58,205 nucleotides of DNA, from positions 1-58,205 of the forward strand of contig JAFQCI010000131.1 of assembly GCA_017416505.1 (NCBI GenBank). The letters are read 5' to 3'. Below are positions 1 to 58,205 of this stretch, piece after piece. The translations under genes and the position numbers were made by a program. The notes under the pieces were generated by a model, which saw only the letters and a list, made by a program, of their open reading frames with translations, ran no database searches and was not told the origin of the DNA. How positions within the stretch are numbered: position 1 is the first letter of the stretch; every line of letters begins with the position of its first letter. The DNA comes from Lachnospiraceae bacterium (GTDB lineage Bacteria; Bacillota_A; Clostridia; Lachnospirales; Lachnospiraceae).

Positions 1-300
1 CCATCTGCATTCAGATAATACCAGGTTCCTTTATCCTTCACCCAGCCTGTCTTCATGGCTCCATCTGCATTCAGATAATACCAGGTTCCTTTATCCTTCA
101 CCCAGCCTGTCTTCATGGCTCCATCTGCATTCAGATAATACCAGGTCCCTTTATCCTTCACCCAGCCTGTCTTCATGGCTCCATCTGTATTCAAGTAATA
201 CCAGGTCCCTTTATCCTTCACCCAGCCTGTCTTCATGGCTCCGTCTGTATTCAGATAATACCAGATTCCTTCATCTTTTATCCAGCCGGTTTTCATCATA
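1..300 (-). repeat. Tandem 60-bp repeats encoding 20-residue wall/glucan-binding motifs
   Basis: Five consecutive 60-bp units, each coding one 20-residue GW/YY repeat (key residues KTGW, GTWYY, NADG). Units 1 and 2 (1-60, 61-120) are identical at DNA level and the third differs by one base; units four and five diverge progressively toward the linker. The array continues beyond the window start. The near-identity suggests recent unit duplication or gene conversion. Confidence 0.95.
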
Positions 301-3300
301 CCAACTTCATCAAAATAATACCATTGGTTGTCTTTTTTATACCATTGATTACTTACAACATTTCCATCCTGATAAAAATATCGATTTCCATCCTTATCTG
401 TATACCAGCCATTATCCGGTTTTTCACTCTGCGGAGGAGTGGTTGGATTACCTGGATTACTAGGATTTATGGAAATAGATGGTCCAGAAGGTAAGCTTGG
501 AAGAAATGGATTCTTATCTTCTTCTTTATCAGAATCATTCGAAGAAGCTTCTTTTAATACTACAGTACCTCCATCTCCTTCTGCCGGAATATTAACGGTA
601 ACTTTTCCATCCGATGCTACCTTATAAGCCACTTCATTGTATAAATCAATCAACATCGTACCTTTTTCATAATTTGTTGTAAAGGTCGCAGTTTTTGCTT
701 CATCCGATACGTTTAATGCTACTAAAAGACTGTCATCATTATAACTTCTCTCAAATACCAGATACTCTAACGCATCAGAACCAGCGATTTTTGTTCTAGT
801 ACCCTTTGCAAAGATTTCTGAATTATCATTTCTTATTTGCAACATTTTTTTGTAATGAGCATAGATAGTATTTTCATCATTGGCAATAGACCAGTCAAAA
901 TCATAACGATTATCCTGATATGGATAATTGTTTGCTCCGGATAAACCAATTTCTTCACCGTAATAAATAACCGGTTGCCCTTTCGATGTCAATTGCAAGG
1001 AAGCTGCTACCATCATCTTTGCTATAGCAGTATCTTCATCAAAACTTTGTCGCAAATCATATAAAAATCCATTTTCATCATGACTACTTAAGAAAGAACC
1101 CATGGTTGCTGTGTTATTGATGACCGCATTTCTTGCTTCAAAATAACTCTCAACACTGTCAATTTTACCATTAACAAAATCATTTGCCATGTTGTTAAAA
1201 TCAAAATCAAGCAAGGAATCCATAGTACCGGTTCCTAAGTTATCAAAAGTACTTGCGTAACCTGCACCATAGTACTCACCAATCATTTTAAATTCAGGAT
1301 TTTCTTCTGTCAAAGCATTCTTAAATGCTGCCCAAGTTGTATTATCTACATGTTTTACCGTATCCACACGGAAATAATCAATGTCATAGTCTTTCATCCA
1401 CTGTACTTGCCAATTAATTACTGTTTCTCTAACTTCCTCATCTTCAGTAATAAAGTCTGGAAGACCTGCCTGACCACCGCCATGAATATAGTCACTCTCG
1501 TCTGCATCTTGACGAATCATTCCTGAGAAGCTATCCTCTGTATCAGCACCATATCCAATATGATTCACTACAACATCAACCATAATCTTCATATCACGGT
1601 TATGGGCTTCCTCAATAAGCTTTGCAAATTCCTTTTCTGTTCCAAGTGCAGGATTTAAAGCTGTAAAATCATCTGCCCAATATCCATGATATGCTGCATT
1701 GTAAGGAACATCGGAAGAACCGGTTCCACTTACGGTTGTTCCTGTAATATTATCTACAATCGGTGTAATCCATATTGTATTCACACCTAAATCCTTTAAA
1801 TAGTCTAATTTCGCTGTAACACCTGCAAAGTCACCGCCATGGTATAGTCCAGGATTATCTCCATAGGTTTCTACTCCATTTGCTGTATTGTTCGATGAAT
1901 TTCCATCAAAGAAACGGTCTGTTACCATAAAATAAATAACCGCTTCATCCCAGTCAAAATCATCATCATCTTTTCCCACTACAGTAACAGCTACCGTTGT
2001 TGTGTATTCATTATTATACTGGTCCACTACAGTAATCGGTAACGTCTTATTTCCTTTTGTAACAGAATCTTTTACAGACAATGCCACTGCTAGTACTTCT
2101 GCATCTATCTTTAAATTGCTGCTTAGTCCCAAAGCCGAAGCATCCACATATGCGTCCACAATCTCCATCTCATCTAAATTACTTCCATCGATTTTAAGAG
2201 ATAACACATTATTTTGTGTTGAATTCATGGAAGCCATCTGTAAGGATGCACTAAGTTTTACATCAAACTTATCATATTCATATACCGAATAGTCTGTTCC
2301 ACTTACATTCTTTGTATTTTCATTGAATTTATCTAACTCATAAGTACCATTTATCTTATACCTGTATGTATGCTCTCCTTCTGTTAAACCTGTCATTTTA
2401 TAGACAAATCTTTGAGTTTGTGCATCATAAGTCATCTGGTATTCCTCACCATCTGCTTCCACGAAAATACTTTCAAGTTTGGATAAACTTCCATCCAGAT
2501 ATTTTGCATCATCACGATAATAGAAGTATACACAATTATTTTTTACATCAATATCGTAACCTGTATTATATGGATATTGTAATTGAGGCTCTGAGCCTTC
2601 CTGCATATTTGCTTTAATTACAGTCTGCTTAAGTGGAGTCGTAATGGAATGGTCACCACCATCTTTATTCGCCCATTCATTCTCTCCCACTGTCTGCTTT
2701 ACACAAAAAGACAAACTTGAAACACTTGAAGTAATCGGTACTTTCGCAACACCTTTTCCATTTTCTACTACGAAGTCTATGGTTACTGCACTACCAAAGC
2801 CACTATTCCATGTATAGACTCCCCAGCCATCGTAATTTCCATCTGCTCTTTCATACTCTAACACAACATATCTTGGTTCTTCTTCCTTTACCACAGGTTT
2901 CTCTGTGGTAATTCCCTGTCCATGAACATACCAAGCTGTCACAGTAGTGCTTCCATCCGGCATATCAAAATATTGATTTCCATCTTGTCCATCCCAGCTG
3001 CCTGCTGTAGGTCTTCCGATAATACCAAGGTTAGAATATGGCACTTTAATCTCTGTGGTCAACCAGGTAATTCCATTGTCTTCATCCGCAAGAGTTCCTG
3101 TAAATCCGTATCCTTGTTTTCCTCTTCCGGTACTATCATTTGCCCAAATCCATAAATCCGGACCATTTACATCTACTCTGGCTGCATTTGGATTATAATA
3201 ATTAATGTTAAAGGTATAAATCTTATCTACTGCATTTACAGTAACATCTTTCGTGTACCCATTATAAGAAACAGAAACCGTGATTGTTGTTCCTGAATAA

Positions 3301-4241
3301 GCTGCAGGCACTGTTAATACACCATCTGTTAAGGTTACACCTGCACTTTTATCCGCATCCGTAATCGAATAGGATACATTCACTCCTGTTTCACTACTTC
3401 CATCTCCTGCATAGTAAGTAGCAGTAGATGGTAATGTAAGACTCTTTCCCTTTTCTACTTCCAGTCCTTCGGATAAAACCAAATCTTTTATGTATTCAGG
3501 TGTGACAGTAACACCCATGGTATCATCTGTCTGGTTTATGCTAAATGTCAAATTAGCAGGAGCTGATAAGGTATAGGTTCTATTATCACTTCCTCCCCAT
3601 GGTTTATTCCATCCATAAGTTGTAGGGTTCTGTAGCACCTTATACTCATAAGAACCTACCGGCACATCGCTTAAGGTTACGGTATATTCATCCGTGGAGT
3701 CAACCTGGGAAAAATTAGGGTCTGCAGTTTGGTCCCAAGCAATTCCAGGAATATCACCAACTAATAAAAATGGTGGATATGACTCAAAAGTGGTTAATCT
3801 TTCTGTACAAGCCTCATTTTTATACCAGGCACTGTTTTTATAATATAAATCACCACTATAGTCAGCCATATTGGCTTCGTACCCTTTACCACTGGTATTC
3901 TTGCTTCCGTCAGAGTTTAAAAATTGGAATCCTTCTACACTACCTTGAATCGTTAAGGTGTACCAATCATTTCCCTCGGCTGTTAACTGATATATTGTTT
4001 TACCCCAAGTATCAAAGTACTTTTCTGTTGCATTTGTTATGGTAGCTGTTCCCACTTGCCAATACTCCATATAAACAGCATCATAACCTAATCCACCCTC
4101 AGTGCCATTATAAACGTGTAAAGTAACATACATTCCTGTGTCTGCTGCTATTACTGGTGTGGTTACTGGCAATAAGGTAACAAACATAGCAATCACCATA
4201 ATAACACTTAGTATTTTTCTTGTTAGTTTGTACTTTTTCAA
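1..4241 (-). CDS. Secreted multidomain GH13 amylopullulanase-type enzyme, 3' end outside window
   Basis: Extracellular starch/pullulan hydrolase, at least 1413 codons, open to the window edge. The start is TTG at 4241 with AGGAAGG upstream; the ATG at 4260 is followed at once by a stop. A signal peptide covers about residues 1-33. Next come an X25-like and Ig-like stretch, two CBM41-like modules (about 340-560), a GH13 barrel from about residue 764, a Pro/Ser-rich linker (about 1240-1275) and aromatic cell-wall/glucan-binding repeats to the edge. Catalytic residues are D960 (RVDTVKH), E989 (IGEYYG) and D1055 (SSHDENG). The build resembles the large cell-attached amylases of gut Lachnospiraceae. 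Amylopullulanase versus plain amylase specificity is inferred; the GH13 call is firm. Confidence 0.9.
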   Translation of the reverse strand, partial: MKKYKLTRKILSVIMVIAMFVTLLPVTTPVIAADTGMYVTLHVYNGTEGGLGYDAVYMEYWQVGTATITNATEKYFDTWGKTIYQLTAEGNDWYTLTIQGSVEGFQFLNSDGSKNTSGKGYEANMADYSGDLYYKNSAWYKNEACTERLTTFESYPPFLLVGDIPGIAWDQTADPNFSQVDSTDEYTVTLSDVPVGSYEYKVLQNPTTYGWNKPWGGSDNRTYTLSAPANLTFSINQTDDTMGVTVTPEYIKDLVLSEGLEVEKGKSLTLPSTATYYAGDGSSETGVNVSYSITDADKSAGVTLTDGVLTVPAAYSGTTITVSVSYNGYTKDVTVNAVDKIYTFNINYYNPNAARVDVNGPDLWIWANDSTGRGKQGYGFTGTLADEDNGITWLTTEIKVPYSNLGIIGRPTAGSWDGQDGNQYFDMPDGSTTVTAWYVHGQGITTEKPVVKEEEPRYVVLEYERADGNYDGWGVYTWNSGFGSAVTIDFVVENGKGVAKVPITSSVSSLSFCVKQTVGENEWANKDGGDHSITTPLKQTVIKANMQEGSEPQLQYPYNTGYDIDVKNNCVYFYYRDDAKYLDGSLSKLESIFVEADGEEYQMTYDAQTQRFVYKMTGLTEGEHTYRYKINGTYELDKFNENTKNVSGTDYSVYEYDKFDVKLSASLQMASMNSTQNNVLSLKIDGSNLDEMEIVDAYVDASALGLSSNLKIDAEVLAVALSVKDSVTKGNKTLPITVVDQYNNEYTTTVAVTVVGKDDDDFDWDEAVIYFMVTDRFFDGNSSNNTANGVETYGDNPGLYHGGDFAGVTAKLDYLKDLGVNTIWITPIVDNITGTTVSGTGSSDVPYNAAYHGYWADDFTALNPALGTEKEFAKLIEEAHNRDMKIMVDVVVNHIGYGADTEDSFSGMIRQDADESDYIHGGGQAGLPDFITEDEEVRETVINWQVQWMKDYDIDYFRVDTVKHVDNTTWAAFKNALTEENPEFKMIGEYYGAGYASTFDNLGTGTMDSLLDFDFNNMANDFVNGKIDSVESYFEARNAVINNTATMGSFLSSHDENGFLYDLRQSFDEDTAIAKMMVAASLQLTSKGQPVIYYGEEIGLSGANNYPYQDNRYDFDWSIANDENTIYAHYKKMLQIRNDNSEIFAKGTRTKIAGSDALEYLVFERSYNDDSLLVALNVSDEAKTATFTTNYEKGTMLIDLYNEVAYKVASDGKVTVNIPAEGDGGTVVLKEASSNDSDKEEDKNPFLPSLPSGPSISINPSNPGNPTTPPQSEKPDNGWYTDKDGNRYFYQDGNVVSNQWYKKDNQWYYFDEVGMMKTGWIKDEGIWYYLNTDGAMKTGWVKDKGTWYYLNTDGAMKTGWVKDKGTWYYLNADGAMKTGWVKDKGTWYYLNADGAMKTGWVKDKGTWYYLNAD

Positions 4242-4347
4242 AGCTTTACCTTCCTTTCATTTTCGATTTGAAAAATATGGTTCTTACTCTAGGCATGAGA
4301 ACCTATTTGGTTTCTATTTCACCCCTTGGAAACCTCTCACATTTCCC

Positions 4348-4359
4348 CAATACGTTTTG
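4348..4359. promoter_or_regulatory. LacI/GalR-type operator in the amylopullulanase leader
   Basis: CAATACGTTTTG is a one-mismatch palindrome centred on ACGT, the usual form of MalR/CcpA-like LacI-family sites. It lies about 40 bp downstream of the predicted transcription start, where a bound repressor would act as a roadblock. The LacI-family gene at 26291-27322 is a candidate binder, by inference only. Confidence 0.5.
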
Positions 4360-4404
4360 CTACATTTACATACCTGCCTCACTCCTTTTAAAATTATTAT
4401 TACT

Positions 4405-4433
4405 ATTTTATACGAGCCATAGGTCTTTTTCAA
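4405..4433 (-). promoter_or_regulatory. Sigma-A promoter for the amylopullulanase gene
   Basis: On the minus strand TTGAAA (4433-4428) and TAAAAT (4410-4405) are separated by 17 bp. It sits about 165 bp ahead of the TTG start, leaving a leader that contains the putative LacI-type operator. Confidence 0.55.
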
Positions 4434-4518
4434 TCGATTTTTCTTTCAAAAAATAGCGTTTTTTTTATACATATTCACAACAACAAAAATCTTTCAGAAT
4501 TCAATTTTGCGTTCTTTT

Positions 4519-5904
4519 CTACCCTACTTTCTGTTCAAGACGTTTCATTGCCTTAAATTCAAAACAGACCATAATAACAGCAATCATAGCTGCTACAAAA
4601 TCAGAAATCGGTCCTGCATAAAGAATTCCATCAATACCCATGATGGCAGGTAAGATTAATAATAAGGGCAATAAAAATATAATTTGTCTGGTTAATGATA
4701 AAAATACACCTTTGATTGCCTTACCAATGGAGGTAAAGAAAGTGGAAGTAATGGGCTGTAAAAAATTAAGCCAGGTAAAGAATAAAAATACCCTGAAATA
4801 CTTTTCACCAAATTCGAAATAAGCCTCTGTTCCTTCCCCAAAGGCTGCCAGAATCTGACGTGGAAATATCTGAAACAGGAAAAATGATATTACAGAAATT
4901 GAACCACCTGCAATACACGCCATGCGATAAGCTTCCCGCACCCGTTTATAGTTTTTCGCTCCATAATTAAAACTTTCAATAGGTTGTGTTCCTTGTCCGA
5001 TTCCAATTGCAACCGAGAAGAACACCTGGCTAACCTTCATAACAATTCCTGCACAAGCCAAAGGAATTGCTTCTCCATATACAGAGGCAGCACCATAATA
5101 TTTCAAAGAATTATTTAATACAATCTGAACCAGCATAATTCCAAGTTGATTAAAGAAAGAGGCCATTCCGATTGACATAATTCTTCCAATATATTTCCAT
5201 TCTATCTTAAAATGTGCGGCTTTCAATGGGGCTGTTTTAAATCGTCGCATATAAAGAACTACAAGCATTGCAGAAAAAAACTGCCCAATTACGGTTGCAT
5301 ATGCTGCACCCTTCATTCCCCATTCAAACTCTAATACAAACACTGCATCCAAAATGGTATTGATAATTGCTCCGGACAAGTTACAAATCATAGTCATTTT
5401 CGGACTACCATCGGCACGAATCAAGTGTCCACCGCCTGTAGTTAATAATAAAAACGGAAATCCTAAAGCAGTGATGCTGACATAATCTTTCGCATAGGGC
5501 AAAACATCTGCCGGTGCCCCAAATGCCTTAAGCATTGGAGTTAAAAATATCTCGGAAATAAGACAAAGGCTCAATCCACATACAAATAACATAACCAGTG
5601 CATTTCCGACATAGTGAATTGCCTTTTCCTTCTCCCCTCGTCCCAAAGACAGGTTAAAGCAGGATGCTCCACCAATACCAAACAATAATGCCAGTGCAAT
5701 ACAAGAGGTGGATAAGGGGAAGGCAATATTCGTGGCAGCATTCCCCAGTGTACCTACCTTCTGACCAATAAAAAGCTGGTCAACAATGTTATACACCGCA
5801 CCTACCAGCATTGCTATAATACTGGGAACGGCAAATTTAAGCATTAATTTGCTAACCGGTTCTGTGGCTAATGGATTTTTGTTTGAAGTTACTGCCTGAT
5901 TCAT
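4519..5904 (-). CDS. MATE family efflux transporter
   Basis: Integral membrane exporter of 461 aa, the normal length for MATE proteins, with about twelve hydrophobic segments. The N-terminal pattern (LKFAVPSIIAMLVGAVYNIVD) and the central GGASCFNLSLGRGE stretch are typical of the family, which exports cationic drugs or toxic metabolites using Na+ or H+ gradients. It lies between two amylase genes, but nothing ties it to starch use. The substrate cannot be predicted. Confidence 0.9.
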   Translation of the reverse strand: MNQAVTSNKNPLATEPVSKLMLKFAVPSIIAMLVGAVYNIVDQLFIGQKVGTLGNAATNIAFPLSTSCIALALLFGIGGASCFNLSLGRGEKEKAIHYVGNALVMLFVCGLSLCLISEIFLTPMLKAFGAPADVLPYAKDYVSITALGFPFLLLTTGGGHLIRADGSPKMTMICNLSGAIINTILDAVFVLEFEWGMKGAAYATVIGQFFSAMLVVLYMRRFKTAPLKAAHFKIEWKYIGRIMSIGMASFFNQLGIMLVQIVLNNSLKYYGAASVYGEAIPLACAGIVMKVSQVFFSVAIGIGQGTQPIESFNYGAKNYKRVREAYRMACIAGGSISVISFFLFQIFPRQILAAFGEGTEAYFEFGEKYFRVFLFFTWLNFLQPITSTFFTSIGKAIKGVFLSLTRQIIFLLPLLLILPAIMGIDGILYAGPISDFVAAMIAVIMVCFEFKAMKRLEQKVG

Positions 5905-6036
5905 TTTTTCTCACACTTTCTAAATTTATCTTTTTTGTACAACCATACATTTTCTAATGTAATCTACATTAGCATACCATTATATTGCTTCTTTATACAA
6001 CACCCTAATTTGAAAATTTTTTATTTCTCATAGGAA

Positions 6037-6070
6037 ATGCCCTTTCCAAACCATAGCTTAGAAAGGGCAT
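6037..6070 (-). terminator. Hairpin downstream of the alpha-amylase gene
   Basis: ATGCCCTTTC pairs with GAAAGGGCAT around a 14-nt loop, about 40 bp after the amylase stop codon. The following T-rich stretch is not immediate, so termination strength is uncertain. Confidence 0.55.
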
Positions 6071-6112
6071 TAACATCATAAAATAACCTTAAACTTTATA
6101 AACCTTTTTTAA

Positions 6113-8326
6113 TTAGGAATAACTGGACCAGCTTCCGTTGTTATATATCATCCCTGTACCATTTAAAGTAATGTCAACAGTTTGAGAACCATTTCCATTA
6201 TTAAAAATGATATATTTTGCATCGGAAGGAACTTCGATTTTATATGTACCATTTCCAACGTTTGTCATCTGTACGCCTGGCCATGTTGTCATCTTTGTAT
6301 TGCTGTCACTCCAGTAGTAAGCGTATACATTGCTCCAATTATTTGTATTCTTATAATAAACGTAATTATCAACAGGAGTAACAGTACCACTTCCATAATC
6401 CGACCAGCTACCGTTATTATAAACTTTATTTAATCCTGCCAGTGTCAAATCATCTGTCTTTGTTCCACTGCCATTATTGAAAATGATGTACTTCGCATCT
6501 GTAGGGATATTCGTACCATATGTATTGTCACCAACACTTGTCATCTGTACACCTGGCCACGTTGTCATCTTTGTATTGCTGTCACTCCAGTAGTAAGCGT
6601 ATACATTGCTCCAATTGCTTGTGTTTTTATAATAAATATTATAAATTGCAGGTGTAATGGTACCGCTTCCATACTCTGACCAGTTTCCATTATCATAAAT
6701 CATATCCATTCCTGCAAGAGTCAGGTCATCTGTTTTTGAACTTCCACCATTGTTGAAGATAATGTTAGTAGCATTGGTAGGAATGTCAACACTGTATGTG
6801 TTATCTCCAACGCTTGTCATCTGTACACCTGGCCATGTTGTCATCTTTGTATTGCTATCACTCCAGTAGTAAGCATATACATTATTCCAATTATTTGTAT
6901 TCTTATAATAAACTGTACCTGTTTCTGATGGTGGAGGAGTTACACCGTCCTTGTAAATAACTGCAATACCTGAAGAACCAATCTTACCTGAAATGGTAGT
7001 TGATGTAACTGTCCATGTTTCCCCAGTAATTTCATCAACATAAGTACCTGGTTCTGCAAGGCTTCCGCCATTTGGAACTGTAACACTAAAGTTACCGCCG
7101 CTTCCTGCTACAATTACTGCACCAGTATTACGGGTAACAACTGCACAGTTGCTTCCTGTAGTATAGTAATCAGGCTGTCCATTCATAGCATTGTGGAAAT
7201 GGTTTACTGCTGCAACTTCAGCACTTGTAAAGTGAGTGCTTCCCTTTTGTCCTGCTTTAATGTTTTCTTTATTGGTAGAAGCCGGACGAGAGAAGTATAA
7301 TGCTGTTACACCATTACGGCTTGCTGCCACTGCATATGCACGGTCAATCACATTCTGGCTCATACCGTTAGAGTATCCCCAATCCTGATTGTTAGACCAT
7401 GTATCATGACTTTCGCCCCAGTAGATTAATTTATCATTTGAAATACCACGCGCAGACCAGTTACCATAATTTTCCAATACGGTGCCTGATGCAAAAGCTT
7501 CACGAAGATTTTTTGCATAAGTGCTATCTGTAACTGTCATGTAATTAGTATATTCTTTCATCAAACCTTCATTACCGGTTTCTCTATCATCCGGACCCAC
7601 AAGGATTTCACCATAGTGGTATAATCCCTGACTTGTTACTGCAGGCCAGAAATTGCAGCCTTCACTTGGTAATGAAATATGTTTTGCTGCATCCCATCTG
7701 ATACCATCAACACCTAAGCTCTTTAATTCATTAATATAATTACTTACACATTGTTGAAGGTAGCTATGTTCACTATTAAGGTCAGGCATACCGATTTCTC
7801 CATGAGTAACTTGATAACGATCCGCCCAATTCGTTACTTCACCATATGTATGCCAGAACTGTCCATCTTTAAGGTCACTTTGAATATTAGAATGGTCACC
7901 TGCAAGATGATTTGCAACCACATCAACGATTACATTGATACCATACTTATCTGCTTCCTCGCAAAGGGCACGAAGTTCTTCCTTTGTTCCAAGGTCATTG
8001 GTACCAACATAGAATCCAAGTGGCTGATAAAGCCAGTACCATACTCCTGAGTTTACAGAAGGCTGTGCAGGTGATGTCTGCACTGAGGTAAAACCGGCTG
8101 CTGCAATATTCGGAAGTTCAGCCTTAATATCATTATATGTCCAATTAAAGCAGTGTAAAATAACACCATCCTGTATATTGTCTGCAAGTCCGTAGTTACT
8201 ACTATCTTGTTGTGCATTGGCTGGCTTTGAATTCGGAATTGCAACAATTCCTGCAAACGCCATACAAAGTGTTAAAATAATACATAAAATTCTGCTTTTT
8301 ATGCTCTTTCTAAATTTGTATTTCAT
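6113..8326 (-). CDS. Secreted alpha-amylase (GH13) with three CBM26 starch-binding modules
   Basis: Exported alpha-amylase of 737 aa that cleaves internal alpha-1,4 links of starch. AGGAGAGAAAAC precedes the ATG. A signal peptide ends near residue 38. The GH13 barrel covers about 48-400, with nucleophile D212 (IRWDAAKH), acid/base E240 (YGEIL) and D308 (ESHDTW), and conserved VVANH at 136-140. This resembles the subfamily containing Bacillus subtilis AmyE. An all-beta C domain follows. Three tandem CBM26 modules start with YYKNTNNW-type motifs at about 473, 562 and 657, are nearly identical in long stretches, and end the protein. They should anchor the enzyme to granular starch. Confidence 0.95.
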   Translation of the reverse strand: MKYKFRKSIKSRILCIILTLCMAFAGIVAIPNSKPANAQQDSSNYGLADNIQDGVILHCFNWTYNDIKAELPNIAAAGFTSVQTSPAQPSVNSGVWYWLYQPLGFYVGTNDLGTKEELRALCEEADKYGINVIVDVVANHLAGDHSNIQSDLKDGQFWHTYGEVTNWADRYQVTHGEIGMPDLNSEHSYLQQCVSNYINELKSLGVDGIRWDAAKHISLPSEGCNFWPAVTSQGLYHYGEILVGPDDRETGNEGLMKEYTNYMTVTDSTYAKNLREAFASGTVLENYGNWSARGISNDKLIYWGESHDTWSNNQDWGYSNGMSQNVIDRAYAVAASRNGVTALYFSRPASTNKENIKAGQKGSTHFTSAEVAAVNHFHNAMNGQPDYYTTGSNCAVVTRNTGAVIVAGSGGNFSVTVPNGGSLAEPGTYVDEITGETWTVTSTTISGKIGSSGIAVIYKDGVTPPPSETGTVYYKNTNNWNNVYAYYWSDSNTKMTTWPGVQMTSVGDNTYSVDIPTNATNIIFNNGGSSKTDDLTLAGMDMIYDNGNWSEYGSGTITPAIYNIYYKNTSNWSNVYAYYWSDSNTKMTTWPGVQMTSVGDNTYGTNIPTDAKYIIFNNGSGTKTDDLTLAGLNKVYNNGSWSDYGSGTVTPVDNYVYYKNTNNWSNVYAYYWSDSNTKMTTWPGVQMTNVGNGTYKIEVPSDAKYIIFNNGNGSQTVDITLNGTGMIYNNGSWSSYS

Positions 8327-8923
8327 GTTTTCTCTCCTAAAATTTTTTTAATTTTTGAAACTTTATCAGGAGAATGGCAGGAAAAATCTTATCACATAAG
8401 ATTTACATTACTTGTTATTGGAATTTACTAAAAAATGAATCATGCTTTGACATAATAACCAATGAATTTTCCCTCCAAAAAAAGTCAGAAACTAATATTT
8501 TTAGACAAAATCCAGCAATTCCACCACTATATCGTTTGAAATTCGACTTTTTTTGTACTTTTTGTCTATTGATTTTTATTCATTACACTTTATAATACCT
8601 TATTGAAGATTCACCTCCTTGTTGATTTGATACTTTTTAGTAATTGATATCCCAACTCCCACCTACTGATTTCGTCTTTCCGCAGATAAAAATAGTAATG
8701 CTTCCATCTGCAAATAGTGGCAATACTATAAATATCTATTCCTGCAAGGAATATGGATATCATTGATAGATATCATTTAGAAAGTTATGTAAAAATCCAG
8801 TAAAATTCTCCACGTCAAGTATATAATACAGAGAGTTTGTAGTCAAGCTAGCAAAGTATTGAATCTTTAAGGAGATTTTCGTTACTTTTCACTACTGAAA
8901 CAGTAATCAAATTGCATCTCAAG
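8327..8923. other. Intergenic stretch, no convincing gene
   Basis: This 597-bp AT-rich gap holds the alpha-amylase promoter region, though I could not single out one clear promoter. Short frames on both strands show no protein-like composition. An imperfect GTTACT...CAGTAA inverted repeat at about 8881-8911 weakly resembles the end hairpin of the repeat element described at 12.9 kb and may be the terminator of the gene at 8924. Confidence 0.4.
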
Positions 8924-9508
8924 TCAAACTTTACCCTCTCTCCATGGTCTTTGTTTCGTATCATCCAAAAAGTATTTCTTGATTGTTTCATCGCTCCATA
9001 CATGAACTTCTATATACCGCTCTGGTCCATATGCTCCATCATCATTCCAATCTTGCGGAAACCCATATTTTTCGATGACCTTTAAAATTTCATCATAGAA
9101 ATACAATTTTTTTCGATATTCTTTTCCATCTTTTATCCGTTCGCTAAAGGTAGGATGAGAATCCCCATATGTAAAGGAAAGTGTGGCAATATCAAATTCT
9201 TCAATCGAAATTTTTATATACTGACAATTTTCATACCAGGTACTTAACCACGGACTATGACCTAAGGTCATATAATGTGGTACTTGTCTTTCTATTTTTC
9301 CGCCTTTTTTCATAAATTCCTTTCGTAGTATCTCTTCATAATACAATCTGTCTTTGATATATGCTTCCTGTCGTCTGGCACAGAAAGAATCCGGTCTTTC
9401 CTTTTTTATCAAATTTAAAACAGCTTGTGCCTCTTCTAAAGATAAATCTGATAAGTTTTTAAATGGTCCTGTTTCTTTTTCAAAATAATGATATAGCCAC
9501 ACTTTCAT
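8924..9508 (-). CDS. Conserved hypothetical protein (MKVWLYHYFE family)
   Basis: A soluble, aromatic- and charge-rich protein of about 194 aa. I recognise no enzymatic motif or named domain. Notable stretches are KVWLYHYFEKETGPF at the N-terminus and PERYIEVHVWSDETI near the C-terminus. Start choice is uncertain: GGAGGG lies only two bases before the ATG at 9508 and is best spaced for a GTG three codons further in. The ATG at 9517 has no good ribosome site. There is no signal peptide or membrane segment. It stands alone between alpha-amylase and metG. Confidence 0.7.
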   Translation of the reverse strand: MKVWLYHYFEKETGPFKNLSDLSLEEAQAVLNLIKKERPDSFCARRQEAYIKDRLYYEEILRKEFMKKGGKIERQVPHYMTLGHSPWLSTWYENCQYIKISIEEFDIATLSFTYGDSHPTFSERIKDGKEYRKKLYFYDEILKVIEKYGFPQDWNDDGAYGPERYIEVHVWSDETIKKYFLDDTKQRPWREGKV

Positions 9509-9628
9509 TCCCTCCATTATTATCTTTCATCTATTGAAAATATTTTAGCACACATTTACCTAGGAAACATCCTTTATCAATAAGAAACCACAAATAATTT
9601 TCCTATAAACTGATTGAGTCAGTAGGAA

Positions 9629-11269
9629 TCAATCGGCAAAGGAACAAATTTCTTTTAACTTTTCTGATTCCACCTCAATCACCTTTTTATCAATTCTTTG
9701 AAATAAGATTTCTATTTCCGGAAGATGATATCCTGCCGGAACAGACTGTTTCTCCCACTTATCCCTTATATTTAGCCATGTAAACACTTTTTCCGAAGAA
9801 AAAGGTAAAAATGGATGCAGAAGTATTGCTAAATTCACAATGATTTGAACACATTGATATAGGGTATTTTTACAAGCATTCAAATCGGTATCTCTGGTAA
9901 TCCATGGTTGCTCTGTGTCAAAAAATTTATTGGATTCTCTTACAAAGTCAAAGATTTCCCCCAAGGCATCCTTGAAGGCTCCACCCTCTATCTTTTTCGC
10001 AGTAGTTTCATATAGGTTTTCAATTCGTTTATTGATGCTCTCATTTTCTATCCCTTCCGGCACAATACCATCCCAGTATTTATTTATGAAGGCTAAAGAA
10101 CGATTGATAAAATTCCCATAAGCTCCAAGCAATTCCCCATTGTGGGTATAAACATATTCTCTCCAAGAAAAATCTGCATCCTTTTTTTCTGGTCCATTGG
10201 CTAAAAAATAATACCGAATGGAATCCGGGTCATATTGTTCCAACAAATCCTTAACCCAGATAGCATAATTCTGACTGGTGGAAATTTTTCTTCCCTCTAA
10301 GGTTAAATATTCGCTGGACACAATGTTATCCGGCAAATGCCAGCCTTCTCCATTTGCTATCAAAAGAGCCGGTAAAATAATCGTGTGAAAAGGAATATTA
10401 TCTTTTCCATGAACATAATAATGCTTCGCATTCTTGCCCCACAATTCACTAAAACTTGACTTTCTTAATTCCGTAGCTATTTTACTCGCAGACAGGTATC
10501 CAAGTACATTTTCCGCCCAAATATAAATGGTCTTTTTCTCATAATCTTCCTTTGGTACGCTGATTCCCCAATCTAAATCTCTGGTTAATGCCCGGTCCCT
10601 TAACCCCTCTTCTATATATCGGTTGGTAAATGAAATAGCATTTTTTCTCCAGCCCGTCTTTTCCTCCACCAATCCTTTCAACTGGTTTTCCAATTTGGAA
10701 ATTGCGATATATAGGTGTTTTGAAGTTCTAAAATTTATCCTTTTTCCACAAATCGCACAAACCGGCTCTAGTAAATTCTCCGGTTCCAGCATAGTACCAC
10801 AATCATCACATTGGTCCCCTCTTGTATTTCCTCCACATTTTGGACATTGCCCTAAGACAAACCGGTCTGCCAAAAAGGTATGACAGGTTTCACAATATGC
10901 TTGTGGAACTTCTTTTTCATAAACATACTCGCTTTCATAGAGTTTTTTATGAAACTCTCTTGCAAAATCTTTGTGTTCTTCTGATGATGTTTTGGTATAT
11001 ACGTCATAACTAAAACCTAGTTTTTTAAAGCATTCTGCAAATTCCTCATGATAAAAATCACTAATTTCCTTTGGTGTATTATTTTCCTGTTTTGCCCGAA
11101 TCGCCACCGGCGTTCCATGACAATCACTTCCTGATACAAAATATACATTATCCCCAATGGCTCTATGATATCTCGCCAACACGTCTCCTGGTAACAATCC
11201 GGCAATATGTCCTATATGCAACGAACCGTTGGCATATACCCATGCTCCACCAATTAAAATATCTTTCAT
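9629..11269 (-). CDS. metG: Methionyl-tRNA synthetase
   Basis: Class I synthetase charging tRNA-Met, 546 aa from the ATG at 11269, which has GAGG eight bases upstream; the longer frame to 11320 lacks a ribosome site. It shows the HIGH signature (GSLHIGH), a KMSKS-like loop (GRKISTS) and a zinc-knuckle insert of four CxxC-type pairs around residues 127-175. An anticodon-binding helical domain follows. The C-terminal dimerisation/EMAP domain of long MetRS forms is absent, so this is the short type. The T-box leader upstream indicates induction by uncharged tRNA-Met. Confidence 0.95.
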   Translation of the reverse strand: MKDILIGGAWVYANGSLHIGHIAGLLPGDVLARYHRAIGDNVYFVSGSDCHGTPVAIRAKQENNTPKEISDFYHEEFAECFKKLGFSYDVYTKTSSEEHKDFAREFHKKLYESEYVYEKEVPQAYCETCHTFLADRFVLGQCPKCGGNTRGDQCDDCGTMLEPENLLEPVCAICGKRINFRTSKHLYIAISKLENQLKGLVEEKTGWRKNAISFTNRYIEEGLRDRALTRDLDWGISVPKEDYEKKTIYIWAENVLGYLSASKIATELRKSSFSELWGKNAKHYYVHGKDNIPFHTIILPALLIANGEGWHLPDNIVSSEYLTLEGRKISTSQNYAIWVKDLLEQYDPDSIRYYFLANGPEKKDADFSWREYVYTHNGELLGAYGNFINRSLAFINKYWDGIVPEGIENESINKRIENLYETTAKKIEGGAFKDALGEIFDFVRESNKFFDTEQPWITRDTDLNACKNTLYQCVQIIVNLAILLHPFLPFSSEKVFTWLNIRDKWEKQSVPAGYHLPEIEILFQRIDKKVIEVESEKLKEICSFAD

Positions 11270-11339
11270 ACAACATACCTCATTTCCTAATTTTGTAGTG
11301 ATAACTTTGTTACTGTTCAAAAATCATTTTCGTGAAATA

Positions 11340-11640
11340 AAAAAAGCCCTCCTCTCTGAAAAATTTCTTTTTCAGGGACGAGAGCAAAAGCTTCGTGTTA
11401 CCACCCTAAATTCACTTATACCTCACGATATAAGCCTTATCAACTACAGATGAGAAATGATTCATCGATAGTCTATCACTATAACGGGTGAACCCGTCGC
11501 AGCCTTGGCATAACAGCTTCGGTACGCAGCTCCGAGACCATTTTCAATGGTTCCTTCTGTGCCTGTTCCCACCTAACCAGACTCTCTGTGACATATCTAA
11601 CCATTTACTCTTCTCTTCATTGCCTTTGCGTTTAACTATA
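11340..11640 (-). promoter_or_regulatory. T-box riboswitch of metG
   Basis: A roughly 300-nt leader on the minus strand ending 70 bp before metG. It has the entry motif GAAGAGAAGAGTA near 11606-11619, a stem I core, and the hallmark T-box AGGGTGGTAACACG at 11407-11394. A rho-independent terminator (complementary arms around 11384-11346 and a run of T) ends it. A plausible specifier is ATG at 11541-11539, matching the downstream MetRS. The specifier position is my assignment from sequence context; T-box identity is firm. Confidence 0.92.
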
Positions 11641-11699
11641 GCACAATTATTTTATTTAGGGAAGAGTTTTTTATCTATTAAATTTTAATAAATTAAAAA

Positions 11700-11737
11700 G
11701 GTGCAAAGCCTTAATAATTCAATAAGGACTTTACACC
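11700..11737 (-). terminator. Inverted repeat after the 60-codon gene
   Basis: GGTGCAAAGCCTTA pairs with TAAGGACTTTACACC across a short loop, directly downstream of the small gene at 11765. A related inverted repeat (AAGGACTTT...GGTGTAAAGCCTT) lies at about 12003-12033, just upstream of the same gene, so the gene is bracketed by two versions of one sequence. Confidence 0.55.
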
Positions 11738-11764
11738 TTAGATAATAATTAATATTTTTAGTTT

Positions 11765-11946
11765 CTACTTAATTTTGTCATATAATCCATTTTCTTCCAC
11801 ATCATAACCAAGTTTAGAAATTGCAAGTTTGCGTTCTTCGTAGATTGCTTTTAGTGTATCAAAATCTTTTGTTACTTTTGCGATTCTATCAAAACTTGCT
11901 ATCTGTTCTTTTATCATGCCATCGTATTGCTTGTCTGTTAACCCCA
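11765..11946 (-). CDS. Small hypothetical protein, 60 aa
   Basis: A charged, probably all-helical protein starting MGLTDKQYDGMIKEQ. The ATG at 11946 is preceded by GGAGG at an eight-base spacing; the longer frame to 11962 has a poorer site. I do not recognise the family. Size and composition resemble small accessory proteins often seen near recombinases, but nothing here proves that. It is flanked by related inverted repeats on both sides. Confidence 0.5.
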
Positions 11947-12134
11947 TATATTCAACCTCCATATATTCACGCCCTTTCTATATACAAATTACTTATATTA
12001 TAAGGACTTTTTGAAAAGGTGTAAAGCCTTTATTCAATTCCCAATGTTCATTTTTGTATCATACATCTTTTTATAAAATATGTCAACAGTATTTTTATTT
12101 TTTTTCAAAAATGTCATTCAAAATGCTCCCTTCT

Positions 12135-12818
12135 TTACCTGGCACCACCAAAATAATAAATTACAAAACATCTTGTTTCTTCATTTACCAGTATCCCTTC
12201 CGATTTAGAACCTGAACCTTGGGGATAGTAATATAAAACCGTATAATCTTCAATATTATCAGAAATCACTTCTGAAAAAGGCATCCCCTCTGGAAAATTA
12301 TTTAAAGAATATGATAAATCCAAAAAGTCTTTTACGGATGCTCCATAACCATTAGCAAATCCTTTGTTATGTCTTGACATGGATAAAATTTCTTTATAAT
12401 TCATATTCATATAATTTTCTTCCAAATACTTCATTTCAACTAATTCGTCTTCCGTATAGATATTATCATCATCCCAATTCCAATATGGATTCGAAGCAGC
12501 ATATTCCTTACAACTATAATCCTTAATTTCTTCCATAAACAAATCATAGGCTGCTTCCTCTTCTATCACAAAGGAATAAATGCTTTTCTTATATAGTGTA
12601 GTTCTAGAAAGATAGTAGTGTATCTCTTTCACACCTTCCGGAAGTGTTCCGTCTGTTCTTCCATATACCGGCACTCCACCAGCTTCGCAAAATTCTTCAA
12701 AGGAAGAAAATTCTTTCCTTCCCAAATTACTTTTCATTTTTATATAGAAAAAGCTTCCTCCGGCTAACAATAATATACCTACTACTATGACTATGTACAA
12801 AGGTTTCTTTTTTAGCAT
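12135..12818 (-). CDS. Membrane-anchored hypothetical protein
   Basis: A protein of 227 aa with a basic N-terminus and one membrane segment (about residues 7-23), so most of it is predicted outside the cell. The extracellular part is acidic and aromatic (NPYWNWDDDNIYTEDE) with no domain I recognise. The ATG at 12818 is chosen because GGAG lies eight bases before it; the ATG at 12842 has no ribosome site. It is monocistronic. Its upstream region begins in the left end of the hairpin-rich repeat at 12842-13198. Confidence 0.65.
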   Translation of the reverse strand: MLKKKPLYIVIVVGILLLAGGSFFYIKMKSNLGRKEFSSFEEFCEAGGVPVYGRTDGTLPEGVKEIHYYLSRTTLYKKSIYSFVIEEEAAYDLFMEEIKDYSCKEYAASNPYWNWDDDNIYTEDELVEMKYLEENYMNMNYKEILSMSRHNKGFANGYGASVKDFLDLSYSLNNFPEGMPFSEVISDNIEDYTVLYYYPQGSGSKSEGILVNEETRCFVIYYFGGAR

Positions 12819-12841
12819 TACACCCACTCCTTTTTTTAACA

Positions 12842-13198
12842 CAATATGTAATTGCGAAACTATTAAAAACTTATATTAAGTGATACAAAATAAACAAATA
12901 CATAAGCAGGTGCTTGGGCGGCCGTCGGCACTTAATGAGAGGCTTGCCTCGAATCTGGTATTATTAATGCTACTGTTTACACAGTAACCTGACACTTGCT
13001 GTCAGGTTACGTAATAGCATGATTCAGGGGTTGGTTTCTGCTTCGCGAAGCGAATTTGCATGCAGAAACCAATAGATTACTGTTCACACGAACAGTAATC
13101 CACTACGAGCCGAACGCAGCGAAAGCGTGCCTGCGATGTTTTGTTCATTTTGTATCACTTTCACATAAAATATTTTAGTTTTGCAATTGCCTATTTTA
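12842..13198 (+). repeat. Hairpin-rich repeat element, copy A (about 350 bp, inverted ends)
   Basis: The ends are inverted copies of a 50-bp sequence (12898-12842 reversed and 13141-13195), sharing TTGTTyATTTTGTATCACT and GTTTyGCAATT. Between them lie GTGC...GCAC (about 12911-12932), GAGGCttGCCTC, GTAACCTG-loop-CAGGTTAC (12984-13010), linker TGATTCAGGGGTT, TTGGTTTCTGC-...-GCAGAAACCAA (13031-13072) enclosing TTCGCgaaGCGAA, and GATTACTGTTC-acac-GAACAGTAATC (13075-13100). Copy B at 31944 keeps loops and linkers but has different, still complementary stems. There is no coding capacity. Confidence 0.8.
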
Positions 13199-13199
13199 A

Positions 13200-13294
13200 G
13201 CACAACCATTGTAACCTGCCCATACCAAAGTCATACATGACAAAATACCTTTCGACCCCAACATCATAATATTCAGATTACAATGGTTGTGTTT
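13200..13294 (-). terminator. Long-loop inverted repeat downstream of the 13300 gene
   Basis: GCACAACCATTGTAA (13200-13214) is complementary to TTACAATGGTTGTGT (13278-13292), separated by about 63 nt. It begins six bases after the stop codon of the minus-strand gene. It could be a 3'-end structure or a small RNA; the loop is unusually long for a simple terminator. Confidence 0.45.
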
Positions 13295-13299
13295 TCTTC

Positions 13300-13734
13300 T
13301 TATAAAAATCGACGAATATCTATGGTAAGTTTCTCTTCCAAATTTATCAGTCGTTTTGTAATATCCTTAGCTTTCTCGTTGGCAGCCTTATATTGATTTA
13401 GGTATTTATGAAGAGATTTTACTCCCATATTGCATCCATCTGTCATCAAATCGGCTATGGTTTCATCAGATTCATTCATCACCAATTTCACATTTGTCTT
13501 TATCCATGACATACTTTTCGCCATTGGGTTAGGATTTTTTCCTTCATCATGATATTGGTCTAAAAGAGTCTGGATTTCTTCTTTTAATTTAATGTGACTA
13601 TTTTTACACTTTGTAAGACAGTTCCGAAACGTTTTATCATGTACATACCCCAATACATCATCAATAGATGAAACACCCATTTTAATTCCTGCATCACATT
13701 CTCGCAGCAATTTTATAGTATCTTGTTCGATCAT
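13300..13734 (-). CDS. Ferritin-like four-helix-bundle hypothetical protein
   Basis: A soluble 144-aa protein, almost entirely helical by composition. The IKLLRECDAGIKMGVSSID start and evenly spaced helices recall four-helix-bundle proteins (DUF2383-like), a family without an established function. No membrane segment or metal-ligand set is clear. A GGGAG about 12 bases ahead of the ATG is a weak ribosome site. The assignment to the bundle family is tentative. Confidence 0.6.
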   Translation of the reverse strand: MIEQDTIKLLRECDAGIKMGVSSIDDVLGYVHDKTFRNCLTKCKNSHIKLKEEIQTLLDQYHDEGKNPNPMAKSMSWIKTNVKLVMNESDETIADLMTDGCNMGVKSLHKYLNQYKAANEKAKDITKRLINLEEKLTIDIRRFL

Positions 13735-13959
13735 AGTTTAATTTCAACTCCCTTTACTTTTTAAGTACATTGGATAATTGCAAAATTATTATATTTTATA
13801 TAAATTTTCTATACTTTTACAAATACCCTTATAAGTACAGTGTAACCAATTCCGCCTTAATTATCCTCCACATAATCTCGGAAGTTATATGTTTCATCTA
13901 TTTTTTAATCTTTCTACTCTTTCCATTGAATTATAGCATAATACCTGTTTCATCGCACC

Positions 13960-14868
13960 TTAATATTTCATTTCACTGCACTGTTCCTTTAATGCCTGAT
14001 ATACCTCTTCTCTCATCTTAACAGCCTGTTCCCGCACCATCTTTTTATACATTTCTTTACTTCCATCGTAATCTTTACTTTCTAAATATTGATACAATAT
14101 CCCTCTGGAAGAGCTTACTAAGGCTCCTAGCCCATCATTGTTAAAACAAGAAACTACATCCTTTGCACTTCCGCCTTGGGCGCCGTAGCCTGGAACCAGA
14201 AAATAATTTCGTTTCATTCTTTTTCTTAATTTTTCTGCCTCCCCTGGAAAAGTGGCACCAATTACTGCCCCGATTGCAGAATAGCCACTTTCTCCTATAT
14301 AAGAGTCACTGATTCTGTCTATGTACTCCCCAAGCCACATACTTATTTTCTTGCCATCTTTATTGACGGCCTCTGAAATCTCTATGGAACTTGGATTGGA
14401 TGTTTTTACTAAAACAAAGACTCCTTTATCATCTTCTACTGCCACATCCATAAAGGGTTTTATGCTGTCTGTTCCCAAAAAAGGTGACACAGTTAGAAAA
14501 TCTGCCTTAATGGGACCCTCTTTCGCCAAATGGGCATAAGCATAGGCTCTGGCTGTATTTCCTATATCATTACGCTTGCTGTCATCGATTACAATCAATC
14601 CTTTGCGATGGGCATGCTTTACAATATCCTGAACCACCTGAAAACCTTCTGCTCCATATACCTCATAAAATGCCATTTGTGGTTTTATAGCAATTACAAC
14701 ATCGCAAACTGCATCTATTACATCCATCGCCCAATTTAAAACAACCTCTGCTTTTGCTATGTTATCCTTTTTATAACAATCCGGTATTTTGTCCCACTCC
14801 GGGTCTAATCCCACGACACAAGGATTCTTCTTTTTTCTGGTTTCTTCTACTACTTTGTCTATCAGCAT
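13960..14868 (-). CDS. pyrF: Orotidine 5'-phosphate decarboxylase
   Basis: Last step of de novo UMP synthesis, decarboxylating OMP. A protein of 302 aa, the long form common in Clostridia. The catalytic lysine tetrad region DDSKRNDIGNTA is intact, and GYGAQGG marks the phosphate-binding loop. The ATG at 14868 follows GGAGG and starts one base after the stop codon of the upstream OPRT fusion, so the two are translationally coupled. The longer frame to 14910 would run inside the upstream gene. Confidence 0.95.
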   Translation of the reverse strand: MLIDKVVEETRKKKNPCVVGLDPEWDKIPDCYKKDNIAKAEVVLNWAMDVIDAVCDVVIAIKPQMAFYEVYGAEGFQVVQDIVKHAHRKGLIVIDDSKRNDIGNTARAYAYAHLAKEGPIKADFLTVSPFLGTDSIKPFMDVAVEDDKGVFVLVKTSNPSSIEISEAVNKDGKKISMWLGEYIDRISDSYIGESGYSAIGAVIGATFPGEAEKLRKRMKRNYFLVPGYGAQGGSAKDVVSCFNNDGLGALVSSSRGILYQYLESKDYDGSKEMYKKMVREQAVKMREEVYQALKEQCSEMKY

Positions 14869-14869
14869 T

Positions 14870-15700
14870 TTATTCTCCTCCATACTCTTTTTGATATTGC
14901 AACATTGCATCTAAATAATCTGAATTTGCAATTACCCCATGCTTAATTGCATTAATTATATCCTGCAATGTTACAATAGAATAGATTTTTATGCCAAACT
15001 CTTTTTCCACACTATCTAAAGCAGTTCTTGATAATTGTTGGCTTTTTTCCATTCTGTCTACAGAAACAATCACATTGATTTCGCTTCCCTTGGCTATATT
15101 TTTTATCATTTTCAATGTGTTGCACAATGTATTTCCAGAAGTCAAGGTATCTTCCACTATCGTAATGTTATCCTGTTGCTTTAGCTTTGCTCCAATTTCA
15201 TTTTCTATACTATACTCTACATCTTCCCCGTATTTTTCAAACAAAACCATGCTTGTGGCAATTAACAAGGGTGTGATGCTTCCTGTGTTTCCATATAAAA
15301 TGCCGGAATGAATGTTATTTTCCCGAATACATTCCGCATAAAATGTTCCAAGTTTTGTAATCTGGGATGCTGTCTTATAATTTCTGGTATCAATATAATA
15401 GGGTGATACTCTTCCACTTTGTAGTTGAAATTCTCCAAATTTTAAAACCCCATTATCTACCATAAAACGAATAAAACGCTCCTTGTAATTAAGGGCATCC
15501 AAACGATAATTAAAAAATTCATCCATTGTAATTCCAAAGTATCTTGCTATGATTGGTAACAATTCAATATCCGGCACCGATATGCCATTTTCCCACTTGC
15601 TTACGGCCTGCGAAGAAATGGACAATACCTCCGCCAACTGCTCCTGTGTCATGTTTTTGTTTTTTCTTAATGTCTTGATTTTCTTTCCTATGATATCCAT
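14870..15700 (-). CDS. XRE-type HTH fused to orotate phosphoribosyltransferase
   Basis: A protein of 276 aa: residues 1-65 are a Cro/CI helix-turn-helix (MTQEQLAEVLSISSQAVSKWENG) and about 70-276 an OPRT fold. The PRPP loop is TIVEDTLTSGNT (180-191), and the substrate-end motif FQLQSGRVSPYYID is present. OPRT makes OMP from orotate and PRPP, the substrate of the next gene, pyrF. The fusion could act as enzyme, as a ligand-sensing repressor, or both. GGAGG precedes the ATG. The glycine-rich GNTGSITPLL stretch replaces the usual GPAYKG-type motif, so catalytic competence needs testing. Confidence 0.88.
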   Translation of the reverse strand: MDIIGKKIKTLRKNKNMTQEQLAEVLSISSQAVSKWENGISVPDIELLPIIARYFGITMDEFFNYRLDALNYKERFIRFMVDNGVLKFGEFQLQSGRVSPYYIDTRNYKTASQITKLGTFYAECIRENNIHSGILYGNTGSITPLLIATSMVLFEKYGEDVEYSIENEIGAKLKQQDNITIVEDTLTSGNTLCNTLKMIKNIAKGSEINVIVSVDRMEKSQQLSRTALDSVEKEFGIKIYSIVTLQDIINAIKHGVIANSDYLDAMLQYQKEYGGE

Positions 15701-15816
15701 TGCAATGCCTCCTTCTATTACCCATTATAAATTAGTTACGCTTTATCTCCATACCCTATTTTTATAGTTTCATACAACCAATCGTTGAATTTATACGTCT
15801 ACATTTATGTTAGCAT

Positions 15817-15848
15817 AAAAATTGCCAGCAGGATTCCCCTACTGGCAG
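15817..15848 (-). terminator. Hairpin with T-run upstream of the OPRT fusion
   Basis: TGCCAG (15823-15828) pairs with CTGGCA (15842-15847), followed on the minus strand by TTTTT. It lies about 115 bp before the OPRT-fusion start, so it either ends an upstream transcript or acts as a leader attenuator for the pyrimidine genes. Confidence 0.6.
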
Positions 15849-15957
15849 AAAATACTTCTTAGTTTTCAATTATTTACTCGGTTAAAAATGCTATAGTGGT
15901 TTATCAAACCTTTCATATATACTATGAGACTAGTTTATGAACATTGGAATAGATATT

Positions 15958-16137
15958 TCACATAATTTCACTCTTACTTTTTGGTTCTTTACAATATCCT
16001 AATATTTTATCTTTAATGCCATCTTGTGGGATATCTTATGGGGTATCTTGTGGGGTACAAAAATTAATGTTCTCTAGGAATTTTTTATTTTTACTGGTGG
16101 CATATACCATAAATGCTTCTGCACGATATCTCGTTAA
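15958..16137 (-). pseudogene. Remnant of AlbA_2/RecG-like DNA-binding protein, C-terminal part
   Basis: A minus-strand frame without a start reads LTRYRAEAFMVYA, then three near-copies of a Pro-Gln-Asp motif (one interrupted by TAA), then IKDKILGYCKEPKSKSEIM. Pro-Gln tandem linkers followed by a winged helix are typical of AlbA_2/RecG-like ATP-binding proteins. It lacks the N-terminus and has an in-frame stop, so it is a relic. The repeats appear in the DNA as three CTTGTGGGGTA-like units near 16022-16055. About 15850-15950 shows nothing recognisable. Confidence 0.5.
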
Positions 16138-16149
16138 GCTCTACTTGCA

Positions 16150-16186
16150 AAAAAAATCACTTCCGTTATGTGGAAGTGATTTTTTT
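16150..16186. terminator. Bidirectional terminator-like hairpin
   Basis: AAAAAATCACTTCC pairs with GGAAGTGATTTTTT around a seven-base loop, with A/T runs on both sides, so it could terminate in either direction. Confidence 0.75.
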
Positions 16187-16284
16187 GATTATTTATGTTT
16201 TTTATAAACTTGCCAAAATTCATTTCATGATAGGGAACACTCTTTTCTTTCATTCTAACTAAAACCTTTAATTCCGTAATATTT

Positions 16285-16327
16285 AAAAAAGGGAATGTTC
16301 ATGCCGCAGCATCAAACATTCCCTTTT
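16285..16327 (-). terminator. Rho-independent terminator of the 16352 gene
   Basis: GGGAATGTT (16291-16299) pairs with AACATTCCC (16315-16323), followed on the minus strand by six T residues, 25 bp after the stop codon. Confidence 0.8.
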
Positions 16328-16351
16328 CATGGTTGATTTTTCCATTGTCTG

Positions 16352-16966
16352 CTAACCTATTTGATTTGTCCCAAAGCCCGGAGCGTTTCTCCATGCCTGT
16401 TCTAACTCACAGACAATATTGTGTGCGTTTTGTCTTGCTGCAATTATATTTGGATGATTTTGTGGAAGATAAACCTTTGCATGTGATTTTCCTTTCGTTT
16501 GATTATAAGTATCAAACCTTTCTTCCTCATTATCAACGATAAATCGCACTCCAACCGTACCGACATCCTGATTCGGCTGACGTTTATCTTCATGAATCCA
16601 GATTTTTTGTATCCTTTTTGCTGAAAAAATATACGGAGTGATTGGATTGAAGGAGTAGATTATGGCAACCATTCCCCCACTAATATCTATCAGCAAAGAG
16701 TATGTATAATTCTTGTAAATCTTTTCGATTTTAAAACCACTCTTTGCAAGTTTTTTGTATGCAGTATTTCTAAAAACAGATGGTGCAATAATTGGAACAA
16801 GGGCAAACCATAATACCATCATCACGGAACCCAAAAGTATCGGAATAACAATCCAATCACTATTACCTACAGCCCCAACAACAGAAAATAGTATTACCAA
16901 AAAAAACAACATGATGCCCACCAATATGTAAGTCAAAAGATACGAAATATTTACTTTGTTTTTCAA
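16352..16966 (-). CDS. Two-TM hypothetical membrane protein
   Basis: A protein of about 204 aa with two adjacent membrane helices near the N-terminus and a cytoplasmic C-terminal part containing WIHEDKRQPNQDVGTVGVRF. I do not recognise the family. The start is decided by the ribosome site: AAGGAG lies nine bases before a TTG at 16966, but inside the coding part if the GTG at 16987 were used. It is monocistronic with its own terminator. Confidence 0.6.
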   Translation of the reverse strand: MKNKVNISYLLTYILVGIMLFFLVILFSVVGAVGNSDWIVIPILLGSVMMVLWFALVPIIAPSVFRNTAYKKLAKSGFKIEKIYKNYTYSLLIDISGGMVAIIYSFNPITPYIFSAKRIQKIWIHEDKRQPNQDVGTVGVRFIVDNEEERFDTYNQTKGKSHAKVYLPQNHPNIIAARQNAHNIVCELEQAWRNAPGFGTNQIG

Positions 16967-17014
16967 TTTAAATTTCTCCTTAGACACTTTTTATATAACT
17001 GGCTAAACCTTTTA

Positions 17015-17163
17015 TTATGCTCCTTTTTTCAATTCTATCTTATTCTCATACATTTTACTATCTGCTACTGCGATTGCTTCCACTATCTTTTCCTTTGTAA
17101 GCTAATTACAAACGGTAAAACCATGTGCAATCTGAACTGTCCAGATATATGATCCTGCCCTGT
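17015..17163 (-). pseudogene. GGDEF-domain (diguanylate cyclase) 3' remnant
   Basis: A minus-strand frame ends in ...ADSKMYENKIELKKGA, matching the ADxxMYxxK end of GGDEF domains. A TAG interrupts the frame at 17104-17102, before LTKEKIVEAIAVAD. No GGDEF signature or start remains. It is therefore the tail of a lost c-di-GMP synthase gene. Confidence 0.55.
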
Positions 17164-17202
17164 TTGTCTTAGTTGAACGATGCACCATTTTGGGCGGGTC
17201 AT

Positions 17203-17370
17203 TCAACTACTATATTTAGTATGTGTTTTCATCAAACGCCTAAACATTGACGAATAACTCTTCTTAAGACATATTATATCATGATATGACTGTTTATACC
17301 AACTACCTTTTCCTGATAATCCCGTTTCACCTGCTACCAGATATATATTATTATATTGCTTTTCTGTCAT
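17203..17370 (-). CDS. Possible 55-aa protein or gene fragment after the histidine kinase
   Basis: A 56-codon frame beginning MTEKQYNNIYLVAGETGLSG and ending before TGA at 17203. The composition looks protein-like, but no ribosome site is seen and I do not recognise it. It starts 12 bases after the kinase stop, so it might be a relic of a gene once in that operon. A GTTGAA...TTCAAC inverted repeat overlaps its end. Confidence 0.25.
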   Translation of the reverse strand: MTEKQYNNIYLVAGETGLSGKGSWYKQSYHDIICLKKSYSSMFRRLMKTHTKYSS

Positions 17371-17381
17371 TCAACGTCATC

Positions 17382-18713
17382 TTATTCCCCACATAAAAAA
17401 ATCACAAACTCCATCTCAGAAGTTTCTTCAAAGCGTTTTACATAGATATCCCCACCTAGCCGTTTTGCCATCTCTTTAGCGACAAATAATCCAATTCCGC
17501 TTCCTTCTTCATGTTCCGCATTGGAACCACGCCAAAAACTCTTAAAAATAAATGGTATTTCTTGTTCCGGTAAAAGTTTTCCCTTATTTTTTACCGAGAA
17601 AAAATATCCCTCATCCTGTTTTTCCATGGATACGGTAATACCTGTCCCATCTCCATATTTCATGGCGTTTTCAATAAATTGTGAGAGAATGTGAAACAAA
17701 CCCTCTTTATCACTATTTATCATAGGATTTCCAATACACTCTATCCTATAGGCAATTCGCTTCACCTTCAGTCGGTTTGCGTATTCCTGCTCAATTTCTT
17801 CTGCCAGCTCCTTCAGATAAAACACCTGTATCTGTGGTTCAAAATCACATAATGCTGTGGATGCAGCGAGCAACATTTTCGATACAAGTTCTTCCATATC
17901 CATGGCATTTTTCTCGATTTTTTTCGCAATTTCCACATCCTTTGGATTTACATTATTTGAATCTTGATATAATCCGGTTTCTATGGCATTGGCGTATAGT
18001 TTGATATTTGCTACCGGCGTTTTTATACCATGGGCAATGGAAGTAAGCATTGCCTGTCTTTCATACTCCAGTTTTTGAACCTTCTTTTTATTGCTTTCAA
18101 GAGTATCATTCAACATATTCATACCCCATACGAATTTACCAAAATACCGGTTTTTCGTTTCCGGAAGTTTTTCATGGGTAATGCCTTTGGATAATTTCTC
18201 CGGATATTCTTTAAGGCTTTGAAAGGGTTTAAGTATTCTTCTGTTTCCATACCATAATATTGCCACAATGCAAAAAAAGCAGGTAATCAAAACCGCATTC
18301 ATGATTTTGCGGCTTCCTGCCACGAAATTATCTTCATATTTATATTCTAAAAAGCCAATCAGACTTCCTTCCTCCCCATAAAGATTCCAGATATATGATT
18401 TTTGATTGGTTTCCATTACGGAGAAGTTTTCTGTTTCTAAAGTGCTTAGCGGAAGGAATATCATGAAATCCGGTACATTCTCTTTTCCATACTCTGTTTC
18501 CCAGTTTCCCCTTTCTTCTTCCCATAATGTAGACATATTTACGGATGTATCCTGCCATAATGCTTTTCTTATCTGGTCAGTGATACGATTCATTGCTACA
18601 TATCGTTCCTGATGCTGATTCATTACTGCCTTTTCATATGCTACATTAAAAACAGCTAAAAGCAAAACAAATCCTATGAAAATAAAAGCAATTATTTTTT
18701 TTAAACCCTTCAT
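17382..18713 (-). CDS. Sensor histidine kinase
   Basis: Membrane sensor kinase of 443 aa. It has TM helices at about 5-23 and 135-155 framing a 110-residue external sensor, then a dimerisation/phosphoacceptor region with H228 (SIAHGIKTP). ATP-binding boxes follow: FIENAMKYGDG (N box) and GSGIGLFVAKE (G box). Its ATG directly follows the TAA of the response regulator, whose last codons carry the GGAGG site, so the two are co-translated. The ABC exporter just upstream in the same direction suggests an envelope-stress or antimicrobial-peptide response; the signal is inferred. Confidence 0.93.
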   Translation of the reverse strand: MKGLKKIIAFIFIGFVLLLAVFNVAYEKAVMNQHQERYVAMNRITDQIRKALWQDTSVNMSTLWEEERGNWETEYGKENVPDFMIFLPLSTLETENFSVMETNQKSYIWNLYGEEGSLIGFLEYKYEDNFVAGSRKIMNAVLITCFFCIVAILWYGNRRILKPFQSLKEYPEKLSKGITHEKLPETKNRYFGKFVWGMNMLNDTLESNKKKVQKLEYERQAMLTSIAHGIKTPVANIKLYANAIETGLYQDSNNVNPKDVEIAKKIEKNAMDMEELVSKMLLAASTALCDFEPQIQVFYLKELAEEIEQEYANRLKVKRIAYRIECIGNPMINSDKEGLFHILSQFIENAMKYGDGTGITVSMEKQDEGYFFSVKNKGKLLPEQEIPFIFKSFWRGSNAEHEEGSGIGLFVAKEMAKRLGGDIYVKRFEETSEMEFVIFLCGE

Positions 18714-19394
18714 TTATGAGCCTCCAAACTTATACCCAATTTTCCAGACAGTTTGTATCAGTTCTGGTTTTTTCGGGTCCTTCTCAAGTTTTTCCCTCAG
18801 CCAGCGAATATGAACGTTCAATGTTGCCGGCTCGCTATAACAATCCGAACCCCAAATTTCATTGAATAATACATTCTTATCCACTACCTCTCCCACATGT
18901 TTCATGAGATAATATAAAACATCAAATTCTTTCCCTTTGATATCTATTTTCTCTCCATTCTGCGTTACCGTTCTGGCTGTATAATCCAAGGTAATTCCAC
19001 ATTCAGTTAGAATGTGCCTTTCTTCTTTTGGTTCGTAACTTCTTCGTATCAATGCTTTTATCTTTGCCACCAGTACCGATATGGAAAATGGTTTTTCAAT
19101 ATAATCGTCTGCTCCAATTTCATATCCTAACAGTTTGCTCTTATCATCCGTCTTGGCACTCATCATAAGAACGGGAGTATTGGCTTTCCTTCGAATCAAG
19201 CTGCAGGTTTCAAATCCATCCATCCCCGGCAGCATAATATCAAGAAGTACCAGCTTACACTTCTCTTTTTCCAAAACCTTCAAGCCTTCCTCCGCACTCA
19301 TTTTCCATATAACCAAAAAACCTTCTCTGCTAAGGAAATCACGAATCAAGGTTCCTAGTTCCTGATTGTCTTCTATCATAAGTATATCTGTCAT
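18714..19394 (-). CDS. OmpR-family response regulator
   Basis: A 226-aa regulator with a receiver domain (acidic pocket ED at 8-9, phospho-acceptor D52 in LLDIMLPGMDG, K at about 101) and an OmpR/PhoB winged helix with IKGKEFDVLYYLM. The ATG at 19394 has GGGGGA upstream; the longer frame to 19451 adds a non-homologous tail. It is partner of the kinase immediately downstream. Likely targets include the ABC exporter and hydrolase genes upstream. Confidence 0.93.
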   Translation of the reverse strand: MTDILMIEDNQELGTLIRDFLSREGFLVIWKMSAEEGLKVLEKEKCKLVLLDIMLPGMDGFETCSLIRRKANTPVLMMSAKTDDKSKLLGYEIGADDYIEKPFSISVLVAKIKALIRRSYEPKEERHILTECGITLDYTARTVTQNGEKIDIKGKEFDVLYYLMKHVGEVVDKNVLFNEIWGSDCYSEPATLNVHIRWLREKLEKDPKKPELIQTVWKIGYKFGGS

Positions 19395-19545
19395 CCGCAT
19401 TCCCCCTGAAGCTTCTGAAATTGAAATCATAGTATTCGTATCTATCGTCATTTTACATATACCTTACTTTCTCTTATAGTATATATAAATTCCAGCTAGA
19501 ATACAACCTACCTTTTTACGCTATTTATTATTTGATTAATATGAT

Positions 19546-19578
19546 GTTACTGTCCACTCGTGCCTCGTAAACAGTAAC
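19546..19578 (-). repeat. Repeat-element end hairpin, fragment D
   Basis: GTTACTGT and ACAGTAAC frame CACTCGTGCCTCGT, the reverse complement of the end hairpin of copy B at 32057-32089. Only this hairpin is present. It lies just downstream of the stop codon of the 19586 gene on the minus strand, where it could act as a 3'-end structure. Confidence 0.75.
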
Positions 19579-19585
19579 GATATGA

Positions 19586-20143
19586 TTACAAATAATCATC
19601 CGGAATTTTAATTACCGGAACGTCCTGTTGGATATCACTTGAACCAAAACCATCAGTTGGATGATTCGTGGTTTGCGGTGGGGTAAAATCGTAGTCATCA
19701 ATCACAATTCCTTTTGGTATCGGTGATTCTACAAAAACAGGATCCCCGTTCATGATTGATTTTACGATATACGTTACAAGCAAAACAAGCATAAAAATAA
19801 AATCTATACCCCAATAAAATGAACCTTTTACTACATTTCCATCTGAATCCATATAGAAACTGACGGTATCTCCCTCTTTTTCCCAGAAACTTGACCTAAG
19901 TCCATTTATATAAAGCGTTTCACCTTGGTATTCAAAACTGACAGATAAGTAGTGGTTCGTTTTTCCTCTTTTCCCACTTCCATAACGTTTCTCATATTTA
20001 TCAATTATAGTACCTGTCATTTTAGTATAGTTATCCTTATGTATGGCAACTTCCAAACATTCTATAGAATTTAGCAAAGTAGCCGTAAAAAACAGTATTA
20101 GTATAACCGAAAACAGATGTTCTTTTACAAGCTTTTCTATCAT
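19586..20143 (-). CDS. Two-TM membrane protein, DUF3592-like
   Basis: A 185-aa protein with TM helices at about 9-27 and 108-127. Between them is a small beta-rich external domain (GTIIDKYEKRYG...FWEKEGDTVSFYMD) resembling DUF3592, a family of unknown function. The Pro/Asp-rich tail has no obvious motif. GGAGAAGG precedes the ATG. It lies 30 bp after the C45-type hydrolase and before the two-component system, in the same direction, so it is probably part of that locus. Confidence 0.65.
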   Translation of the reverse strand: MIEKLVKEHLFSVILILFFTATLLNSIECLEVAIHKDNYTKMTGTIIDKYEKRYGSGKRGKTNHYLSVSFEYQGETLYINGLRSSFWEKEGDTVSFYMDSDGNVVKGSFYWGIDFIFMLVLLVTYIVKSIMNGDPVFVESPIPKGIVIDDYDFTPPQTTNHPTDGFGSSDIQQDVPVIKIPDDYL

Positions 20144-20173
20144 TTTCCTTCTCCTTTACATAGCATGCATTTT

Positions 20174-21583
20174 TTAATATTCCCCTACCTCCACAAATTC
20201 CGGCTTGTCTACCACACCTTCTGTTCCTGTAAATGCTACCTGAATCTTTCCTGTGGCATAATCAAGAATCACCATGTGAAACACTGTTTCAGAATGAACA
20301 CTTACGACAGTGCTGTCTACCTTCTCGCAGGTCAGCATATCCTTCACATCTGTAAGGGATATTTTTTCTTTCTTACCAATCCATTCATTGTATTTTAACC
20401 ATCTTACCAAATTTTCCTGATTTCCGGTTAAGTTGTCTGCATTTTCAGCTGCTGCAAAGGAATTTACCACGCAAAGACTGTCAGGATTATCCCAGACCAG
20501 ATTGTCATGGAGTTTTGTGGAAGTGTCCCTTAATAAAGAAATTCCTTCTCCTTCCACTACACAGTTTTCCACACAGTAAGAATTGTCCTTATCCGTAAGA
20601 ATCAGATTATGGGACCAGGTATAGTTTTTGCTGTTTGCAATCAGATAATTTCCCACGTCTTTCGCATTGTCCAAATTTTCTAAGGCATATCGGATATCGT
20701 AGGTATAACAGGTTTTTCCTTCATAAACATACTCTCCACCGCTTCCAACATCCAATATCCCAATAAATACTCCATCATCATTGACCGCAGTTAAAACATC
20801 CAAAAGTCCCAATACAGAAATACCTGTAATGGATTTTTCTCCATTTTTCATATGTACCACGCAGTGAACGTTACACATCTGATTTTCACTGCCCAAATCC
20901 CATTCCAGAATTCTGGCAGTGATAGTTTCTCCTGTGGCACTTTTTTCTCCCCAAACAGACATGGCACTGCAGGAAGTCCCCCGAAGGGCATCTGGAATCA
21001 TCTGAGCAAGCATGGCTTCCTCATAACTGAATACCCCGTTTTCCACAAAGCCTTGTTCTCCATTGGAAATAACTTTTGCAAAGTGTTCCATTTCCTTTTG
21101 ATATTCTTCCGGCAAAGAAGCTTTTAATGTATTCAGCCTTTTAAGTACCGGTGTATAATCCCCTTGTAGATTTGGAAATGCCAGTTTTATATTTTCATAT
21201 AAATAAGGCTCCATCACTGCACCATATTCCGGATATGCCATCAGAATAGTTTTGGCATAGGCTGCCCCCACTTCTTCATAACTTCCATTTTCATAATCTA
21301 AAGTAACATCATAATAATCTTCTTTCTTCTCTATGACACACAACCCATTCTCGGATTTGAATATCTCCAAAGTTTCCTGAACCTTAGGAGCTATTCCCTC
21401 ATAACTTCCTTCTACATAAAAAGAACTGACTGGTTTGATATCACTTTTGCCCTGTTTCGGGACTTCATAAGTATCATAACTTTCCGGATTGCCGCTACAG
21501 GCAGTTAGAAACGTACAAATACCTGCTGCCAAAATCCATGTTTTGACGTAATCTTTCCTCTTTTTTCCTTTTTCTTTCTTCAT
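20174..21583 (-). CDS. Lipoprotein, C45/acyl-transferase-like amide hydrolase
   Basis: A 469-aa lipoprotein with a basic start, hydrophobic stretch and lipobox LTAC (Cys about 29). The segment SCSAMSVWGEKSATG...ARILEWD matches the linear-amide C-N hydrolase/C45 acyltransferase family, whose nucleophile would be C205. Members hydrolyse acyl-amides or penicillin/bile-type substrates; here the substrate is unknown. The ATG at 21583 is favoured over an in-frame TTG at 21625. Downstream of the ABC exporter and upstream of the TCS, it may process or detoxify a peptide or lipid the locus responds to. Confidence 0.75.
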   Translation of the reverse strand: MKKEKGKKRKDYVKTWILAAGICTFLTACSGNPESYDTYEVPKQGKSDIKPVSSFYVEGSYEGIAPKVQETLEIFKSENGLCVIEKKEDYYDVTLDYENGSYEEVGAAYAKTILMAYPEYGAVMEPYLYENIKLAFPNLQGDYTPVLKRLNTLKASLPEEYQKEMEHFAKVISNGEQGFVENGVFSYEEAMLAQMIPDALRGTSCSAMSVWGEKSATGETITARILEWDLGSENQMCNVHCVVHMKNGEKSITGISVLGLLDVLTAVNDDGVFIGILDVGSGGEYVYEGKTCYTYDIRYALENLDNAKDVGNYLIANSKNYTWSHNLILTDKDNSYCVENCVVEGEGISLLRDTSTKLHDNLVWDNPDSLCVVNSFAAAENADNLTGNQENLVRWLKYNEWIGKKEKISLTDVKDMLTCEKVDSTVVSVHSETVFHMVILDYATGKIQVAFTGTEGVVDKPEFVEVGEY

Positions 21584-21709
21584 ATATGAACCGAGTCCTT
21601 TCCTGCAAATTTGTTTCTCTAACAAAGTAAGATTAGTGGGATCAATTATAAATTACTTGTGTTCTTTTCTTCCGTAAAATACACGTTTCATTCATAACTG
21701 TTTTCCCTT

Positions 21710-22471
21710 CTACCATCCCTGTTCCATCAGCCAGTTTTTTAGGGTACGTTCTCTTTTCTCTAATTCCTGCTTATCCTTTAATTTTCCAAGCTGTATCTCC
21801 CCTTGAATATTGCCATCCATCAGATATATGATTCGGTCACTTTGAGCAGCAACTTTTTCACTATGGGTTACCATGAGAATACTGGTTCCTTCCTGATTTG
21901 CCGCCACCAATTCTTTCATTACATCATTGGCAGCCTTTGAATTTAAAGCACCCGTTGGCTCATCTGCAAAGATTACCTCGGGATAATTAATTAACGCCCG
22001 GCAAAGACAGGCACGTTGCAACTGACCGCCTGAAACCTCCGTAATATCCCGTTCCGCTATATCAATCAAATTCAGTCTTCGCATCAAGGTTTCTGCTCTT
22101 TTATTTACTTCCTCCCTTGACAGCACCCCTGCCTGATATCCGGGAAGAACAATATTATCCAAAATACAGAGTTTTTTCATCATATACATTTGCTGAAATA
22201 CAAATCCCATCTCTGTAAGGCGAAGTCGGGATAACTGTTTTTCATTCATGTTCTCTATATTTTTCCCATTAAAAATAACCTCTCCGGATGTCATTTTATC
22301 CATACCGCTGATGGTATACAACAAGGTGGATTTTCCGCTTCCACTAGGTCCCATAATGGATACAAATTCGCCCCGGTTCATTTGAAAATTTACATTCTGC
22401 AATACATTATTGCTGTATTTATTTACGATATATGTTTTACATAAATCTTTTACTGATAATACCGTATTCAT
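21710..22471 (-). CDS. ABC transporter ATP-binding protein (MacB/LolD type)
   Basis: A 253-aa cytoplasmic ATPase with Walker A GPSGSGKST, signature VSGGQLQRA, Walker B VIFADEP and switch His in VTHSEK. The subfamily pairs with FtsX-type permeases such as the one immediately upstream, powering mechanotransmission or export of peptides and lipoproteins. GGAGG lies 10 bases before the ATG. Confidence 0.95.
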   Translation of the reverse strand: MNTVLSVKDLCKTYIVNKYSNNVLQNVNFQMNRGEFVSIMGPSGSGKSTLLYTISGMDKMTSGEVIFNGKNIENMNEKQLSRLRLTEMGFVFQQMYMMKKLCILDNIVLPGYQAGVLSREEVNKRAETLMRRLNLIDIAERDITEVSGGQLQRACLCRALINYPEVIFADEPTGALNSKAANDVMKELVAANQEGTSILMVTHSEKVAAQSDRIIYLMDGNIQGEIQLGKLKDKQELEKRERTLKNWLMEQGW

Positions 22472-22522
22472 CTGCTTTCATCCTCCATTTTCTTTCATTC
22501 CCGTTTATTTTTCCATCTTTCA

Positions 22523-24937
22523 TTACTCTTCCCGGATTTTCCATATTTCTATATTTTTTATGCTCTTAAGCCGGATTAACATCGTCACCAGAACTACTAA
22601 AAAGACTAGCAATGGTACCAGGATATAGGTGGAAATCGGCTCAATAATAAAGGTAAATCCTGTCAACCCTAGAAAACCAAACAACTGAGTAACCAATAAT
22701 TGTCCAGCAGTATTTACTATAACATTTCCTGCCACAACAGAAATCACTAAAAGAATCCCCATTCGTAGCAACTGCCATGCTTTCACGCTACCGGTCTCAA
22801 ATCCCAGACTCTTAAGCATCGCAATGGATGGTATCTCTTCTTCCAGTAATACACTGGAATAAAGACTGGTAATTAGAATCAACACCAGAATGATAACGGT
22901 AGATAACACATATTCAAGCAGGGTTAAAATTCCATTGAAATCAGCCATATAATAATCTAAGTATTCCTCTATGGTCTTTACCGACTCTGCTCCGTATAAG
23001 TTCCGAATTTCTTCCACATACTTATCTTTTTCTTTTTCAGGTGCATTGATTTCTTCTTTGATGATGAAATATCCCATCTCATAACCATTCTCAAATTCAT
23101 TTCCCATAATGGCTGTGGCAGTTCCCTGTTCCATATAATCAAAGAATCCGGTAATGATAAACTCTCCCTTTACCTCATTCATACTGATATTATCTTCGCC
23201 CAATTCATAATAAGTGATGGAAATCTTATCTCCAACCTTTAGCCCCTTTTCCTTTGCCGAAAAATAGCTAAGGGCGATTTCATTTTTAAGCTCTGGAACG
23301 GTTCCACCTTCCCGATAGGTAAATTCCTCTGTATCTACTTCTCCAAATAACATCAAAACATCTCGTTCTTCCCCATCTGACATGGTTGTTGTACCATTGC
23401 TCAGCATATCATAATGGATTTTGGCTGGAATACCTGCGCCTTCCAATTCTTCATTAATCAACTCCAGCATACCGGTTTCGCTTCCGGTTTTACTCAGATA
23501 TTCTTTCAATTGCTCATCGGAAAGGTCAATATAAAAATCAACATTTAAGCCCAGTTGATATTTCAAAAATTCTTCTGATATGACTGAGTTTTTCAGATGC
23601 ACCGTACATAGAATCACTGTAATTCCAAGGGTATAGGCAACAATCAGGAACAAATACCTCTTTAAGCGGTTTACCACGTCCGATACTGCCAAAAATAGAG
23701 AAATCGGCATCTTCTTACGTTTATGCAGATACAAGCCGGATGTCTTCCCAAACCGCTCTCCCCGATTCTCTCCATGAATGGCATCCATAACGGATATTTT
23801 TTTCATCCGTTGCATTACAAACATAGTAAAGAGAATCATAATTCCAACTATACTTACTACTGCCATAATACCAATCAGCCCAATTACCTTACTATCCGGC
23901 AAAATGGTATTCTTACTAAACATTGTCAGCATAATCTTTGCAACAGGAATTCCTGCAAAAATTCCAATGATTCCCCCTATTACGGAAAAAGCAATGTATT
24001 TAGCAGCGAACAGCCATCGAAAGCCAAAGGAATCCACACCAATTGCCTTCATCATACCGATTTCCTTTTCTTCCTCCTTGATGGCCGAAATCATGGTGAA
24101 CCGGATGGTCATGAAGATAATCAGAATCATAAAAATACTGATAATCACCATAAATACAGATACTACATATAAAATAATATAACTATCATCTGACTGATTC
24201 TCCTGCACCGCAAAAGTATTCAAACTGCCCATATTCTGCTTTGCATAATCCGATAGAAACAAAAATGGTACCACACCTTCTGTCAACTTTAATTCAAAGG
24301 TATCTACTTTAATTGGTGACTGCTCGCTTATTAATTCATAATCCGCATCCGATACTATGTACCGTTGATAAGCTATCGGCATAGGATCCTTAAAGAAATG
24401 ACTCACTGTAAATTCATAGGTATAGCCCATCTGAGTTGTCAATTTTACTTTATCTCCAATGGATACTCCTGTCATATCCTTTATGGTCTGTGGAATTGCA
24501 ATGCACCCATTTTCAACATAAAACCGCTTATCATCCAAATCATATACCACATTTTGTTCAAAATTTTGTTTTGTAATAAAATGAGACAATTCAAAAAACG
24601 AAGCATTCAAATCTTCCTCATAATTTTCAAAATCAATATTTGTATTGACGAATTCTATCATTTCGCCGTTGGATACCTTTTCTACTTCACTCTTACTATT
24701 AAGCCATTCTAATATTTTTTCCCTGTCCTTCTCCCTATCCCGGACACTGGATTGACTTATCAGCACTAAATCCGAAGAATTGCAAATTTCAAACGTTCTT
24801 TCCTTTCCGGCAAGATGTGCATATACCTGTATGGCACTTGCCACCACTAAAATGGAGGCCACCGTCATGAAAAGAAACAATATCACATTTAAACCTTTTT
24901 TCAATTTTAAGTCCTTTTTTAACATTTTGAAAAACAT
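22523..24937 (-). CDS. FtsX-type ABC transporter permease
   Basis: An 804-aa permease with an N-terminal TM helix, a large external domain (about 45-260), three TM helices with the FtsX loop EEKEIGMMKAIG, a second external domain, and three C-terminal TM helices with EEEIPSIAMLKSLGF. This duplicated-FtsX layout is typical of Firmicute exporters linked to two-component systems. The ATG at 24937 has GAGGG seven bases upstream; the frame to 24964 lacks a site. It probably forms a complex with the ATPase at 21710. Confidence 0.9.
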   Translation of the reverse strand: MFFKMLKKDLKLKKGLNVILFLFMTVASILVVASAIQVYAHLAGKERTFEICNSSDLVLISQSSVRDREKDREKILEWLNSKSEVEKVSNGEMIEFVNTNIDFENYEEDLNASFFELSHFITKQNFEQNVVYDLDDKRFYVENGCIAIPQTIKDMTGVSIGDKVKLTTQMGYTYEFTVSHFFKDPMPIAYQRYIVSDADYELISEQSPIKVDTFELKLTEGVVPFLFLSDYAKQNMGSLNTFAVQENQSDDSYIILYVVSVFMVIISIFMILIIFMTIRFTMISAIKEEEKEIGMMKAIGVDSFGFRWLFAAKYIAFSVIGGIIGIFAGIPVAKIMLTMFSKNTILPDSKVIGLIGIMAVVSIVGIMILFTMFVMQRMKKISVMDAIHGENRGERFGKTSGLYLHKRKKMPISLFLAVSDVVNRLKRYLFLIVAYTLGITVILCTVHLKNSVISEEFLKYQLGLNVDFYIDLSDEQLKEYLSKTGSETGMLELINEELEGAGIPAKIHYDMLSNGTTTMSDGEERDVLMLFGEVDTEEFTYREGGTVPELKNEIALSYFSAKEKGLKVGDKISITYYELGEDNISMNEVKGEFIITGFFDYMEQGTATAIMGNEFENGYEMGYFIIKEEINAPEKEKDKYVEEIRNLYGAESVKTIEEYLDYYMADFNGILTLLEYVLSTVIILVLILITSLYSSVLLEEEIPSIAMLKSLGFETGSVKAWQLLRMGILLVISVVAGNVIVNTAGQLLVTQLFGFLGLTGFTFIIEPISTYILVPLLVFLVVLVTMLIRLKSIKNIEIWKIREE

Positions 24938-25082
24938 ACTTTTTCCCTCTTTGCTCATCATCATTTTATATATGTTAATTTCCTGTTTTGCATTGTAGAA
25001 TTCCTACAAGCAGTTCCTTGTTATAGATATGATAGCATTCTAAAGTTTAAAAAATCTTTAAATAAGAGAAAATATTTTATGT

Positions 25083-25121
25083 AAAAAAAAGCCAACAAAT
25101 AACCATGGTTATCTGTCAGCC
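25083..25121 (-). terminator. Leader terminator before the ABC permease
   Basis: A near-perfect stem built on GCTGACAGATAACC and GGTTATTTGTTGGC, followed on the minus strand by eight T residues. It lies about 145 bp upstream of the permease start, so it is either the end of an upstream transcript or an attenuator. Confidence 0.7.
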
Positions 25122-25161
25122 TTGTCTGTATAATGATTTTTAACAAAATATTCAATTTTTA

Positions 25162-25190
25162 TTGACATAATATATTTAAAATTATATAAT
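25162..25190 (+). promoter_or_regulatory. Consensus sigma-A promoter of the 25.2-kb RNA
   Basis: TTGACA (25162-25167), a 17-bp spacer and TATAAT (25185-25190), identical to consensus. Start is expected near 25197. No open reading frame follows. Confidence 0.85.
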
Positions 25191-25196
25191 AATAGT

Positions 25197-25391
25197 AGTG
25201 AGACAGCGTGCTGTTTCAGGTGGGCTAACACCTAAATCCGAAAAACTTACTGGACGAATGTGCCAGTCGTTGGCAGGCAACAGAAAAACCTGAAGCCTTG
25301 CTGGACGAATGTGCCAGCCGTTGGCGGACAACAGAAAAATTAGCCATAAAAAGAGAGTTGATAATGCTGAGGTATTATAACTCTCTTTTTA
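25197..25391 (+). ncRNA. Structured non-coding RNA with tandem hairpin modules
   Basis: About 195 nt between a consensus promoter and an intrinsic terminator (GAGAGTTgATAAT...ATTATAACTCTC, then five T). Two modules with a 51-nt period each hold CTGG-acgaatgtg-CCAG (25250-25266; 25301-25317), then GTTGGCrGrCAAC (25269-25281; 25320-25332) and AGAAAAA. Upstream, TTCAGGT (25215-25221) can pair with ACCTGAA (25288-25294), and GGCTAA (25223-25228) with TTAGCC (25340-25345); these cross, giving a pseudoknot. No ORF or ribosome site is evident. I cannot assign it to a known family; 6S, SRP and tmRNA do not fit. Confidence 0.75.
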
Positions 25392-25399
25392 AATTTCAA

Positions 25400-25583
25400 T
25401 ATCCCCATTAATTTAACTGATGTTACATTTCAGATACTTGCTATATTCTCAAAACCTGCAAACAAAACCACCTCTGTTTACAAAGATATCCGCTATGTTG
25501 CAAAAGGCGTGAAATTGAATCATTTATCTTTACCTACTAACTTATCATCCCTTATTAGTCTTGAAAACTATATTGAAAAATAA
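25400..25583 (+). pseudogene. C-terminal fragment of an unidentified plus-strand protein
   Basis: An open frame without a start reads ...DVTFQILAIFSKPANKTT and ...KLNHLSLPTNLSSLISL before TAA at 25581. The composition is clearly protein-like, but no start or ribosome site exists after the RNA terminator. I do not recognise the parent family. The rest of this gap to 25694 shows nothing else. Confidence 0.4.
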
Positions 25584-25694
25584 CAAACCATCCATAAAAA
25601 CATTTTCGCTTGTCAAAAATCAAAAATGATTGAACCTTTTCATAAATTCTTTATCACTATGAATTTTACATATCATTGCATACTACTATTTACA

Positions 25695-26294
25695 TTACTG
25701 TTTTTCAATCTCTTCCTTCATATGAAGTCGGTCTTTCTCTGTGATATTACGAAGCACTTTACATGGTGCTCCAACTGCAATTACATTCTCAGGTATATCA
25801 CTTGTAACAACACTTCCTGCCCCTATAATACTTCCATTTCCAATATGCACTCCTGCAAGAATCGTGGAATTTGCACCAATCCAAACATTTTTTCCTATAT
25901 AGATCGGCTTTGACGTATTTACGATTCTATCCTCCGGATGAATCCCATGACCGGCACAGGCAATGCAGACCCCAGGCGCAAGAAATGTATTCTCACCGAT
26001 ATACACAGGTGATGTATCCAGTATGGAACAATTATAATTAATTAAGGCAAAGCCTTCAAAATGTATGTTAAAGCCATAATCACAGTGAAAAGGAGGCTCC
26101 ATACAAATATTTATATTTTCATCTTCGAACAATTTCTTTAGTATATTTTTTCTACCCTCCTCATCATCCGGAGCAGTATGGTTAAACTCGTAGGTCAGTT
26201 TCTTTGCCCTCATCTGTATCTCTTTGGTGTAATCCTTATGCTTCGCAAAATAAGCTGTGTCGGTTTTCATAATCTCTAAAAATTTATCTCTCAT
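25695..26294 (-). CDS. Sugar O-acetyltransferase (left-handed beta-helix, Maa/NodL type)
   Basis: A 199-aa hexapeptide-repeat acetyltransferase using acetyl-CoA to acetylate maltose/galactoside-like sugars. It has an N-terminal helical cap (Mac domain) and repeats such as IGENTFLAPGV, IGKNVWIGANSTILAG and IGNGSIIGAGSVVT. The catalytic His lies in CAGHGIHPEDR. Its ATG overlaps the LacI stop by 4 bp (ATGA), so the two are co-translated, which suggests sugar-dependent control. Confidence 0.92.
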   Translation of the reverse strand: MRDKFLEIMKTDTAYFAKHKDYTKEIQMRAKKLTYEFNHTAPDDEEGRKNILKKLFEDENINICMEPPFHCDYGFNIHFEGFALINYNCSILDTSPVYIGENTFLAPGVCIACAGHGIHPEDRIVNTSKPIYIGKNVWIGANSTILAGVHIGNGSIIGAGSVVTSDIPENVIAVGAPCKVLRNITEKDRLHMKEEIEKQ

Positions 26295-27322
26295 AGCCTT
26301 CTCCTTCTATTTTCACTCACGCTTCCCCGTTCTACTACTTCCACAGGTAATAATACCATTCTGCCTTCTGATTCCCCGTTTATCAGTTCCAGCAATAATT
26401 CCACTGCTACTTTAGCACGACGCTCCAAATTCTGTGAAACAGTGGTAAGAGTAGGATAAACCATGGATGCCAAGGGAATATCATCAAACCCCATAATGGA
26501 AAAATCCTTTGGAATATTCACACCTTTTCCCAATAAAAAATTCATAAATTCTATGGCATACATATCGGATGCCACAAAAGCTGCTGTATATTCTTTTCGT
26601 TCCAAATACAGCTTTTCATATATCTTAACCCGCTCCTCCTTATAAGGACTGAGCATTTTAAAATCCTTTTTATCAACAGAAATTTTTGCCTCTTTTAACG
26701 CATTGGTAAGTCCTACATAACGGTCATGGTCACAATCCTCATCATTATCTGACAAAAACATAATATTCTCATGTCCCATTTTTATTAAATACGAGCCTGC
26801 CAAAAATCCCCCTTGAATATTGTCCACTCCTACATCTGAGTATTTATGCACGTCTTTTTGATAGGAATCCACCACAACAAAAGGAATATGCATATTACTT
26901 CGCAATGTTTCATAATCCATGGCACAAAATCCAATCAACACCAGTCCTGCCATATTCCACATAGAAGCATAACGAACAATCTCCTTCACATCCGATACTT
27001 CCTTTAGCATGACAAAATAATCGTTCTTCGCCAATTCTTTCGAAAGATAATTTAACATCCCACTGACAAAAGGGTCTTCTATCATCTTATTTTCATATTT
27101 TGCATCATTGGATAACACAATACATACAATTTTAGAAGTATTTTGTGCCAGTAACACAGCTGCCATGTTAGGAAGATAACCACTTTCCTCTATTTTTTCC
27201 TGTACTTTTGCCACTGTCTTTTGTGAAATTTTCTTGGTTTTACCATGAATCACATTAGAAACTGTGGCAGTACTCACACCTAATTCTTCTGCAATATCTT
27301 TTATTGTCACTCTGTTCTCCAT
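26291..27322 (-). CDS. LacI-family transcriptional regulator
   Basis: A 343-aa repressor: N-terminal HTH and hinge (TIKDIAEELGVSTATVSNVIHG) followed by a periplasmic-binding-protein-like effector domain. It is coupled to the sugar acetyltransferase downstream. GAGG precedes the ATG. Possible targets include its own operon and the LacI-type site at 4348 before the amylopullulanase gene; the effector sugar is not deducible from sequence. Confidence 0.92.
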   Translation of the reverse strand: MENRVTIKDIAEELGVSTATVSNVIHGKTKKISQKTVAKVQEKIEESGYLPNMAAVLLAQNTSKIVCIVLSNDAKYENKMIEDPFVSGMLNYLSKELAKNDYFVMLKEVSDVKEIVRYASMWNMAGLVLIGFCAMDYETLRSNMHIPFVVVDSYQKDVHKYSDVGVDNIQGGFLAGSYLIKMGHENIMFLSDNDEDCDHDRYVGLTNALKEAKISVDKKDFKMLSPYKEERVKIYEKLYLERKEYTAAFVASDMYAIEFMNFLLGKGVNIPKDFSIMGFDDIPLASMVYPTLTTVSQNLERRAKVAVELLLELINGESEGRMVLLPVEVVERGSVSENRRRRL

Positions 27323-27340
27323 TCTATTTAACCTCTTAAG

Positions 27341-27922
27341 TTAATGCTTTCCCTTATATTCCTTTTCCACAATTAACAATTCTTCTTTTCCTACGCACTG
27401 TTTTTCATTGAAATCTAATCTTATGATATATGGCATAAAATCAATGATTCTTAAAAAATCATCGCATAAAAAAGTCGGATTGAAATAATTTAAAATGGTA
27501 CTCAGTGCAGTTCCATGGGTTCCTACCAGTATGTTTTCTCCTTCATGATATTCCAGCAACTCCATTATAGTTTCTATATTCCTATCCTGTACCATTCTTA
27601 ATGACTCTCCACCTTCTTCATGGTAGTCGAAATCTCCCCAACGTTTCTGAAACATGGTAAAATTATTTCCATCCCTGCCCTTTTGACGTTCCCTAAGTCT
27701 TTCATCCATATGTATTTCAAGCTTATGGTCTTTTGCACATTCCTTAATGGTATCTACACTTCTGATATATGGACTTGAAATGGCATAATCAAAAGGTATA
27801 TCGTGAAGTTTTTTCACTACCTGTTCACTATCAGCCATTCCTTCCTCTGATAAAGGTCTTGTCCTGTCATCCTCCCAGCAATGATTTGGTTTTGCGTGTC
27901 TTACAAAATAGATACTTGTCAT
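27341..27922 (-). CDS. Histidine phosphatase family protein
   Basis: A 193-aa phosphoglycerate-mutase-like phosphatase with the catalytic VRHAKPN motif, the second Arg/Glu set (SSPYIRSVDT) and the distal His in GTHGTALS. The ATG at 27922 follows GGAGG by five bases; a TTG at 27934 lies within that ribosome site region. The substrate is unknown. It lies close to a VOC protein and the LacI pair in the same direction. Confidence 0.88.
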   Translation of the reverse strand: MTSIYFVRHAKPNHCWEDDRTRPLSEEGMADSEQVVKKLHDIPFDYAISSPYIRSVDTIKECAKDHKLEIHMDERLRERQKGRDGNNFTMFQKRWGDFDYHEEGGESLRMVQDRNIETIMELLEYHEGENILVGTHGTALSTILNYFNPTFLCDDFLRIIDFMPYIIRLDFNEKQCVGKEELLIVEKEYKGKH

Positions 27923-27977
27923 GTCTGCCTCCAATATACAAATGATTCTGTCAATGATTTGCCTTTAAAATATTGTA

Positions 27978-28361
27978 TCATACCGTAATTTCAATTTGGT
28001 TGCCCTCTATACCAACGATACAACTTTCATAATAGCCATCCCCTGTCACCCTTGGTCCACTTACAACCTCATATCCGTCATTTCTTAACTTTTCCGTTAA
28101 TTCATCCACTGCCTCTTTACTTCCTAATCCAAACGCAATATGAATAAATCCCGTTCTCTTCAAACTTTTCTCCTCATCCTTCATATCCGGTCGATTCATA
28201 ATTTCAAGCCTTGCTCCATCCTCAAAGGATAAAAAATAAGACCGGAAATCAGTGGTTTTATTATGATAGCCGTTATTGGCTGTTGCACCAAAATACCTGA
28301 CAAAAAATTCTTTCGCTTTTTCTAAATCCTTTACATACATCGCAATATGTTCTATCTTCAT
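27978..28361 (-). CDS. VOC family (glyoxalase/bleomycin-resistance fold) protein
   Basis: A 127-aa protein with two beta-alpha-beta-beta-beta units. The metal-ligand positions of the fold are H5 (KIEHIAMYV), E54-like (ARLEIMNRP), H74-like (GFIHIAFG) and E124 (GNQIEITV), so it could be an active metalloenzyme such as a lactoylglutathione lyase relative. GGAGGT precedes the ATG. Confidence 0.88.
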   Translation of the reverse strand: MKIEHIAMYVKDLEKAKEFFVRYFGATANNGYHNKTTDFRSYFLSFEDGARLEIMNRPDMKDEEKSLKRTGFIHIAFGLGSKEAVDELTEKLRNDGYEVVSGPRVTGDGYYESCIVGIEGNQIEITV

Positions 28362-28447
28362 AATCTACCTCCACAATCCCAGTATCGTTTTCTTAATATT
28401 ATCACAATTTTCGTGAAATACAATAGGTTAATCGCATAAGCTTCCAC

Positions 28448-28479
28448 AAAAAAAGAAGTAAAACTTTTATAGTTTTACT
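28448..28479 (-). terminator. Terminator of the 28499 gene
   Basis: GTAAAAC and GTTTTAC pair around TATAAAA, followed on the minus strand by TTCTTTTTTT, 20 bp after the stop codon. Confidence 0.8.
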
Positions 28480-28498
28480 CCCTTTTTCATTATCTTTA

Positions 28499-29422
28499 CT
28501 ACTTTATTGTTTCAGCAAGACTACAACGTTCTTTCTCTTCTTCCAGTAGCTCTCTGCTACACTCAGCAAGTGCCATGATATCTGCATCTGACATTCCCCT
28601 TTGTAACATATTTCGAACAAATACTCTCAAACCTTGATTTAACCCCTGCTCCAAACCTTCCTGCAAAGCTTCTTTTCGGCACTGTGTCAATTCATCTTTG
28701 TATAGTTCCTTATATATATCTTTATATAGTTCCATCAACGCATCACACATACTCGTCACCCCCTTGAATGCTTCATTATTTGCACGAATAATGATATCCA
28801 TAACTGATTCATACAAATTTTCTTTTTCATGTTTTTTATATTCTTTGATTAATTTGTCTACATCATTCTCCTTTAAATCATTACTTAAATGTTTTAGCCA
28901 AAGGTTATGTTCCTTTGACAATTTCGAAGTAATAATAAGTTGCATAGGGAATATATCTCCCACTAGATAATATATTCCCTCATCATTTTTATGAATTTTC
29001 ATACATCGTTCAGATTTCAGATGTTTTAAAAATTTCCTAGGGTAATTTCTGCATACAAAAGTTATGGTAATTTCATCGGCTTTTCTGTCATTTTGCTTTT
29101 CCGCCATAGATTTATAAAAACAACTATAACCATACACTTTGTAAAAATCATCGATACTTAGATAATCTTCCGGACTTTTATACTCAATAATATTATATTT
29201 CCGAAAAATACGTCCAATATTTTTTTGAATTCTAGTTTCTGAATGTTTCTTAATCACCAACAAATCAATGAGCATTGGTTTCGTTCCCAGATTATGCTCT
29301 GTCTCAAATATCAGCTTATCTGCCTCCTCTGACAATTCAATCTGAAGACTGGCATAAAATGCAGGATGCCATTGCAACAACTTACCCTTCGCTGCATTTT
29401 CTTTCGTCTTTTGTTCTTCCAT
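28499..29422 (-). CDS. Rpn/PD-(D/E)XK-type nuclease-like protein
   Basis: A 307-aa protein of a family that is multicopy in Lachnospiraceae and related to Rpn (recombination-promoting nuclease)/PDDEXK transposase-like proteins. The N-terminal part has the nuclease-like order MLIDLLVIK...NIIEYKS (D, then E-x-K). The C-terminal part is helical and ends in a Gln/Glu-rich segment (EALQEGLEQGLNQGLR) typical of the family. GGAGG precedes the ATG. Whether it cuts DNA is inference. Confidence 0.75.
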   Translation of the reverse strand: MEEQKTKENAAKGKLLQWHPAFYASLQIELSEEADKLIFETEHNLGTKPMLIDLLVIKKHSETRIQKNIGRIFRKYNIIEYKSPEDYLSIDDFYKVYGYSCFYKSMAEKQNDRKADEITITFVCRNYPRKFLKHLKSERCMKIHKNDEGIYYLVGDIFPMQLIITSKLSKEHNLWLKHLSNDLKENDVDKLIKEYKKHEKENLYESVMDIIIRANNEAFKGVTSMCDALMELYKDIYKELYKDELTQCRKEALQEGLEQGLNQGLRVFVRNMLQRGMSDADIMALAECSRELLEEEKERCSLAETIK

Positions 29423-29442
29423 GTGACCTCCTTATAAAATTG

Positions 29443-29474
29443 TCAGGAGTTCACCTTTTATCAGAAAACTCCTG
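29443..29474. promoter_or_regulatory. Hairpin in the leader of the 28499 gene
   Basis: CAGGAGTT and AACTCCTG form a perfect 8-bp stem with a 16-nt loop just upstream of the ribosome site. No clear terminator T-run follows on the gene strand, so it may be a leader structure. I see nothing else between 29475 and 29606. Confidence 0.4.
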
Positions 29475-29606
29475 CTAAAAAATATTTTAAAGCATGAATT
29501 TTCTGCAAAGAACAGATAGAAAGATATGTTATCTGTATTAGAATGTTAGAATATGAATTTCCCAAATTCATATCTGATGTGTAGAAATATGCTTTACCTT
29601 AGAATA

Positions 29607-30311
29607 TCACACTGAAGGAGGAAAAGCAACTTTCTTTATCGGATGTCGAATTACTGTTTTCCATTTTTCCGGCGCCACTTTCCTGGCATCCGACATATAT
29701 ATTTCATGGTGCAAACGCTTCTCATTGATATCATTCACATATCCATTGGCTTCTAAAAACTCATCCATGAGTGCCACTGATTTCGGTTCCTCATCAAATG
29801 ACCCCAAATGCATCATTTGCACACATAAGCCTTCTTCTATGGTGATAAATTCTGCTTTTGAACAGTCCATTTTTTTCTTCTTCGAAGCCGTTTCTACCGC
29901 CCAGTCAAAATCCTGTTTTGAAACAAAATCCGGCAAACGAATAACGGAAATCCAATGAAAAGAATCTTTATTTTTGTAATCTATGCCAACAACATCTTCC
30001 CGCCTGCCGGCTTGGTCGGTTCGTACCACAGCATCCACCGGATTCTGCTCACCTTGCCACCAAAACCCTTCCAGAGGCGGCACTACATACTCAAAAAAGC
30101 CCTCTATTTTATAATCCGTTTTATAACTCATTTTTAGTGTATATGCTACGGAATACAAAATCCCGATTGCCTGCTGGTATTCTCCTCCTTCTATGTTTGG
30201 ATTTCCTTTCCCTCGCACTGCAATATAATTTGCTTTTGGTACATTCACAATTTCCGGCTTATTCTTTGGCATATAGTATTCTTTATATTCTTTTTTAAAA
30301 TCAAATGCCAT
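29607..30311 (-). CDS. GyrI-like small-molecule-binding domain protein
   Basis: A single-domain 234-aa protein of the GyrI-like/SHS2 type: VPKANYIAVRGKGNP at the start and GYVNDINEKRLHHEIYMSD near the end. Stand-alone members bind small molecules, and some hydrolyse toxic electrophiles. No DNA-binding domain is attached. GGAGG lies upstream of the ATG. Confidence 0.85.
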   Translation of the reverse strand: MAFDFKKEYKEYYMPKNKPEIVNVPKANYIAVRGKGNPNIEGGEYQQAIGILYSVAYTLKMSYKTDYKIEGFFEYVVPPLEGFWWQGEQNPVDAVVRTDQAGRREDVVGIDYKNKDSFHWISVIRLPDFVSKQDFDWAVETASKKKKMDCSKAEFITIEEGLCVQMMHLGSFDEEPKSVALMDEFLEANGYVNDINEKRLHHEIYMSDARKVAPEKWKTVIRHPIKKVAFPPSV

Positions 30312-30385
30312 ATTTCTGATACCTCCTTAACATAATGGAACTTAGGCAATTATCTCACAAGAAATATGACACCCTATGTCATGTT

Positions 30386-31174
30386 TCATTTATAGTTTTT
30401 TTCTTTTAGCCATAATACCGACTTTTTCAATGCTTCAATGGTTTTCGTTTCCACCACACATCTACACTGATATTTATTGGCAATACTTAGTCTTTGTTCT
30501 AAATCAATTTCTCCAGTACCAAGTGTCATATGGTCTTTTCCTCCAAGAGAATCATGGATATGAAAATGCTTTAAACTGCTTTCATTTTGCACCATAAATG
30601 ACTCATCTATATTTCCCGAACTATTGGAATGTCCGATATCCCAGGTTAATGCAAATACTTTACTTTTTAGTAAAAGCCGAATGGCAGACTGTTCATAGTT
30701 TCGAAAACCATTTGTATTTTCAATACATATTTTTATGTCACTATTTCCAATTTCCTCTTCGCACATCTCCTTGAATTTTTCAAATGCACTCATATATTCT
30801 TCAAAATACTGCTCGAATAACTGGACTTTTCGCTCCGGCAATGTGAAATGAACCCCATGATTCATATGCATATTAAGAATTGGAACATTTAAGTCTTTCG
30901 CAACCTGAATGGTTCTTTTTACCGTCTGCATATATGCAGCCGCAACACTCTGATTGAAATCTGCAATGTTTAAATTTTCATCCAGGTGTATGGTAAAATA
31001 TATCCCCATTTTTTCTGCTATTTCTTTAAAATAAGATACGTTTTCTAATTTTTCTATTTGATACTCCGGAAGATTCATATTCAGCTCAACAAATTTCAAA
31101 TCCAATTCTTTGCATAAAGCTATATTTTCTTCCAAATCTTTATTTTCAATTAATGTAGGCATTCCAAAATCCAT
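30386..31174 (-). CDS. Sugar phosphate isomerase/epimerase-like TIM-barrel protein
   Basis: A 262-aa AP-endonuclease-2/xylose-isomerase-like barrel with metal-site type residues in HMNHGVHF, CIENTNGF, TWDIGHSN and HIHDSLGGKDH. The ATG at 31174 has GGGAGG nine bases upstream; the ATG at 31201 lies within a dispersed repeat (31192-31247) and has no site. The substrate is unknown. Confidence 0.85.
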   Translation of the reverse strand: MDFGMPTLIENKDLEENIALCKELDLKFVELNMNLPEYQIEKLENVSYFKEIAEKMGIYFTIHLDENLNIADFNQSVAAAYMQTVKRTIQVAKDLNVPILNMHMNHGVHFTLPERKVQLFEQYFEEYMSAFEKFKEMCEEEIGNSDIKICIENTNGFRNYEQSAIRLLLKSKVFALTWDIGHSNSSGNIDESFMVQNESSLKHFHIHDSLGGKDHMTLGTGEIDLEQRLSIANKYQCRCVVETKTIEALKKSVLWLKEKNYK

Positions 31175-31191
31175 AAGTATAATCCTCCCAA

Positions 31192-31247
31192 TATTGTTCA
31201 TTTTGTATCACTATTTCACAAAATATTTTAGTTTCGCAATCACCTAT
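31192..31247 (+). repeat. Solo end of the hairpin-rich repeat element
   Basis: A 50-bp sequence matching the right end of copies A and B (TTCATTTTGTATCACT...TTTTAGTTTCGCAATCAC) without the hairpin core. It fills the whole gap between the NUDIX and isomerase genes and supplies the last codons and stop of the NUDIX gene. Confidence 0.75.
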
Positions 31248-31788
31248 TTATATACTGAATCATTGTTTCCAACCCGCCAATGGGTACACAAAACTTCTGA
31301 TTATGTTGCTTTACGGCCTCATAGACATATTCCAAATCAAACCATTCCACAGCCTCTACTTCTTCCTTCTGCAAAGTTAATTCCTCAATATTTACCCTTT
31401 TATCATATATGTAAACAAATGCCACTTCATTATCCCGAAACATTTTTCCATAAAATTCTTTCTCATATTGAATTCGAAAGGTTCCGGCAAAATTCAAATC
31501 ATTTTCAGATGCCCTAATTCCAAGTTCTTCATATAATTCACGAATGGCTGATTGCATAGGCTCATCACCTGCCTGGATATGCCCTGCAGAGGAAGTATCA
31601 AATCTTCCTGGAAAGGAATCTTTATTCATGTCTCTTTTCTGAAGAAGTACCTGATATCTCTCCCCTTGCCTTCTCACAATCCAGATATGGGCAGTTCTAT
31701 GGCATACCCCTCGTCTATGAGCCTCTGCTCTTTCTATTCTCTCTCCCGTTGGCTGCCCCTTCTCGTCACATATATCAAACAATTCCAT
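31240..31788 (-). CDS. NUDIX hydrolase
   Basis: A 182-aa pyrophosphohydrolase with a complete Nudix box: G-x5-E-x7-RELYEELG within GHIQAGDE...RELYEELGI. The N-terminus (DICDEKGQPTG, AHRRGVCHRTAHIWI) resembles the YfcD/isopentenyl-diphosphate-isomerase-like group. The ATG at 31788 is preceded by GGTGGAAAGC. The final codons overlap the repeat-element end at 31192-31247. Confidence 0.92.
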   Translation of the reverse strand: MELFDICDEKGQPTGERIERAEAHRRGVCHRTAHIWIVRRQGERYQVLLQKRDMNKDSFPGRFDTSSAGHIQAGDEPMQSAIRELYEELGIRASENDLNFAGTFRIQYEKEFYGKMFRDNEVAFVYIYDKRVNIEELTLQKEEVEAVEWFDLEYVYEAVKQHNQKFCVPIGGLETMIQYINR

Positions 31789-31943
31789 GCTTTCCACCTA
31801 TATCATAAACCCAGGAGACTTCCTACATTCTACCGGATTCATTCCTTTCTAACGTCCTGTCACTAAAATTATCCTTTTTATTTTATCAAAAATCTCAACA
31901 AATACCAATCCTATTCTTTTACTTTATCCTACATTAAGATATA

Positions 31944-32172
31944 ATGGTTACTGTACAGACAGCACCAAAACACTTGCTGTTTTGGTGCGTAAGAACGTGA
32001 TTCAGGAGTTCGCAGGCTCCTTTTGCGAAGCAAAACTCTAAATGAGCCTGCGAATTGTTACTGTTTACGAGGCACGAGTGTACAGTAACATATAATGATA
32101 TTACTGTGCACTCCGATGTTTTGTTTATTTTGTATCACTGTTTCATAAGATATTTTAGTTTCGCAATTACCT
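31944..32172 (+). repeat. Hairpin-rich repeat element, copy B
   Basis: Same architecture as copy A with different but complementary stems: GCACCAAA-ACACTTGCTGT-TTTGGTGC (31962-31988), linker GTGATTCAGGAGTT, TTCGCAGGCTC (32009-32019) with GAGCCTGCGAA (32044-32054) around TTTTGCgaaGCAAAA, then GTTACTGT-...-ACAGTAAC (32057-32089). It ends in the conserved CGATGTTTTGTT and 50-bp right end (to about 32172). The inverted left end seen in copy A is missing. It forms the upstream region of the XRE/HD-like gene. Confidence 0.8.
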
Positions 32173-32201
32173 ATATAATAATGCCGGAAAGGATGTGCGC
32201 T

Positions 32202-33038
32202 ATGACATTTGGAGAAAAACTTAGAACCATTCGAAAAGAACAACATATCACTCAGGAAAAACTTGCCGAATTATTAAATGTTTCCACACAAAGTATCAGT
32301 GGTTGGGAATGTGGTAAAAATTATCCTTCCACTGACCGTTTAGAAGATATTGCACAAGCATTAAATACTTCCGTTGGATATCTTATGGATACTTCTTATC
32401 CAATCAAAAATTGGGAATTACGGGATGAAATGTTCACAGTCGAAAATATGTACCAACATGTTTTAAATCATATACTTTCATGCAATCTTACACAATGTAA
32501 AAATGCACTCCCTTTGATGATGGAATTACATAAAAATCATATTAGAAATGGAAAATCTTATACTCCATATGTCAGCCATCCACTTATGATGGCATGGCAT
32601 GCATTTGCACTTGGAATTAAAGAGGATGACCTGATTGCCACTATCCTTCTTCATGGAATATACAGAAATTGTAATATTGCTCCGAAAGAACTCCCCATAC
32701 CTTTAAATGATAATGTACTAACGGCACTGTATTTATTACATTTTAAGCCTGATACTTTTGAAAACATAACTGTAACAAAAGAACACTATTATGAAGCACT
32801 TAAAACAAACCAGCTTGCCTGTCTTGTGCGAATTATTGATCAATGCAATAAAATTTCAACCATTGCAATGGGGTTTCCAAAAGAAAAATTATACCAATAT
32901 ATAGGAGATACAGAATGTTACGTTCTTCCTTTACTCTCATATATAGAAAATACGTATTTAGATTACTATAATATAGCATTTTTGTTAAAATATCAGATAT
33001 TAAGCATTGTGGAAAGTCTAAAGAGAACATTGGATTAA
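32202..33038 (+). CDS. XRE HTH fused to a degenerate HD (RelA/SpoT-like) domain
   Basis: A 278-aa protein and the only intact plus-strand gene here. Residues 1-65 are a Cro/CI HTH (ITQEKLAELLNVSTQSISGWECG). About 100-270 resemble the helical HD region of RelA/SpoT hydrolases (HPLMMAWHAFALGIKEDDLIATILLHG), but the HD pair reads HG, so (p)ppGpp hydrolysis is unlikely and ligand binding more plausible. The ATG at 32202 has AAAGGA eight bases upstream; the longer frame from 32055 runs back into repeat copy B. It overlaps the convergent 33035 gene by 4 bp. Confidence 0.75.
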   Translation: MTFGEKLRTIRKEQHITQEKLAELLNVSTQSISGWECGKNYPSTDRLEDIAQALNTSVGYLMDTSYPIKNWELRDEMFTVENMYQHVLNHILSCNLTQCKNALPLMMELHKNHIRNGKSYTPYVSHPLMMAWHAFALGIKEDDLIATILLHGIYRNCNIAPKELPIPLNDNVLTALYLLHFKPDTFENITVTKEHYYEALKTNQLACLVRIIDQCNKISTIAMGFPKEKLYQYIGDTECYVLPLLSYIENTYLDYYNIAFLLKYQILSIVESLKRTLD

Positions 33039-33436
33039 TCCAATGTTCCCTCATATCTTACAAAGGAACAACCTGCGTCCCTTAAATCCTGCTCTATCTC
33101 CCCTGCCATATGCTCAAACAATTCCTGAGATACTCCTATGGCAGAGGGGTATAACTGATACATCTTATTATTATAAAGAAAACGAATCGTGGCACCCTTA
33201 ACTTTCCATGTACATTGATACGTTGTTTTCAGCCTTTCTGCACGATGTTTCCATATTTCGATTTGTTGTTCCATCATTTTTAGCTTCTGCTTATCATGTG
33301 ATTTTTCATTGTTTTCACTTATTATCTCCGGGTGAAACCATTCATCACTTTCCACCCAAATCTCCGGCTCATTTCCCCTAAAACCAGCAATCTGTATCAT
33401 TCCCTTTTCTTTATCATCATTTTCATTATTATTCAT
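33035..33436 (-). CDS. Hypothetical protein paired with a TraG-like ATPase
   Basis: A soluble 133-aa protein: acidic N-terminus, a coiled-coil-like middle (DKQKLKMMEQQIEIWKHRAERL), and an alpha/beta tail. I do not recognise it. It starts 6 bp after the TraG-like gene, so the two are one operon, and it overlaps the XRE/HD-like gene tail by 4 bp. It may be a partner of the ATPase. Confidence 0.6.
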   Translation of the reverse strand: MNNNENDDKEKGMIQIAGFRGNEPEIWVESDEWFHPEIISENNEKSHDKQKLKMMEQQIEIWKHRAERLKTTYQCTWKVKGATIRFLYNNKMYQLYPSAIGVSQELFEHMAGEIEQDLRDAGCSFVRYEGTLD

Positions 33437-33442
33437 GATAGC

Positions 33443-34705
33443 TCAAACTCCCTTCTTTTTACTTATTTTCTTCCCACAATTATATGCCATCTTATATTCC
33501 GGCATTTTAGTCACACAAGTACGGTCTCCTATCCTGGCTTCATTACAACGTTGCAAAATACAAACCTGCGTTTCTTTCATTTTTATAATTTCTTCACGTG
33601 GTAAATTTGCCGCCTTAGATATATAATCCACAGTTGAAATATTTGTAGTTGGATAGAATATCTGAAATTCCATACAATCCAAAATGCTATCTGCATACAA
33701 ACCATAAAGGGCGTTTAATTGAGCAATACTTTGAAAACAAATCATATAAGAAATATTTCTGGAACGACAATTTGCTATAATTCCAGGAAAATGATTCATT
33801 TGCACACCACTGGCAAAGTCATCTATCAGGAAACGGACATGGTGTGGAAGCCGATCGCCGTTCCTACTGCATTCTGTATCGGCAAAATCCACCAATTGAT
33901 GGCATATGTCATTATAAAATAATTGTACCAATGGATACTTTGAATCGTCTATATCACTACTCACCACATATAAGATGGTTTTTGTTTCCCCAAGGCTTTT
34001 CAAATTCATTGTAGTCTGTTTTGTCATTTCCATAATATCAGAGGAACGGTATCTTTGCATACATGCCTCTAAGGTTACCACAATACTAGCCCATGTATGT
34101 TCAGAACATTGTTTCAGCCTTCCATAATCCTCCATGCCTTGAAATAACTTTCCATCTTCTTCCAATTCTAATATAAGTTCATCTATTACATCCTCTTTTT
34201 CTGGATTTTTTCCAATACTATGCATTAGTTCAAAAAATATTTCTAAATTAAAAGTCTCACCTGTTTTATTTGTTAAATGAATCCCTATCTCTATCAAAGA
34301 AGCTGCCAAGTCCCTTGCAGAAATAATCCAAAATGGATCATTTCCCGTCAAACTCTCCGGTAACAACATATTAACAATACGAAGAATATCATCCTTATTC
34401 TTTATACTATCAAAAGGATTGTATCGTACACATGATGCTTCAAAATGGATGGTATCAAATTTAAATACCTGATACCCTTTTTCCACAAAATAATCCTTGG
34501 TACATCGATACAAATACCCCTTTTTGTCATCTACAACCATAGAACAATTGGTACTTAACAATAGATTAGGCAACAAATTTGAAAATGTTTTTCCACAGCC
34601 AGGTGGGCCTATTACAGCCATATTTGCATTTCCCCCAACAGGAACGTTAACAAGTATGTCATTCGCAATAGCCACCGGAATGGTTTCTTCTATTTTTTTA
34701 CTCAA
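33443..34705 (-). CDS. Short VirD4/TraG-like coupling-protein ATPase
   Basis: About 420 aa, a conjugative coupling-protein-type ATPase with Walker A GPPGCGKT at residues 33-40 (about 36-43 if counted from the ATG) and Walker B VRFLIDDFAS. It also has TraG-type stretches such as MVVDDKKGYLYRC and RSRNISYMICFQSIAQL. It lacks the N-terminal membrane domain of usual 600-aa members and no other conjugation genes are nearby. GGAGG abuts the ATG at 34714, leaving no spacer, but is eight bases from a TTG at 34705, which I prefer. It may be an orphan of an integrated element or serve a non-conjugative role. Confidence 0.78.
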   Translation of the reverse strand: MSKKIEETIPVAIANDILVNVPVGGNANMAVIGPPGCGKTFSNLLPNLLLSTNCSMVVDDKKGYLYRCTKDYFVEKGYQVFKFDTIHFEASCVRYNPFDSIKNKDDILRIVNMLLPESLTGNDPFWIISARDLAASLIEIGIHLTNKTGETFNLEIFFELMHSIGKNPEKEDVIDELILELEEDGKLFQGMEDYGRLKQCSEHTWASIVVTLEACMQRYRSSDIMEMTKQTTMNLKSLGETKTILYVVSSDIDDSKYPLVQLFYNDICHQLVDFADTECSRNGDRLPHHVRFLIDDFASGVQMNHFPGIIANCRSRNISYMICFQSIAQLNALYGLYADSILDCMEFQIFYPTTNISTVDYISKAANLPREEIIKMKETQVCILQRCNEARIGDRTCVTKMPEYKMAYNCGKKISKKKGV

Positions 34706-34822
34706 ATTCTTCATCCTCCTTGTAGCTCTATCAAGAACTTAATTTTCTTTTATTCCTTTATCTGTCCTTACTATACAAAAAAAAGTTCTTTTTCACCACA
34801 AAGTTGTATTTGAATTTTCATC

Positions 34823-35098
34823 TTATTTTTCAAGCTGTACTTGAAATAACTTTTCAATCGCTTCGATTATGGCTTCACTTCCCAAAGAACAATCCAAACA
34901 AAGGTGATAATTTTCTTTTTCACCCCACTTCTGGTTTGAAACAAGTTCATAATATTCTGCTCTTGCCTTGTCGCTGGCTTTTATTCTACGTTCTGCCTCC
35001 TTACGCTCATCGTGGTAAATATTCATAATATTATCCACTTTATATTCCATTGGCGCATATAAGAAAATCTTAATCACATTTTCATATTTTTTTTGCAT
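34823..35098 (-). pseudogene. Detached C-terminal half of the cytidylate-kinase-like domain
   Basis: A 91-codon frame (KKYENVIKIFLYAP...YYELVSNQKWGEKENYHLCLD) that is the second half of a cytidylate-kinase-like domain. The first half ends the MATE gene upstream in another frame. The break is at a run of eight A residues (35094-35087). Loss of one A would join the frames as DAKKYENV. Compared with related MATE-kinase fusions, about 30 residues including the GRxAD motif also seem missing, which suggests a deletion. Confidence 0.7.
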
Positions 35099-36701
35099 CC
35101 AAAGATAAATACAAGGAATAACTATCCTGTTCCGTTAAATTATCCGCATAATTTTTATCCAGTCCACGACGTTTTGCTTCCAACATGGAAAGTTCTTTAT
35201 CGTAAAATTTAATTCCAAGTTTTTCAGCAAGCATTTTTCCAATGCGTTTTCCATTTGTACCATGTTCTCTGGATATGGTTATGATAATTTGTTTCTTTCC
35301 AGCCGGACTTACATGTGTCTTCGCCTCTTCCATCCCATTGATTTTCTTGTTTTGAGCCTGTTTTAAAAAGATAAAAGCAAAAATACAAGTCAAAATTTCT
35401 GCAATCGGGAAGGTCCACCACACAAGATTTAAAACATCAGATGACAAGGTAAAAAGATAGGCAACCGGAAATACAAATACTACCAATCGAAGCAATGCAA
35501 GAATAAATGGTTTTCCTGCATATCCTAATGCCTGTAGTACTCCTTGAACTGCCACTGAAAATCCCATAAATACAAAACTCAAAGCTGCAATTCTTGTTGC
35601 CTTGGCACAAACATCCACAAGAGCAGCTGCAGAACCACCAGACAACGCAAACAGCTCAGAAAGTGGTTTCGCTATGATTTCAAACAATATGGTAATAATA
35701 AAGGTTGTAATCAACGTATCCATGATACCATATTTTACACATTCCTTTGCACGTTTCTTACTCTTCATACCATAATTGAAAGATAAAATCGTAATAATGG
35801 TATTGGATAAACCAAAGGCAGAAAACAGTGCAATCTGTTGTATCTTATAATAGATACCAAAAGAACCAACAAGAACCGTTGAATCTACATCGGCACTTCC
35901 AAGAATGGCATTCATACCGGCCATCATAACAGAAAGCAATGCCTGCATAAAGGCAGCAGAAATACCGATTTTATAAATTCCTTTGATAATTCCCCACTTA
36001 GGACGAATGTATTTTACATTTCCTCCAATTTCTTTGTTTACAAGGTAATGAAATGCCATTGCAACAAAAAGAGAAATAAACTGTCCAATGATGGTAGCCC
36101 ATGCAGCACCTACAACACCCATTTTCAATGGGAAAATAAATACATAATCTAAGATAATGTTTGCCAATGCTCCTGAAATTTGTGCAATGGTAGAATACAT
36201 TGTCTTTCCGGTTGCCTGAAGAAACCGCTCATAAATCGTAAACCCAATCGAGCCTAGCGAAAAGCAGGTACAAATCGATAAATAAGAAGTACCCATTTCC
36301 AATACATCCGGATTGTTTGTAAAAAGTCCTATAAACCATTCGGATAAGAATATTCCAAACAGTAAAAAGACTGCATAAATAACCAGTGCCAAAAAGATAC
36401 CATTTCCTGCAACCTGATTCACTTTTTCCCGATTTTTTTCTCCGAGGCTCTTAGATAAAAGTGCATTTAAGCCAACACCGGTTCCTACACCTATAGCAAT
36501 AATCATAATCTGAATTGGGAAAGCAATAGTTAATGCCTCATTAGCAAGTGCCCCATCCCCTTTCATATTAGCTACAAAAATACTGTCCACTACATTGTAC
36601 AATGCCTGCAATACCATTGAAATAATCATTGGTAAGCCCATCTTCCAAAAGAGCTTTTTTAACGGTTCTACCGCCATTTTGTTTTGTTTCACCTGTTCCA
36701 T
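35082..36701 (-). CDS. MATE exporter fused to the first half of a cytidylate-kinase-like domain
   Basis: A 539-aa protein: a 12-helix MATE transporter (about 1-450), then a cytosolic kinase-like start with P-loop-type IITISREHGTNGKRIGKMLAEKLG. MATE proteins with cytidylate-kinase-like tails are recurrent in Lachnospiraceae, but their combined function is unknown. The tail is cut at DAKKI by a frameshift in an A8 tract; the rest is at 34823-35098. AAAAGGAGG precedes the ATG. A promoter and terminator-like leader lie upstream at 36730-36823. Confidence 0.85.
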   Translation of the reverse strand: MEQVKQNKMAVEPLKKLFWKMGLPMIISMVLQALYNVVDSIFVANMKGDGALANEALTIAFPIQIMIIAIGVGTGVGLNALLSKSLGEKNREKVNQVAGNGIFLALVIYAVFLLFGIFLSEWFIGLFTNNPDVLEMGTSYLSICTCFSLGSIGFTIYERFLQATGKTMYSTIAQISGALANIILDYVFIFPLKMGVVGAAWATIIGQFISLFVAMAFHYLVNKEIGGNVKYIRPKWGIIKGIYKIGISAAFMQALLSVMMAGMNAILGSADVDSTVLVGSFGIYYKIQQIALFSAFGLSNTIITILSFNYGMKSKKRAKECVKYGIMDTLITTFIITILFEIIAKPLSELFALSGGSAAALVDVCAKATRIAALSFVFMGFSVAVQGVLQALGYAGKPFILALLRLVVFVFPVAYLFTLSSDVLNLVWWTFPIAEILTCIFAFIFLKQAQNKKINGMEEAKTHVSPAGKKQIIITISREHGTNGKRIGKMLAEKLGIKFYDKELSMLEAKRRGLDKNYADNLTEQDSYSLYLSLDAKKI

Positions 36702-36729
36702 TAAAAATCCTCCTTTTCTTTTTGGGCAT

Positions 36730-36770
36730 AAAAAAAGTGTAAACCCAATTATCTCTAACTGGATTTACAC
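36730..36770 (-). terminator. Attenuator-like terminator in the MATE leader
   Basis: GTGTAAATCCA pairs with TGGGTTTACAC (one mismatch) around a loop of about 14 nt, then seven T residues. It lies between the promoter and the MATE ribosome site. Transcripts would stop before the gene unless the hairpin is disrupted, so this looks like an attenuator. The leader of about 60 nt shows no riboswitch I recognise. Confidence 0.65.
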
Positions 36771-36793
36771 ATTTCTGCCACTCGTCGACCATT

Positions 36794-36823
36794 ATTCTAC
36801 CATAAACTCTTTTAAAATTTCAA
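36794..36823 (-). promoter_or_regulatory. Promoter of the MATE-kinase gene
   Basis: TTGAAA (36823-36818), an 18-bp spacer and TAGAAT (36799-36794) on the minus strand, with transcription expected from about 36788. Confidence 0.6.
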
Positions 36824-36836
36824 GATAAAATTTTAG

Positions 36837-36894
36837 CATGATTCAGTAGTTGGTTTTTGCTGTTACTGTTTACAAGGCACGAGTGGACAGTAAC
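36837..36894 (+). repeat. Truncated hairpin-rich repeat, fragment C
   Basis: It contains the linker CATGATTCAGTAGTTGGTTT and the end hairpin GTTACTGT...ACAGTAAC (36862-36894), but lacks hairpin 1 and the partner arm of hairpin 2. It overlaps the 3' end of the histidine-kinase gene and provides its last ten codons and stop. Confidence 0.75.
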
Positions 36895-37819
36895 TTTTTG
36901 CCCTCATCTGAATCACAAACTCTTTCTTATAACCATTTACCTGCTCCTTCATCCACAACTTACCACCATGTTTTTCAATAATTGCCCAGGAAATGGCAAG
37001 TCCAAGACCATTTCCTTTTCCGCTGGTTCTTGAATCATTCCCACAGACAAAAGGCTGAAACATATTTTCTTTCAGTTCTTTCGGAATTGGATTTCCATCG
37101 TCTGCGATTGTTACAAAAGCAAATCCTTTTTCTGAATAAACTCTTATCCTGACACAGGTTCCTTTTGGATTATGCTTATAGGCATTTACGATTAGATTAT
37201 CTATCCCACGACGAAACTCCTTTTCATCCAGTTCACATAAGATTTCTTCCTCTGGAATTTCAATGTGAAGTTCCATCTCTCTATCCTCAAATTCAGAATA
37301 ATGAATGGCTGCTAAATCACGAACAAGAACACACAGGTTTGTTTCTTTTTTCTGTAACAAATATTGATTCGTGCCTAATTTTGAATACATAAAAAGTGTA
37401 TCTATCAACTCGTTCATATAAAGGCTTTTTTGGTAAATAATATCCAAAATCTCCCCTTGTTCCTCTTCTTTGATTCTCCCCTCTTTTAACGCCACCGCAA
37501 AGCCTTGTACCGATGTCATAGGTGTTTTTAAGTCATGGGCAATACAGGAATACAAAAGGTTTTGCTCCTGTACCTGACGTTTGCTTTCTGCATCAATTGC
37601 TTTTTTTGCAAATCTATAAAAAATGAATGCACCAACAAAAAATATGAAAAAAGAACAAAATAAATCCAAGAATATTAAAACTTTCGTCATGGTTTCATTT
37701 TCCATATATTTCACAAGAAGTATATCTTCAAAAGTGCTATCAATGGCAGAACCAACTACAGAAATTCCAAAAGAACAAAGTACAAAATATTTTCCAATTA
37801 AAAATTTAAGTTTTTTCAT
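36863..37819 (-). CDS. Sensor histidine kinase, C-terminus supplied by a repeat
   Basis: A 318-aa kinase with two TM helices (about 8-25 and 47-69) and almost no external loop, so it is probably an intramembrane or cytosol-facing sensor. Phosphoacceptor is H95 (IAHDLKTP); ATP boxes are NLIVNAYKHNP and GNGLGLAISWAI. The ATG at 37819 follows GGAG and overlaps the response-regulator stop by 14 nt, so they are co-translated. The final residues SYCPLVPCKQ are encoded by repeat fragment C. The catalytic core ends before that point. Confidence 0.9.
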   Translation of the reverse strand: MKKLKFLIGKYFVLCSFGISVVGSAIDSTFEDILLVKYMENETMTKVLIFLDLFCSFFIFFVGAFIFYRFAKKAIDAESKRQVQEQNLLYSCIAHDLKTPMTSVQGFAVALKEGRIKEEEQGEILDIIYQKSLYMNELIDTLFMYSKLGTNQYLLQKKETNLCVLVRDLAAIHYSEFEDREMELHIEIPEEEILCELDEKEFRRGIDNLIVNAYKHNPKGTCVRIRVYSEKGFAFVTIADDGNPIPKELKENMFQPFVCGNDSRTSGKGNGLGLAISWAIIEKHGGKLWMKEQVNGYKKEFVIQMRAKSYCPLVPCKQ

Positions 37820-38492
37820 AATTCTCCAATCTATATCCAAGTCCTCGTATCGTTTTTATGTATTCGCTCCCTATTTTATCCCGAAGACGACTGATAATAA
37901 CCCGAATCGTATTATCATCCACTGCATATTCATTCTCCCAGGCATATTCATAAATCTGCTCTTTCGTAAACACCCTCCTTGGCTGGCTCATAAAAAGCTC
38001 CAGCACTTTATATTCCACCTTAGTAAGTTCATAAGTATTTTCACCCTTTATTACCACACACTCATCACAATTTAAAACAAGAGTACCAACCTTTATCTGC
38101 CGTATTTCCTCTTTCGGATGATTTTCCTGTACTCCTATCCTGCGAAGATGCGCCCGTACCTTTGCAGCAACTTCCAATGGCTCAAAAGGTTTTGTAATAT
38201 AATCATCTGCACCCAAGTCAATTCCAAACACCCGGTCTGATAATTCTACTTTGGCAGATATGACAAGAATCGGTATATATGGTCCTTTGCGGATTTCCTT
38301 TATGATTTCATATCCATTTTTCCCCGGCATCATAATATCTACAATAGCAAGGTCTATGGATTCACATTTTAATATCTGCAACGCAGTTTCTCCATCATTG
38401 GCTTCAAAAATCTGATGATCATTCGCCTCAATATAAATCCTTAATAAACGCACAATTTCCTTCTCATCATCTGCAATTAGTATCTTCGCCAT
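37806..38492 (-). CDS. OmpR-family response regulator
   Basis: A 228-aa receiver plus winged-helix regulator with acidic pocket DDE (8-10), phospho-acceptor D52 (AIVDIMMPGKNG) and K about 101 (YITKPFEP). The C-terminal DNA-binding domain has LTKVEYKVLELFM. GAGG lies seven bases before the ATG at 38492. It is upstream partner of the kinase and follows the beta-lactamase-fold gene by about 20 bp, so all three are one operon. Confidence 0.93.
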   Translation of the reverse strand: MAKILIADDEKEIVRLLRIYIEANDHQIFEANDGETALQILKCESIDLAIVDIMMPGKNGYEIIKEIRKGPYIPILVISAKVELSDRVFGIDLGADDYITKPFEPLEVAAKVRAHLRRIGVQENHPKEEIRQIKVGTLVLNCDECVVIKGENTYELTKVEYKVLELFMSQPRRVFTKEQIYEYAWENEYAVDDNTIRVIISRLRDKIGSEYIKTIRGLGYRLENYEKT

Positions 38493-38511
38493 TGACACAC
38501 CTCAATTCATT

Positions 38512-40335
38512 TTAAATCACCCAAAACTGGTACATATCAAATAAAATAATGTTTATGAGCATACAGATTGCCATCAATGCTGTAATAATATATTTTACCT
38601 TTTCAGATTTTTTATCTGCAATTCCCTTTTTACACCAATAAACCATTCCAAAAATCACACATAGTATCAGCAATATTGTCATCACTGTAACGATTCCACT
38701 TTGCACCATATAACTGGTAACCGAACCCATATCTCCGGTAGCATTTCCGTTACTTAATCTTAAAAACATAATCAGAACATCTGTAAAAACAATCGTCATA
38801 AGGAAAGATACTGCATAGTTCCATTTTCTGAAAGGATGCTTTTTCTCTATTCCCTTTCTCTTCCAAACAGCCTTTTGAATCGGTGACCAAATCAATCCCC
38901 CTCCAAAGAAAGTAACGATTCCATATACACCTGCCAGCAGAAAAAAGAAAAAGCAAATTAACTTTGCAACCGTTTCTTCTGTAGAAATGAAACAATCTCC
39001 ATATCCTCCATATATGTAATCACCTTCCTGATACCACCAGGAATTAAGATCCTCTTTCGCAAATTCTGTTATCCCGATTACTCCTGTAAAAGACAATGGC
39101 CCTTCTTTTATGGAGCGGGCAAATGTAAGGAAACCCTTCGGTACTTTACGCTCTATATCTGCCAGTTCCGAATCCTCAAACTTTCCAAAAATCAGCTCAT
39201 ACATATCATAATTATACACCTGCTCATGAGCCTGATTCGTCATAACGACCATTCCAATACCACTTTCCGGATGAAATTGAAGCATACTGGAACATCCCAT
39301 GGTATTGCCAGCATGTCCTAAGGTTTCTACAGCAAACTGATTTGCAAAAAATCCATGATAATTATTCGGAACTTCGCTACTTCCATAATAACTGGTAGCA
39401 GTATACATTAAATCCAACGTTTCCTGTTTTTGAAACAAAGGGCAGGAAGTGTTTGAGTTTGGCGTAACAGCCCTTGCAAAGGTTAGAAAGTCTTCCATTG
39501 TCCCTGTTGCACTACCGGCAGGATATATCATAACGTAACTGATTCCATTACCGGGTATTTTATCTCCATAAATATCATACCACTTTAAATCTTCTCTTTG
39601 TTGTTTCACCCATACATTGTCCTGCATAAGTGCACCTACTGAAGTATGCTCCATTCCGAGGGGTTCCAATATATTCTTATGCACATACTCCACATAATCC
39701 ATACCGCTAACATTTTGTACGATGTACGCAGCCAATGCTGCTCCCCAGTTAGAATAAGCAGTTACGGTTCCCGGTTCATATACCTGTTCCGGCTGATATT
39801 TCCTTAATGTCTCCTCCAGACTGACTACTTCTTCTTCATCCGCAGTCATAATTCCCAAATACATTTCCTGAAATCCTGCCTGATGATTCATTAAATCAAT
39901 CATAGTAATCTTTTTATCAAAGTTAAGATTTTTAAGAAAATCATCCGGCAAATAAGTTCTGATATCTTCCTCTAAATCCAGTTTTCCCTGTTCCATAAGC
40001 TGCATTACACTAATCCAGATATAAAGTTTAGAAACAGAACCCCACTCAAACACCGTATTTTCATCTACAATTTGGGCATTTTCCTTGTCTTCATAACCGA
40101 AATCATTCCGATAAATCACACCATTTTCGTCATATACCGCAACACTCATACCTACTGTAGTTTCACTATGTTCTTCTACAAAATTTTCAATCCCATAGGA
40201 AACATCATCGTATGATATTCCAGATGGCACTTCCTGTTCCCTCTCCTCCTTCTCTCCGGCATATATCACTGCTAAATTCTGAAACATCAGTATGCCTAAC
40301 ATACACATACTTATTATTTTTTTTAATTTTTTCAT
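38512..40335 (-). CDS. Beta-lactamase-fold serine hydrolase with C-terminal membrane domain
   Basis: A 607-aa exported protein of the class C beta-lactamase/CubicO family with a signal peptide. Active-site S100-V-S-K103 (WGSVSK) and Y194-S-N (AYSNWG) are present, and HAGN is a candidate third motif. Three or four TM helices follow from about residue 445. Such membrane-linked members act as peptidases or esterases on cell-wall or peptide substrates. Co-location with a two-component system suggests induction by envelope damage; beta-lactam resistance is not shown. Confidence 0.85.
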   Translation of the reverse strand: MKKLKKIISMCMLGILMFQNLAVIYAGEKEEREQEVPSGISYDDVSYGIENFVEEHSETTVGMSVAVYDENGVIYRNDFGYEDKENAQIVDENTVFEWGSVSKLYIWISVMQLMEQGKLDLEEDIRTYLPDDFLKNLNFDKKITMIDLMNHQAGFQEMYLGIMTADEEEVVSLEETLRKYQPEQVYEPGTVTAYSNWGAALAAYIVQNVSGMDYVEYVHKNILEPLGMEHTSVGALMQDNVWVKQQREDLKWYDIYGDKIPGNGISYVMIYPAGSATGTMEDFLTFARAVTPNSNTSCPLFQKQETLDLMYTATSYYGSSEVPNNYHGFFANQFAVETLGHAGNTMGCSSMLQFHPESGIGMVVMTNQAHEQVYNYDMYELIFGKFEDSELADIERKVPKGFLTFARSIKEGPLSFTGVIGITEFAKEDLNSWWYQEGDYIYGGYGDCFISTEETVAKLICFFFFLLAGVYGIVTFFGGGLIWSPIQKAVWKRKGIEKKHPFRKWNYAVSFLMTIVFTDVLIMFLRLSNGNATGDMGSVTSYMVQSGIVTVMTILLILCVIFGMVYWCKKGIADKKSEKVKYIITALMAICMLINIILFDMYQFWVI

Positions 40336-40466
40336 ATTCTCCACCATTCCTTAATTTTTCCACAATGGTTCAAAAATCCCGTAAACCTGCTTGTGTGCTT
40401 TTATTATATTGGTGGATACTTAATTTAAAAATTGATTTATATTAACCGAATATTAAAATTTCATGT

Positions 40467-42140
40467 TTAAAAATACCTCTCCAATATTCTTTTCATTTCT
40501 TCTCTTGCTTCTTCAATTTCCTCCGGGTCACCGTTTTCTAAAATACCTTCAAAAATAGATATATTTTGCCCCATGATTTCTCTCTCCATCCCCAGAAGTT
40601 CCTCGTATAGTTCTTCTGCCCGAAACAGTACCAGCTTATTTTCCTCCTGCTCTCTTGGAGGAAGTTTTAAATAATCAAGTTCTGCAAACCGCCTCTCGGC
40701 TTCTTCTTCCGAAATATCAAACTCTGAACTTCGGATAATCTTCTTCACCACTTCTTCTGTTGTATTGGATTTTACAATTACCTCCAACAAAGAATTTACA
40801 TCATAGGTAAAGGTAACACTTACACTTTCCTGTCCTGCCTTATTAGGCGGAACCTGAATCGTTATCTTGTCAATAAACAAATTTTTATCTACCAGCCGGT
40901 TCTCACCTTGGTATATGTTTATCTCTATCTCTTTTTGGTAATCATGTACCGTAACATATTTCCTTGTACGACTATATGGTATGGTTGTATTTCTTTGAAT
41001 AATCGGACTGTAGATATCGGAACTGCCATTCCGGTTTCGTATTCCAATGCCTAATGTATATGGGCAAACATCGGTTAATATCAGGTCTTCTAAGGCTTCG
41101 TTTCTCTCCTTCATGGCAGCCTGCATACAGGCACCTATCACAACCACCTCATCCGGATTTACGCTATAATCAGGAATTTTCCTTAATAGGGTTGCAACAT
41201 AGGAGCGGACTAATGGAAGTCTTGTACTTCCTCCAACCATAACTACCCGGTCAATGTCTTCAATGCTTAATTTAGAATTCCTTAAACTTCTTGCAATAGG
41301 TTTCTTGATTCGTTCTAACAACTCTTCGCAGTCATCCTTAAATTCTTCTCTGCTTATTATCATTTCCAGAATCTCATCCTCAACCTTACATTTCATCACC
41401 GCCGACATATGGTCGGATAGCTCTAATTTACAAAGTTCTGCCTGCTTACTGATATGATTTCTCGTCTGTACCGATAACGATTCCTTGTCCAATCCCTTTT
41501 CTTGCAAAAACTTATGAAAAATGACCTTGGTAAAATCTTCTCCGCCTAAAAAGTTATCCCCGGCTACACAATGCACCTCCATGACTCCATCCTCTAATTC
41601 AAGCAAGGAAACATCAAACGTTCCGCCACCTAAATCAAAGACCATAATTTTAGTGCTGTCCTGACAGTTGTTGATTCCATATGCAATGGCTGCTGCCGTT
41701 GGTTCACTAATAATTCTCTCTACCTTTAGTCCTGCAAGCTTTCCTGCCATTTTTGTAGCCTTCCGCTGATGTTCATTAAAATATGCCGGAACGCTGATAA
41801 CTGCTTCCGTTATCTCTTCTTTAAGATAATTTTGGGCATCTTCCTTTAAAGAACGTAACACCAAGGCAGATAAATCGGTTGGAGTATATTCCTTTCCAAA
41901 CATATTCCAGGTTTTTGCAGTTCCCATATCTCTTTTAAACACTTCAACAGTTTCCTTTGGATTGGTAATTCGTCTTTCCTTGGCTGTTTCCCCTACATAT
42001 ATGGTTCCATCCTTGTCAAAACTAACGACAGAAGGTGTAAGCTTGTTTCCTAGTCGGTTAGGAATGATGGTTGCTCCCTTCTCCTCGTCAAAATAAGCAA
42101 TCAAGCTGTTGGTTGTTCCCAAATCTATGCCTACTATCAC
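40467..42140 (-). CDS. Hsp70-family chaperone, HscC-like
   Basis: A 557-aa Hsp70 with a full nucleotide-binding domain (GIDLGTTNSLIAY, FDLGGGTFDVSLL, MVGGSTRLPLVR) and a shortened substrate-binding part, as in HscC. The start is GTG at 42140, overlapping the stop of the TPR-like frame (GTGA). AAAGGGTGA is the ribosome site. Hsp70s of this type assist specific client proteins with dedicated J-proteins. Its neighbours, another HscC-like gene and a TPR protein, are damaged. Confidence 0.9.
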   Translation of the reverse strand: MIVGIDLGTTNSLIAYFDEEKGATIIPNRLGNKLTPSVVSFDKDGTIYVGETAKERRITNPKETVEVFKRDMGTAKTWNMFGKEYTPTDLSALVLRSLKEDAQNYLKEEITEAVISVPAYFNEHQRKATKMAGKLAGLKVERIISEPTAAAIAYGINNCQDSTKIMVFDLGGGTFDVSLLELEDGVMEVHCVAGDNFLGGEDFTKVIFHKFLQEKGLDKESLSVQTRNHISKQAELCKLELSDHMSAVMKCKVEDEILEMIISREEFKDDCEELLERIKKPIARSLRNSKLSIEDIDRVVMVGGSTRLPLVRSYVATLLRKIPDYSVNPDEVVVIGACMQAAMKERNEALEDLILTDVCPYTLGIGIRNRNGSSDIYSPIIQRNTTIPYSRTRKYVTVHDYQKEIEINIYQGENRLVDKNLFIDKITIQVPPNKAGQESVSVTFTYDVNSLLEVIVKSNTTEEVVKKIIRSSEFDISEEEAERRFAELDYLKLPPREQEENKLVLFRAEELYEELLGMEREIMGQNISIFEGILENGDPEEIEEAREEMKRILERYF

Positions 42141-42500
42141 GTTGTATCACCCTTTCTCATTCTTTCAATTATATCTAATGCGGTTTTCTTAAGCCAATCC
42201 ATCTTAGTATGACTTGGTATCTGACAAACTACTTTGTAGGCATTCTCGAATTTTTCCTGTTGGACATATAACTGACACAGTTTCCAAAAGATATTCTCAT
42301 TTTCCCCATATTCGGGATAATCTTTAGCATAAGTACAACCTAACTGCAACAGCATGACTGCCCTGTCATACTCTCCTCTTTTCACATAGATATCAGAAAG
42401 ATATCCATAAGCCTGTCCAAAGGAATTTCCATTGGTGGCTCCGCATCGGTAATATATGAAAGTATATAAAGATTGCTTGGTACCTTTTTGGATTCCTCAT
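42137..42500 (-). pseudogene. N-terminally truncated TPR-like protein
   Basis: The frame reads FGQAYGYLSDIYVKRGEYDRA...YAKDYPEYGENENIFWKLCQLYVQQEKFENAYKVV, a two-repeat TPR-like segment, and runs upstream without a start into the tail of the second Hsp70 gene. A neighbouring frame encodes SKKVPSNLYILSYITDAEPP, so the original gene was shifted and lost its 5' part. It probably belonged to an HscC co-chaperone. Confidence 0.6.
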
Positions 42501-43661
42501 AGAAGATACACATGTATCTCCAATATAATGAGAACATATATCTGTCATTACAAGTTCTGCCACACCTTCCTCCCGGGTAAGCAATGCTCCCTGTAATGCC
42601 GCGCCTCTAACCACAGCCTCATCAGGATTTATTTTATCCTCGATGTCCTTTCCTATCATCTTCTCTATCATTTTTCTTACTATGGACAGTTTCGTACCAC
42701 CGCCCACCATAATAATATCCTTCACTTCCTCCGGCTCATATTTTGATTCTTCCACAGCCTGTAAGGTTAGTTTTCTCATTCGGTCTAACAAATCATAGCA
42801 GGCATCTTCATATTCTGCTTCCGTAATGGAATATTCGTACTCCCTGCCACCTATGGTACATTTTATTGTACCTATTCCTTCTGCTGTAAGCTGGTGTTTT
42901 GCCTGTTGTGCCTTTTCCCACAATTCTCTATTTTCTTCTATGTTAAGTTCCTTGTGAATAGAATTTGCCTCCTTAAAAAGTTCCATGAGCCTTTGGGTAA
43001 AGTCTCCACCACCAAGCTTATTATCACCACATATGGCTACAACCTCCATAATGTTGTCATTTACTTCCATAACAGAGATATCAAAGGTTCCTCCTCCAAG
43101 GTCAAGTACAATGATGACATCCGGGGACTGTATTGCATCTTTTGACCTTACTCTCTCATTTGGATTTATACTGTCTTTCCCCTGCTCCATACTATTGATT
43201 CCGTATGCAATGGCAGCCGCCGTAGGTTCATTGATGATTCGTTTTACATCAAAGCCTGCCTGCTTTCCTGCCTGCATAACAGCTTTTCGCTGGGGATTGT
43301 TAAAAAATGCAGGCACACTGATAACAGCATCGCTAATCTCTTCTCCAAAATATGCCTCTGCCTCCTCTTTGATTGATTTCAGGAGTATTGCAGAAAGTTC
43401 TTCTGCCTTAAATTTTTTATCCCCTAACTCAAACAAAGCAGAAGTTCCCATGCTACGCTTAAACATCTGGACTGTCTTATCCGGATATTGCTTCTTTCTT
43501 TGTAATGCCATATCTCCTGTGTAAAATGCTCCCTCATCATCCATACTTACAACGGATGGGATAACATGACTGCCCGTTCTGCTTTTTACTAATTCTACTT
43601 TTCCGCCCCGATAAACAGCCGCCATACTGTTGCTTGTTCCTAAGTCAATTCCTAATATCAT
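42393..43661 (-). pseudogene. Truncated HscC-like Hsp70
   Basis: The nucleotide-binding domain is intact (MILGIDLGTSNSMAAVY, LDLGGGTFDISVM, MVGGGTKLSIVRKM), but the protein loses homology after MTDICSHYIGDTC and ends in an unrelated aromatic tail at about residue 422. The substrate-binding part is absent. It is fused by a deletion to the remains of a TPR gene. The ATG at 43661 has AGGAAGGG upstream. It could still make an ATPase-only Hsp70; I treat it as broken. Confidence 0.75.
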
Positions 43662-43783
43662 CTTCTTTCCCTTCCTAAACCTCCTGTTATAACCTGTACA
43701 AAATCTCAATGATTCACAACATATCTTTTAAACATATTGTACCACCAATACATATGCCTGTCATTTGGAATTCTGAAGTAAAT

Positions 43784-43833
43784 AAAAAAAGCTTTTGCTA
43801 TAAGGTATCTAAATATTACCTTATAGCAAAAAC
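43784..43833 (-). terminator. Terminator upstream of the Hsp70 cluster
   Basis: A 17-bp stem starting GTTTTTGCTATAAGGTA with its complement, loop ATATTTAGA, then seven T on the minus strand. It probably ends the transcript of the lost macro-domain gene. Confidence 0.8.
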
Positions 43834-43879
43834 TTATTAGTTAAGAATCATTTTCATTACTTTTTATACGCAAAGAATC

Positions 43880-44005
43880 CTATCCCCTAATCAAAGGTGT
43901 AAGCACCCGCTCAAATACCTTAAAATTACTGTCATCCCTAGGACTGCAATACACTGCAAACTCAATATTTTTAAATGCTTTAGGATGGTCTTTTATGACA
44001 TTATA
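43880..44005 (-). pseudogene. Macro-domain (PARG-like) C-terminal remnant
   Basis: A frame reading KDHPKAFKNIEFAVYCSP then RDDSNFKVFERVL is the end of a microbial PARG/macro-type ADP-ribose-processing protein. A TGA lies four codons before KDHP and no start is present. Confidence 0.55.
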
Positions 44006-44157
44006 TCATTTGTTTTACAAAGATTTTTTGTATCCTGAAAAATTAATACATTCTCTTCTCTACTCATATATCTCTTCCATCCTTTCATTTTCTTTAACAA
44101 ATGGATTTTTTATTATACCTTTTTCCTGCTTTGTTTTCGGACAAATTTCTGATATAT

Positions 44158-44262
44158 TTAAAAGACATTGCCCAGATTGACGTATTCGCTACGGTAATTT
44201 CATTAAAATATTTACTTGATGCCACACTTCACATTCATTTTAATTTCCAAAATTTTCATTGA
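44158..44262 (+). pseudogene. Abi_2-like C-terminal remnant, copy 1
   Basis: The frame LKDIAQIDVFATVISLKYLLDAT followed by a foreign tail and TGA matches the longer remnant at 52100-52323. Abi_2 (AbiD/F-type) proteins mediate abortive infection. Only about 23 residues are preserved. Confidence 0.55.
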
Positions 44263-44362
44263 CAATTTTCTAAGCAATTACATATGATATATTAGACGCA
44301 CGAAACGATGCGTCCTTAAAAAAATTCAAGACTATTGCCTTGAATCTATTTTATGCTATAAT
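44259..44362 (+). promoter_or_regulatory. Two tandem promoters before the 44.4-kb RNA
   Basis: Distal: TTGACA (44259-44264), 18 bp, TATGAT (44283-44288). Proximal: TTGCCT (44335-44340), 16 bp, TATAAT (44357-44362). A GACGCA...TGCGTC hairpin lies between them. The proximal promoter predicts a start near 44369. Confidence 0.65.
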
Positions 44363-44368
44363 ATTTAT

Positions 44369-44543
44369 AGAGGATAGCGATGAGATCATCTATCGTTGGT
44401 TATGAAGCAATTGACTGTGTCGGTATACAGCCGGTTGTGGAGCCAGACCTTGGGTTATGCGATAACCTCAAACCGAATAGGTTCTTCGGAACTGAAAGAA
44501 AACGCTTTTACGGGACCTTGCTCACGCAAGGTCCTTTATTTTT
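44369..44543 (+). ncRNA. Structured RNA, possible leader or stand-alone ncRNA
   Basis: About 170 nt with helices GATA/TATC plus GATG/CATC (about 44374-44395), CTGT-...-ACAG (about 44418-44431), GGTTATgcgATAACC (about 44453-44467), AGGTTCttcgGAACT with a UUCG tetraloop (about 44479-44493), and the terminator GGACCTTG-ctcacg-CAAGGTCC (44513-44534) with a T-rich tail. The terminator ends 22 bp before a small ORF with its own ribosome site, fitting an attenuating leader; an independent RNA is also possible. I could not identify the family. Confidence 0.65.
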
Positions 44544-44564
44544 ACCAAAGGTGGCTATACAAAA

Positions 44565-44660
44565 ATGGACATTTTACAACAATCAGCATTATTATGGAAA
44601 GAACTAACTGAATACCGATACCAGTTTGTATATAGCTACAAGAAAATTCATACAACCTAA
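44565..44660 (+). pseudogene. Truncated PBECR4-type protein, 31 codons
   Basis: MDILQQSALLWKELTEYRYQ starts after AAAGGTGG and ends at TAA after 31 codons. It looks like the N-terminus of the Lachnospiraceae PBECR4-domain proteins (phage-type nuclease/toxin fold). The rest of the gene is missing. The family call is from memory of similar starts. Confidence 0.45.
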
Positions 44661-44720
44661 CGAAAGCCCCTCTTAAAGTTTGGCAAACCCTTAAAAACTT
44701 TGAAGACCCGTTTTATTTTC

Positions 44721-45380
44721 TTATAAATAATCTTGATTTGCTTTTATGTACTCACCTAGTGTCGCTGGTAGACTATGTCTTTTAATGACATCCGCACAAT
44801 ACTTTTTATATATCGATTTCAATCCCTTGCTATTTGAATTATCACTTTTCTGTGCATAATAAACATATGCCTGAAGAATAATAATATCAAAAGTTATAAT
44901 ATCTATATCTTTTAAATCTTCTAACTCTCTTGCTACGTTGTCAACCATAATCTCCTTTGAGCAAAAGTAATTCATATTATGATATGCTGCATATGCAAGA
45001 CTATATACCTCTCCGCGATCTTTTGAGCACCCTCTTACATAATTAACCAATTCATGTTTTGCAATATTATTAAAGATTGTAGTATATTTCGGATCTGTTC
45101 CATACAAAGTACCTTCTGTTACGATTGTTACATTTTTGCCTTTGTAATTGTTAACAAACTTTCTAGCATCTTCATCTAATTCTCTATATACCTCTTCATG
45201 AACATAAATATCTGTAAAACTTTCAAATAACGGCTTAATATACAATTGTGTCATATTTTCAAATGAGCAATTTTTATCTGAAACTCTATCTGAAATTCCA
45301 ACCATAAAAATATTTGCATCAAATAGTATTGGTTTATTAAGCAAATCATGCAAAGCAATCTTTTTTAACGGTGTAAACAT
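44721..45380 (-). CDS. PIN-like nuclease, third gene of an XRE-ImmA-PIN module
   Basis: A 219-aa protein with the acidic pattern of PIN ribonucleases: D21 (LFDANIF), E62/E63/E67 (HEEVYREL), D121 and E124 (KDRGEVYSLAYA) and a final acidic residue near D165 (TFDII). The ribosome site GGGGG overlaps the last codons of the ImmA gene, so the two are co-translated. It is likely the toxic effector of the module, with RNA the probable target. The overall sequence is not a standard VapC; it looks closer to DUF4411-like PINs. Confidence 0.75.
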   Translation of the reverse strand: MFTPLKKIALHDLLNKPILFDANIFMVGISDRVSDKNCSFENMTQLYIKPLFESFTDIYVHEEVYRELDEDARKFVNNYKGKNVTIVTEGTLYGTDPKYTTIFNNIAKHELVNYVRGCSKDRGEVYSLAYAAYHNMNYFCSKEIMVDNVARELEDLKDIDIITFDIIILQAYVYYAQKSDNSNSKGLKSIYKKYCADVIKRHSLPATLGEYIKANQDYL

Positions 45381-45386
45381 AGCTGA

Positions 45387-46322
45387 TCACCCCCGCTTTG
45401 CATTTATTATTGAAAACAATTCTTCATCATCTTCATCGTCATCAAACACTTCTTCTTGTTCAACCAATTCATTAATTACATTCATGTCTAATGAGAGAGT
45501 CTCGGCATCTTTTAGAATCTCCTCCCTCGACGCATTTCCTGTAATAAAAGCATTTTCCATATCCTGATATGTTGTACTATACGGCACAATATAATTATTC
45601 GCTGTGCTATACAATCCAGATACTTGTTGTTCAAATATTTGAATTTCCTGAAGAACCTTCTTTATGAAACCATAGTTCTCAATATATTTATTAACATCAT
45701 CAATATAATGTTCTTCTTCTAATCTATATATTACTGCTTTAAGGGGCATCTGATATTTTAAAGTCATTACAATGATAAATGAAGCAACCCTATTAAAATT
45801 TAATGTTTTGAAATCACTTATCTTTAAATGTCTGCAATAGTCTTTAATTTCACGATTTAACGCTTCCTCTGGAAATAAAATTTCAGCAGCAAATCTACAA
45901 GCTTTTTTTTCATTTACATCTTTTAATAAACCAAAATCACAGACATATGGTTTTTCCTTAAACACTTGATAATCTTTGATGTAATGATAAAACTCATGTG
46001 CCGCAGCAAAAACCTGATTCACTAGAGGCTTATTGCTATTTAATATTATATAAGCTCTTTCATTTCCCGTAGTTGGAATGTATAACATTCCGTCAATCTT
46101 CTCAGAATCAAATGAAACAAGTTCAAAACGAATATCGCTACTCTGTTTCTGAATCAAGTTAAATATTCCTACACCTATTGGTGCAAAAGCATAATCAACT
46201 CTTTTTTCCCTAGCTAATTTCTTTATTTCTTCGATTTCATCAATAGTAAGCGATGCCGTATTGAAATCATATTCATTTTGATAATATTGTTCAAATAATT
46301 CATTATTATCAATCGATGACAT
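45387..46322 (-). CDS. ImmA/IrrE-family metalloprotease
   Basis: A 311-aa protein with the zinc-protease motif HEFYH (H109-E110-xx-H113 from the ATG at 46322) and a downstream E-containing helix (RFAAEILFPEEAL), typical of the COG2856/ImmA family. Such proteases cleave a paired XRE repressor to induce operons. GAGG lies five bases before the ATG. Its start overlaps the XRE gene by 14 nt and its stop lies 6 bp before the PIN gene, giving tight co-expression. Confidence 0.9.
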   Translation of the reverse strand: MSSIDNNELFEQYYQNEYDFNTASLTIDEIEEIKKLAREKRVDYAFAPIGVGIFNLIQKQSSDIRFELVSFDSEKIDGMLYIPTTGNERAYIILNSNKPLVNQVFAAAHEFYHYIKDYQVFKEKPYVCDFGLLKDVNEKKACRFAAEILFPEEALNREIKDYCRHLKISDFKTLNFNRVASFIIVMTLKYQMPLKAVIYRLEEEHYIDDVNKYIENYGFIKKVLQEIQIFEQQVSGLYSTANNYIVPYSTTYQDMENAFITGNASREEILKDAETLSLDMNVINELVEQEEVFDDDEDDEELFSIINAKRG

Positions 46323-46653
46323 ATCTACCTCTCTTGGCAAGCAATTCATACTTTTCCTTTATTCTGATTCGTTCTGCCATTTCCTCAATTTTAGCCTTAT
46401 CAGCTTCCTCTAAGCTACCCATAAGATATACCAATGCATCCGTTGTTGATTCAATAAAATACTCATCTGCACTAGCTCCAGTCATGCTACAAATCTTACT
46501 TAATAAATCAATCGTGGGTATCTGCTTACCATTTTCTAATAAGGATAATGTTGGTCTTTTAATTTCTAATTTTTTTGCAAAATTATCTTGTGATTCTTTT
46601 CCTCTAAGAGCCACTAAATCTTTGCAAAATTTCTCCGCATTGAACTCCTTCAT
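46309..46653 (-). CDS. XRE-family repressor of the ImmA-PIN module
   Basis: A 114-aa regulator with a Cro/CI HTH (SQDNFAKKLEIKRPTLSLLENG) and a helical tail with a Lys/Glu-rich segment, probably the protease target or partner. It is the first gene of the operon, following AGGAGG. Its promoter at 46684-46712 is overlapped by two identical-type palindromes (46677-46691 and 46720-46734), implying autoregulation. Confidence 0.88.
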   Translation of the reverse strand: MKEFNAEKFCKDLVALRGKESQDNFAKKLEIKRPTLSLLENGKQIPTIDLLSKICSMTGASADEYFIESTTDALVYLMGSLEEADKAKIEEMAERIRIKEKYELLAKRGRYVID

Positions 46654-46676
46654 GACAAACCTCCTAAAAAATGCAC

Positions 46677-46734
46677 GTTAATAATTTTAACAAAACAAGT
46701 TACCACTGTTAATGAATTTGTTAATATTTTTAAC
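46677..46734 (-). promoter_or_regulatory. Promoter with paired GTTAA-N5-TTAAC operators
   Basis: On the minus strand TTAACA (46712-46707), a 17-bp spacer and TAAAAT (46689-46684) form the promoter. Operators GTTAATAATTTTAAC (46677-46691) and GTTAATATTTTTAAC (46720-46734) are centred 43 bp apart, about four helical turns, one over the -10 and one upstream of the -35. This is a typical design for cooperative autorepression. Confidence 0.8.
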
Positions 46735-46854
46735 ACTATTATATTATAAATTATGCCCTGTTGACAATCATTTTAACAAAAAATTTTCATTTTTCTCTTT
46801 TATATTCATTCCATAGCAACAACCCTATGTTTTATACATAGTATATCTTCAAAA

Positions 46855-47126
46855 CTACGCTCCGACAGGAACAATATACTCCGGTTCCTCTCTTCCGAGA
46901 TTTTTACAAGCATCTCGGATTTTTTGTATACCACGACCCCAGCTCTCAATATAACTAGCTCTATAGAACACTCTTGCAATATTACGCTTAACCTGTTCAT
47001 TCAAACGCTTCACTTCATATCCATAAATCTCAGCCAAATCATAATCCAGCATAACTTGCTGCCCACGTAATACATATACTTTATTTTGTATATTTTCTAT
47101 AGACATAACTTCTTCCTTCTGTTCCA
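46855..47126 (-). pseudogene. Chimera of an ORF6N N-terminus and an AlbA_2/RecG-like C-terminus
   Basis: Residues 1 to about 50 (IQNKVYVLRGQQVMLDYDLA...NEQVKRNIAR) are the start of an ORF6N DNA-binding domain. The rest (VFYRASYIESWGRGIQKIRDAC) is the end of an AlbA_2/RecG-like protein. They join in frame at Asn-Ile-Ala, a motif both families share at that spot, so a short-homology deletion likely fused two genes. GGGAGG precedes the ATG at 47126. Function is improbable. Confidence 0.7.
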
Positions 47127-47179
47127 TAAAAACCTCCCATCTCCTCAAAATAATTCTAACTGGAATTTACTTTTTCATT

Positions 47180-47470
47180 TAACCCCTTATTTTGAACATC
47201 AGTTCGTATTGTAATTATTTCAAGAGTTGCATATCATATAATCACTGCCAAAAAGCTTTTGACATTCTATTCTGAATGGCTTATACCTTTTGTAGTTAAT
47301 GAGTTACGGAATAATCTCATTAAAATATTTACTTGATGCCACAGACTTCCGACAGTTTTATTATGAATAAAGAAAAGGTTATCAAAAAGTATAATCCTTC
47401 TGATAAAACCTTGGAATTAATAGGATTTCCAACTAATTGGATATCCATATTACAAATAAAACCCTCCACC
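47180..47470 (+). pseudogene. Abi_2-like remnant, copy 2, with internal deletion
   Basis: This segment aligns with 51880-52323: the upstream part (AACATCAGTT...GAGTTACGGA) and the ISLKYLLDATDFRQFYYE coding part are both present, but the sequence between them is missing. The junction falls between TACGGAA and TACGGTA in the longer copy, consistent with deletion between short repeats. Further stops follow FYYE. Confidence 0.6.
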
Positions 47471-47484
47471 GCTACCGATGGAGG
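47455..47484 (-). terminator. Terminator of the 47544 gene
   Basis: CCTCCA (47463-47468) pairs with TGGAGG (47479-47484); on the minus strand GGTTTTATTT follows. It is about 60 bp after the stop codon. Confidence 0.6.
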
Positions 47485-47543
47485 ACAACACTTTCAATCC
47501 AACCATTTCTATACCGCATATTGGTCAGCGGTAAACCTACACA

Positions 47544-48140
47544 TCACTTCTGTTGAAATTCTTTTACAAACCCATAGATTAACTGTTCAAATTCTGACAA
47601 AGCATTTGTGAAAAAATGATCAATGTTCTCTAAGATATTTACCAATAGAACTTTTGAATCTATAGAATCTAATAATTCCACATATTTATACGATGGATCC
47701 TGTGTGCCATATACCATTTCTATTTTTTCATTTTCAAAATCGACTATACCGCGCCTGGTTTTGTGAAAATTAATCATCAGTGGTCCGTTTATTAATAACA
47801 TTCGTTTTATTTCCGGAATTAGATAACCCTGCTGAGCGCCAATGTTCGCCCCATCTGAAAAACCAATGTAAATGATATCGTCAAAAGTATTATGTACACC
47901 AAAGGCGTCAAAAACTTTTCCCATTTCGCTTTGTAAATTACATTGTTCCTCCACCGGATTCGCTGCTACAAGAACCGCATAACCAAGTTCATCATAAATT
48001 CTATTAGCAATCTTCACATATTTATTTTCATAGCCAAAAATATTTCCACCATTACCGGTTTTAATATAAACCAGAACATTTGCACCAAATACAATTCCAA
48101 ATTTGCTATCGAACGCAATCTTATCAAATCTTTTTTTCAC
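47544..48140 (-). CDS. Alpha/beta-hydrolase-like protein
   Basis: A soluble 198-aa protein with a nucleophile-elbow motif GFSDG (S95) after a beta-strand, then PEIKRMLLINGPL and a possible terminal His in NIDHFF, the order of an alpha/beta hydrolase. The start is GTG at 48140 with GGAGG five bases upstream; the longer frame runs inside the preceding gene. It overlaps that gene by 17 nt. The substrate is unknown. Confidence 0.7.
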   Translation of the reverse strand: MKKRFDKIAFDSKFGIVFGANVLVYIKTGNGGNIFGYENKYVKIANRIYDELGYAVLVAANPVEEQCNLQSEMGKVFDAFGVHNTFDDIIYIGFSDGANIGAQQGYLIPEIKRMLLINGPLMINFHKTRRGIVDFENEKIEMVYGTQDPSYKYVELLDSIDSKVLLVNILENIDHFFTNALSEFEQLIYGFVKEFQQK

Positions 48141-48336
48141 GTGCTCCTCCTTTTTGCACAACTGACTGATAGTATTCTCTAAACTGCCCTGTTTCCATTT
48201 CCGAAATAAACAAATACTTATCATCCAAATCTACTTGTCCTAGTATATTAGTAAGGATCTTTTTTACAGGCTCTGACATATCAAATAATACACGTATTCC
48301 ATCATTTACTGTGGGATATTTTTTGTAATAGACCAT
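48124..48336 (-). CDS. Hypothetical 70-aa protein coupled to the hydrolase
   Basis: A short soluble protein starting MVYYKKYPTVNDGIRVLF. The ATG at 48336 has GGAGG eight bases upstream, better than the frame start at 48390. It overlaps the hydrolase start, so the pair is one unit. I do not recognise the family; it may be a small partner subunit. Confidence 0.55.
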   Translation of the reverse strand: MVYYKKYPTVNDGIRVLFDMSEPVKKILTNILGQVDLDDKYLFISEMETGQFREYYQSVVQKGGAREKKI

Positions 48337-48355
48337 CCGATATTCCTCCATGTAA

Positions 48356-48490
48356 TCAATCGAAATCGCATTTGTCAAAGTAACACTCATCTACCATTTC
48401 ATCTACAATTCCGTCTCTAATAAAGCGCTTATGCTTTGCCTCTAAATGCCTTTGTTCCCATAGGTCAAACAAATTATCAAGTTCTATCAT
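48356..48490 (-). pseudogene. N-terminal remnant resembling uracil-DNA-glycosylase-like proteins
   Basis: A 44-codon frame (NLFDLWEQRHLEAKHKRFIRD, GIVDE) resembling the first residues of glycosylase-superfamily proteins seen in mobile regions, ending early at TGA (48358-48356). The remainder of the family sequence is missing. The resemblance is by eye only. Confidence 0.4.
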
Positions 48491-48543
48491 TGTAGTGCCT
48501 CTTCTCTGACAAATACGATTTTCCTAGTGAACACAATGATACA

Positions 48544-49257
48544 TTATCCAACCCATAGATATAACTTATCCAATATTTGCTTTCTTTTATCCATCATCAC
48601 AACAAAATTATATTTATGTTTTCTTTTGCCATCATATATACAAATCTGTACTCCGGTAGGAACAATGAAAAAATAATTCTTTTTTCTGATTTTTACCACT
48701 TGTTCCTTATATATGCGGAACGCCCCTTTTTTATTGTATATTAACAGGCTCTTATCTGTTATCCTCAACATTCCTGCTACAGAAGACCACGCATTTTTAT
48801 GAGTTGCAAAATAATCAATCTCTGATACCAGTGTTTCATTCTCAAATAATTCACTGTTTTTCTCAATGTTTGCAGTCTCTTTCCTTGATTTTTCAAGATG
48901 TTTTTCTCTTTTTAATTCATTTTTTTCTGCCCTGACCTGCTCCCTTGCATTTGATTTTTCAATATTTTTTTGTATCTTTTCTTTTTTATCAGGATTTGGA
49001 ATAGTAAACTCTTTTTTGCATCTCGGGCACTGCATTACCCAAACATTGCTGCATCTGATTTTTACAAGTATATTGATGATTATGTTAAAAATCATAGTGG
49101 CAATAGCTAATAGTAAAATTATAGGATTGATTGATATCCCAAGAATTCCAAAAATAACAATCATCCACCATGTTGATTTCACACTTGCATCAAATATTTC
49201 GTTCGGAACTCTTGTTGTGTTTTCATTTCCACAGAATGGACATTTTAAATCAGGCAT
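48544..49257 (-). CDS. Zinc-ribbon membrane protein with C-terminal PH/GRAM-like domain
   Basis: About 237 aa. Two CxxC knuckles (C7/C10 and C78/C81, numbered from the upstream ATG) flank two membrane helices (about 31-66). Then comes a highly charged helical segment (about 90-135) and a beta-rich domain (MLRITDKSLLIYNKKGAFRIY) of PH/GRAM type. The two CxxC pairs probably form one zinc ribbon with the helices looped out. GAGGAGG supports the second ATG at 49257. Its upstream palindrome matches the one before the WYL gene, suggesting common regulation. Confidence 0.75.
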   Translation of the reverse strand: MPDLKCPFCGNENTTRVPNEIFDASVKSTWWMIVIFGILGISINPIILLLAIATMIFNIIINILVKIRCSNVWVMQCPRCKKEFTIPNPDKKEKIQKNIEKSNAREQVRAEKNELKREKHLEKSRKETANIEKNSELFENETLVSEIDYFATHKNAWSSVAGMLRITDKSLLIYNKKGAFRIYKEQVVKIRKKNYFFIVPTGVQICIYDGKRKHKYNFVVMMDKRKQILDKLYLWVG

Positions 49258-49304
49258 CATTCTACCTCCTCGTTTTATAGTATAAACTGATTATACAATA
49301 TCTA

Positions 49305-49324
49305 ATGTGCATTTTTTTGTACAT
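49305..49324. promoter_or_regulatory. Putative WYL operator, site 1
   Basis: ATGTGC-ATTTTTTT-GTACAT, an inverted repeat with one mismatch, framed by TATC and GATA that are also symmetric. It lies 48 bp upstream of the zinc-ribbon gene. The same 20-bp sequence with one change occurs at 51733-51752 before the WYL regulator. Confidence 0.7.
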
Positions 49325-49385
49325 CTGATAATTTCCCGATTTTTACAGTGTTTTAGGTTTCATATCCGACACTTTAGAACACGGA

Positions 49386-50723
49386 TTAAATATCCGTCCT
49401 TATTCTGTCCCTCATAATCTTTAAGCCTTCAACTGCCTTATTAACAAAATCATTCAAATTTTCTTCCTCATATAAATCGTAATATGCATCGTTACAATTC
49501 TTGAAATTAGGTATGGATTCCTCTACTTCTGTGTTAAAAGTCGGCAAATAGAACCAGTCCACATACCATCCCCCTCTATGAAAAACCTTGCTTTCCCCCG
49601 GTGATAGAACCCGCTCTGCCTCCTCGTATATTTCAGTTTTTTCAAATATCCCCGTATAGTCTATTTTTTCATCTTTGTTCAAATATTTTTTGACAATACT
49701 AAAACCTAAAAAAGGCCTATGGTCAATCTCGAATCTGAGCCACAGCTGATATTCTGTATCATCCCCCTGCATTGAAATATTTTTCACAAAGTAATTAAGT
49801 GCAGGGTAAGTTGATTTTTGGAATTGATAATAATTTCTTATCAGTCCATTATTATCCCATGGATCCATAATCGCAGCTTTCCATTTGCCATCCGAAAAGA
49901 CCTCTTCCTCCGCTTTTTTCCATATCTTTTCAAATAATTCTTCTATGAGTGCCGTCTTTCTGACAGCAAAGCTTTCACTTATCACCTGTGCCGCTTTCAT
50001 ATTTTCCCTACCGGTAAGAAGTCCCTTATCCATCATCGTGTCATATACCAGTCCTTTCCTTTGTCCTGTCAGATTCTTGACCTCATCCATATACTGCAAA
50101 ACAATTTCCCATACATTTGCATTTTCTTTTTGCGAAGCTCCGATATTCTCCAGCCATTTCAGGATATTTTCACACCATGAGATTTTCTTTATACTGTCAA
50201 TACAGGCTTTATCTCCACCTGTGCTTTTTTCTGAAGGCATCCCACCATAAAGTGTAAGATATGCCAGCCTCCATTCTCTACGGCATTTCTTCTTTGCGTT
50301 TTCTTCCTTAGCAAATTCATAATAATCGAGGCATTGTCTTTCCTGCTCCTCTGCATAAATCTTTACTTCAACCGGAACCGCCCTATATGGTGTATCTATG
50401 TATATATCAATCCTTCTGTCCGTACCTTTAATCACACATTCACGGTATACCTTCGTCCTAAGTACCTCTTCACTTGTAATATCATCAAGTTCAAGCACGT
50501 TTTTCAAAAAATCCTCAAGATACATGCCGCCTCTGCCATGACTGCCTTTAGGATTCAAAAATTCATACAGGACACGACACATCCTAACTTCTCTGTCACT
50601 GATATTCAGTATACGAAAAATATTAAAATTCAACGCTTTAGTATTTATTGCTTCCTCAGACTCCCTAATAATGTCCTTAACCCTGTTCAGATAATCATAT
50701 TCATTCATTTGTTTATTTTCCAT
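49386..50723 (-). CDS. PD-(D/E)XK nuclease-superfamily protein (PDDEXK_4 type)
   Basis: A 445-aa protein with a clear nuclease core: D106 (RRIDIYID), E119-V-K121 (VPVEVKIYA) and a following Gln/Glu helix (QERQCLDYYEF), as in the PF14281-type family often seen in defence islands. The C-terminal half is a large alpha/beta region of unknown fold. Its start overlaps the WYL gene by 11 nt. Together they look like a regulator-nuclease defence pair; DNA cleavage is inferred. Confidence 0.85.
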   Translation of the reverse strand: MENKQMNEYDYLNRVKDIIRESEEAINTKALNFNIFRILNISDREVRMCRVLYEFLNPKGSHGRGGMYLEDFLKNVLELDDITSEEVLRTKVYRECVIKGTDRRIDIYIDTPYRAVPVEVKIYAEEQERQCLDYYEFAKEENAKKKCRREWRLAYLTLYGGMPSEKSTGGDKACIDSIKKISWCENILKWLENIGASQKENANVWEIVLQYMDEVKNLTGQRKGLVYDTMMDKGLLTGRENMKAAQVISESFAVRKTALIEELFEKIWKKAEEEVFSDGKWKAAIMDPWDNNGLIRNYYQFQKSTYPALNYFVKNISMQGDDTEYQLWLRFEIDHRPFLGFSIVKKYLNKDEKIDYTGIFEKTEIYEEAERVLSPGESKVFHRGGWYVDWFYLPTFNTEVEESIPNFKNCNDAYYDLYEEENLNDFVNKAVEGLKIMRDRIRTDI

Positions 50724-51699
50724 ATTTTCCCGCCATTGCTTTCACATCCTCTGCAATTCTGGCACGAAGCCCCGGAGGTGAAATCACCTCGACAAAAGGA
50801 CCGTATTGAAGCGCCCAATACCTCATTGCATTTTCATTGCAAACCACACTGATAATAATCTCTCCATCATTTTTCTTCAATATAGTAATACCTGTACCAA
50901 ACCAGTCTGCAAGTTCCGTCATCATGTCCTCGGTAGTCTTTAGCTTTACCACAATACTCTCCCCACTAAACATATATACATGCTCCGCCATATGTTTGGG
51001 AAGATTCAGCCCTCTTTTCACTTCCGGAATTTTGTTCATAGGTTTTACCTTTTCTTCAAGCATACGCACATCTGTCATCCTGTCAATACGATAGTGTGCA
51101 ATATTGTCATATTTGTCATAATTTCCTATCAGGTAAAATCTTCCGTTATTCGCAACAATCTGATATGGATTTACTATATATTCTCTGTCACGCTTCGGAT
51201 GGAGTTTAAAATCCGTCCCGATATAATTGTATAAAAAACTGATTTTCTTCTTTTTAGATATGGCATCATTTATCGTATCTAACGAATACATAGCCTGCTT
51301 GTTCATGGTACGGTTGATTTCCGGCAGATTGCTGACATGGGAAACCTTTGCATTAAAATATCTGCTAGCCAATGTCCTGATTTTTCCTATCAATTCCTTT
51401 GCCTGCTTTGTGGAAATTGATTTTGAAAAGAGTACACTGTCAATCAAAATTCGAAGTTCCGCATCGTCAAACTCCCTCGATAGCAGCCGGTATCCCTTAT
51501 CCATTGATATATCATAGCCCAGTTCCTTTAAGGATAATATATTGTTCTTCACGGAACGCCGGTCACAAGTCATCCCATAGTTTTTATCAAGCAGACGAAT
51601 AATCTCCTGCTGTGTCAGTGAATGCTCTTCATCAGTATATTCCCTCAAAATATCGAGGATTAAAATATTCAGCATCTTTTTATTGCCTGTCGCATACAT
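50713..51699 (-). CDS. WYL-domain transcriptional regulator
   Basis: A 328-aa protein: N-terminal winged HTH (SLTQQEIIRLLDKNYGMTCDRRSVKNN), a WYL domain (about 150-235; YQIVANNGRFYLIGNYDKYDN) and a C-terminal WCX-like extension. WYL proteins bind nucleic acids or nucleotides and control defence genes. The ATG at 51699 is used, with GGAGG 11 bases upstream. It is the first gene of the operon with the nuclease, and a 20-bp palindrome lies 34 bp upstream. Confidence 0.9.
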   Translation of the reverse strand: MYATGNKKMLNILILDILREYTDEEHSLTQQEIIRLLDKNYGMTCDRRSVKNNILSLKELGYDISMDKGYRLLSREFDDAELRILIDSVLFSKSISTKQAKELIGKIRTLASRYFNAKVSHVSNLPEINRTMNKQAMYSLDTINDAISKKKKISFLYNYIGTDFKLHPKRDREYIVNPYQIVANNGRFYLIGNYDKYDNIAHYRIDRMTDVRMLEEKVKPMNKIPEVKRGLNLPKHMAEHVYMFSGESIVVKLKTTEDMMTELADWFGTGITILKKNDGEIIISVVCNENAMRYWALQYGPFVEVISPPGLRARIAEDVKAMAGKYGK

Positions 51700-51732
51700 A
51701 TCTGTTCGCACCTCCTCATCTTATATTATCAT

Positions 51733-51752
51733 ATGTTCATTTTTTTGTACAT
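51733..51752. promoter_or_regulatory. Putative WYL operator, site 2
   Basis: ATGTTC-ATTTTTTT-GTACAT, differing by one base from site 1 at 49305-49324. It is placed between the WYL gene and its upstream region, consistent with autoregulation. Confidence 0.7.
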
Positions 51753-51881
51753 TATCTAAATGTATATCGCCATCAGCCAAAAACACAAAAAACGCTTCAC
51801 CACTTTCTAATGTCATTTTCAATTTATCATCCCAACAAAATTATGCATCTGTTTCAACTATATTTCAATCACATTTTTCTT

Positions 51882-52005
51882 GTTCCGAACATCAGTTTTG
51901 GTTACAATTATCTCAAGAGTTACATATCATATACTCACTACCAAAAAGCATTTGACATTCTTTCCTAAATGGCTTATACTTTTTGTAGTGAATGAGTTAC
52001 GGAAA
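51882..52005 (+). repeat. Repeat shared with 47183-47315
   Basis: About 120 bp with roughly 85% identity to 47183-47315 by eye (CGAACATCAGTT, AAGAGTTACATATCATA, TTTGACATTC, GGCTTATAC, GAGTTACGGA). Each copy precedes an Abi_2-like remnant, so a longer segment was duplicated and then decayed. Confidence 0.7.
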
Positions 52006-52048
52006 CTTGAGAAGCCCGTAACCCGGGCGGCTCCTGCGGGGGCCGTCT
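51996..52048 (+). repeat. Two-hairpin element, family 2, copy 1
   Basis: Hairpin 1: GTTACGG-AAACTTGAGAAGC-CCGTAAC (51996-52022). Hairpin 2: a 9-bp stem GGCGGCTCC/GGGGCCGTC with loop TGCG (52026-52047). Copy 2 at 52370 has the same loops but different stem sequences that still pair. Confidence 0.75.
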
Positions 52049-52099
52049 TGTTATTTATGCAGGTAATTTCGGAGGTGATTTATCATCTTACCGCACATA

Positions 52100-52323
52100 A
52101 GAAATTGCATATTCCCAAAATAAACTCCAGATACCAGCAAGGCAAATCAGATTTATTCGCTACGGTAATCTCATTAAAATATTTACTTGATGCCACAGAC
52201 TTTCGACAGTTTTATTATGAATTAAAAAAGGTCTTCAAAAAGTATAATCCTTCTAATAAAACCTTGGAATTAATGGGATTTCCGACTAATTGGATGTCCA
52301 TATTACGAATAAAAGTTTATTAG
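52100..52323 (+). pseudogene. Abi_2-like C-terminal remnant, copy 3
   Basis: The longest remnant: HIPKINSRYQQGKSDLFATV, ISLKYLLDATDFRQFYYELK and ELMGFPTNWMSILRI before TAG at 52321. FATVxxLKYLL and MGFPxNW are typical of the Abi_2 (PF07751) end. The frame runs upstream into the duplicated non-coding segment and family-2 hairpins, with no true start. Confidence 0.65.
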
Positions 52324-52369
52324 ATTGCTTGCATCTATCAATCGTTAATAGTATTATAAATAATGATTA

Positions 52370-52424
52370 GGTTACAGAAACTTGCGATGCCTGTGACCGG
52401 AAGGAAGGCCTGCGGGCCTTCCTT
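52370..52424 (+). repeat. Two-hairpin element, family 2, copy 2
   Basis: Hairpin 1: GGTTACAG-AAACTTGCGATGC-CTGTGACC (52370-52398). Hairpin 2: AAGGAAGGCC-TGCG-GGCCTTCCTT (52401-52424), followed by T residues so it could also terminate plus-strand transcripts. It overlaps the 3' end of the ORF6N pseudogene frame. Confidence 0.75.
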
Positions 52425-52436
52425 TTTTTGATTACA

Positions 52437-52508
52437 ATAAAAATCTCCATCCTTAGAACTATCGCTACCATCTTCCACACAGATAAGATTAACACCAAAA
52501 TCCTGCAT
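52437..52508 (-). pseudogene. Serine-recombinase fragment
   Basis: A minus-strand frame reads [20 protein letters not shown], matching the region of large serine recombinases/resolvases after the catalytic core ([20 protein letters not shown]). Only about 24 codons survive. It is joined to the end of the ORF6N frame, a trace of a former mobile element. Confidence 0.55.
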
Positions 52509-52969
52509 TTATCTGAAACAAAGTTTTCATTGAGAATATCTATACTTCTTTGAATACTATCAAATCTTTTTTCAGCTTTATTCTTCCACTCTACAACACC
52601 TGCAACCTGCACTGATATCTCCGATACTTTTGCCGTAACAAGCCGCATCTCCGACTGTGTAACAAACTGTTGATTCTGCTTTATATAATGATGCACCTCA
52701 CGAAACGCACGCATTATAAAAATACTTTGTTGTTCCGCAAGTTCTCCTCTTAGAACGGTAGCAAGCATATAAATACCTTGCTCCGTAAATGCATATGGAA
52801 GCTTTCTTTTTCCATCCCAACTTGAAGTCGCAATTTGCGACTTCAAGAATCTATCTTCTTCTGTTGTTAATTGAAACATAAAATCTTCCGGAAATCTTGC
52901 AATATTACGCTTAACCTATTCATTCAAACGCTTCACTTCATATCTATAAATCTCAGCCAAATCATCCGG
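52509..52969 (-). pseudogene. ORF6N-domain protein interrupted by an amber codon
   Basis: [36 protein letters not shown] continues in one frame: TAG at 52918-52916 replaces the CAG found in the copy at 46855-47126. The rest ([48 protein letters not shown]) is normal ORF6N sequence. After SDK the family sequence is lost and the frame enters recombinase-derived DNA. ORF6N proteins are phage-type antirepressor/DNA-binding proteins. Confidence 0.7.
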
Positions 52970-53602
52970 TTCCATTCCAAGTAGCTCTTTGAACTCCCTG
53001 AAATTATATGGATACGCATTATCGCCATATATCTTCACCGGTTTATGACCATTAGAGAAATAGATTTCAAGCTCCCACTGTGTTCCATCGCATACCATAT
53101 AACCAAATCTACGCAAATCATATCTTGTGCGCCATTCGCCGATATGCAGTTTCCGGAATCCATCCAGAAACTCATCCTTGCTAATTTGGTAGTCTGGTTC
53201 AATATGAAAATTCGATGGTTTGAGAAGCACGGAATGCTCTACATCCATATGGAGCTGTTCATCCAAGGTGTATGTTCTCGTCTCATAGCCTCCTATGGAA
53301 AATACCACTTTGCATATTGCCGGGATGCTTTCCTCGAATGCAGCCACCTTCAATTCAGCCTTAGACGGTGTATATGTACCGCCAGCTTCTGCAAGGGCCT
53401 CTTTTGCTCTTTCAAGATACAGACGAGTGCACCACAAACGAGTGGATTCGCTAGGATGCATCATCGGCGCATACTCCGGATGTTCCATTGTATTCTTAAG
53501 GCGGACGATTTCCTGCTTCAAGCCACGTATCGCTGTCATAATCTGCTCTGCGTTTTTACCTTTAAGATATAATTCGTAATATACCTCCGGACTAATCATC
53601 AT
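52916..53602 (-). CDS. Conserved hypothetical protein fused to an ORF6N piece
   Basis: A 228-aa frame. Residues 1 to about 212 (MMISPEVYYELYLKGKNAEQ through YNFREFKELLGME) form a conserved Clostridia family I remember only as hypothetical. The last 16 residues (DDLAEIYRYEVKRLNE) come from an ORF6N domain, joined where both sequences carry an Asp-x-Leu-type stretch, and end at the amber codon. The main domain looks complete. GGAGG lies nine bases before the ATG. It may still be functional with a foreign tail. Confidence 0.6.
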   Translation of the reverse strand: MMISPEVYYELYLKGKNAEQIMTAIRGLKQEIVRLKNTMEHPEYAPMMHPSESTRLWCTRLYLERAKEALAEAGGTYTPSKAELKVAAFEESIPAICKVVFSIGGYETRTYTLDEQLHMDVEHSVLLKPSNFHIEPDYQISKDEFLDGFRKLHIGEWRTRYDLRRFGYMVCDGTQWELEIYFSNGHKPVKIYGDNAYPYNFREFKELLGMEPDDLAEIYRYEVKRLNE

Positions 53603-53794
53603 AATCGGCCACCTCCTGTATTAATAACTTTTGCTGCGGTCTGGTTTTTCTAACACATTTTCAGCATTTGGTGTAAATACAAAATGGTAGAAAAACTGTT
53701 TAAAATCAAGGATTTCTTCTCAATATCCGTAAATCTGTCATATAGCTTAAATACCGGTCTAATTGCAGATGCAAATTCAATTTTTCATAGCGAT

Positions 53795-54733
53795 CTAAAA
53801 ATTCTTCCAGCAACGCTCTTTTAAAAATGCTCCAATGACCTCTAGCGGCGCACCTTCATAATACTGCACCAATAATTTCTTAAACTCTGGCACATCCTTT
53901 TCCGGTATAACCAAAAATCCCATACCTTGCGCAATCAAATAATGATTTGCAAAAATAACCGATGCTCGCTTATTTCCATCTTTGAACACCTGCGTTTTCA
54001 TACAGTACATACATAACTCAATCGCTATCTCTATTGACTCTTTATTTTGACTTCTAATTTCGTCAATTTTCTCGATAACCACCGATTCGATAGGCAACGG
54101 TGGCACATAACTTGTTCCTCCAATCTGTACCGGAATGCCACGAATGCGACCTCCATCATAGAAGAAACCTTCATTAACCAACTTGGCAATATGACAAAGC
54201 ATATGATAATTACTTTCACTCTGAATAACATCTCTATCCAGGATAAATTCCCAAGCATGCTTCAAATTAAGAATCTTCTGCACATCAGTAGCCGATACTC
54301 CATTGACTTGTCCATTCTCAATAATATCCTCAGTTTGTGGAAATGTAGTTGCAATGCCTTCTAATACCGCCTGATCATAAATGTTTGCCTTCATATTTGC
54401 TCTGGCAAAATCCAAATTCTGTAACACTCTAGCCGAAAGTTCTTTATCCTCGTAACCAAGTGCTGTTAAATCTTTATTGATTTTACGAATGGTTTTATTT
54501 AAATCTTTACGTTCCTTGGCATTACGCAAAAGCAACTGATATAGTTCATCTGAATATACGTCCACATAAGTAGATGTCAATTTCCCCGCTACTCGTTTAC
54601 GCATATACAAGTATTTTCCACCATTTGCTTCCTTAATTTCCGGATTTCCATCATATGGAATCAGATTAAGTCTTGCTTGTATATCTGCTTTTTGCTGTAA
54701 TAATTCTTGAATTTCTGAATAATTTGCACCCAT
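53795..54733 (-). CDS. Fic-domain protein with Gln in place of the catalytic His
   Basis: A 312-aa Fic-family protein. The Fic loop reads QVFKDGNKR (about 248-256) instead of H-x-F-x-D-(G/A)-N-(G/K)-R, so the catalytic His is Gln. An N-terminal inhibitory-helix-like motif (QAVLEGI, E about 125) and the flap region (GRIRGIPVQIGGTSYVPP) are present. With the His lost, AMPylation should be weak or absent; a regulatory or alternative role is possible. The ATG at 54733 is chosen, though GTG at 54742 is possible. Its promoter is overlaid by a four-half-site operator array. Confidence 0.85.
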   Translation of the reverse strand: MGANYSEIQELLQQKADIQARLNLIPYDGNPEIKEANGGKYLYMRKRVAGKLTSTYVDVYSDELYQLLLRNAKERKDLNKTIRKINKDLTALGYEDKELSARVLQNLDFARANMKANIYDQAVLEGIATTFPQTEDIIENGQVNGVSATDVQKILNLKHAWEFILDRDVIQSESNYHMLCHIAKLVNEGFFYDGGRIRGIPVQIGGTSYVPPLPIESVVIEKIDEIRSQNKESIEIAIELCMYCMKTQVFKDGNKRASVIFANHYLIAQGMGFLVIPEKDVPEFKKLLVQYYEGAPLEVIGAFLKERCWKNF

Positions 54734-54755
54734 TCTTGTCACCGCTTTCTTTTTT

Positions 54756-54853
54756 AGGGAACTTTTATGCTATATATTATATACAAAAGTTCCCTAATTA
54801 TCAAGAATTATTTAGGGAACTTTTTGATGCATTTTTTCACACAAAAGTTCCCT
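54756..54853 (-). promoter_or_regulatory. fic promoter with four operator half-sites at 29-bp steps
   Basis: AGGGAACTTTT or its complement occurs at 54756-54766, 54785-54795, 54814-54824 and 54843-54853, alternating in orientation with exact 29-bp centre spacing, so two large palindromes. The minus-strand promoter TTGATA (54804-54799), 17 bp, TATAAT (54781-54776) lies across the second half-site. Confidence 0.85.
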
Positions 54854-54892
54854 ATTATTGAATTTAGAGTAGTTGGTTCTATTATAGCAGTT

Positions 54893-55451
54893 TCACTTCC
54901 ATGCATCTGAAACCGGAATCAAGCCATCTGTATAGCAATAGTTCAAATAATCAGCAAGAACGTCTTGCATATCATAATCCCTATCATCCAAGATGTCCCC
55001 GATTGCATTTGCCATTGTTTCAAATGTGGTATTAATATGGATTACCGGATAACGTTGGCTTTCATTATACTGCTTCAATTTTTTTCAAATGCAGTTTTCT
55101 TACTTTCCTCCATCAATTTCGGCGCCAGTGTAATCATAATCTTATATTTCTCATCATTGAAGGAATTCAAATGACGAAGCAGTTGGTCTTCATAAAACCA
55201 ATCTGACATTTTAGTCTCTACAACAATTTTGAAGCTTTCCTATGTAATAGTTGCGTCAGGAATGCTATCAACGCTCTTTTTTTGCAGTGTAAAAACAATC
55301 TCCGGATTAAAGGAATCAGAAAAATATTCTGATTTCAAAAACCTAAAAACTTATCCGATGAGTAAGAATACAAGCGTGAAAGCAATAACATTGTATTTGC
55401 TGTAGCCACATTCTCTTTCTCATGATATCTCTGAAAGTAATGTATTTTCAT
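54893..55451 (-). pseudogene. Decayed PD-(D/E)XK nuclease-like gene
   Basis: The frames can be joined: MKIHYFQRYHEKENVATAN, a frameshift near KFLGF, SVDSIPDATIT-stop-ESFKIVVETKMSDWFYED, another shift, then the 61-codon end MKQYNESQRYPVIH...SDAWK. D-x(n)-ETK fits a PD-(D/E)XK core. At least two frameshifts and one nonsense codon make it non-functional. Confidence 0.7.
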
Positions 55452-55468
55452 AATCTATTCTTCCTCCT

Positions 55469-55984
55469 CTACTTCGTATTATCAATCCAATATCTTTGTT
55501 CTATAACACCATCAACCTCTACTTCATTTTCAAGCACACCGCCATTATTGATAATACTTTTTGCTGAGCCAATATTGTCCTTGTTGCATACCATCAAGAC
55601 TTTTTCAATTCCCAATTTTCTACATTCATCTAATGCAAGAGCTATCATTTTTGTAGCAATTCCTTTTCTTCTCTCAGACGGTCTTACACCATCACCAATA
55701 TGTCCTCCGTTAAGTAATAGCGATTCATTCAAATAGTGTCTTATATTTACAGCTCCAACCATAATATTTCTATCTTCGTCCAAGCAGAAAAATGTTGAAT
55801 CTGGAACCAATCCACCACTATCATCTCTTATTTCTAAGTTATTACAGTAATTATCAAAGTCCCTATAATCCAATCGGCGGATTGCATATGGAACAATTTT
55901 CTCACGAAAACTATTCCATTCCTCCATCATATCACTTATCTGGCTACGATATTCTTCCGAAACCTTTACTAATCTCAAATTCAT
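55469..55984 (-). CDS. GNAT-family N-acetyltransferase
   Basis: A 171-aa acetyltransferase with a typical acetyl-CoA loop (GDGVRPSERRKGIATKM; R/Q-x-x-G-x-G/A form) and the C-terminal helix-strand ALDECRKLGIEKVLMVCNKDN. AAAGGAG lies nine bases before the ATG at 55984. The substrate is unknown. Confidence 0.9.
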   Translation of the reverse strand: MNLRLVKVSEEYRSQISDMMEEWNSFREKIVPYAIRRLDYRDFDNYCNNLEIRDDSGGLVPDSTFFCLDEDRNIMVGAVNIRHYLNESLLLNGGHIGDGVRPSERRKGIATKMIALALDECRKLGIEKVLMVCNKDNIGSAKSIINNGGVLENEVEVDGVIEQRYWIDNTK

Positions 55985-56033
55985 ATCCAATTACTCCTTT
56001 CGATAAATTTATTAATTCATCGGGCCCTGATGA

Positions 56034-56070
56034 ATAAAAAAAGACCACCTACCCGAAAAGATAAGTGGTC
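56034..56070 (-). terminator. Terminator of the 35-codon gene
   Basis: GACCACTTA pairs with TAGGTGGTC around a loop, followed by seven T on the minus strand, 36 bp after the small gene. Confidence 0.8.
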
Positions 56071-56105
56071 AAAAACAACTATAACTATATTCTGTCTCTG
56101 AAAGC

Positions 56106-56213
56106 TTATTTTTCTTCGTAACTAAAATATTCATATACAACAATAAGACCATGCCCGTTATTCTGCATCGCCTGTTTAGAATTGTATGAATTTTTAGCTG
56201 CGAATAAATACAT
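56106..56213 (-). CDS. Small protein, 35 aa, with its own promoter and terminator
   Basis: A 35-codon gene, MYLFAAKNSYNSKQAM followed by a Gly/Val-rich middle and YEYFSYEEK end. AAAGGA lies nine bases before the ATG at 56213. A near-consensus promoter at 56245-56273 and an intrinsic terminator at 56034-56070 make it a complete monocistronic unit. It is not membrane-like and I do not recognise it. The longer frame to 56342 has no ribosome site and would start upstream of the promoter. Confidence 0.65.
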   Translation of the reverse strand: MYLFAAKNSYNSKQAMQNNGHGLIVVYEYFSYEEK

Positions 56214-56244
56214 ATCTGTGCTTCCTTTCAAAATTATTAGGCCT

Positions 56245-56273
56245 AGTATAATCCTTGTGTTTATTTTTGTCAA
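56245..56273 (-). promoter_or_regulatory. Promoter of the 35-codon gene
   Basis: TTGACA (56273-56268), 17-bp spacer, TATACT (56250-56245) on the minus strand; transcription should start near 56238, giving a 25-nt leader with AAAGGA. Confidence 0.8.
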
Positions 56274-56309
56274 CAAGAATTTATCTATCAATTTTTCCCG
56301 ATCGCTGCA

Positions 56310-56930
56310 ATGACAAGGCAATCGTTGCATCATCAAGTTCATTTTCTTGTCGATGATAAAAACTTATTGTCTCGTCGTTTCCAAGAAGATCCTATAAGAA
56401 TTCTCTATTTTTCAAGTAAGCCAATGGCTTCCTTGAAAGTTGATGTTAAGGGCTGCCCCATTCTCATTGATGAACTTACACCTACTTATTGGAAATATGC
56501 AAAAGATATCGTAAAAATGAATGTGAACCTCATAAGAGAACAACTTATTAATCATCCAACCTTTGTGTTATTATCCAACGATATCAATAATGTAACACCT
56601 GAGATTAGTAAACATATCATTGTTATCAACCTAGATAATCACCTGGATCGTACTGCTGCCGCATACAACGGTAAGAAAATTAATACCATCCGAAAAAAAT
56701 TGATAATTCACTCTACTGCGAATACCTAAACAGAATGTTTGATGCTGTCGATACTCTATCATAAGCTCTATCAATAATATTGTTTCCAATAAAAAGGATG
56801 TATTTGATGAACTCACTTGGTTAATGAATATAAAGAACTTCTTGAAATCAACAAAAATATCATGGCGTTGGTTAATCCTTCACCCATGTTATTTTTATCG
56901 TGCTCGCTCGTTTTATCAGTTATTATGTAA
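56310..56930 (+). pseudogene. Decayed plus-strand gene of unknown family
   Basis: Protein-like frames follow each other: FLVDDKNLLSRRFQEDPIRI, KGCPILIDELTPTYWKYAKD and VINLDNHLDRTAAAYNGKKI. After a frameshift at a run of A residues near 56700 comes DNSLYCEYLNRMFDAVDTLS. Later frames (KKDVFDELTWL) are broken again. It reads like part of an ATPase- or phage-type protein, but I cannot name it. From 56930 to 57001 nothing is seen. Confidence 0.5.
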
Positions 56931-57001
56931 TCTTTATTGAAATAATCTTCATCTTTGATTTCCGTCAACCACTCAATCCAAACTACTTGTCCAATTATTT
57001 A

Positions 57002-57532
57002 TTAGACAAAATTAATTTCTCCATCTTCGCAAACCAACGCAAATTTAATTCCTAGATTCTTAATTTGTGTCAATTTCGACCATCTTTCAGCTAATTCTTT
57101 TGATTTATCTGTATATGGAACCGCTACAATCGGAATCACACCCTTAGTAAAATCACATCCCGTCATTAACTGACCTATCGCCTCTCTCATGAGTGAATAT
57201 TCCTGCCCTCGTTTATCGTTCTTCCCTTTTTTACACTCAGCATAGACAATTCTACCATCTGTAAGCTTTACATTTACATCGCCATTTCCAGGTGTACTAG
57301 ATATAATAACACGACTTTCACTTCCTACAAGAAAATACTCACCTTGCCATCTTTCTGACTCATTATCAATTTTCTGAAAACCATTCTCCTTCAAAAAAGT
57401 AAATATATTAAAATGTACCATATTTCCTGTTTTTACATGGGCGCCATCTATTGATACAGTAACATTTTCTTTGGTATAATCATTTCTTATGTAATACATT
57501 GCCAAACGCAATATCACTTCTGCTTCTGTCAT
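57002..57532 (-). CDS. PD-(D/E)XK restriction-endonuclease-like protein
   Basis: A 176-aa protein with D85 (GNGDVNVKL) and E99-C-K101 (VYAECKKGK), the PD-(D/E)XK arrangement, and a following helix (EYSLMREAIGQLM). No methylase or partner gene is visible nearby. The ATG at 57532 has GGAGG about 10 bases upstream. It may be an orphan nuclease, a restriction remnant or part of a defence module. Confidence 0.75.
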   Translation of the reverse strand: MTEAEVILRLAMYYIRNDYTKENVTVSIDGAHVKTGNMVHFNIFTFLKENGFQKIDNESERWQGEYFLVGSESRVIISSTPGNGDVNVKLTDGRIVYAECKKGKNDKRGQEYSLMREAIGQLMTGCDFTKGVIPIVAVPYTDKSKELAERWSKLTQIKNLGIKFALVCEDGEINFV

Positions 57533-57559
57533 TAGACATTGTCCTCCGTTTAAATTCAA

Positions 57560-58112
57560 TAATCTCTAGGAATCTTTAAGCTCGTAAATATAATGCTTTC
57601 AGATTCCTTTTTTATTAAAACCCCTACTTTTTTATCAAAAACACTTGACTATTTATAGTTTGTCACCTTAACTACTGATTTTACCCGACTCTGTTTTATC
57701 TAGTTTTTAATATCTTCTATCCATGCTTTGCACTCATCATTCACAACAAAGCCAACCTCTCTGTTTTCCACTAATATCCCTCCAATCAGTATTTCCTATC
57801 CACTATTTATATATTCACAATTCTGTTTTGTATCAGTTTTCAATCTATTATTTTATATGATAGAACTACTGTTATTATCATACTTAAGGCTCAATTTTGT
57901 GTCAAGCAGATTGGTCTTTCCAACATATTTTTTAATTCTACATTCCTTGCATAATTGTAATACTTCAAATTCTCCCTATTAAAAAAGCACTCCTAACATC
58001 AAATTATTTCTAAATACTTTGTTTTTTCTAGTCATAAATTGCTTTTTCTGCAAGCAAATTATTTCTAAACAGATTGACCCCTTCAAAAAGATTATGTATT
58101 ATCTTTCTGTAG
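57560..58112. other. AT-rich gap without recognisable genes
   Basis: No convincing coding frame on either strand. A CAAATTATTTCTAAA direct repeat occurs twice near 58002 and 58048. The region lies between the orphan nuclease and the terminator of a gene beyond the window. Confidence 0.4.
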
Positions 58113-58156
58113 CAAAAAAAAGAAGAACCGCAAAGCCTGCAAGCATCGGTTCTTCT
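58113..58156 (-). terminator. Terminator of a minus-strand gene beyond the window
   Basis: AGAAGAACCG pairs with CGGTTCTTCT around a 16-nt loop, with eight T on the minus strand. The gene it serves lies mostly or entirely to the right of 58205. Confidence 0.8.
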
Positions 58157-58205
58157 CCCACATTCCCAGATACGAATATCTGAAAACCCATAACCTATGA
58201 TACGA

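Follow-up and report, generated by a model that had tools for sequence, protein, structure and literature searches.

Two nested non-autonomous mobile elements with covarying hairpins in a Lachnospiraceae contig

Nested elements in the window

The stretch of DNA that was analysed, further referred to as the window, covers 58,205 nucleotides of a contig from a Lachnospiraceae bacterium. Its recognizable features include a T-box leader that precedes a methionyl-tRNA synthetase gene (11371-11629, minus strand), a drum RNA (44397-44510, plus strand; 102.8 bits), an array of repeats with a 60-bp period at the very start (1-323), two similar duplicated segments around 4.7-4.9 kb apart (47186-47461 and 51879-52314, 85-95% identical depending on the piece) and, at 54755-54854, two 46-nt arms that are 76% complementary, lie 8 nt apart and both contain TAGGGAACTTTT. 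Relatives were located via the MetG protein of the window, which gave 31 loci. The nearest one, L023 (genome G001, MetG 89% identical), is from Lachnospiraceae bacterium RGIG1668 of goat cecum and shares synteny with the window, the DNA identity being mostly 81-84%; the repeat array at the window start is matched there too.

A preliminary description, made from the letters alone, had proposed that the interval 12842-13198 (copy A) is a single dispersed element of several hairpins, with a second copy at 31944-32172 (copy B) in which the stems differ and still pair. The motifs, stems and loops it quoted were all found at the positions given, and the repeat as such is real, but the interval is a composite of two separate mobile families. 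In a BLAST search with copy A, places in G001 often matched positions 4-119 of the copy directly abutting 259-355, with nothing in between, and other places matched only positions ~122-258. Copy A is thus an outer element of around 200 bp that carries an inner one. The two also occur alone elsewhere, and G001 contains ~200-bp outer versions that lack the inner element. The parts that had been taken for one unit are divided accordingly: ACACTTGCTGT, TGATTCAGG and the stems belong to the inner element, CGATGTTTTGTT and the 50-bp end to the outer one. Copy B likewise stood in part, as it holds a complete inner element with 8-bp duplications (31947-32089) and merely the right part of an outer element beside it. 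The window contains additional pieces that had not been listed: a solo outer end, two solo hairpins and an A-type remnant. The features are as follows.

12847..13191, plus strand: outer TA-flanked palindromic element, copy A, with the inner element inside (ends read)
12845-12846 and 13192-13193: TA dinucleotides flanking outer A
12847..12898, plus strand: left terminal inverted repeat of outer A
13134..13191, plus strand: right terminal inverted repeat of outer A, equal to CGATGTTTTGTT and the 50-bp end of the preliminary description
12969..13099, plus strand: inner element, A-type (cmsearch, model R1 149.3 bits; model R2, the training set of which contains this copy, 127.8 bits)
12984..13010, plus strand: hairpin H2 of A, loop CTTGC
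13031..13072, plus strand: hairpin H3 of A, core TTCGC-GAA-GCGAA
13076..13099, plus strand: terminal hairpin H4 of A
19546..19578, minus strand: B-type terminal hairpin standing alone (E), flanked by AATATGAT and GATATGAT (7/8)
31194..31244, plus strand: solo outer right end (C)
31939..31946, no strand: 8-bp target duplication ATATAATG, left of B
31947..32089, plus strand: inner element, B-type, complete (cmsearch, R1 86.3 bits, the model being free of B-type copies)
31962..31988, plus strand: hairpin H2 of B, loop CTTGC
32009..32054, plus strand: hairpin H3 of B, core TTTTGC-GAA-GCAAAA
32057..32089, plus strand: terminal hairpin H4 of B
32090..32097, no strand: 8-bp target duplication ATATAATG, right of B
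32098..32171, plus strand: right part of the outer element adjoining B, 88% identical to the end of A over 64 nt
36838..36861, plus strand: remnant of an A-type inner element, comprising the linker and the beginning of the H3 arm
36862..36894, plus strand: B-type terminal hairpin standing alone (D), flanked by TTTTTGCT and TTTTTGCC (7/8), within the A-type remnant

The inner fold consists of three hairpins. H2 has a loop of the CTTGC type and H3 a core resembling GCGAAGC, with a linker GTAAgAA..TGATTCAGG between them; H4 is terminal. Compared with dinucleotide shuffles, both A (-141.5 kcal/mol, z -12.5) and B (-76.9 kcal/mol, z -5.6) fold stably. A search of the window with the broader model R2 returned A and B only; the fragments C, D and E were not reported. 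Composites of inner and outer element were found in G001 as well, a similar one in contig C60 (L032) and one with a shortened left part in C23 (L034). When the window was compared with these loci by BLAST (matches above 120 bases, E <=1e-20), the match was limited to the element and the flanks remained unmatched, on the basis of which the composite seems to have moved as one fused unit. The behaviour of these elements is thereby modular: a MITE within a MITE that apparently moves in fused form, hairpins that remain alone between 8-bp repeats, and insertion of an IS4-family element into the MITE ends (see below).

Copy B lies near the left edge of a stretch of around 8.5 kb (31893-40469) that carries a gene for a T4SS coupling protein (33443-34714) and that, the inner element itself excepted, has no match in the 40 kb compared of the syntenic G001 contig C55.

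Target duplications, copy number and distribution

The inner element has terminal inverted repeats (GTTACTGTTCACAC type), which in most full copies are present on both sides, a target duplication with a fixed length of 8 bp and a dispersed, multi-copy occurrence at many unrelated sites, and it is too short to contain a transposase gene; these are the characteristics of a MITE. The duplication was analyzed in two sets. Among the 15 full copies of G001 and the window, small shifts allowed, it was 8/8 in nine, 7/8 in four and 5/8 in two. One of the latter (L049) is adjoined by an IS4-family element, and across both the duplication is 8/8. For the 87 copies outside G001, the flanks at the predicted offset agreed at 8/8 in 32 and at 7/8 in 17 cases (49 of 87 at 7/8 or better), compared to 0.06% and 0.10%, together 0.16%, in a control in which the right flank was taken from another copy. 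The remaining 38 matched less well at this offset; with shifts allowed the numbers rose to 40 (8/8) and 27 (7/8), against 0.2% and 2.8% in the control. B has two copies in G001 that are 92-93% identical, and each of these has an 8/8 duplication of its own. Around the inner copy in A no 8-bp duplication was visible on reading the flanks.

The copy number in G001 is considerable. A BLAST search with the inner copy L037 gave at least 51 matches (best 40 of 64 candidates), corresponding to at least 40 distinct places, at least 16 of them of at least 110 bp, and copy A gave at least 61 (best 40 of 114 candidates). In seven other genomes copy A yielded a single weak match, in G003. The covariance-model search of Lachnospiraceae that the preliminary description had proposed reached further. 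Using the model R1, which was built from 11 A-type copies, matches were obtained in 24 of the 299 genomes of the family to which G001 belongs (G001 included), and 15 of these 24 had two or more; as at most 11 candidates were scored per genome, the copy numbers are lower bounds. One locus (L176 in G214) showed two inner-type elements in tandem, at 1348-1492 and 1501-1645, with the 8 bp AGTATATC between them and also flanking the pair.

R2 found no match in the 31 loci that were selected via MetG. The search for an empty site, also proposed earlier, gave no clean one in the syntenic blocks of G001: the gap opposite A holds around 1.3 kb of other sequence in which no element could be read, and the site of the B-type copy L097 lacks a copy in the window, but its flanks differ. 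The exact end pattern had no match in the collections of genome contigs and viral contigs, and neither had copy A in those of plasmids and phages. In the viral contigs, GTTACTGTTCACACAG was matched exactly 11 times and reading identified only L255 as a relative (R1 44.8 bits). A copy of the G125 type had no match among the plasmids but matched 11 unannotated human faecal records in the phage collection, with a coverage of at least 80% of the copy in five.

Covariation of the stems and comparison with known families

The differences between A and B that had been reported are indeed stem replacements with pairing retained: GTAACCTGACA/TGTCAGGTTAC in H2 of A against GCACCAAAACA/TGTTTTGGTGC in B, TTGGTTTCTGC/GCAGAAACCAA in H3 of A against TTCGCAGGCTC/GAGCCTGCGAA in B, and TTCGC/GCGAA against TTTTGC/GCAAAA in the inner core. 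The extent of this covariation was determined on an alignment (A4) obtained by applying R1 to 92 chosen sources, which gave 92 matches at E <=1e-5. We found that 94.3% of the 3016 pair cells paired, as compared to 61.7% after shuffling, that 36 of the 38 pairs had changed on both sides (shuffled mean 30.4) and that the covariation score was 0.727, against 0.166 for shuffled and at most 0.107 for slid alignments. As A4 was both fitted to the structure and selected by it, two further tests were made. In a set of 26 rows, one per genome or subfamily and still taken from the fitted alignment, 95.0% of the cells paired (shuffled maximum 64.0%), 36 of 38 pairs had changed on both sides (at most 33 after shuffling) and so had 301 cells (at most 103). 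The other test was independent of the alignment and used the H2 loop CA[CT]TT[GA]CTG as anchor, which retained 79 of 103 copies and dropped the 24 that lack the exact loop. These gave 31 distinct arm pairs, in which on average 7.45 of 9 positions paired, against 4.13 when arms were swapped and a maximum of 5.13 in 2000 swaps.

At short distance the picture is different. The preliminary description had named stems that change on one side only as evidence against itself, and such changes do occur in G001: of the 14 stem pairs that changed among its 11 A-type copies, eight are broken, three are G-U and three are compensated. Between subfamilies and species, however, nearly all stem differences are compensated, and loops and linkers are still recognisable. 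The broken pairs and the many truncated copies in G001 fit the decay of single insertions. In the same 11 copies changes occurred at 17 of ~836 stem positions against 48 of ~627 unpaired ones, and since stems thus change less than unpaired positions within a subfamily, the decay of single copies is not simply unconstrained. Selection on the fold, as had been suggested on the basis of two copies, is well supported across subfamilies and species (92 copies; 26 rows). This provides a measured case of a tiny transposon in which the secondary structure is conserved more than the stem sequence across many species of one bacterial family.

The outer element, which has long terminal repeats, also covaries, though less strongly than the inner one. 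It was analyzed in an alignment of 14 copies that lack the inner element (204 columns). An IS630/Tc1-type MITE would be expected to insert at TA and to duplicate it; TA was present at both expected places in six of the 14 and in copy A. In the fold of L051 (z -9.4), 12 of 72 pairs had changed on both sides, against a shuffled mean of 7.3 and with none of 500 shuffles as high, the structure being taken from this single aligned row, which favours it. The covariation score was 0.107 (0.059 shuffled) and the number of further pair types was not unusual (104 of 500 shuffles as high).

The claim of a dispersed structured mobile element that lacks an Rfam family was borne out. In Rfam 15 no family scored above its gathering score over A or B, and at E up to 1 a search with A and seven copies from other genomes recovered only ncr952 (21.9 bits against a gathering score of 100), mir-5879 and ylbH, all far below gathering. 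Among the open papers on MITEs in Lachnospiraceae, Roseburia or Blautia and on hairpin covariation, judged mostly by title and beginning of the abstract, none was found to describe this family. To our searches the MITE family is thus undescribed, with an unusually well preserved covarying structure. It may be present, unrecognised, among the palindromic candidates that a human-microbiome survey of structured RNAs has reported (PMC8040213).

MITEs with structure as such are known (PMC3049150, PMC2229807, PMC2267715). The RUP, BOX and SPRITE elements of Streptococcus pneumoniae are short, intergenic and highly paired like the elements described here, and BOX and RUP share the terminal inverted repeats and target duplications with the inner element; reportedly they are nearly absent outside pneumococcus and S. 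mitis, save BOX-related elements in S. suis (PMC3049150). RUP, for which IS630-Spn1 is the presumed source of transposase and TA the site, resembles the TA-flanked outer element in this respect (PMC2229807). The inner element differs from all three in its occurrence in many species, its rewritten stems and its 8-bp duplication. REPINs and the GTAG REPs associated with RAYT are likewise non-autonomous hairpins with conserved parts, and compensatory stem changes are reported for the former (PMC3116915) and alternative stem residues for the latter (PMC3733652). The inner element, in contrast, lacks a GTAG tag or REP doublet and has GTTAC/GTAAC ends with terminal inverted repeats and 8-bp duplications. 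Membership of the REP/REPIN group (HUH, RAYT; a GTAG or CGTC tag and no target duplication) was rejected on these features. The ERIC, Correia/NEMIS and YPAL MITEs are similar in size (~100-200 bp), terminal repeats, duplications and strongly paired transcripts, but mostly have TA ends, and multi-hairpin covariation throughout a family was not encountered in the part of the review covered (PMC2229807). Efa-1 and other stem-loop families of the Firmicutes also have conserved stem-loop positions and some double hairpins; they are listed by single species, and no Lachnospiraceae family was encountered in the part covered (PMC2267715).

Folding strand and mode of movement

The strand that folds was approached via mismatches and gene context. 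In stems that were found independently of the fitted alignment, by way of the loop for H2 and of the best Watson-Crick pairing for H3 and H4, G-A mismatches outnumbered C-T mismatches by 54 to 12 (p 1.7e-7, ignoring shared ancestry), and G-U outnumbered A-C by 32 to 21 (p 0.17). The much stronger G-U asymmetry in A4 (73 G-U against 17 A-C) was discarded as a fitting bias in view of these 32 to 21. Gene context was derived from ORFs of at least 80 aa, called directly from the sequence. Relative to the strand with the loop, the neighbours of the 14 full G001 copies were in the same direction in six cases, opposite in two and divergent in six, with no convergent pair; for the 17 partial G001 copies the numbers were 8, 3, 2 and 4, in the same order. 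In 27 loci of other genomes, five of which lie within an ORF, 20 had both neighbours and were distributed as 8, 4, 5 and 3. Taken together, neighbours that share a direction follow the loop strand in 22 cases and the other strand in nine (p 0.03), with 14 against 6 for full-length copies alone (p 0.12), and divergent sites outnumber convergent ones by 13 to 7 (p 0.26). Of the two copies in the window, B is followed on its own strand by an HTH_3 gene, which fits the direction of the loop strand, and both ORFs beside A are on the opposite strand, against that direction. These are hints that it is most probably the CTTGC-loop strand that folds, either in a leader transcript or in DNA that is single-stranded; between RNA and single-stranded DNA as the selected molecule we lean slightly to RNA.

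Considering the ends, the duplications and the covariation together, the inner element very probably belongs to a MITE family that is moved in trans by a putative DDE-type transposase and the fold of which is kept by selection. Such an enzyme would recognise the ends and insert the element with an 8-bp stagger; selection on the copies that go on spreading would keep the fold, and single insertions would lose it gradually. Because the left terminal repeat recurs directly as the left arm of H4, a deletion from one to the other would reduce the element to a 33-bp hairpin within the old duplication, by which D and E may have arisen. Against the MITE reading count the lack of a convincing autonomous element and of a clean empty site and the inner copy in A, which is not enclosed by a duplication of its own. 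As for the fold, the family is a tractable system to ask why bacterial MITEs fold at all, be it as a transposition substrate, for transcript neutrality or in host regulation.

The hairpins could act as DNA, in that folded single strands or cruciforms form part of the transposition substrate, as has been proposed for REPINs with HUH transposases. This is possible, though somewhat doubtful: the terminal repeat forms part of H4, the element maintains its fold while encoding no protein, and compensatory changes have been reported for REPINs too (PMC3116915). No transposase could be linked to the family, and the 8-bp duplications observed here argue for another enzyme. Duplications of this length point to a double-strand DDE reaction and not to HUH. 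We consider it unlikely that the inner element chiefly serves as a regulatory RNA, that is as a leader of host genes which was spread by transposition and retained at each site for its function. The G-A asymmetry, the conserved loops and linkers, the reduced change of stems inside a subfamily and the position of B would agree with such a role, and of the 14 full G001 copies for which both neighbours were called, 12 precede a gene in the same direction, ten of the 12 within 160 bp of the called start and one overlapping the start by 42 bp. The direction bias is nevertheless weaker in the other genomes, the ORFs beside A are on the other strand, and copies of a single genome show pair-breaking changes on one side and are often truncated.

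Also unlikely is a transposable structured RNA: a DDE-type MITE with a conserved RNA domain (the CTTGC-type loop, the TGATTCAGG linker and the GCGAAGC-like core) that would reside in the leaders of downstream genes, be bound as a folded transcript, for instance by a host factor or the transposase, and be inherited across Lachnospiraceae in shape and not in sequence. It is quite improbable, finally, that the arms are homogenised by template switching in replication, with no selection involved. Such correction of imperfect palindromes is an established mechanism, and the covariation of both inner and outer element would be in line with it. In 11 copies of one subfamily, however, 11 of the 14 changed pairs are uncompensated, hence correction fails to keep pace; moreover, whole stems have been replaced while loop and linkers stay, and the G-A versus C-T asymmetry is not in agreement with it either.

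To find the enzyme, three Pfam families of transposases were searched in the draft genomes that bear the MITE. IS66 (PF03050) was absent from G001 and had hits in 9 of 22 other genomes, none with a pair of MITE ends. The IS66 family has GTAA... ends and an 8-bp duplication; a derivation from it was not supported, as the readable IS66 loci end otherwise, e.g. in GTAAGTAGGTAATC. IS256 (PF00872) gave hits in 9 of 14 genomes and no end pair, which leaves IS256 as partner, the gene of L194 included, unsupported. DDE_Tnp_1 (PF01609) gave hits in 12 of 15, and in the 30 of 32 places that were read there was no end pair, with the exception of one IS4-family element (NF033592, E 3e-49). Long end pairs in L201, L324 and L325 flank host genes instead of transposases, according to ORF reading serS, an acyltransferase and carB.

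In L202 (genome G075) the IS4 gene is enclosed by GTTACTATTCACAGTC ends that are symmetric, and the outer duplication is 7/8. Outside G075, six places that were found by protein had a readable flank (L209, L210, L211, L212, L217 and L218), and in three of these (L209, L210, L218) a sequence of the GTTAC..TTCA type surrounds the element. Elsewhere than in L202 it has its own ends, CAATGTCATTWAGWTAA, and 10-bp direct repeats (ATCTCTGAAC in L209, GTTCATACAG in L210). As these ends and repeats sit inside the MITE end in L209 and L210, the IS4-family element was set aside as driver, and we take it to parasitise the ends of the MITE; L202, the flanks of which are inverted and not direct, fits this reading poorly. 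That the inner element conversely derives from the IS4-family element beside it (L202, L210) and is moved by the transposase of the latter, is very unlikely. It would account for the symmetric ends GTTACTATTCACAGTCCAATGTCATTTAG (a 31-bp inverted repeat) round the transposase gene of L202, where the 10-bp direct repeat is missing, and for the 8/8 outer duplication that inner copy and IS share in L210. Against it count the IS4-family element's own ends and repeats within the MITE end, L211 and L217, which lack the GTTAC part, and A and B in the window, in which CAATGTCATT was not found by reading.

The IS4-family element was seen inside MITE ends in L209, L210 (contig C3 of G001), L218, L202 and L206, as though these were its target; as L202 and L206 had been retrieved via the MITE end, they are not independent cases. 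REP palindromes are, going by the title of a 2006 paper by Tobes and Pareja, reportedly targets of insertion sequences as well. Finally, L203 and L204 of G075 contain 198-bp repeats with GTTACTATTCACAGTC ends, which perhaps constitute a sister MITE family.
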